Source: Desulfobacterales bacterium | Lineage (GTDB): Bacteria; Desulfobacterota; DSM-4660; Desulfatiglandales; Desulfatiglandaceae | Length of the DNA: 37,187 nucleotides | Reading direction: 5' to 3' | Assembly (NCBI GenBank): GCA_027024445.1 | Contig: JALVSJ010000292.1 | Span: 1-37,187, forward strand | Program-made: the position numbers and the translations under genes | Shown: piece by piece, positions 1 to 37,187 of the stretch | How positions within the stretch are numbered: position 1 is the stretch's first letter | Layout of the letters: each line of letters begins with the position of its first letter | The notes under the pieces: model-generated | Databases searched by the model: none | What the model saw: only the letters and a program-made list of their open reading frames with translations | What the model was told of the DNA's origin: nothing

Positions 1-1861
1 TCTCTCCTATGGCGGTGTAATCAAATCTTTGTCTGGAGCCGAGGTTGCCGACCAGCATTGACCCTGTGCTGATCCCAATGCCCACATCCAAAGGTGTCTT
101 GCCGGATGCAACCCAATTGTTGTTGAGGCTGGCCAGCATGTCTATCATTTCTAAAGCAGCATTACAGGCCCTGTACTGATGCTCGGCGACAGGCACGGGT
201 GCACCAAACAGGGCCATCAAGCCGTCACCGATATATTTGTCAAGGGTGCCATCATTACTGAACACGATATCTGTCATGGCAGTCAGGTATTCATTTAGCT
301 GGGAAACCAATTCCCCAGGAGAGGACTCAGTGGAGAGTCTGGTAAATCCCCGGAGATCTGAAAATAGGACTGAAAGTTCCTTCTTTTCCCCTCCAAGCGC
401 GATGTCGTAACGCTTCTTTAGAAGTTGCTTGACTACCACTGGCGATGTGTAATGATGGAACGCGGACCTGAGCCTCCTTTTCTCCTTTTCCTGCGTAACA
501 TAGTAATATATTGTAAGCGACCCATAAGCCATAACGAGGGAGAGCCCAGGGTATACTATATTTAGCCAAAGGCCACGGCTCCAAAACAGACCCGTAGCAA
601 CTCCCGCTTGAGCTACAAACAATCCTCCGCACACAAAGGCCGCCCAGTAGGGACCAAAGAGCCAGATGGCCATGGCCGCCAAGAGAATAAGGACAGTGAT
701 GGTGACCAGGTCCACCACACTGCACCATTTGGGCCTTACAATGTAACGATGGGTCATGATGTTATCTGCAACAGTTGCATGGACTTCAAGGCCCGGATAC
801 ACGGGGCCGAAAGGAGTGGCCCTTTGGTCGTAAATACCTACTGCTGTGGCCCCCACGAAGACTATAGAGCCTTTGAGCTTGGAATAGGGAATATTTCCTT
901 CCAAGATGTCAGTTATCGAGTATTGGGGAAAGGTTTTAGGGGGACCTAAATAATTAATAAGAAGATTGCCATTCTCGTCGGTGGGAACAAAGGTTTTGCC
1001 GATTTTGATCCCCGCTACCCTGTAACCTGATACAATAGCGCTTAGCGGTGGTCGGTCAAGGGCGTTCCACAGCGCTTGTATTGATAGTGGTGAGTACACG
1101 TCAGCCCCACACTGAATAGCAAGAGGTATCCTTCGAACTATGCCGTCAGGATCCGGAAATATGTTGAAATACCCGGTGGATTCAGCTGATTCTGTCAGCT
1201 GTTCGAGATTGGGTACGGGGGCAAAGGCCTTTGTAAATGGAGAAGAATCCGAGCCATGCCGTTTGTAGACCACGATGGGGTATTTTGAGGTTTCTATCAG
1301 AGACAGACGGCCCATTAATTGCTTATGATCCAACTTAAAATCCACATTGTCAGGGCTCATATGAAAGAAATAGCCAAGGACTATCCGTGCCTTTGAGTTT
1401 CTCATTGACTGAGCCAGTATCAGGTCATTGTCAAACTGCTTTCTAAATTTTTCCATCAAAGAGAGCAATTGATCTTTCGTTGTGTGGCCCTTTTTGATTT
1501 CAGTCTCAAGAAGATCAATCAGACTTTTGTTCACATATTCATCTGGCTCAAAAAAACCAATATCAAAAGCGATGACTTTCGCCCCTTCGCTCGAGAGAAT
1601 ATCGATCAGCTTTGCTATTTTCCATCTTGGCCAAGGCCATCTGCCTTCTTGTCTTAGGCTTTTCTCATCAACTACACACAATACGATATTGGACCCGGGG
1701 GTCAAAGGACCACGGTATTGAAGCCTGAGGTCATACGTCTTGAGTTCAAGGAAATCTAATAGCCAGAGACCTGATACATAAAGCAGTAAAACCACCGCAA
1801 TACAACTAGCCGTGATGAGAAGTGGGAAGAATTTAGAGGTGGCTGCCAACAGCCTTTTCAT
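1..1861 (-). CDS. CHASE2 domain-containing adenylate/guanylate cyclase (partial, runs off left edge)
   Basis: Manual translation of the minus strand from the ATG at 1861 is open to base 1: MKRLLAATSKFFPLLITASCIAVVLLLYVSGLWLLDFLELKTYDLRLQYRGPLTPGSNIVLCVVDEKSLRQEGRWPWPR... (CHASE2), then TM segments, then class III cyclase motifs ELSVLFSDLRGFTRLS, DKYIGDGLMALFGAP and GIGISTGSMLVGNLGS. Absent from the ORF track because it is truncated. Confidence 0.93.
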   Translation of the reverse strand, partial: MKRLLAATSKFFPLLITASCIAVVLLLYVSGLWLLDFLELKTYDLRLQYRGPLTPGSNIVLCVVDEKSLRQEGRWPWPRWKIAKLIDILSSEGAKVIAFDIGFFEPDEYVNKSLIDLLETEIKKGHTTKDQLLSLMEKFRKQFDNDLILAQSMRNSKARIVLGYFFHMSPDNVDFKLDHKQLMGRLSLIETSKYPIVVYKRHGSDSSPFTKAFAPVPNLEQLTESAESTGYFNIFPDPDGIVRRIPLAIQCGADVYSPLSIQALWNALDRPPLSAIVSGYRVAGIKIGKTFVPTDENGNLLINYLGPPKTFPQYSITDILEGNIPYSKLKGSIVFVGATAVGIYDQRATPFGPVYPGLEVHATVADNIMTHRYIVRPKWCSVVDLVTITVLILLAAMAIWLFGPYWAAFVCGGLFVAQAGVATGLFWSRGLWLNIVYPGLSLVMAYGSLTIYYYVTQEKEKRRLRSAFHHYTSPVVVKQLLKKRYDIALGGEKKELSVLFSDLRGFTRLSTESSPGELVSQLNEYLTAMTDIVFSNDGTLDKYIGDGLMALFGAPVPVAEHQYRACNAALEMIDMLASLNNNWVASGKTPLDVGIGISTGSMLVGNLGSRQRFDYTAIGE

Positions 1862-2167
1862 CAAATGTACTCCTCAATAGGCAAAAGAAATAAGGAGAAA
1901 ATTCCTATTTACTGAAAACTTATAGTGTAGGGTTCTAAGGAAAGTCAAGGCGCCCCTTTTGACCCGCTTCCTGTTCATTAATTCGGCAGGTAGGGGCCAA
2001 AACTCCAGAGAGCATTCTTTTCCGTTGACTGGCCTTAGAGGCGTTGTTAGTTGTAAAATTATGAGAAATGGAAATAGGCTTAGTGGGAATCCAGCGCTGA
2101 TGTGAAGTAAACCAAAAAGCTCGAGGAGATAAGGAAGAGAACAAGAAGAGAAGATAAAGGGAGAATC

Positions 2168-2962
2168 ATGGGCGTAAAGTGTGTGCTTGTAATTGCCGGA
2201 TCAGACCCATTAGGGGGTGCCGGTATTCAGACAGATATTAAAGCAGGTGCAGCGCTAGGGGTACATGTTGCCACAGTCATTACATCACTGACCGTGCAAA
2301 ATTGGCGAGGGGTGAAGAGGGCCTACTCTGTGCCATCTGACTTTATCAAGGCCCAAACACAGGCAGTAATCGAGCAGGTCGTTCCTGATGCGGTAAAGAT
2401 TGGAATGCTGGGTAGCAGTGAGGCCATTGTGGCTGTGTCTGAGTTCTTAGGGGAGTGGCGACTTTCGCCCATAGTATTAGATCCAGTGCTAAAGGCATCG
2501 GCGGGAGGAAATCTTCTTGACCCGGGGGATGTAGATACTTTAAAAGGCAAACTTTTGCCACTGGCCGACGTGGTGACCCCGAATATAGCCGAAGCGGAGA
2601 GCCTGGCACGGATAAGGATACGAGACAAGAAAGATATGATTGATGCTGCCAAACGGATAGGTGCAACAGGGGTGGCTGTGGTGGTGACAGGTGGGCATCT
2701 GGGTGAGAGCAGTTCTGACCTGATATATGAGAGAGGCAAGTTAGCGTGGGTGGAGGGTGAGAGGCTTTCGACTTCCAACACCCATGGTACGGGTTGCGTT
2801 TTTTCTACTGCTGTGGCCTGTTACATGGCCAGTGGAAAAAATGTATTTGATGCGACAAAAATGGCGCATCAGTTTGTGAGATTTGCTATAATGCATAGTT
2901 ATTCGTTAGGAAAAGGGGCAGGGCCCGTGAATCCGCTGGGAGGGCTTATAGGAGGACAGTAA
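2168..2962 (+). CDS. thiD: Hydroxymethylpyrimidine/phosphomethylpyrimidine kinase
   Basis: ORF 264 aa: LVIAGSDPLGGAGIQTDIKAGAALGVHVATVITSLTVQN, LDPVLKASAGGNLL, TSNTHGTGCVFSTAVACYMA; ThiD family signatures. Confidence 0.93.
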   Translation: MGVKCVLVIAGSDPLGGAGIQTDIKAGAALGVHVATVITSLTVQNWRGVKRAYSVPSDFIKAQTQAVIEQVVPDAVKIGMLGSSEAIVAVSEFLGEWRLSPIVLDPVLKASAGGNLLDPGDVDTLKGKLLPLADVVTPNIAEAESLARIRIRDKKDMIDAAKRIGATGVAVVVTGGHLGESSSDLIYERGKLAWVEGERLSTSNTHGTGCVFSTAVACYMASGKNVFDATKMAHQFVRFAIMHSYSLGKGAGPVNPLGGLIGGQ

Positions 2963-3051
2963 TGCGAGAGGCCAGACAACGAAGAGACCGTAGTATCACT
3001 TCCGGATATGGATCTACGAAGACTAAGAATATATGAAAGGGAAATAGACCT

Positions 3052-4338
3052 ATGACTCTAATGGAAAACGCAAAGGCGGGTTTGGTTACACCCGAGATTC
3101 AGGAGGTGGCCCGCAAGGAAAATGTGGAGCCTGAATGGCTCGCAGAGCAGATTGCCAAAGGCAGGGTAGTCATACCCTATAACAAGAGACACAAGGGATT
3201 GGAGCCCTGTGGTATAGGAGAAGGGCTTCTCGTGAAGGTCAATGCAAATATCGGCACCTCCTCTGATAGGGCCATCTTGCCTGAAGAATTGGAAAAATTA
3301 AAGGTATCTATTGAAGCCGGGGCTGACACAGTCATGGATCTTTCTACTGGCGGAGACATTGATGAATGCAGACGGCAGGTCATTGCAAATTCAAGGGTGC
3401 CCGTGGGCACGGTACCCATTTATCAGGCCGTCATTGAAGCAATCGAGAACTCCGGGGGGCTCATTCACCTGAGCGTAGATCATATCTTTGAGGTGATTGA
3501 GAGACATGCCAAGGACGGGGTGGACTTCATGACAGTTCACTGTGGACTCACAAAGGCTGCCCTTGAAATGCTCCGTGCTCAGGGACGGATTACTGATATA
3601 GTGAGCAGAGGAGGGGCGTTCCTCACCACCTGGATGCTTCATCATGACAGGGAGAACCCTTTATACGAGTACTACGACAGACTCTTGGAGCTTGCTCGTA
3701 AGTACGACATAACCCTGAGTTTGGGTGACGGCCTGAGACCAGGCTGTATAGCAGATGCCACTGATAGGGCCCAGATCCACGAACTTATGACTCTGGGGCA
3801 TTTGACCAAGCTGGCCTGGGACAAGGGAGTGCAAGTAATGATAGAGGGCCCCGGGCATGTGCCATTGGACCAAATCCAAGCGAACGTGGTGATCCAAAAG
3901 AAACTCTGCAATAGCGCGCCCTTTTATGTATTAGGCCCCCTTGTGACGGATGTGGCAACGGGATATGACCATGTGGCCTGTGCCATAGGTGGCGCCCTTG
4001 CTGCGGCGGCGGGTGCGGATTTTCTATGCTACGTAACCCCCGCAGAGCATCTTTGCCTCCCCTCAGTTGAGGATGTGAGGGAAGGAGTGGTGGTAACGAA
4101 GATCGCAGCACATGCTGCTGATATTGCAAGGGGTAACAAGGTGGCCATCGAACGGGACAGGCAGATGGCAATGGCGAGAAAAAATCTAGATTGGGATACA
4201 CAGATACGGCTTGCCGTAGACCCCCAAAAGGCTTGGAGTTACCGGGAGAAAAGCGTCCCTGCCGAAGATGATGTGTGCACCATGTGCGGGAAGTATTGCG
4301 CCATAAAAACTGTTAAGACGTATTTTAAGGCGGGCTAG
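3052..4338 (+). CDS. thiC: Phosphomethylpyrimidine synthase ThiC-family radical SAM protein (ThiC, BzaF paralogue not excluded)
   Basis: ORF 428 aa: KVNANIGTSSD, MDLSTGGDIDECRRQVI, VPIYQAV, MIEGPGHVPLDQIQANV, C-terminal Cys motif CTMCGKYCAIK; next to thiD. Confidence 0.88.
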   Translation: MTLMENAKAGLVTPEIQEVARKENVEPEWLAEQIAKGRVVIPYNKRHKGLEPCGIGEGLLVKVNANIGTSSDRAILPEELEKLKVSIEAGADTVMDLSTGGDIDECRRQVIANSRVPVGTVPIYQAVIEAIENSGGLIHLSVDHIFEVIERHAKDGVDFMTVHCGLTKAALEMLRAQGRITDIVSRGGAFLTTWMLHHDRENPLYEYYDRLLELARKYDITLSLGDGLRPGCIADATDRAQIHELMTLGHLTKLAWDKGVQVMIEGPGHVPLDQIQANVVIQKKLCNSAPFYVLGPLVTDVATGYDHVACAIGGALAAAAGADFLCYVTPAEHLCLPSVEDVREGVVVTKIAAHAADIARGNKVAIERDRQMAMARKNLDWDTQIRLAVDPQKAWSYREKSVPAEDDVCTMCGKYCAIKTVKTYFKAG

Positions 4339-4346
4339 AGGCGGGC

Positions 4347-5738
4347 TCATTTGCCAATGCAAAATCTGCTGAAAATGCTTTCAAGCACGTGCTCCGGCGT
4401 GGTTTCTCCTACAATTTCTCCCAAACTGTCCAGTGCATTTCGTAGCTCAAAGGCGCTAATCTCTAATGGTGTACCCTCAGTAATAGCCTGAAGGGCACTC
4501 TCGAGGTACTTTCTGGCCTCCTTCAGTGCCCTGGTTTGTCTGATATTGGGAGCGATGCCTGAAGGGTCAAGGTCTTTATCAGTACCAATGACCAACCTCA
4601 CGATTTCCTTCTTAAGCGTTGGTATTCCTTCTCCGGTAAGGGCAGAGACTTTGAGGGTAGGAAATGGGGGGAGGTCTTTGAGGGCCTGATTCCAATCAAT
4701 GGCCGGGGCAAGGTCAATCTTGTTCAAAACAAGCAAGGCCGTCTTGTGCCTTATCTTTTCAAGGAGTTGGATATCCTCTGGACTTAGGGGCAAACTCTGG
4801 TCCAACACAGCAAGTACCAGGTCTGCCTCCTTGAGCCTTTCCTCTGTGAGCTGAACTCCAATTTTTTCAACTTCGTCGTCAGTGACCTGCCTTATTCCTG
4901 CTGTGTCCATCAATCGCACAGGCACCCCTTCTATGCTCAGAATAGACTCGATCACATCCCTTGTTGTACCGGGGATAGCAGTGACTATAGCCCTTTGCTC
5001 ATCCAAAATTCGGTTAAGAAGGCTGGACTTTCCTACATTGACCCTACCAGCGATAACTGTACTGATCCCCTCAATCCATGTTTTCTTTTCCGAATGCGCA
5101 TCTATGAGGCTGGTGATCTGAGTAATAAGGTCTGAAAGGATCTTTACAACACCCTCGCGATCCAGGAAGGTGTCTTCCTCATCAGGGAAGTCGATGGCGG
5201 CCTCAATTTGTCCCAGGATCTGGATTAATTGATCTGTCAAGGCATTAATCTTGTCTCTGAGAGAGCCACGGATTTGCTCTGAAGCCAGGTACAGTCCACG
5301 CTCGGAACGAGAATTTATGAGGTCCACAACCGCTTCTGCCTGTGTAAGGTCTATACGTCCGTTAAGATATGCTCGAAGAGTAAACTCCCCTGGTTGGGCG
5401 ATTCTGGCCCCTGATTCAAGCACCAACTCAAGGATCTTAGACAGGATAAAATAGCCGCTATGTGAGTTAACCTCTACGACGTCCTCTTTGGTGTAAGTTC
5501 GGGGTGCCTTCATGTAGGTGGCTAACACTTCATCCAGACACATGCCCGTGCCCGGGTCAAATATGTGGCCAAGGTATAGCCGGTGGCTCTTGAACTGCTC
5601 GACTGGGCGTTTCGGCCTGAAGAGCCTCTTTAAGATCTCCAGTGATTCGGGCCCGCTAATGCGGATTATTCCAATTCCCCCCTGACCTATGGGGGTTGCG
5701 ATGGCTGCAATGGTATCTGTGTCTGCCTTTTGCTCCAT
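4347..5738 (-). CDS. mnmE: tRNA modification GTPase MnmE (TrmE)
   Basis: ORF 463 aa: DTIAAIATPIGQGGIGIIRISG, G1 GRVNVGKSSLLN, DTAGIR, NKIDL, C-terminal FCIGK. Confidence 0.97.
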   Translation of the reverse strand: MEQKADTDTIAAIATPIGQGGIGIIRISGPESLEILKRLFRPKRPVEQFKSHRLYLGHIFDPGTGMCLDEVLATYMKAPRTYTKEDVVEVNSHSGYFILSKILELVLESGARIAQPGEFTLRAYLNGRIDLTQAEAVVDLINSRSERGLYLASEQIRGSLRDKINALTDQLIQILGQIEAAIDFPDEEDTFLDREGVVKILSDLITQITSLIDAHSEKKTWIEGISTVIAGRVNVGKSSLLNRILDEQRAIVTAIPGTTRDVIESILSIEGVPVRLMDTAGIRQVTDDEVEKIGVQLTEERLKEADLVLAVLDQSLPLSPEDIQLLEKIRHKTALLVLNKIDLAPAIDWNQALKDLPPFPTLKVSALTGEGIPTLKKEIVRLVIGTDKDLDPSGIAPNIRQTRALKEARKYLESALQAITEGTPLEISAFELRNALDSLGEIVGETTPEHVLESIFSRFCIGK

Positions 5739-5779
5739 CCAGCGTGCACAAGGCCCATTTAAGGGTGTAGCAGTAAGGA

Positions 5780-6433
5780 TTAGCCCTTCTTCTTGGGAAT
5801 GATAAGAACCTTTTTCAACAATCCATCACCCCTGCTCCTGGTATCCAATTGAGGATCGTCCTTAAGTGCAAGGTGTATTATCCGTCTTTCTCTCGGGGTT
5901 AAAGGATTAGTTGTCACGGGCTTTCCTATCCTTTTGGCCTTGTCTCCAAGCTTAAGGGCCGTTTGTATAAGGGAGTCGCGTCGTCTTTGCCTGTAGTTTT
6001 CTGCGTCTACAACAACCTGGACTTTTCTGGACAAAGACTTGTTAATGATCTTATTGACTATAAACTGAATCGCATCAAGGGTTTTGCCTTTCCTGCCTAT
6101 GAGAAGTCCGGATTTATCCCCATGAATGTCCAAGACAATCTTGCCGTCTTCGATTCCAGCCTTCACCTCTGCTTCAGTGGGTATCAACATCAAGATATCT
6201 TCTAAGGTCTTTTTGGCAAAGGCGACTTCGTCTTTTTCCTCGGGCTGTTTCGCTTCTTCCTCAGGAATTATCACTTTTATTTTTGCTTTCTTTGTACCCA
6301 CGATACCAAAGATACCAGCAGATCCGGGCTCCAGAATTTCGATATCGAGTTCCTCCTTGGGTCGGTTAAGCTCCTTACATGCTTTCTCAATAGCTTCTTC
6401 TGTGGTCTTTCCTTCGAATTCAAATTCTACCAT
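5780..6433 (-). CDS. jag: Jag/KhpB family RNA-binding protein (Jag_N, KH, R3H)
   Basis: ORF 217 aa: N-terminal EFEGKTTEEAIEKACKEL (Jag_N), GLLIGRKGKTLDAIQFIVN (KH), LTPRERRIIHLALKDDPQLDTRSRGDG (R3H); adjacent to yidC and mnmE. Confidence 0.93.
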   Translation of the reverse strand: MVEFEFEGKTTEEAIEKACKELNRPKEELDIEILEPGSAGIFGIVGTKKAKIKVIIPEEEAKQPEEKDEVAFAKKTLEDILMLIPTEAEVKAGIEDGKIVLDIHGDKSGLLIGRKGKTLDAIQFIVNKIINKSLSRKVQVVVDAENYRQRRRDSLIQTALKLGDKAKRIGKPVTTNPLTPRERRIIHLALKDDPQLDTRSRGDGLLKKVLIIPKKKG

Positions 6434-6450
6434 TTTTTGCCCTCCAAATA

Positions 6451-8121
6451 CTATGCTGGTCGTTTCTGAATGCGATATTGCTGGCCAATGGACAAAATGT
6501 TATTTACCAGCCAGTAAAGCACCAGACCTGATGGGAAGTTTATGAACATGAAGGTGAAAATTATAGGTAAGAACATCATAAACTTGGCTTGAGTAGGATC
6601 ACCAGGGGTGGGAGTCATCTTCTGCTGTATATACATGGAAGCGCCCATGAGCAATGTTAATACGGGTATCCCATAAGGAGGTGCCATAAACGGGATCTTG
6701 AAAGAAAAGTGAAAAAGGCGATCAGGCGCTGAAAGGTCATTGATCCACAGGAAAAATGGTGCATGCCTTAATTCTATGGCCTTGCCCAGTATCCTGTAGA
6801 GTGCAAAGAACACGGGGATCTGGATGATCATTGGCAGACACCCGCTCATGGGGTTCACCTTATACGTTCGGTATAAGGCCATCATTTCCTTGTTCATCTG
6901 TTCACGGTCATCCTTGTACTTCTCTTTTATCTTGGCCATGATGGGCTGCAGCTTTTGCATCTCCTTCATGGACTTGTAGCTTTTATGGGTCAGGGGCCAG
7001 AAAAGGATTTTAATGAGAATGGTCAGGAGTATGATGCAAACGCCATAATTGTGGATGTATTTATACAAGAACCTGAGAGTATAGAGTAAAGGCTTGGCAA
7101 TTATATTGGTCCAACCGAAATCTACGGCCTTGTCGAGATTTTTTCCAAACTGCTTCAGGACTGTCAGCTGCCGTGGGCCCAAGAAGAGTGTAAAAGAGGC
7201 GCGGGCTTCTGATTCGGGAGCTACAGAGATAACAGGTCCAAAAAGCATCCCGGTTTGTTTGCCTGTGTCGGGATCCCACAGAGCCTGGAAAACAGCATCC
7301 CCCACATCCTCCGGGATAATTGCACACATGAAATAATTCTTTTGGTATGCAATCCATTGTAGATTTCCTTCGAGCTTCTTCTTAGTCTTTTTCTTCTTGA
7401 ATTTGATCTGCTTAATTTTCCCGTCAGCCAGAGCAATAAGCCCTGTGTAAGGTGCATAGTACCCTCCCTTTTTCTGGGGAGGCAACCCGTTCACCTTGGC
7501 GACAAAGCGCCCTTTCAGGATATTAGGCCTCTGGTTTATCACTCTTACGGTTAGATCTACCCTATATTGATCTGGATAAATCCTGAGTGCTTTTTCGACA
7601 TATAGGCCGTCAGTTGTCCTTCCGTAGAACTTGATCATTTGAGGAGCAGAGCCTTTATCAAGATCAAGTTTAACTATGCTCGCGTCTGTCTCAAATGCCT
7701 TAATTCCCTCTCCTTCCAGAGTATCTCTGGCAAGGCCTATCCACAGGAATTGATCTCTGACACCAGGGTCGACCAGGTCCACCAGCGGCGAGTCAGGATC
7801 AATGGTTTCCCTGTATCCCTTGAGTTTGAAGCTTTTTATGGTGGGACCAAGGTTGGAAATTTCAGCCTTGTACAAAGGCGTTTCAACCTCGATGAATTTT
7901 TCTTGGATGTCTTTCTTTGAGTATGCCGGAACACTAGGAGGCTCAGGTTCAGGAACAGGCGCTTGCAAGTTCTTTTTCTCTGGTTGTGGGGCCTTTTGAG
8001 ACAGCCCCGCTTGGGACTCCTGCTTTTTGGTTACCTCACTTTGTTTGGGAGCAAAAAACACTGACCACAGAAATAACACAATAAAAGAGAGCACAAATGC
8101 TAGTAAAGTCCTTTTGTCCAT
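6451..8121 (-). CDS. yidC: Membrane protein insertase YidC
   Basis: ORF track 6451-8157; preferred start at internal ATG 8121 (MDKRTLLAFVLSFIVLFLWSVFF). Periplasmic domain plus conserved NYGVCIILLTILIKILFWPLTHKSYKSMKEMQKLQPIM and PSGLVLYWLVNNILSIGQQY. Confidence 0.96.
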   Translation of the reverse strand: MDKRTLLAFVLSFIVLFLWSVFFAPKQSEVTKKQESQAGLSQKAPQPEKKNLQAPVPEPEPPSVPAYSKKDIQEKFIEVETPLYKAEISNLGPTIKSFKLKGYRETIDPDSPLVDLVDPGVRDQFLWIGLARDTLEGEGIKAFETDASIVKLDLDKGSAPQMIKFYGRTTDGLYVEKALRIYPDQYRVDLTVRVINQRPNILKGRFVAKVNGLPPQKKGGYYAPYTGLIALADGKIKQIKFKKKKTKKKLEGNLQWIAYQKNYFMCAIIPEDVGDAVFQALWDPDTGKQTGMLFGPVISVAPESEARASFTLFLGPRQLTVLKQFGKNLDKAVDFGWTNIIAKPLLYTLRFLYKYIHNYGVCIILLTILIKILFWPLTHKSYKSMKEMQKLQPIMAKIKEKYKDDREQMNKEMMALYRTYKVNPMSGCLPMIIQIPVFFALYRILGKAIELRHAPFFLWINDLSAPDRLFHFSFKIPFMAPPYGIPVLTLLMGASMYIQQKMTPTPGDPTQAKFMMFLPIIFTFMFINFPSGLVLYWLVNNILSIGQQYRIQKRPA

Positions 8122-8271
8122 ATTTGTTCCTTGTCTTTTGGGAAATTGTATGCACACACAGCAGCCCTATGACAGCCCGCTGCAAAACACCTGGGACATG
8201 TGATACCGGGACCTTACATAAGGCCACACTGCCGGGTCTTCTGGCATAACTCTGCTGATGGCCCCATCATG

Positions 8272-8517
8272 TCATGGTACTGGGTCGTAGCCCCCGGGAT
8301 GGAGAGGATGGCATTTGGAAATTCTAAACAATGAAAGCATGCCTCCTTTGATAATCCCATATTTTTCAAGGGCCTGACGGGCATACTCAGAGCAAGAGGG
8401 GTGGAAGCGACAGCATGGAGGCAAAAAGGGAGAAATGGCCAACTGGTATAGTTTAATTAAGGCGATAAAGCCTTTCTTTATGCTACCCAAAATCTTTGTT
8501 TTCAAAAAGTATTGCAC
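8272..8517 (-). CDS. yidD: Membrane protein insertion efficiency factor YidD
   Basis: ORF 81 aa: [32 protein letters not shown]...HPGGYDPVP; between rnpA and yidC. Start site uncertain; the called ORF overlaps rnpA. Confidence 0.93.
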
Positions 8518-8869
8518 CTAGTTCCTCTGTCACCATCTTCAGGTTCAACCCTGAGGCATCTTTTCTCGCAATGATGACGAAATCATGGGCTTGCGGCAAT
8601 CTTCGCTTGTTAAGCCTAAAGAATTCCCTAATCAGCCTTTTGATACGGTTTCGGTTGACAGCTTTAGCTGTCTTCTTTGTGACCGTTATCCCCAGTCTCC
8701 TTATGCCCAGGCCGTTCGGTTTCAAAAGCACGACAAAATGTTCTGTTTGATATCTCTTTCCCGACCGATTTAAATTGACAAAGTCTGAACGATTCAATAA
8801 TCTTTCTTTTTTTGAAAAGGACTGAGAACGTTCAATGACATCAGGGTCCGGTCGAGAATTCATGGGCAT
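8483..8869 (-). CDS. rnpA: Ribonuclease P protein component
   Basis: ORF 128 aa: [47 protein letters not shown]; synteny with rpmH and yidD. Confidence 0.95.
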
Positions 8870-8875
8870 GTGCTG

Positions 8876-9010
8876 CTATACGGTTAAGCGCTTCCGCCCC
8901 TTGGCCCGTCTTCGTTTTAGAACATTTCTGCCAGCTTTTGTTTGCATTCTGGCCCTGAATCCATGAGTCCTTGCACGCTTTATATTGCTGGGTTGATAAG
9001 TGCGTTTCAT
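8876..9010 (-). CDS. rpmH: 50S ribosomal protein L34
   Basis: Not in the ORF track. Manual minus-strand translation from ATG at 9010: [44 protein letters not shown], 44 aa, stop at 8876-8878. Confidence 0.98.
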
Positions 9011-9051
9011 AGTTTTTTCAAGTCCTTGGTTGAAATTTTATACAAAACTTC

Positions 9052-9080
9052 ATTTAATCACCAGCCAAAAAGTTTGTCAA
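9052..9080 (-). promoter_or_regulatory. Predicted sigma70-type promoter upstream of rpmH
   Basis: Minus strand TTGACA - 17 bp - TTAAAT, about 40 bp upstream of the rpmH start. Confidence 0.6.
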
Positions 9081-9131
9081 GGCAAATAAGACTTTTACCG
9101 ATTTTAAAAGAGGATTACTATTAGGATATGA

Positions 9132-10178
<1,047 letters not shown>

Positions 10179-10189
10179 GTAAATAATAT

Positions 10190-10277
10190 AGGTGTTAGGC
10201 ATCAGGCGTTGGAGGTTGGGCGTTAGGCCCAGGGGATAGAGGAGGATGAAGATGTTTTTGCCTGACGCCTTGCACCT
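10190..10277. repeat. Imperfect inverted repeat in the mreB-mreC spacer
   Basis: aggtgttaggcatcaggc (10190-10207) versus gcctgacgccttgcacct (10260-10277): 15 Watson-Crick pairs and 1 wobble over 18 positions, with inner hairpin tgggc-gttag-gccca (10217-10231). Confidence 0.6.
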
Positions 10278-10384
10278 CGAGCCTTTGGCCTATTTCACGT
10301 AGCCCTCCCCGCTATTTGCTAATAACCGATTTTGGGTAAATATGACGATCATTACAGATAAATAACGAGGCACGAGATCGATCG

Positions 10385-11212
10385 TTGAGAGATTCTACGC
10401 CCTTTAGGAAGGCCTGGATATGGGCAGTGCTTATCATAATTGCCCTCTTATTACTGTCCTTTGGTTCGGGGGCAAATCGACAGTGGAACCTACTCGACAA
10501 AATAATAGTTGAGACCACAGCCCCTCTTCAGAGGCTTTTTACATGTGTAGTAGATGCTGCTGAGAACTTTTGGCTGGACTACTTCTATCTGGTGGGGGTC
10601 CGGCGGGAGAACAAGGAACTTCGTAAGCAGGTTCAGCGCCTGATGCTGGAAAACAGTCGCTATCGCGAACTTCTTTCCACCTACGAAAGACTTCAGGCCC
10701 TCCTCAAATTCAAACAGACCTTCAACGAACCGGTGGTGGCGGCCCGAGTTATCGGCAGGGACCCCAGCGGGTGGTTTAGGTCGGTTATCACGGACAAAGG
10801 AGAAAAGGACGGCCTCACTGTAGACATGCCGGTGATGAACGCCCGGGGAGTGGTTGGAAGGATAGTCTCAATTTCTCCCCATTACTCCAAGGTGTTGCTC
10901 ATAATAGATCAGAACAGTTCTGTGGACTGTCTCATCCAGAGATCGCGTGACAGGGGAATGGTAAAGGGGATTTCTGAGGAACTATGCAAGGTGGCCTATA
11001 TTGTAAAATCAAGTGACGTGAGGTTGGGAGACATGGTTGTAACTTCTGGATTGGGTGGGGTGTTCCCAAAAGGTCTCCCCCTTGGCACAATCACGAAGGT
11101 GGACGAAAAGCCGGGAGAACTGTTTAAAGATGTGGAGATGAGACCTGCGGTGGATTTCTCCAAGCTGGAAGAGGTCTTGGTAATACTAAGAAAGAATACT
11201 CGGTTCGAGTAA
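10385..11212 (+). CDS. mreC: Rod shape-determining protein MreC
   Basis: ORF 275 aa with TTG start, N-terminal TM, coiled coil, and VVAARVIGRDPSGWFRSVITDKGEKDGL...ARGVVGRIVSISPHYSKVLLIIDQNSSVDCLIQRSRDRGMVKG; between mreB and mreD. Confidence 0.95.
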   Translation: MRDSTPFRKAWIWAVLIIIALLLLSFGSGANRQWNLLDKIIVETTAPLQRLFTCVVDAAENFWLDYFYLVGVRRENKELRKQVQRLMLENSRYRELLSTYERLQALLKFKQTFNEPVVAARVIGRDPSGWFRSVITDKGEKDGLTVDMPVMNARGVVGRIVSISPHYSKVLLIIDQNSSVDCLIQRSRDRGMVKGISEELCKVAYIVKSSDVRLGDMVVTSGLGGVFPKGLPLGTITKVDEKPGELFKDVEMRPAVDFSKLEEVLVILRKNTRFE

Positions 11213-11215
11213 GTA

Positions 11216-11758
11216 ATGGTGACCACGAGGCGAACTTTCATATTCTATGCAGTGGTGTGGGCAATGGGGCTGGTATTTTCCTTGATTAAGGGACAGTTCG
11301 CGGGTAAGGTCTTTCTGGGAGGCGGAGGAATAGATCTCATTGTAGTTCTGATGGCTTACCTTTATTTTCGTAGCGGTATATCCCAGGCAGGTCTTTTCTC
11401 GTTTATTCAGGGGATGTGTGTGGATGTCTATTCGGCAGGGTTTAGAGGCCTTTTTGTGTTTCTGAACCTCTGTGCCTTGGTTGTTATCGTCTTTGCATCC
11501 GGTTTCATTCACTTGAACAATCCCAGGGGGCAGATACTTATAGTTGCAATGGCTTGGGCCACGAAAAAGGGCTTGTTTTTTGCTCTGCTTATGGCACTGG
11601 GGGGAAAGGCGGCTGTAGGTGACGTTCTGCTATGGCCCCTCATTTTGACCTTCATTTTGACTGTGACTTCAGCTCCAATAGTGTTTTACTTTCTGGACCG
11701 TCTTCGCTTGTCCATTGGGGGCCATTTACCTCACAATGGCATCCTGCAAGAACATTAA
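11216..11758 (+). CDS. mreD: Rod shape-determining protein MreD
   Basis: ORF 180 aa, multi-TM, VVLMAYLYFRSGISQAGLFSFIQGMCVDVYSAGFRGLF; located between mreC and mrdA. Confidence 0.87.
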   Translation: MVTTRRTFIFYAVVWAMGLVFSLIKGQFAGKVFLGGGGIDLIVVLMAYLYFRSGISQAGLFSFIQGMCVDVYSAGFRGLFVFLNLCALVVIVFASGFIHLNNPRGQILIVAMAWATKKGLFFALLMALGGKAAVGDVLLWPLILTFILTVTSAPIVFYFLDRLRLSIGGHLPHNGILQEH

Positions 11759-11779
11759 GATGGTAGAGGCAGGAGAGCT

Positions 11780-13648
11780 TTGAAGACTTCCATCCTTGAT
11801 CCTATTTCCATAGAGGTACTGAACAAACAGGTTCGAAAGGCCAGTGTGTTGGTCATGATAGCCTTTGCAATCCTTGTGTTAAAGCTATGGTCCCTTCAGA
11901 TCCTTAGCGGTCCCCAATATAGGATCAAATCAGAGAACAACCGGATAAGATTACAGGATATACCACCATACAGGGGGCTAATATATGACCGAACCGGCGC
12001 CCTTTTGGTGACCAATAGGCCTTCATACGACCTTTGCGTGGTTCCTGAGGATGTAAAGGATACGGGGGCACTGTTAGAAAGATTGGCGAAGCTGGTGTGT
12101 TTGGATCAAGGTCGTGCGCTAGAACTGATTCGTAAGGTCAAAAGGGCCAAGCCCTTTCAACCTGTGTGTATAAAAAGGGGGCTGACGAGGGATGAAGTAG
12201 CCTTGATAGAGACGCACAGATTCAATTTACCCGGTGTTTTGATCAGGGTGGCACCGCAGAGGCGTTATCTCATGGGGGATCTTGCCTCACACCTGCTGGG
12301 TTATCTCGGAGAAGTGACTGAGAAAGAGCTAAGGACAAAGCGTTACTTTGGGGCCAGGGTAGGGGATCTCGTTGGCAAAGCTGGCGTGGAACTCAAATGG
12401 CAGCGATCCTTGGGGGGATTAAGGGGAGGGGAGCAGGTAGAGGTTGATGCAGCAGGCAGGCAGATACGGGTTGTGTCCAGTCAGCCTCCGCACCCTGGGG
12501 CCAATGTTTACCTCACTATTGACCTTGAACTCCAAAGGGTAGCTGAAGAGGCGCTTGGAGACAAAACAGGTGCAGTAGTGGCCATTGATCCAAACAACGG
12601 ACAGGTTCTGGCAATGGTTAGCAAACCTTCCTTTGACCCTAACCTCTTCGTGGGGGGGATAGCCCCTGACGTTTGGAAGGAGATGGTAACCAGTAAGAGG
12701 TACCCTCTTCAAAATCGGGCAATCGCCGGATTATATTCTCCCGGGTCTGTGTTCAAAATCGTGGTGGCATTGGCAGCGCTGGAAGAAGGTGCGGCAGATC
12801 CCGAGGAGGAGATATGGTGCCCTGGCTGGCTGCAGGTGGGCAACAGGACATTCCGATGCTGGAAAAAGGCGGGACATGGAAAGGTGAAGCTGCACAGGGC
12901 CCTTGTGGAGTCATGTGACGTATATTTTTACACCCTCGGCAAGAGACTGGGGGCGGACAAAATCGCTGCTTATGCAAGGAAGATGGGCCTTGGTACAAAA
13001 ACGGGATTTGATCTCGGATTCGAGAGGTCCGGGCTTGTGCCGACTCGCTCATGGAAACTGAGAAAGTGGGGAATTCCGTGGCAGATGGGTGAGACGTTGT
13101 CCTTTGCAATAGGACAGAGCTACCTACTCATTACACCTCTTCAAGCGGCTTGCCTAATTTCTTCAGTATTCAACGGGGGATACCTCTACGAGCCGCAGGT
13201 AAGTAAGCTGGTTCAGGACACTGAAGGAAATGTTCTGTATGCCTTCAGGCCAAGGATTAAAGGACAACTCAGCTTTTCCGAAGAACATATGCAAATAATA
13301 AGGGATGCGCTGGTGGGAGTGGTAAATGAGCGGCGTGGCACAGGTAAGAGGGCTGCCATTGACGGGATCCAGGTGGCAGGAAAGACGGGAACAGCTCAGG
13401 TGGTTGGGTTGGAAAAAGGCGAGAAGAATAACACTGAGGACGAAAGGTTTAAAGATCATGCCTGGTTTGTGGCCATTGCTCCTGCTGAGAACCCCCAGAT
13501 AGCAGTGAGTGTTCTTGTGGAACATGGAGGGCATGGGGGCAGCGGAGCAGCTCCTATCGCAAAGCAAGTGATACAGCACTATTTACGGGAAAAAGGCATG
13601 CTTAACCCGGGCGGAGACACTGATAGCATTATTCGCAGGGACAGATAA
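11780..13648 (+). CDS. mrdA: Penicillin-binding protein 2 (transpeptidase)
   Basis: ORF 622 aa: RGLIYDRTGALLVTNRPSYDL, YSPGSVFK (SxxK), SCDVYFY, AGKTGTAQ (KTG). Confidence 0.96.
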   Translation: MKTSILDPISIEVLNKQVRKASVLVMIAFAILVLKLWSLQILSGPQYRIKSENNRIRLQDIPPYRGLIYDRTGALLVTNRPSYDLCVVPEDVKDTGALLERLAKLVCLDQGRALELIRKVKRAKPFQPVCIKRGLTRDEVALIETHRFNLPGVLIRVAPQRRYLMGDLASHLLGYLGEVTEKELRTKRYFGARVGDLVGKAGVELKWQRSLGGLRGGEQVEVDAAGRQIRVVSSQPPHPGANVYLTIDLELQRVAEEALGDKTGAVVAIDPNNGQVLAMVSKPSFDPNLFVGGIAPDVWKEMVTSKRYPLQNRAIAGLYSPGSVFKIVVALAALEEGAADPEEEIWCPGWLQVGNRTFRCWKKAGHGKVKLHRALVESCDVYFYTLGKRLGADKIAAYARKMGLGTKTGFDLGFERSGLVPTRSWKLRKWGIPWQMGETLSFAIGQSYLLITPLQAACLISSVFNGGYLYEPQVSKLVQDTEGNVLYAFRPRIKGQLSFSEEHMQIIRDALVGVVNERRGTGKRAAIDGIQVAGKTGTAQVVGLEKGEKNNTEDERFKDHAWFVAIAPAENPQIAVSVLVEHGGHGGSGAAPIAKQVIQHYLREKGMLNPGGDTDSIIRRDR

Positions 13649-13653
13649 AACAA

Positions 13654-14757
13654 ATGTTTGATCGTCGGCTCGTACAGAATTTCGATTGGTTCATCCTCAT
13701 AATTCTCTTGTGCATCGCGGGAGCGAGTATTGTCAATCTGTATAGCGCCACATTCCCCATCAAGGAGCATGGAGGCTCCCATGTATTCATCAGGCAGATA
13801 TACTGGTACGGACTCGGTTTTGCAGCTTTTTTCCTTATGACCACATTTAACTACTTCCGCCTTGAGCGTCTGGCATATCCTGCATACTTTTTTTCCATTG
13901 CCCTTCTGGTGCTGGTATTAGTTATAGGTAAGATATCTTCTGGATCACAGAGATGGCTAAGCCTGGGGCCAATTTCATTTCAGCCCTCGGAGCTTGTAAA
14001 GATTACCCTTGTCCTGGCTCTTTCCCGATTTTTCAGTGAAAAAAAGGAGTTCAAAGAATATAAGTTGAGAGATCTCTGGATACCGTTTGCCCTTGTCGTT
14101 GGTCCCTTTGTGCTGGTGGTAAAAGAGCCTGATCTTGGAACGGCTTTACTGTTGGTACTTTTGGGTGCCTCAGTAATTTTTTTGGCAAAGATCCACTGGA
14201 GGTCAATACTAATCCTTGTGCTTTCTGTAATGATAGTGGCCCCTTTTGTATGGCTGCACCTCAAGCCGTACCAACAACGACGGATTCTCACCTTTTTGAG
14301 ACCTGACATGGATCCTCTCGGAGCTGGTTATCACATAAATCAGTCGAAGATAGCCATTGGAAGCGGTCTCCTTCGGGGAAAGGGGTTTTTACAGGGGACG
14401 CAGACAAGGCTTCATTTCTTGCCCGAGCAGCATACCGATTTCGCTTTTTCAGTTTGGGCAGAAGAATGGGGATTTATAGGGTCAATATTCCTGCTGGGAT
14501 TGTACCTCCTAATTATTCTCTGGGGCATATATATTGCAAAGAATTCTAAGGACAAGTTCGGTGCCATGTTGGCCATGGGGATAACCGCAATAATATTCTG
14601 GCAGGTAATAATAAATGTAGGAATGGTGACAGGCCTGCTTCCTGTGGTGGGAATACCTTTGGTGCTATTCAGTTACGGTGGTTCTTCGCTGGTTTCCACT
14701 ATGGCAGGGCTGGGCATACTTATGAACATCAGGATGAGGCGCTTTATGTTTCAATAA
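13654..14757 (+). CDS. rodA: Rod shape-determining protein RodA (SEDS glycosyltransferase)
   Basis: ORF 367 aa: FQPSELVKITLVLALSRFF, VVKEPDLGTALLL, PEQHTDFAFSVWAEEWGFIGS, PLVLFSYGGSSL. Confidence 0.96.
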   Translation: MFDRRLVQNFDWFILIILLCIAGASIVNLYSATFPIKEHGGSHVFIRQIYWYGLGFAAFFLMTTFNYFRLERLAYPAYFFSIALLVLVLVIGKISSGSQRWLSLGPISFQPSELVKITLVLALSRFFSEKKEFKEYKLRDLWIPFALVVGPFVLVVKEPDLGTALLLVLLGASVIFLAKIHWRSILILVLSVMIVAPFVWLHLKPYQQRRILTFLRPDMDPLGAGYHINQSKIAIGSGLLRGKGFLQGTQTRLHFLPEQHTDFAFSVWAEEWGFIGSIFLLGLYLLIILWGIYIAKNSKDKFGAMLAMGITAIIFWQVIINVGMVTGLLPVVGIPLVLFSYGGSSLVSTMAGLGILMNIRMRRFMFQ

Positions 14758-14944
14758 TATACAAGGAGATTTGTTGTGTTGTGGCCAGATATTCTTGGGC
14801 ATAGCGGCAGCAACGGAGAGTGAAAAACCATAGATCAGTGATTCAAAGTACTTCATATTTATTTGTTTTTAAGACTTTGTGATTTTTCTTGCAAAAGCTG
14901 AAACCTTATGGTAAGGAGCCAAAACTGGTAGAAGGGGTGCTGTC

Positions 14945-15316
14945 ATGAAGAAGACTAAAGAAGAGATGAATGCCTTTTTGGGCGAAGGCACTGAGTTTGA
15001 GGGGAAGCTGTCTTTCACTGGCTCGGTGCGGTTGGATGGCCGCTTTAAAGGTGAAATCTTCAGCGAGGGCACATTGGTCGTGGGTGATTCGGCCTCCATT
15101 GAGGGGGAAATCGATGTGTCAGAGATCATAGTGAGCGGAGAAATCAAGGGCAGTATTACTGCATCTAAGCGTATAGAGATTCACGCCCCTGGGAAGGTGT
15201 TTGGAAACATTCAGTCACCTGTCGTGATAATTGATGAGGGTGTCATCTTTGAAGGGACGTGCAAGATGCGGTCGCTCGACAAGGAAGACGAAAAAAAAGT
15301 AGCGGTCATCTCCTAG
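14945..15316 (+). CDS. Bactofilin family (DUF583) polymer-forming protein
   Basis: ORF 123 aa: LGEGTEFEGKLSFTGSVRLDGRFKGEIFSEGTLVVGDSASIEGEIDVSEIIVSGEIKGSITASKRIEIHAPGKVFGNIQSPVVIIDEGVIFEGTCKM; beta-helical repeat pattern. Confidence 0.93.
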   Translation: MKKTKEEMNAFLGEGTEFEGKLSFTGSVRLDGRFKGEIFSEGTLVVGDSASIEGEIDVSEIIVSGEIKGSITASKRIEIHAPGKVFGNIQSPVVIIDEGVIFEGTCKMRSLDKEDEKKVAVIS

Positions 15317-15351
15317 TTTCTGCAGAAAAATTCCACCCCTTAAAAAAAGCT

Positions 15352-15380
15352 TTGACAAGGTAATTATTTTTTTGTAAAAG
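15352..15380 (+). promoter_or_regulatory. Predicted sigma70-type promoter upstream of the atp operon
   Basis: TTGACA (15352-15357), 17-bp spacer, TAAAAG (15375-15380), about 58 bp upstream of the b' start. Confidence 0.45.
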
Positions 15381-15437
15381 GCGTTACCCGTTGAGGCGTG
15401 AACCTATTGGATTAGTTTAGAAAAGGATGCGTTTGCT

Positions 15438-15866
15438 ATGCTGAAGATTGACATCTCGCTAATCTATCAAATCGTTAATTTTCTGTTTTTGCTGTTTGTA
15501 TTAAACCTTATCCTTTACAGACCCATCCGCAATATTATTAGAAAAAGAAAAGAGGAAATAGAGGGCCTCGAGAACGCGATTCAGCAGTATCAAACTCGAG
15601 CGGAGGAGAATGCTAGGAGCATTGAAGAGGGGATGATACTTGCCAGGAAAGAGGGCTTTCGAGAAAAGGAAGCTATTAAGGAACAGGGGATAGAAGAGGA
15701 GCGCTCCATTTTGTCCGAAGCCATGGCCAAAGCAGGCGACAAGGTTCAGGAGGCCAAGAAAGAGATCGAGGCCAAGGTAGAAGAAGTGCGAAAAGAGCTG
15801 GAGAGCCAGGTCGCCAATTTCTCTGCCGAGCTTGTTCAAAAGATATTGGGGAGGAGTGTTCAATGA
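15438..15866 (+). CDS. ATP synthase F0 subunit b' (b-type peripheral stalk)
   Basis: ORF 142 aa: MLKIDISLIYQIVNFLFLLFVLNLILYRPIRNIIRKRKEEI, then a charged helix; followed by a second b subunit. Confidence 0.92.
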   Translation: MLKIDISLIYQIVNFLFLLFVLNLILYRPIRNIIRKRKEEIEGLENAIQQYQTRAEENARSIEEGMILARKEGFREKEAIKEQGIEEERSILSEAMAKAGDKVQEAKKEIEAKVEEVRKELESQVANFSAELVQKILGRSVQ

Positions 15867-16483
15867 GCCGGATAAAAGGCTTATCAAAGATATTTAGACA
15901 GGTATGTTTGGTATTAGGAACCTTGGTGTTGGTGTGGGTTCCATCAGGGCTACTATGGGCTGCTGAGCACGGCGGAGAGGCGGCTTCCCATGAAGGGGGC
16001 GGTGCGGTCAGAGATCTAGTTGCTAGAATTATTAATTTCGCGTTAATGGTTATCATTCTTTTTGTGGTGATCCGAAAAGGTTCCCTGAAGGATTTTTTCG
16101 TTTCTAGAAGAGAACAGATAAGACAGAAGCTCGACGAGTTACGAAAAGGGAAAAGTGAGGCTGAGGCGAGGGTCAGGGAGCTTGAGCAAAAGTTGAAAGA
16201 GTTCGAGCGAGAAAAAGAAAGGATATTGGAACAGTTTAAGGCGGAAGGGATTGCCGAGAAAGAGCGGATCATAAAGGAAGCCAAAGAGAGGGCGGAGCAA
16301 ATCCTGCAGCAAGCGGAATTTACAATCCAAAGAGAAATGGATGCTGCCAGGGCAAGACTTCGGGAAGAAGTTGCGGAACTGGCCACAAAGAAGGCAGCAG
16401 AGATTATTGCCAAGAACATAACAGACAAAGACCAAGAGAATTTGGTAAGCGAATTCATAGAAAGGGTGGAGAAGTTACATTGA
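15863..16483 (+). CDS. atpF: ATP synthase F0 subunit b
   Basis: ORF 206 aa with N-terminal hydrophobic leader plus TM LVARIINFALMVIILFVVIRKGSLKDFFVSRREQIRQKLDE and long helix; ATGA overlap with b'. Confidence 0.93.
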   Translation: MSRIKGLSKIFRQVCLVLGTLVLVWVPSGLLWAAEHGGEAASHEGGGAVRDLVARIINFALMVIILFVVIRKGSLKDFFVSRREQIRQKLDELRKGKSEAEARVRELEQKLKEFEREKERILEQFKAEGIAEKERIIKEAKERAEQILQQAEFTIQREMDAARARLREEVAELATKKAAEIIAKNITDKDQENLVSEFIERVEKLH

Positions 16484-17031
16484 TTAGCTCCAAGATTTCC
16501 AGAAGGTATGCAAAGGCTCTGTTCGGCATCGGCCGAGAAGATGGTAATTACGAGGCCTACGGTAAGTGCTTGAAGGAGTTCGTTCAATTCTGTGAGGAAA
16601 ATAAAGATTTTTATAGGGTGATCTCCAGCAAGATATTTTCCACTGAAGAGCGGACTCGTGTACTTGATGCGGTACTTGCCAAGTCAGATTTTCCAGACGT
16701 TGTAAAGAATTTCTTGAGAGTGCTTCTGGATAAAGACAGGATGGAGGCCATAGCGGCCATTTCCGAGTACTATACAAAACTCACCGATGAGGTCTCCAAT
16801 ATAACCAGGGCAAACATCATAACGGCGCGGCCTTTACGGGATGACGCCCTTGAGAAACTACGACAGGGTCTGGAAAAACTCACCGGTAAAACGGTGAAGG
16901 CTGAACTAACACAAGACGATTCCCTGATTGGGGGGGTCGTTGTGAAGATTGGCGATATGGTGTTGGACGGCAGTGTAAAGGCCCAGCTGGAGGGTCTAAA
17001 AGAATCATTAAAAAGGGGTGAATATAGCTAA
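16480..17031 (+). CDS. atpH: ATP synthase F1 subunit delta
   Basis: ORF 183 aa, TTG start overlapping the atpF stop: [60 protein letters not shown]. Confidence 0.95.
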
Positions 17032-18545
17032 TGGAGATCAGAGCAGAAGAAATAAGTCAGGTCATAAGGGATCAGATTAAGGACTATGAAAAGAGAGTAG
17101 AGGTCAGTGAAACAGGGGTTGTTCTGTCCGTTGGAGACGGAATTGCCAGGGTCTATGGCGTCGAAAAGGCCATGGCCATGGAGATGCTTGAATTCCCGGG
17201 GGGGATCTACGGGCTATGCCTTAATCTGGAAGAAGACAACGTGGGTGTGGCCATTATGGGAGATGACTCCCAGATCAAAGAAGGCGACACAGTGAAACGA
17301 ACCGGCAGAATTGCCCAGATTCCCGTGGGGGAGGCGGTGCTGGGGCGTGTTATTGATGCTGTCGGACAGCCCTTGGATGGCAAGGGCCCCATTAACGCCA
17401 CTGAGTATCGTAGGATCGAGATGGTGGCCCCGGGCGTTGTGGCCAGGCAACCTGTGAAGGAACCCATGTATACGGGTATTAAGGCCATTGATGCCATGAC
17501 ACCCATCGGCCGGGGACAGCGTGAGTTGATTATCGGCGATCGACAAATAGGAAAGACGGCCATTTGTGTAGACGCCATAATTAACCAGAAGAATACAGAT
17601 ATTTATTGCATCTATGTGGCAATCGGGCAAAAGAAATCTACTGTGGCTCAGGTGGTGGATATCCTGGAACGCCATGGGGCCATGGAGTATACCACTGTTG
17701 TCGCGGCGTGTGCTAGTGACCCTGCAACACAGCAGTTCATTGCTCCCTATTCAGGGTGTGCGATAGGGGAATATTACCGTGACAGTGGCAGACATGCCTT
17801 GATCATCTATGATGACCTTTCCAAGCAGGCTGCTGCATATCGTCAGGTTTCTCTGCTTCTGAGGCGTCCACCCGGCCGTGAGGCCTATCCTGGCGATATT
17901 TTCTACAATCACTCCAGACTGCTGGAACGTGCAGCAAAGCTAAATGATGAATTGGGCGGTGGTTCTTTGACTGCTCTCCCGATAATCGAGACTCAGGCCG
18001 GTGACGTCTCCGCATACATCCCCACGAACGTGATCTCCATTACCGATGGGCAGGTTTACCTGGAACCCGGGCTGTTTTTCTCAGGGGTGCGTCCTGCCAT
18101 TAATGTGGGGTTATCGGTGTCCCGTGTCGGTGGGGCGGCCCAGACAAAGGCCATGAAAAAGGTCGCGGGAACCTTGCGCCTGGATATGGCACAGTACAGG
18201 GAACTTGAGGCCTTTGCTCAGTTCGGCAGTGACTTGGATAAAGCTACACAGCAACAATTGGCCAGAGGCCAGAGGCTGGTGGAGGTTCTCAAACAACCCC
18301 AATACCAGCCGATGGCTGCTGAAAAGGAAGTGGCGATCTTATTTGCAGGAGCCCATGGCTACCTGGATGAATGGCCAGTAGAATCTATTGCAGATTATGA
18401 AAAACAGATGCTCGAGTTTATGGAAAGCAAGCACCCGGAACTTCTTCAGGAGATAAAAGAGAAAAATGACATTTCCGAGGAGCTTGAAGGAAAATTGAAA
18501 TCCGCGCTGGACGAATTCAGGGGGATTTTTCAACCAGCATCTTAG
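17031..18545 (+). CDS. atpA: ATP synthase F1 subunit alpha
   Basis: ORF 504 aa: [77 protein letters not shown]. Confidence 0.99.
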
Positions 18546-18620
18546 GAATTTCAATGGGATCAATCTTTTTTCTCTCTCTAAACCGATAACCTTGAGTTCT
18601 TAGAGTAAAGAGACGTTCTT

Positions 18621-20943
<2,323 letters not shown>

Positions 20944-20955
20944 AAGGGTGGATCT

Positions 20956-21366
20956 ATGGGTAACTTGTTCCTAGAAGTTGTAACCCCAGAAAGGGTTGTT
21001 GTTAGTCAGCAGGTGGATATTGTGGTGGCACCTGGTTCCCTTGGGGAGTTTGGTGTGCTGCAGGGCCATGTTCCGTTCCTTACAGGTATCTTGCCGGGAG
21101 AGTTGCGCTATAGTGCTGATGGCAGGACCGAGTATTTGGCGGTCACGACAGGGTTTGCCGAGGTCTCAGATAACAAGGTTTCAGTTTTGGTGGACGCTGC
21201 AGAGAAGGCCAAGGAAATTGATGTGGAGAGGGCCAAGAGGGCTATGGAGAGGGCCAAAGAAAGACTTTCCAGAGACCGAGGAACACCTGACATAGATTTC
21301 CAGAGAGCTGAGGCAGCGCTGAGGCGGGCAATAGCGCGGATCAAGGTAGCCGAGAAAGTAATGTAA
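20956..21366 (+). CDS. atpC: ATP synthase F1 subunit epsilon
   Basis: ORF 136 aa: LFLEVVTPERVVVSQQVDIVVAPGSLGEFGVLQGHVPFLTGILPGEL; downstream of atpD. Confidence 0.97.
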   Translation: MGNLFLEVVTPERVVVSQQVDIVVAPGSLGEFGVLQGHVPFLTGILPGELRYSADGRTEYLAVTTGFAEVSDNKVSVLVDAAEKAKEIDVERAKRAMERAKERLSRDRGTPDIDFQRAEAALRRAIARIKVAEKVM

Positions 21367-21393
21367 CCGTTCAAAATAGCAAGAATATTTTGC

Positions 21394-21423
21394 AAAGGCA
21401 GGTCCAGAGGGCCTGCCTTTTTT
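21394..21423 (+). terminator. Rho-independent terminator of the atp operon
   Basis: aaaggcagg-(loop)-cctgccttttttt: a 9-bp stem followed by a T tract, 28 bp after the atpC stop. Confidence 0.9.
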
Positions 21424-21480
21424 ATTGACCTTTCAAAGCTGGCAAGCTAATATTGCCTTAAATTCAGTGTGAGGTGGGAA

Positions 21481-21726
21481 ATGGATATGGATACCACGGG
21501 GGATATAGAGCAATTTGACCTTTTAGAGCAAAAAGTTGACGCACTGCTGGAACTCCTAGAAAATCTAAAGAAAGAAAATGCTACATTATCTGAGAGGGTT
21601 CAAATACAGGAGGAAAAAATCAGTGATTTAACCAGGCAGCTTGATGCCTTAAGGTCAGGGAGAGACAAGGCAAAGCAGAAAATTCTGCTACTATTGGAGA
21701 AGCTTGAACAAATCGAGTTGCAATAA
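21481..21726 (+). CDS. ZapB-like coiled-coil cell division protein
   Basis: ORF track 21469-21726, likely start 21481 (MDMDTTGDIEQ...). FDLLEQKVDALLELLENLKKENATLSERVQIQEEKISDLTRQLDAL heptad coiled coil, immediately upstream of zapA. Confidence 0.75.
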   Translation: MDMDTTGDIEQFDLLEQKVDALLELLENLKKENATLSERVQIQEEKISDLTRQLDALRSGRDKAKQKILLLLEKLEQIELQ

Positions 21727-21746
21727 CCCTTACTCGGGGGCAGCCT

Positions 21747-22025
21747 TTGAAAGAAAAAGTTACTGTCAGGATCCTTGACCAGGAATATCAATTACTAAGC
21801 GAAGAAACCGGTGAGCATGTAAAAAAAGTTGCAGACTTTGTGGATAGAAAACTGAGAGAAATAAGGGAACAGGGTCCGTCACTCAGCGAAAAAAAACTGG
21901 CGATTTTGGCTGCCTTCCATATTGCAAGCGACTATTTTCAACTTTTGGAAAAACACGAGGCATTGTTAGAGATTATACGGTCTAGAACCGAGGCCATGCT
22001 GAGACGAATCGGTTCTAATACCTAG
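21747..22025 (+). CDS. zapA: Cell division protein ZapA
   Basis: ORF 92 aa: EKVTVRILDQEYQLLSEETGEHVKKVADFVDRKLREIREQ...KLAILAAFHIASDYFQLL; ZapA family. Confidence 0.9.
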   Translation: MKEKVTVRILDQEYQLLSEETGEHVKKVADFVDRKLREIREQGPSLSEKKLAILAAFHIASDYFQLLEKHEALLEIIRSRTEAMLRRIGSNT

Positions 22026-22081
22026 GTGGATGTGAAGCGCAATCCAGGGCTGGACAGCGCACTCGCAGGAGACTGTGGGTT

Positions 22082-22292
22082 TGAATCGGAACAAGGAATT
22101 TACTCCTGTATATATGGCTGTTTCCTCCAATGGGACTATTGGTTGTCTCTTGGAATCAATTTTATCAAAAAGGAAGATTTGCAAGAGGACAAAATGCACC
22201 CGTGAGGAACTTGCCTCTGGCGGCCTGGAGTTTCTGATCCGAGCGCCAATGGCTGCCATATGTATTAGCGAATAAGGGAAATACCCGATTCA
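22082..22292 (+). ncRNA. Candidate structured RNA downstream of zapA (possible divergent 6S/ssrS-like RNA; not proven)
   Basis: Nested complementary arms: tgaatcgg 22082-22089 with ccgattca 22285-22292 (8 bp); tatatatggc 22109-22118 with gccatatgta 22255-22264 (10 bp, one G-U). The arms leave unpaired strands of 19 and 20 nt between them, a bubble-like arrangement. The zapA-6S neighbourhood is recurrent in proteobacteria. Confidence 0.35.
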
Positions 22293-22376
22293 TGCACTCC
22301 TCTCAGTTTTGCTGAAATCCCGCCTGTCTCCGTTGCTCTTCATTGACATGGTGCCTGTTCCGGCCCGAGGCTACAA

Positions 22377-22404
22377 CCTTGGATGGTAACCGTACTATCC
22401 GAGG
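22377..22404 (+). other. Strong hairpin in rny 5' leader
   Basis: cctt ggatggta-accg-tactatcc gagg: 12 paired positions including two G-U, 4-nt loop, no downstream T tract. Confidence 0.6.
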
Positions 22405-22449
22405 GGGTAATTTGCGCACAGTCCAAAGTAAAAGGAGTAAGAGAAGGCC

Positions 22450-24012
22450 ATGAGCTATGTATATGCATTAGTCATCGCTTTTGCGGCACTTGTGGCTGGA
22501 ACCTTAATTGGTTTCTTTGTCCGCAAGCGACTAACTGAGTCCAGAGTAGAGTCCATAGAGAAGTATGCAAAGAAGATTCTGGCAGACGCCCAAAAAGAGG
22601 CGAAGACCATCAAGAAAGAGGCTCACCTTCAGGCAAAAGATACTTTGTATCAAATGAAGGTGGAGTTCGAGAAGGAGACCAGAGAGAAGAAAGAACAGAT
22701 CTTGATCCAGGAAAAAAGACTCTTTCACAAAGAGGAAAATCTGGACCGAAAACAGGAGCAACTGGAAAAGAGAGAGACAAAAGTTTCCGAAAGGGAAAGG
22801 AGTCTGGATAGGGCTGAAAGGGAACTAAGGGAAAAGGAGCAGGAGTATCTTAGACTTATAGAAGAGCGTAAGAAGGAGCTGGAAAAGATAGCGGGCATGT
22901 CAAGTGAAGATGCGAAAAGACTCTTGATTGAGTCTATGGAATCAGAGGCACGTCATGAAGCAGCAAAGCTCATCAGGAAGATAGAGAATGAGGCCCGGGA
23001 AGAGGCTGATAAGAAGGCGCAAGAAATACTTGCACTGGCCGTTAAGCGCTACGCAGGGGATTACGTAGCAGAGAAAACTGTCTCGGTGGTCAATCTACCC
23101 AACGAAGAGATGAAAGGTAGAATTATAGGCAGAGAGGGGCGCAATATTCGCGCTATTGAGGCAGCCACAGGGGTTGATGTCATAATAGACGATACGCCCG
23201 AAGCAGTCATTCTCTCAGGTTTTAATCCTGTCAGACGTGAAGTGGCCAAGGTGGCGCTCGAAAGACTCATAGATGATGGCCGTATTCATCCGGCCAGAAT
23301 TGAAGACGTGGTGGCCAAAGTCAATAAAGAGATCGAGGCCAGCATTCGCGAGGCCGGGGAGCAGGCAACATTTGATTTGGGAGTACATGGAATTGACCCT
23401 GAGATGGTGAAACTCCTTGGACGGCTTAAATATCGATCAAGCTATGCACAAAACGTCTTACAGCATTCTATAGAGGTTGGCTTCTTATGCGGAATAATGG
23501 CGGCTGAGTTAGGGGTGGACGTGAAGCAAGCAAAAAGGGCGGGGCTTCTGCATGATATTGGAAAGGCAGTGGACCATGAAGTAGAGGGGCCCCATGCGGC
23601 TATTGGCGCTGATCTGGCGCGCAGGTATGGCGAATCCAGAGAAGTGGTCCATGCCATTGCTGCACACCATGAGGAGGTTCCACCGGAGACGATCTTGGCG
23701 GTTCTTGTTCAAGCTGCGGACACTCTCTCGGGGGCTCGTCCGGGGGCCCGCCAGGAAATGCTTGAATCTTATGTTAAGCGCCTCGAGGAGCTTGAAAAGA
23801 TTGCCATTTCTTTCAAAGGAGTTGAAAAGTCTTATGCTATCCAAGCCGGCAGAGAGATCAGGATAATGGTAGAGAGCAAGATTGTTGATGATGATCAGGC
23901 ACATATGTTATGTAAGGAAATCGCAAAAAAGATAGAGCAAGATATGACATATCCGGGACAGATCAAGGTCACAGTGATCAGGGAAACCAGGGCTGTGGAA
24001 TATGCCAAATAG
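22450..24012 (+). CDS. rny: Ribonuclease Y
   Basis: ORF 520 aa: N-terminal TM, long charged coiled coil, [40 protein letters not shown] domain [19 protein letters not shown]. Confidence 0.98.
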
Positions 24013-24067
24013 GTCTGGAGTGAAACGAGCCAATAATCAAATGTGTTCACATTGAAGGCCACCAGCC

Positions 24068-26755
24068 GTGGAAACCGAACCCAAGAAGGAGCCGGTTTAT
24101 TTAGTTGATGGTAGTTCCTACCTGCATCGGGCGTACCATGCTATAGGAAATCTCTCCAATTCAAAGGGATTCCCCACAAACGTAATTCTAGGCTTCACCA
24201 GAATGCTCCTGAAGTTACTTCAGGAGAAAAGGCCAAAATATGTGGCTGTTGTTTTTGATGCAAAAGGTCCCACCTTTCGTCACGAAATGTATAAGGAATA
24301 CAAGGCCAATAGACCTCCCATGCCGGAAGATATGGCGGTGCAGATCCCTGTGGTTAAAAAGGTCATTGACGCCCTCAATATAAAGAGGCTGGAAGTAGAG
24401 GGCTATGAGGCTGATGATGTAATAGGGACCATTGCCCGAAAGTGCCAAGAATTGGGCCATAGCGTTGTGATGGTGACCGGAGACAAGGATTTTCGCCAGC
24501 TCCTCACACCTTTGGCCATAATGTGGGATACCATGAAAGACAAGGTGACGGATTATGAGTCACTGAAAGAGGCCTATGGACTGGAACCCACACAGTTTGT
24601 CGACGTTATGGGCCTCTCAGGTGATACCAGTGATAATATACCCGGTGTGCCCGGAATTGGCGAAAAAACAGCCACAAAACTTATCAAAGAATTTGGCTCC
24701 CTGGAAAATGTGTTGGATCACATTGATAAGGTTAGAGGCGAAAAACTTAAACAGAATTTACGACAGTGGGCAGAAAGTGCTCGTCTGAGCAAGGAGTTGG
24801 TTACGATCCATTGCGATGTTCCCTTGGACATAAAAATAGAGGATTTAAGGGTTGGTGAGCCTGACAGGGCGCAACTGCGGGAGCTATTCAGAGAACTGGA
24901 ATTCCGTGAACTTTGGGATCAGTTTGCTGAGAGAGAGAAAACCGACAAAGACTACCGACTTTGCATGAGTAAAGAAGATCTGGCAACATTGATTTCAGAC
25001 ATAAAAGCTGGAGGGCTCGTATGCGTAGATACAGAAACTACGAGTGAGGATCCTTTTAAGGCCAAGCTGGTGGGAATTTCTTTCTGTCTGGAAGAGGGCA
25101 GGGCGCACTACCTCCCTCTGGGTCACAAATATAAGGGTGTACCGGAGCAATTACCTTTAGACCAGGCCCTTGATTTGTTGAGGCCTGTGCTGGAAGACGA
25201 GCAGATAGCCAAGGTAGGGCAAAACATAAAGTATGATGCAGAAGTGTTTCATTTCCACGGGGTAGAACTGAGAGGTTTGTACTTTGATACCATGGTTGCC
25301 TCCTATGTTATCAATCCAGGCCTTAGGCAGCACAACTTGGAGGCATTAGCACAGCAGTACCTTAACTATAGGATGATAAGCTATAGAGAACTCGTTGGGA
25401 AGGGGAAAAAAGCGAAAAGCTTCGCTCAGGTAAAGATAGAGGATGCTGCAGAGTACTCTTGCGAAGATGCAGATATCACCCTGAGGCTGATGAAGATACT
25501 GGAGCAGATCCTCAAGAAAGAGAAAAATGAGGAGCTATTCTATGAACTAGAGATGAAATTGATCCCTGTACTGATGCAAATGGAACTGAATGGTATAAAA
25601 ATTGACGTACCATTTCTGGAGTCGCTGTCTGTTGCTATGGCCCGAGAACTGGAACAGCTCGAGCACGAGATCTATGAAGAGGCAGGCATGGAGTTCAATA
25701 TAAACTCCCCACAGCAACTGGGTTACGTACTGTTTGAAAAACTCCGATTACCGGTTCAAAGAAAGACGGCCAAGACCAAGCGCTACTCTACTGATGTCAA
25801 AGTTCTTAAAAAGCTTGCCACATACCCCAATAGGCTTCCGAAATTGGTGTTGCGCTACCGGACGCTTGCTAAGCTGAAGTCAACATATCTTGACACCTTA
25901 ATAAAGATGGTTGAGCCTTCTACGGGCAGGCTCCACACGTCCTTTAATCAAACAGTTACAGCCACTGGCAGACTCAGCAGCAGCAATCCAAACTTGCAAA
26001 ATATTCCCATTAGAGGTGAAGAAGGAAAGGAGATCCGCAAAGGCTTTATTGCAGAAAAGGGGTTTAAACTCGTCTCTGCGGATTACAGCCAGATTGAGCT
26101 CCGGGTGTTTGCTCACTACTCCGGGGATCCGGCATTCAAGGAGGCATTCGAAAAAGGTGAAGACGTGCACACAAAGACTGCTTCTGAGATCATGGGGGTG
26201 AGTCCTGATAAAGTGACTCCTGACATGAGAAGAATAGCCAAAGCAATCAATTTCGGAATAATCTATGGAATGGGTCCCCAAAAATTGAGCGAGGAACTCG
26301 AGATTGATCTTTCCTCAGCAAAACAGTATATTGCAGCGTATTATGAGCGATATAAGGGCGTGTTGGCTTATAAAGAAAAAATGATAAAGGAGGCGAGAGA
26401 AAAGGGATATGTAACAACCCTATTCAATAGAAGAAGATATGTGCCTGACATTGATCATCCTAAACAGGTAGTCAGGGCTGAGGCCGAGCGAATAGCGGTT
26501 AACACTCCCATTCAAGGCACGGCGGCTGACCTCATTAAAAAGGCAATGATAAACCTACACGAACGATTGAACAAAGAGGGTTACAAAGCCAAGATGCTTT
26601 TGCAGGTGCATGACGAGTTGTTGTTTGAAGTGCCTGAACGCGAAGTTAAGTCAGTTGTCCCATTGATTAGGGGAGAAATGGAAAATGTTTACCCACTTGA
26701 TGTCCCATTGAAGGTCGATATTGGCATAGGGGATAATTGGTCTGAGGCACACTGA
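24068..26755 (+). CDS. polA: DNA polymerase I
   Basis: ORF 895 aa: 5'-3' exonuclease LVDGSSYLHRAYHA, 3'-5' exonuclease VCVDTETTSEDPFKAKLVGISF, polymerase SADYSQIELRVFAHYSGD, VHDELLFEVPE. Confidence 0.98.
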   Translation: METEPKKEPVYLVDGSSYLHRAYHAIGNLSNSKGFPTNVILGFTRMLLKLLQEKRPKYVAVVFDAKGPTFRHEMYKEYKANRPPMPEDMAVQIPVVKKVIDALNIKRLEVEGYEADDVIGTIARKCQELGHSVVMVTGDKDFRQLLTPLAIMWDTMKDKVTDYESLKEAYGLEPTQFVDVMGLSGDTSDNIPGVPGIGEKTATKLIKEFGSLENVLDHIDKVRGEKLKQNLRQWAESARLSKELVTIHCDVPLDIKIEDLRVGEPDRAQLRELFRELEFRELWDQFAEREKTDKDYRLCMSKEDLATLISDIKAGGLVCVDTETTSEDPFKAKLVGISFCLEEGRAHYLPLGHKYKGVPEQLPLDQALDLLRPVLEDEQIAKVGQNIKYDAEVFHFHGVELRGLYFDTMVASYVINPGLRQHNLEALAQQYLNYRMISYRELVGKGKKAKSFAQVKIEDAAEYSCEDADITLRLMKILEQILKKEKNEELFYELEMKLIPVLMQMELNGIKIDVPFLESLSVAMARELEQLEHEIYEEAGMEFNINSPQQLGYVLFEKLRLPVQRKTAKTKRYSTDVKVLKKLATYPNRLPKLVLRYRTLAKLKSTYLDTLIKMVEPSTGRLHTSFNQTVTATGRLSSSNPNLQNIPIRGEEGKEIRKGFIAEKGFKLVSADYSQIELRVFAHYSGDPAFKEAFEKGEDVHTKTASEIMGVSPDKVTPDMRRIAKAINFGIIYGMGPQKLSEELEIDLSSAKQYIAAYYERYKGVLAYKEKMIKEAREKGYVTTLFNRRRYVPDIDHPKQVVRAEAERIAVNTPIQGTAADLIKKAMINLHERLNKEGYKAKMLLQVHDELLFEVPEREVKSVVPLIRGEMENVYPLDVPLKVDIGIGDNWSEAH

Positions 26756-26812
26756 TAAGGTCTAGGTGCGAGGTATAAGGTTAAGAGTGTAGGGTATAAG
26801 GTACAGGGTAGA
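26755..26812. repeat. Short direct repeats (ATAAGGT x3, about 20-21 bp period)
   Basis: ataaggt at 26755-26761, 26775-26781 and 26796-26802, each followed by degenerate purine-rich sequence of the same length. Confidence 0.65.
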
Positions 26813-26904
26813 GGAGTTTTGAGCCGGAGTTCTTTTTTGATTGTTTTTGGAGATGAGGGACAAGGATTGGCTGTGGAACCCAGATTTAGATAAGGAGTGT
26901 CAAC

Positions 26905-29900
26905 ATGGCAAAGAACTTGTACGTTGGCGTGGATGCTGGCTCTGTTAGCCTTAATTGCGTGGTGATGGATGAAAAAAGACATCTTGTCTACGAAGCGCCA
27001 TACAAAAGGCATCTGGGAAAGGTGGAAGAAGAGGCCCTGGCGCTGCTGGATGAAATCATAGAGCGCTTTGGTGCTGATTCCATCCGGTCAATCTCATTTA
27101 CTGGCAACCACGGGAAAAAGCTGAGTGAAAATCTGGATGCGTTTTATGAATTTGAAACAATAAGCCAGGTTTTGGGATCCCTGTATGTAAGGCCAGACGT
27201 GAGAACCATTATCAGCATGGGAGGTCAGGACACGGCCCTTTTCCAGATAAGGCATTATGACGGCGGATGGGATCTGGAGCATTTTGCCACTAATGGGCCC
27301 TGCGCTTCCGGAACAGGATCATTTATTGATCAGCAGGCCCAGAGGCTTGCCACTTCAATGTACTCTAGTGACGTTGATCAGTCTCAGCGCAACATAGATG
27401 AAATCCTGAAGGACTTCATTGAACTGGGGCTTAAGAGCGAAAGGGCAGCCAATGTTGCATGCAGGTGCACTGTATTTACCAAGTCAGATATGATTCATTT
27501 GCAAAACAGAGGAGAGCGCCTTGAGGACATAATTCATGGTCTGCACGTGGGAAACGCCAGAAACTACATGAGTACGATAGTAAATAACAGAAACCTGGCC
27601 GAACCCATCATTTTCATAGGAGGCCTTTCAAAGAATCAGCTTCAGGTAAATGCCTTTAAGGAGTACTTTCCGAATCTGGTGGTCCCCCCGTTTAACACTT
27701 CCATAGGTGCAATCGGCGTAGCTTTGCAGGCCATTGAAATGGGACAGGAAGGAGATGTAGACCTTCGAGCGCTCAAAAAATCCGCGAGACTCCAAGACAT
27801 GTCACTGCCCATTGGTAAGCGCCTTGAGCTTAAGAAGACCCATTTCCCTGAGTCAAACGAGGTGGAAAAAAGCTTCATGCCCGAAGGGACCAAGGCGTAC
27901 CTGGGCATAGACATTGGTTCCACAACCACAAAATATGCCCTAATTAATCAAAACGGTGAGATCATACACAAGTGTTACGTTCCTACACAGGGTAAACCCA
28001 TCGAAGTTACGCAAAGGCTCCTACGGCACATAAGAGATGAAGTAGGCGACAGGGTGGAAATTGTTGGTACAGCTACAACCGGGTCGGGCCGCAATGTGGT
28101 TGGAGATTTCCTGAACGTGGACTTGATCATTGATGAAATTACTGCACATGCCCGAGGAGCGGTAGAAATTGATCCCTCTGTGGATACGATATTTGAGATA
28201 GGCGGGCAGGACTCCAAGTATATTTCCATTGCAAACACATACCCTCTTGATTTTGACATGAACAAGGTATGCGCAGCGGGGACAGGTAGCTTTTTGCACG
28301 AACTGGCGAATAAATACGGCATAAATATCGTTGGAGAATTCCAGGAGATTGCCCTGTCCTCTAAGACACCCGTGAAGCTTGCGGAGCGGTGTACTGTCTT
28401 CATGGAATCTGATCTGGTTTCATATCTGCAAAAAGGTGTACCCCAGACGGACCTGATAGCAGGCCTATGCTATGCCATTGTACATAACTACCTGAATCGC
28501 GTTGTGGGAAAGAGAAAGATAGGAAATAAGATTATGTTTCTGGGAGGTCCTTCGCTGAACAAAGGCGTAGTTGCTGCATTTGAGAACGTACTGGGTCGTG
28601 GTCTGATCGTGCCTAAGCATCGAGAGGTACTCGGAGCATATGGCGCTGCTGTTAGCGTGCTTGAGAAGATGAAAACCGAAGGGAGGCGCGAAAGTAATTT
28701 TCGAGGTTTGGAAAACGCGATCAATGACAGGATGGAATACAAGGAGAAAATATGTCACGCAGATCCCACATGCCACAACCAGTGCAAACTGAAGATCTAT
28801 GACTTTGACGGGCGCCGTAGTGTGTGGGGTGGTGAGTGCGGCCGATACGACGTGACACGTGCAAAGGGAAGGAGGAAGGAGAACTATTTCTTATTGCGAC
28901 AAAAGATCTGGGAAAAATATATGGAAGGGGTGTACGAGGAACTGGGTGATAAGCCTATATTAGAAGTAGACGGTCGGCCCACGGTAGGAATGCAAAGGGC
29001 ACTGTATACCCACCAGACCGCAGTGCTATGGGCCCACTTCTTTGATATTTTGGGTTATAGAGTGGTTCTCACACCTCCTACCAATCCCCAGATCGCAAAA
29101 GAAGGCATTGAGACCATGGTGGCTGAGACATGCTTTCCTGTTAAGGTATCCCATGGTCATGTAAAGGCCATCGCAGGGAAAACGCGATTTCTATTCCTGC
29201 CCTCACCAATTACCATGCCAACTCCCACAGAATCAGAAGTTGGATTCTACTGCCCGATGGTCCAGAGTAACTCTTATATGGTTAGAACGGCTTTAGGTCT
29301 TAATCCCAAAGATATCCTGAACCCCACGGTCCATCTTAAATATGACCCTGATACATTGGCATTAGAACTGTCCGAGCAGATATCCAAAAAACTAGGGGTG
29401 GGAAGGAAAAGGATTCGAGATGCGATCCACGGAGCTTTGGAAAAACATAATGCTTTCATAAAGGAACTGCAAAAGATAGGGCAAAAGATAATCCAAGATC
29501 ATCCAGATGATGAACCCATAGTCGTTGTCACAGGGAGGCCGTACAACCTCTATGATGAAAGGGTTAACCTGAGGCTAGGGCAAAACTTGGCGAAGATAGG
29601 AGTCACCGGGCTCCCCATGGATTTTATAGATGTGTCCCAAGTGGATTTGTCCGATTTTCCCAATATGTATTGGGGATTGGGATCGCAGATAATACGGACA
29701 GCAAAGCTGGTGAAAAAGATACCTCAAATGTTTGGGCTCCATCTTACTAACTTCAGTTGTGGGGCTGATTCTTTTCTGGAGCATTTTTACAGACATGTGA
29801 TGAAAGGTAAAGCATATCTCATCCTTGAATTGGATGAGCATAGCGCTGTTGCAGGGGTAATGACAAGGCTCGAGGCCTACAAGAATGTTATTGAAAACAC

Positions 29901-29952
29901 CATGCAGAAAGAAGGATTGATTCGTCAAAAAACAAGAAAGGTGGCTAATTAA
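26905..29952 (+). CDS. Tandem acyl-CoA dehydratase activase (BcrA/BadF/HgdC ASKHA ATPase x2) fused to a 2-hydroxyacyl-CoA dehydratase/DUF2229-like reductase domain
   Basis: ORF 1015 aa. Module 1: YVGVDAGSVSLNCVVMDE, SMGGQDTALF, CASGTGSFIDQQ, CRCTVFTKSDMI. Module 2: YLGIDIGSTTTKYALINQ, EIGGQDSKYISI, CAAGTGSFLHELA, RCTVFMESDLV. C-terminal AETCFPVKVSHGHV, FLPSPITMP, VVTGRPYNLYDERVNLRLGQNLAKIG, NFSCGADSFLEH. Confidence 0.9.
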   Translation: MAKNLYVGVDAGSVSLNCVVMDEKRHLVYEAPYKRHLGKVEEEALALLDEIIERFGADSIRSISFTGNHGKKLSENLDAFYEFETISQVLGSLYVRPDVRTIISMGGQDTALFQIRHYDGGWDLEHFATNGPCASGTGSFIDQQAQRLATSMYSSDVDQSQRNIDEILKDFIELGLKSERAANVACRCTVFTKSDMIHLQNRGERLEDIIHGLHVGNARNYMSTIVNNRNLAEPIIFIGGLSKNQLQVNAFKEYFPNLVVPPFNTSIGAIGVALQAIEMGQEGDVDLRALKKSARLQDMSLPIGKRLELKKTHFPESNEVEKSFMPEGTKAYLGIDIGSTTTKYALINQNGEIIHKCYVPTQGKPIEVTQRLLRHIRDEVGDRVEIVGTATTGSGRNVVGDFLNVDLIIDEITAHARGAVEIDPSVDTIFEIGGQDSKYISIANTYPLDFDMNKVCAAGTGSFLHELANKYGINIVGEFQEIALSSKTPVKLAERCTVFMESDLVSYLQKGVPQTDLIAGLCYAIVHNYLNRVVGKRKIGNKIMFLGGPSLNKGVVAAFENVLGRGLIVPKHREVLGAYGAAVSVLEKMKTEGRRESNFRGLENAINDRMEYKEKICHADPTCHNQCKLKIYDFDGRRSVWGGECGRYDVTRAKGRRKENYFLLRQKIWEKYMEGVYEELGDKPILEVDGRPTVGMQRALYTHQTAVLWAHFFDILGYRVVLTPPTNPQIAKEGIETMVAETCFPVKVSHGHVKAIAGKTRFLFLPSPITMPTPTESEVGFYCPMVQSNSYMVRTALGLNPKDILNPTVHLKYDPDTLALELSEQISKKLGVGRKRIRDAIHGALEKHNAFIKELQKIGQKIIQDHPDDEPIVVVTGRPYNLYDERVNLRLGQNLAKIGVTGLPMDFIDVSQVDLSDFPNMYWGLGSQIIRTAKLVKKIPQMFGLHLTNFSCGADSFLEHFYRHVMKGKAYLILELDEHSAVAGVMTRLEAYKNVIENTMQKEGLIRQKTRKVAN

Positions 29953-31305
29953 ATGGAATCGGCAAAGGTTATCAGCTTTGAGACTCTAACGGAGAACGTA
30001 GGTCGGTTCAACGTAAAGAATAAAACCTTCTTGATCCCACAGATGAATAGGATCGGGGGACATCTTCTGGCTGCTACATTTCGGGGGTTTGGGATCAAAG
30101 CCAAGGTGATGGAGACCTTTAAGGGAATGGATCTCGGCAAGGAATATACATCGGGAAAGGAGTGCTATCCCTGCCAGATCACCACGGGAGATATCCTGTA
30201 TTTCCTTAAAACAGAGAAGGAAAGGCTGGGAGATGCCTTTGATCCCGAAGACTATGTCTATTTTATGCCCGAATCTGATGGGCCCTGTCGTTTTGGAATG
30301 TATAACAAATACCAGCGAATAGTCTTGGACTCTTTTCCCGAGTTCAAGAGGATTCGAATTGGAGCTCTGACCACAAGGGATGGATATTCTCTGGAGGGTC
30401 TCATAGATGAAGAGAGAGTCAGTGATTTGAGAAAGGCTTCGTATTTTTCCGTGGTAGTTGCAGACATACTTGATAGATTGCTGTGGCGGATTCGGCCTTA
30501 TGAAAAAGAGAAAGGAATGGCCGATGAGTTTATTGAAAACTCCATGCATTTAATGGAGGAGGTTTTCGAGGTATATGGCCCGAAAAAGAACTTCGAGAGA
30601 ATCCTGGATAAGCTGGAGGAGGTAATAGAGCAGGGGAAAGAAATCATTGACCCTTCAATCCCTCCAAAACCTCTCATAGGCATTGTTGGTGAAATATATG
30701 TGAGAAGTCACGTGTATGCCAACCAGAACCTCATAAGATTACTTGAAAAGTACGGCGGTGAGGCAGTGAATGCATCCATAGCCGAGTGGATGAACTATAC
30801 AAGTTATGATAGGCTAAGAGAAGCGAAGATAGGGTTGAGATTGCAACTCAAACAGTTGCGCTTGGGCGCTGTTAAAAAATATCTGAAGAAAATGCTGGAT
30901 TTTGGTGGAGATCTTTATTACCAGGAAATCCGCCAGAGGCAGGTCTACAAAAGGGTCAAGAAACTTATCAATATTCCCCACGATCACAAGGTCGGGCATT
31001 TGGAGAAGGTCTTGAAAGAGAAGGATCTGTTTACCTTTGATGTGGGCACTGAAGCATGCCTGAGCATAGCCGGTATTGTAGAATATGCGCGTGAGGGATT
31101 TAACGGTGTGGTAAATGCCTATCCGTTTACATGCATGCCCAGCACTACTACCTCGGCAATTGTGAAGCCGCTAATGGATAAGCTGGGCGTGCCATATCTG
31201 GATACCCCCTATGACTCCAGTTACCAACCAGGTAGAGAGGCTGCCATAAGGACATTTATGTATCAGGCCCATCAGCATTTCAATCGCCACGGTAGAAGGC
31301 ATTGA
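29953..31305 (+). CDS. 2-hydroxyacyl-CoA dehydratase (HgdB/CoA-substrate activase)-like protein
   Basis: ORF 450 aa: TFLIPQMNRIGGHLLAATFRGFGIKAKVM, GKECYPCQITTGDILYFL, DGPCRFGMYNKYQRIVLD, IGIVGEIYVRSHVYANQNLIRLLEKYGGEAVNA; abuts the previous stop codon (taaatg). Confidence 0.87.
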   Translation: MESAKVISFETLTENVGRFNVKNKTFLIPQMNRIGGHLLAATFRGFGIKAKVMETFKGMDLGKEYTSGKECYPCQITTGDILYFLKTEKERLGDAFDPEDYVYFMPESDGPCRFGMYNKYQRIVLDSFPEFKRIRIGALTTRDGYSLEGLIDEERVSDLRKASYFSVVVADILDRLLWRIRPYEKEKGMADEFIENSMHLMEEVFEVYGPKKNFERILDKLEEVIEQGKEIIDPSIPPKPLIGIVGEIYVRSHVYANQNLIRLLEKYGGEAVNASIAEWMNYTSYDRLREAKIGLRLQLKQLRLGAVKKYLKKMLDFGGDLYYQEIRQRQVYKRVKKLINIPHDHKVGHLEKVLKEKDLFTFDVGTEACLSIAGIVEYAREGFNGVVNAYPFTCMPSTTTSAIVKPLMDKLGVPYLDTPYDSSYQPGREAAIRTFMYQAHQHFNRHGRRH

Positions 31306-31459
31306 GCTGGCAGGATCCGTTGACACCCGCTTTCTCACAACTTGCAGAGGAGAATAGCTGTTCTGCACGCTTGAGAGTGTCGTAGATGGAGCTGTTTGGA
31401 GATGAATCACCACTGGTGGTGGGGTCGGGAAAGGATAGAAAATAGATAAAGGAAAGAAA

Positions 31460-32941
31460 ATGGCAACCAAAATGCTCATAAATGCAGTAGAGGCAGAGGA
31501 AGCGAGGGTGGCCATAGTAAAGGACGGCGTGCTTGAGGATTTCTATATTGAAACACTTGGCGAAGAAGAAAAGGTCGGCAACATCTATAAAGGGATAATC
31601 GAAAAAATGGAGCCAAGTCTGCAGGCCTGTTTTGTTAACATAGGTCTGGAAAAGAACGGTTTTCTTCCCTTTAATGAGATCCATCCTGAGTATTTCACCA
31701 GACCTCAGGCCCTTGATAGGCCCCAACCTATTCAATCCCTTGTCAAGGAGGGCCAGGAGGTCTTGGTTCAGGTGACAAAGGAAATGCCTGGCCGCAAGGG
31801 GCATCATCTTACTACCTATTTGTCAATTGCCAGCAGGTTCCTGGTTCTCACGCCTGGCAGAGAGGGAGGAGGGATATCCAAGAAAATAGAGGATGAAGCA
31901 GAAAGGGCTCGAATAAAAAAGGTTATGAGCCAATTCAAGTTCCCCGAAGGAGTGGGGTATATTGTGAGGACAGCTGCAGAGGGCCAGAGTAAGCGCGAAT
32001 TATCTAAAGACCTCAAGCGCCTCCTCAGAGTATGGGCAGACATTAAAAAGAGGGTGAAAAAAGCACCTCCTCTGACGTTGATCCATCAAGAGCAAGATGT
32101 ATGTCTGCGCGTTCTTCGGGACCATTTTTCGGCTGATATAAGTGAAGTGCTGGTGGATGACAGAGAAACCTATGTTAAGGTCAAGAATTATATGAAGATT
32201 ATCTCTCCCAGATATCAAAGGAGAGTCAAACTGTATAAAGACAACGTCCCTATCTTCGACCGCTTTGATGTAGAACGACAGATTGAAAGCATTTTTAGCA
32301 ATAGAGTGAATTTAAAATCCGGCGGTTACATTACTATTGATCCCACAGAGGCCTTGATCTCCATCGATGTCAATTCAGGCAAAGGGATGTTGGGTAAAGA
32401 CATTGAGACCATGGCCTTTCGCACCAATATCGAAGCAGCTAAGGAGGTAGCTAGGCAGTTAAGGTTACGCGACCTTGGAGGCCTTATTGTAGTAGATTTT
32501 ATAGATATGAAAGACAAAAGACACGTTAGAGAAGTAGAAAAGGTTCTGAGGGAGGAGTTCAAGAAAGATAAGGCCAAGATTGATATGTCAAGGATCTCAA
32601 AATTCGGGCTAGTGGAAATATCACGCCAACGGATAAGGCCCCCGATAGAGTCTCGAAGATACCATGTTTGCCAATATTGTCACGGCAGAGGTCTGGTCCA
32701 ATCAATTGAATCTGCTGCGGTGTCAGTGTTGAGAAGGATATCCATGGGGTTGTCTCGTAAAGGCATAAGCGCGGTGGAAGGACGACTACCAGAAGAAGTG
32801 ACCAACTATCTCCAGAACAAAAAGAGAAAGGAACTATCCGAACTGGAATCACGTTATGGAGTGGAGATAACATTGGTAGCAGATGAGTCCCTTGCTCCAG
32901 GGGAGGCCCAACTTGAGTTTATCAGACAGGAAGCAGCGTGA
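31460..32941 (+). CDS. rng: Rne/Rng family ribonuclease (RNase G-like)
   Basis: ORF 493 aa: VGNIYKGIIEKMEPSLQACFVNIGLEKNGFLPF (S1), GGYITIDPTEALISIDVNSGK, GLIVVDFIDMKDKRHVREVE, CQYCHGRG. Confidence 0.96.
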   Translation: MATKMLINAVEAEEARVAIVKDGVLEDFYIETLGEEEKVGNIYKGIIEKMEPSLQACFVNIGLEKNGFLPFNEIHPEYFTRPQALDRPQPIQSLVKEGQEVLVQVTKEMPGRKGHHLTTYLSIASRFLVLTPGREGGGISKKIEDEAERARIKKVMSQFKFPEGVGYIVRTAAEGQSKRELSKDLKRLLRVWADIKKRVKKAPPLTLIHQEQDVCLRVLRDHFSADISEVLVDDRETYVKVKNYMKIISPRYQRRVKLYKDNVPIFDRFDVERQIESIFSNRVNLKSGGYITIDPTEALISIDVNSGKGMLGKDIETMAFRTNIEAAKEVARQLRLRDLGGLIVVDFIDMKDKRHVREVEKVLREEFKKDKAKIDMSRISKFGLVEISRQRIRPPIESRRYHVCQYCHGRGLVQSIESAAVSVLRRISMGLSRKGISAVEGRLPEEVTNYLQNKKRKELSELESRYGVEITLVADESLAPGEAQLEFIRQEAA

Positions 32942-32982
32942 TACTCTACTTCGTTTGCTGACAATAGTAACTCTGTGCAGAC

Positions 32983-34809
32983 ATGTTCAATAACATCATC
33001 TACTTTATTATTGTACTGCTCATCTTTAGTGTAGGCAGCGCTAATCTTACCCCACCTTTTTCCTTCCCCTTTTTTTGGCTGAGTTTGGTTTTTGGCTGGG
33101 TTATGTTTTCCCTGATCTGTTATCTGCGCTTCAAGAATTTGATGAAAGGCATAAAAGCAAGCGACGGGGTGGAGGGGGAGCTTACACGGTCATATCATAG
33201 TTCTGTTACAAGACTGTCCATCGCCGCCATAGTGCTTTTTGCTGTTGACGTTTATATCCTAAACATCAAATATTGGCTCAACCGTATCCCACTTTTTAGC
33301 CATTCCTCACTATTTCAAGGCTTGACAGCTTTGGGTATTTTCTTCTTGTATCTTTCTACGGTCTGGTTTTTTTCCTATCCCTGCTACAAGGCCTTATTTG
33401 GATCCAGCATATCCAGGAGATCATATGTGCTGGGCCAGATACGATTCAATTTCCCAATCCTCCTGCCATGGATGGCCCTTTCTTTTGTGTATGATTTAAT
33501 CGAACTCTCGGGATTAAAAGTATTGAGCTCAATTTTTGACACCCCTGCTGGTCAAATCATCTTCTTTGGCATATTTCTGGTTGTCTTAATGATTTTCATG
33601 CCGCGGTGGGTCCAATTTCTATGGGGTTGCAAGCCCCTGGGGGAGAATGAAAAGGTGATGGCCTTGAAGAAGTTCTTAGATGAGCAAGGCTTTAGTTATC
33701 GAGGCATCCTTCGGTGGCCTGTCTTTGAAGGGCGAACGCTGAGCGCAGGAATAATGGGAATGATTGGAAGGTATAGATATATCCTTGTTACTGATGCACT
33801 GCTGGAACTCCTATCCATAGACGAGCTTAAGGCAGTGCTGGCCCATGAGATGGGGCACGCCAAGTACAAGCACCTGGTGTTCTATGTGATCTTTTTTGTA
33901 GGATTTATTGCTATTTCCTTGGGTTTGTTTGACATCTTTTACTATCTTGTGGCCTCTCAACCTTTTTTTCTCAAATTGCTGACCAACAAGAGCGGTTCAT
34001 CCATAAACTTTTTCTATCTCGCACTGAGCATTCCTATGCTTGTGACCCTAGTGGTGTATTTCAGGTATGTATTGGGTTTTTTCATGAGAAACTTTGAACG
34101 TCAGGCTGATCTGTACTCCGCACAATTGATGGGCACACCCAGATATACCATAGAATCTCTGGAAAAAATTGCCCTGTGGAGCGGCAAGAGTCGCGATGTT
34201 CCCAGTTGGCACCACTACAGTATTCGGGAAAGGGTTGAATGCCTGAGGAAGATGGTCACTGACCCGTCTTTACCAAAGCGGCATAACAGATTTGTATTTG
34301 TCGCGTTTGTGCTCTATGTACTGTGTGTTGGCGCGCTCAGTTATGAGCTAAATTTTAGCGGTGCCACAGATCGCTTTTCTTACGATTTCTTGACAAAAGT
34401 TCTAGAAAAAAATGTGTCAAGTGAGCCTTCGAATGTGGCGGCCTGGGAGGCCCTTGCAATGCTCTATCACAAAAAGGGAGACATTAGGAAGGCTGCAGAG
34501 GCCTACAGGCGAATTTTGGCAATTCAACCTGAAAACACGGTGGCTCTCAATAATCTTGCCTGGATCCTGGCCACAGATCCTCATAGCAGTGAGTGGCAAA
34601 AACACGAAGCCCTTGCAATGGCTAAACGGGCCGTAGAAAAGGATAGAAACTCTACGTACTTGGATACTCTGGCCGAGGCATATTTTGTTAATGGATACCG
34701 CCAACTGGCGGTGGAGACAGCCAAAGAGGCCCTTGATCTAGCCAAAGACAATAAAGAGTATTATATCAACCAGCTTGAAAAGTTCCGCTCTCAGCTTAGC
34801 CCTGGATAA
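32983..34809 (+). CDS. M48 family metallopeptidase with C-terminal TPR repeats
   Basis: ORF 608 aa: several TM segments, HEMGH zinc motif (LKAVLAHEMGHAKYKH), NFERQADLYSAQLMG, C-terminal TPR-like VAAWEALAMLYHKKGDIRKAAEAYRRILAIQPENTVALNNLAWILATDP. Confidence 0.92.
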   Translation: MFNNIIYFIIVLLIFSVGSANLTPPFSFPFFWLSLVFGWVMFSLICYLRFKNLMKGIKASDGVEGELTRSYHSSVTRLSIAAIVLFAVDVYILNIKYWLNRIPLFSHSSLFQGLTALGIFFLYLSTVWFFSYPCYKALFGSSISRRSYVLGQIRFNFPILLPWMALSFVYDLIELSGLKVLSSIFDTPAGQIIFFGIFLVVLMIFMPRWVQFLWGCKPLGENEKVMALKKFLDEQGFSYRGILRWPVFEGRTLSAGIMGMIGRYRYILVTDALLELLSIDELKAVLAHEMGHAKYKHLVFYVIFFVGFIAISLGLFDIFYYLVASQPFFLKLLTNKSGSSINFFYLALSIPMLVTLVVYFRYVLGFFMRNFERQADLYSAQLMGTPRYTIESLEKIALWSGKSRDVPSWHHYSIRERVECLRKMVTDPSLPKRHNRFVFVAFVLYVLCVGALSYELNFSGATDRFSYDFLTKVLEKNVSSEPSNVAAWEALAMLYHKKGDIRKAAEAYRRILAIQPENTVALNNLAWILATDPHSSEWQKHEALAMAKRAVEKDRNSTYLDTLAEAYFVNGYRQLAVETAKEALDLAKDNKEYYINQLEKFRSQLSPG

Positions 34810-34813
34810 AAGG

Positions 34814-35359
34814 CTACTTTTCTGTAATGGCAGACTGTGTATTATTGAAGGCCAGCCTCTTTATGTACTTCTTTGATCTGGTGTAGGCGTACCTTGCGAT
34901 GATATAAAGGCCAAGGGAGGGCCCTATAAAATTAATTTGGTAGCCTCCCGCCCATTGTGGCAAGACGAAAAAGGTCATTTGCCCAAACCTTTCGTTTAAC
35001 CAAGCTACAGCAAAAAAGGCAGGCCAAAGGGATCCCATACCCATTGCGATAAGTGCAAAAAAAGATTTGCCGAATTCTTCATTGGCTAGCCAGTTGATTT
35101 TTCTATAGGCCGTTTCATCTCCCATCGACTTTGCCTTCATGGACTGCTCATGGTAGTAGTCCGTGTTTTTTAGCAAATTCCTTATATATTTTTCATTCAT
35201 CTTGAAGGCTAAAAGAATTGTCAGGTCCCCGAGAAGTACAGCCCAAAGGCAAAGAGTAAACGTGCCCACTGTCCATCCGAGAAGTGGATTGCTAAACCAC
35301 CGGTAAGGCGCTATCAATATTGGATCAATGTTGGTTAGCCACCCCACGACAGGATCCAT
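34814..35359 (-). CDS. Small integral membrane protein of unknown function
   Basis: ORF 181 aa, probably 3 or more TM helices with a charged helical segment between TM1 and TM2 (MNEKYIRNLLKNTDYYHEQSMKAKSMGDETAYRKINWLANEEFGKSFF); same strand, downstream of the TauE-like gene. Confidence 0.82.
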   Translation of the reverse strand: MDPVVGWLTNIDPILIAPYRWFSNPLLGWTVGTFTLCLWAVLLGDLTILLAFKMNEKYIRNLLKNTDYYHEQSMKAKSMGDETAYRKINWLANEEFGKSFFALIAMGMGSLWPAFFAVAWLNERFGQMTFFVLPQWAGGYQINFIGPSLGLYIIARYAYTRSKKYIKRLAFNNTQSAITEK

Positions 35360-35465
35360 GTGACGTCCCTTTCGGCCAAAAAAGTGAAGGAATACTGGCC
35401 TTCCATTATTCCAACTAATCGAATCTCATGTCAAACATGAATTGAAGAGTTCAGAAGGTGCACCA

Positions 35466-35493
35466 GTGGCCCCGGCCCGAGAGCCGGAGCCAC
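35466..35493. other. Hairpin in the spacer between the TauE-like gene and the small membrane protein gene
   Basis: gtggc-c-ccggc-ccgaga-gccgg-a-gccac: 10 bp with one internal mismatch and 6-nt loop; no T tract in the minus-strand direction. Confidence 0.6.
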
Positions 35494-35523
35494 AAGTGTT
35501 AAAGAGATGTCAAACAGTAGCAA

Positions 35524-36831
35524 TTAGAACGGAGGTACTATGCTCTTGCCTATGAAGCCTTTGGTTGTATAGCGGAGTCCTACATAGAAGGCGAGAATGA
35601 TGAAAATGAGCCTCAGAACCTTGTCAGGGATATACTTGGATGTGCGGGGACCTAACATGGACCCAATAAAAATTCCTATTAATTCAGCCCCGATCAGGCC
35701 CCATGATACGATTACCCCTTTACCAACCATATACGTAAAAATGGAAACTATCATTCCGATCAGGACCACCAGAGCTGAGGTTCCGGCCACGAGGAACATG
35801 GGCAGTCCTGCGACAGAGGTTAGGAATGGAACATAAAGAAATCCGCCACCTATTCCCAAAAAAGCTGCTATTGCAGCAATGAATATACCTCCCAGCATAG
35901 GCACCCAGGCGGTGAAACTGAATTCCTGGCCGTAAAAGGTAAATCTTATCTTGCCAATGAAGAATGTAAGTACCCATCCGATTACCAACAGAACATATGC
36001 GACCCATCTTGCAGCGTCAATCAGGTTAGTCCATAGTGCCGAGGCAACAACGCAGGCAACTGCAATTATCATAAAAGTCCAGGAGCCCTCAATGATGCGG
36101 ACGCCTTTCTCTCTCGTATCCGCCTTTTCCTTTACTGCCTTCTCGTATGCATCTGCGGCAGCCTTACTTTCTTTTTTCTTGGCTGCCCAGGCGGGCGTCA
36201 TCTGGTAGATGAGATATGCACCTATGACAAACACGGCAATTCCGAACCATCCCAGATAGGCCTTGAGGGAGATTTTACCTGCCGTTATCTCTGGAATCAG
36301 CCATGATCCGCCAATGCCACCAATGGCCAAGCACAGTCCAAGTGGAGCGACGAGTCTCCCCATACGGTAATAATTAGTGGAGGATATCAATCCAGATAGA
36401 CCAACAAGCCACTGGTTAGAAACACGAATCGAGTCAGTGAGAAGCTTGTTGACAGGACTGCCTTTGCCAAAAGACTTGGCATAGTCACCCAGACCAAATA
36501 TGGTTATATGCCCAACGCCAGCCATGATGCCCCCAAAGGCTCCCACACTTGAGAAAATCCAGCCAACCCATATTGCCCAAAGCAGCCCTACAATCAGGTT
36601 AGGCTTTGGAGCGCCCGGAATACCCAGATATCCAGGCTTCTCCCCCGGCTTTATGACCTGCCTTGTCTTAGCCGCAGTTTTCTCGTTTTGAAGACTCTTT
36701 TCTATGGCGGCTTTCATCTTGGCAGGCATGTCGGGCGGCGTTAGAGAGGACGTCCCTTGGGCCATTGCAAGGGCTACAAAGGATAATAGGATAAGAAGAG
36801 CTGTTCCCAACAAAAAACGGCGATTTTTCAT
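35524..36831 (-). CDS. TauE/SafE (TSUP) family membrane transporter with N-terminal signal-like segment
   Basis: ORF 435 aa: signal-like MKNRRFLLGTALLILLSFVALAMAQG, TSUP repeats VGWIFSSVGAFGGIMAGVGHI and AAIAAFLGIGGGFLYVPFLTSVAGLPMFLVAGTSALVVLIG. Confidence 0.87.
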   Translation of the reverse strand: MKNRRFLLGTALLILLSFVALAMAQGTSSLTPPDMPAKMKAAIEKSLQNEKTAAKTRQVIKPGEKPGYLGIPGAPKPNLIVGLLWAIWVGWIFSSVGAFGGIMAGVGHITIFGLGDYAKSFGKGSPVNKLLTDSIRVSNQWLVGLSGLISSTNYYRMGRLVAPLGLCLAIGGIGGSWLIPEITAGKISLKAYLGWFGIAVFVIGAYLIYQMTPAWAAKKKESKAAADAYEKAVKEKADTREKGVRIIEGSWTFMIIAVACVVASALWTNLIDAARWVAYVLLVIGWVLTFFIGKIRFTFYGQEFSFTAWVPMLGGIFIAAIAAFLGIGGGFLYVPFLTSVAGLPMFLVAGTSALVVLIGMIVSIFTYMVGKGVIVSWGLIGAELIGIFIGSMLGPRTSKYIPDKVLRLIFIILAFYVGLRYTTKGFIGKSIVPPF

Positions 36832-36992
36832 TTCTAACCTCCTTTTTATAGTTAGAAATTACCCCCTCCTTGCGCTACGACCATTGTGCTTCAACTTGGC
36901 TGGTTGGCAATGTAAGTTATTATATTGGGATAGTCAAGAATAAATATAAATGAAGGCCCCTTGCAATGAATTCTTTGCGTAAGTTGAATTGC

Positions 36993-37021
36993 TAGACATG
37001 GTTGGGTGTTGGTGTTATAAA
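36993..37021 (+). promoter_or_regulatory. Predicted sigma70-type promoter upstream of the hldE-like gene
   Basis: TAGACA (36993-36998), 17-bp spacer, TATAAA (37016-37021); 5/6 matches in each hexamer, about 62 bp upstream of ATG 37083. Confidence 0.6.
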
Positions 37022-37082
37022 AACACGCTAGCTTATTTCTGTTGTATACCTTTTTGAGTAGAGCCCGCTTGAGGATTATTTA

Positions 37083-37187
37083 ATGATAGATGAGATATAC
37101 AATAAAGACAAACTTGTAGGCTCGTTAGAAAGGTTCTCCGGTGCCCGCATCCTAGTGGTAGGTGACATTATCCTTGATGAATACATA
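37083..37187 (+). CDS. PfkB-type sugar kinase, HldE/RfaE1-like heptose-7-phosphate kinase (partial, runs off right edge)
   Basis: Open from ATG 37083 to window end: MIDEIYNKDKLVGSLERFSGARILVVGDIILDEYI; the N-terminal (I/V)LVVGD-(V/I)-xLDxY pattern fits HldE/RfaE1. Confidence 0.75.
   Translation, partial: MIDEIYNKDKLVGSLERFSGARILVVGDIILDEYI

Follow-up and report, generated by a model that had tools for sequence, protein, structure and literature searches.

The window, meaning the whole stretch of DNA that was analysed (37,187 nucleotides), is one complete contig (C292) from a metagenome-assembled genome (MAG) of 3.3 Mb, and its nearest relatives in the sequence collections are Desulfobacterales/Deltaproteobacteria MAGs. 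Genes at the locus of interest follow the order rny, polA, ORF A, ORF B, RNase E/G and M48-TPR, with the ATG of ORF B immediately after the stop codon of ORF A. The stretch singled out by the first-pass annotation (26905-28690) comprises residues 1-595 of ORF A and contains both activase modules of the protein, while residues 605-1010 were assigned to a DUF2229 part that is homologous to ORF B. The features are as follows:

26905..29952, + strand: ORF A, whole (1015 aa; 74 full-length split relatives retrieved)
26905..27834, + strand: activase module 1, aa 1-310 (second stretch of PF01869/TIGR00241; matches to HgdC, HadI, MbdQ and MbdP)
27886..28680, + strand: activase module 2, aa 328-592 (PF01869 8e-62, TIGR00241 281 bits; matches to MbdQ, HadI and HgdC)
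28744..28848, + strand: four-cysteine linker (C617, C623, C627 and C645; invariant in 99/99, alignment A1)
28981..29934, + strand: DUF2229 domain, aa 693-1010 (PF09989 9.5e-50; first reductase-like half)
29953..31305, + strand: ORF B, 450 aa, the other reductase-like half (lines up with the C-terminal end of ~1400-aa single chains; fold match to HadBC, DCCP and BzdNO)
31460..32941, + strand: RNase E/G family gene (TIGR00757 1e-148; conserved downstream neighbour)

The initial claim that a single open reading frame carries two activase modules was borne out by searches with Pfam and NCBIfam models, in which two BcrAD_BadFG/CoA_E_activ stretches and one DUF2229 domain were found in ORF A. PF01869 (E 8e-62, 210 bits against a cut-off of 31.5) and TIGR00241 (281 bits against a cut-off of 125) each match in two stretches above cut-off and, with E-values down to 1e-84, chance is ruled out as the source of the domain matches. 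The best sequence relatives in the PDB are MbdQ (9gai_D), the activator of 2-hydroxyisocaproyl-CoA dehydratase (4eht), HgdC (1hux), the reductase of the double-cubane cluster protein (DCCP; 7yyl) and MbdP (9gai_C), and the same five were recovered when module 1 was queried alone. An AlphaFold model of ORF A was obtained with a pLDDT of 85.3 and a pTM of 0.77, and module 2 was matched to 9gai_D by Foldseek with a TMt of 0.92.

ORF A was aligned with 99 relatives, of which 74 have the split form and 25 are others, including the ~1400-aa form. The sequence motifs quoted in the first-pass annotation (DAGSVSLN, CASGTGSF and CRCTVF in module 1; DIGSTTTK, CAAGTGSF and ERCTVF in module 2) were all found where it had placed them, and the cysteine motifs are indeed intact in both modules: C133 and C188 of module 1 and C456 and C496 of module 2 align with C127 and C166 of HgdC, and are unchanged in 99/99 aligned relatives. 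The parallel statement concerning nucleotide-binding motifs stands for module 2, in which the canonical ATP residues are retained across the split clade, but not for module 1. Based on general knowledge of the fold, from which we take the residues that contact ATP, T13 of HgdC is replaced in module 1 of the split clade by V14, K16 by N17 (72/74) and K109 by A111 (71/74), while D109 is changed to E, N or S in 16/74; conversely, D10, G106, G107, Q108 and the adenosine-loop residues G239 and G240 are retained in all 74 sequences. In module 1 of the fused relatives GGEDxK is mostly present. The extra cysteine that had been noted in module 1 (C186) is a feature of the split clade, where it occurs in 73/74 sequences, but its place is taken by G or S in the majority of the remaining 25. 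Near the cluster site, module 1 has K193 in 99/99 sequences as against mostly E501 in module 2, and in a tree of the modules each forms a separate clade (support 100/99 for module 1 and 95/96 for module 2). Judged from these alignments, asymmetry between the two modules runs through the whole family, and its form depends on the clade; the asymmetry proposed at the outset is real, although it is not new in kind, since heterodimeric activases exist. The cysteines of the linker that joins the activase half to the reductase-like half (C617, C623, C627 and C645), kept in 99/99 aligned chains, are missing in several stand-alone DUF2229 proteins, and may form an electron-entry [4Fe-4S], another Fe-S site or a Zn site.

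Homology between the DUF2229 domain and ORF B was apparent when profiles built from diverse alignments were compared (hhalign probability 98.8, E 1e-16), whereas a comparison of profiles built from close relatives only did not detect it. DUF2229 has three invariant cysteines (C743, C783 and C952 in 41/41, alignment A3), as does ORF B (C71, C112 and C394 in 40/40), and the two sets align pairwise as C743/C71, C783/C112 and C952/C394; in the split clade C74 and C369 of ORF B are kept in addition, making five. Three cysteines fitting a [4Fe-4S] with an open site are present, then, in both DUF2229 and ORF B, and in BzdO a [4Fe-4S] is held by three cysteines and a water ligand. The AlphaFold model of ORF B (pLDDT 88) gave as its best 11 PDB matches exclusively subunits of 2-hydroxyisocaproyl-CoA dehydratase, DCCP or benzoyl-CoA reductase, with probabilities of 0.99-1.00, TM values of 0.38-0.52 and 3o3m as the top match. 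At the sequence level no significant PDB relative was found for ORF B (best E 0.04) or for DUF2229 (best E 0.08), and a profile of ORF B built from close relatives returned only chance matches against the PDB. Through its homology to ORF B, DUF2229 is predicted to share the acceptor fold. The original reading of a two-module pseudo-dimer is partly supported; it had overlooked that ORF A is more than an activase, and that its C-terminal domain and the adjacent gene provide the half that accepts electrons.

DUF2229 was found in 92/118 genomes of the phylum. Most of the open frames concerned are ~1400 aa long; in the ones inspected, module 1, module 2, DUF2229 and B follow one another along a single chain, with which ORFs A and B are colinear. 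The second layout is the two-chain split form, as in the window; ORF B adjoins ORF A in almost every locus of sufficient length. A third layout comprises three genes, encoding B, DUF2229 and one activase (L136:5480-8777, L144:6128-9240 and L146:3622-6594); this corresponds to the HgdABC layout, and the single activase would there have to pair with itself. The L144 example is followed by a B12-binding radical SAM gene. Matches to DUF2229 occur also in Thermotoga maritima, Lactococcus lactis, Thermus composti and Deinobacterium chartae. SMU_438c of Streptococcus mutans, a protein named as activator-related that may or may not be a fused homologue, is listed with a value of 2.20 in the transcriptome table of a manganese-uptake study (PMC6952196). 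The architecture of two activase domains plus DUF2229 was described in 2024 (PMC11362221); it is common and already known, and the window holds one member.

The order polA-A-B-rng is repeated in many Desulfobacterales loci. In a survey that covered one phylum, the reductase gene is followed immediately, in the same orientation, by an RNase E/G gene in at least 13 genomes of seven families (all 13 of the close pairs), against ~0.34 expected, and a ~312-aa TYW1-like radical SAM gene adjoins the reductase gene on the same strand in at least 25 genomes of 11 families, against ~0.28 expected; these counts, which are uncorrected for relatedness, are lower bounds, the genomes being drafts and the RNase E/G genes being counted among the matches listed, and the expectations assume random placement in 3 Mb. 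The radical SAM gene is upstream of the reductase in 22 of the 25 genomes (examples are L159:4916-5869, L162:10778-11713, L163:5106-6026, L164:10564-11481 and L167:9376-10311), and its product carries the motifs GPVPSRR and CxxxCxxC; the nearest PDB relatives include, weakly, tRNA 4-demethylwyosine synthase (E 7e-5), and one member has a predicted C-terminal winged helix. Both neighbours accompany fused as well as split forms, and among these cases are G070, G103 and G033, which are closely related to the window. Many genomes have two RNase E/G genes, just one of which is linked to the reductase. The genome to which the window belongs has its radical SAM homologue away from the reductase locus (G000:C305:3557-4342), in a 274-aa frame whose match falls into two segments (model positions 2-188 and 231-306); this may be an internally truncated form. 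Contigs C115 (L157) and C151 (L158) of this genome carry HgdABC-like sets of their own, the latter adjoining an acyl-CoA ligase gene and a thiolase-like gene. As far as we have searched, the operon-like trio of radical SAM, reductase and RNase E/G genes is apparently new.

The homology between DUF2229 and ORF B, together with their cysteines and the fold of ORF B, gives A+B the same set of components, two ATPase modules and two acceptor modules, as a class I benzoyl-CoA reductase (BCR), an enzyme that has been described as two functional dimers, one of which has a bridging [4Fe-4S] (PMC11971306). The reading that we favour, with a probability of roughly 0.7, is that A+B is a two-chain, ATP-driven low-potential reductase of the BCR class I/2-hydroxyacyl-CoA dehydratase (HAD)/double-cubane superfamily, in which modules 1 and 2 share one [4Fe-4S]. 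The modules would pair inside chain A, in the manner of the HgdC or MbdPQ subunits, and the pair would hold one [4Fe-4S] to which each module contributes two cysteines. By analogy with the family, binding and hydrolysis of ATP, probably mainly by module 2, would alter the pseudo-dimer such that one very-low-potential electron is expelled. This electron would pass to a heterodimer formed by ORF B and the DUF2229 domain of ORF A, each of which would hold a [4Fe-4S]-type cluster on the three invariant cysteines that the sequences and fold described above provide, and at which a substrate would be reduced. An intramolecular pseudo-dimer in ORF A is the most economical reading of the sequences. It is favoured by the presence of two ATPase modules per one DUF2229 and one B, by the three-gene layout with its single activase, by the fixed differences between modules, such as K193 in 99/99 against mostly E501, by the clean two-clade module tree, by the four invariant ligand cysteines, two in each module, and by the solved MbdP/MbdQ heterodimer of 3-methylbenzoyl-CoA reductase.

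Single-module activases of the 1hux and 4eht family work as homodimers, and both ligand cysteines are kept in each module of ORF A, from which it might be argued that the modules are not paired within the chain, and that two A chains instead form a true homodimer in which module 1 pairs with module 1' and module 2 with module 2', with two clusters per dimer. We consider this improbable, given that two modules per DUF2229 and B fit the four-subunit layout of BCR, that the differences near the cluster are fixed, and that the single-activase form shows one pair to be needed per reductase dimer. Nearly an even proposition, and one that is compatible with the two-chain reductase, is that module 1 has a structural or regulatory role without ATPase activity, completing the cluster site and the interface. 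The loss in the window's clade of the equivalents of T13, K16 and K109, along with the variability of D109, points in this direction, as does the MbdP subunit of the solved heterodimer, which has GGQT where GGQD is expected. On the other hand, the retention of D10, G106, G107, Q108, G239 and G240 in 74/74 sequences, and of GGEDxK in module 1 of the fused relatives, argues against such a role.

Database names (PF09989, TIGR00241) would make of ORF A an activase only, with DUF2229 as a docking domain that serves to activate another dehydratase in trans, but this is very unlikely in view of the homology and three aligned cysteines of DUF2229 and B, the acceptor-subunit fold of B, and the fact that B travels with A. 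Catabolic reduction of acyl-CoA compounds, whether aromatic or other CoA thioesters, has somewhat more in its favour, since A+B has four modules as in class I BCR and such a role has been proposed for fused homologues in MAGs from a hydrocarbon-degrading culture (PMC11362221). However, no aromatic catabolic gene cluster surrounds A+B in the window, and genes for CoA-ester catabolism are likewise lacking alongside, polA and rng being the flanking genes both there and in relatives; moreover, one or few copies are present in 92/118 genomes, and the separate HgdABC-like sets of the same genome include one beside an acyl-CoA ligase. Linkage to the radical SAM gene and rng also argues against a purely catabolic role, which we regard overall as unlikely. 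The neighbours are the best lead to the function of the reductase, and hint at a cofactor- or RNA-related housekeeping role more than at the breakdown of a single carbon source. That the radical SAM protein, the reductase and RNase E/G constitute one system, which carries out a very-low-potential reduction on RNA or an RNA-linked cofactor, is a more specific and distinctly speculative proposal.

If the latter were true, then RNA or an RNA-linked cofactor would represent a new substrate class for the benzoyl-CoA reductase superfamily. More generally, a ~1400-aa protein that is widespread in anaerobes and annotated as 'activase' is recognised here as a probable complete ATPase plus reductase, and the company that it keeps with radical SAM and RNase E/G genes yields hypotheses that can be tested where the annotation had led nowhere. 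An asymmetric ATPase pair in one chain would, in addition, permit each ATP site to be mutated separately, which homodimeric HgdC does not.

Amongst known systems, A+B resembles class I BCR (BcrABCD, BzdNOPQ, MbdONPQ) in having two different ATPase modules, a putative cluster that bridges them and a pair of acceptor modules homologous to each other, with MbdQ the best match of module 2; it differs in that the BCR components are separate subunits linked to aromatic catabolism, and in that BzdN has a six-cysteine double-cubane cluster. ORF A does not qualify as an equivalog of any BCR ATPase subunit, its scores lying far below the cut-offs (134 bits against 578 for BcrA, 91 against 380 for BzdQ and 80 against 313 for BcrD). 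With HgdC/HadI and HgdAB/HadBC, A+B shares the module fold, the CAxGTG and CTVF cysteines, the ATP motifs (in full in module 2, altered in module 1) and the acceptor fold (3o3m), although HgdC and HadI are stand-alone homodimeric activases and HgdAB and HadBC catalyse a redox-neutral dehydration. DCCP and its reductase similarly combine an ATPase module with the acceptor fold (7yyl, 6eno), but DCCP-R is a single-module reductase and DCCP a homodimer with six cysteines per subunit for an [8Fe-9S] cluster, as against five in ORF B, three of them invariant, and three in DUF2229 plus four in the linker. The MCR activation complex was rejected as an analogue, since its A2 component is of the ABC type, its clusters are Nif-like and it does not belong to this family. 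The same architecture is seen in the fused '2 x YjiL ATPase + DUF2229' protein of Ruminococcus MAGs, which shares the two activase domains, DUF2229 and an adjacent HgdB-like/Hgd-D-like gene, and which its authors had already compared with BcrCBAD (PMC11362221). That system is from another phylum and aromatic degradation was inferred for it, whereas the locus in the window is set apart by its polA and rng context and, in its relatives, by the radical SAM gene.
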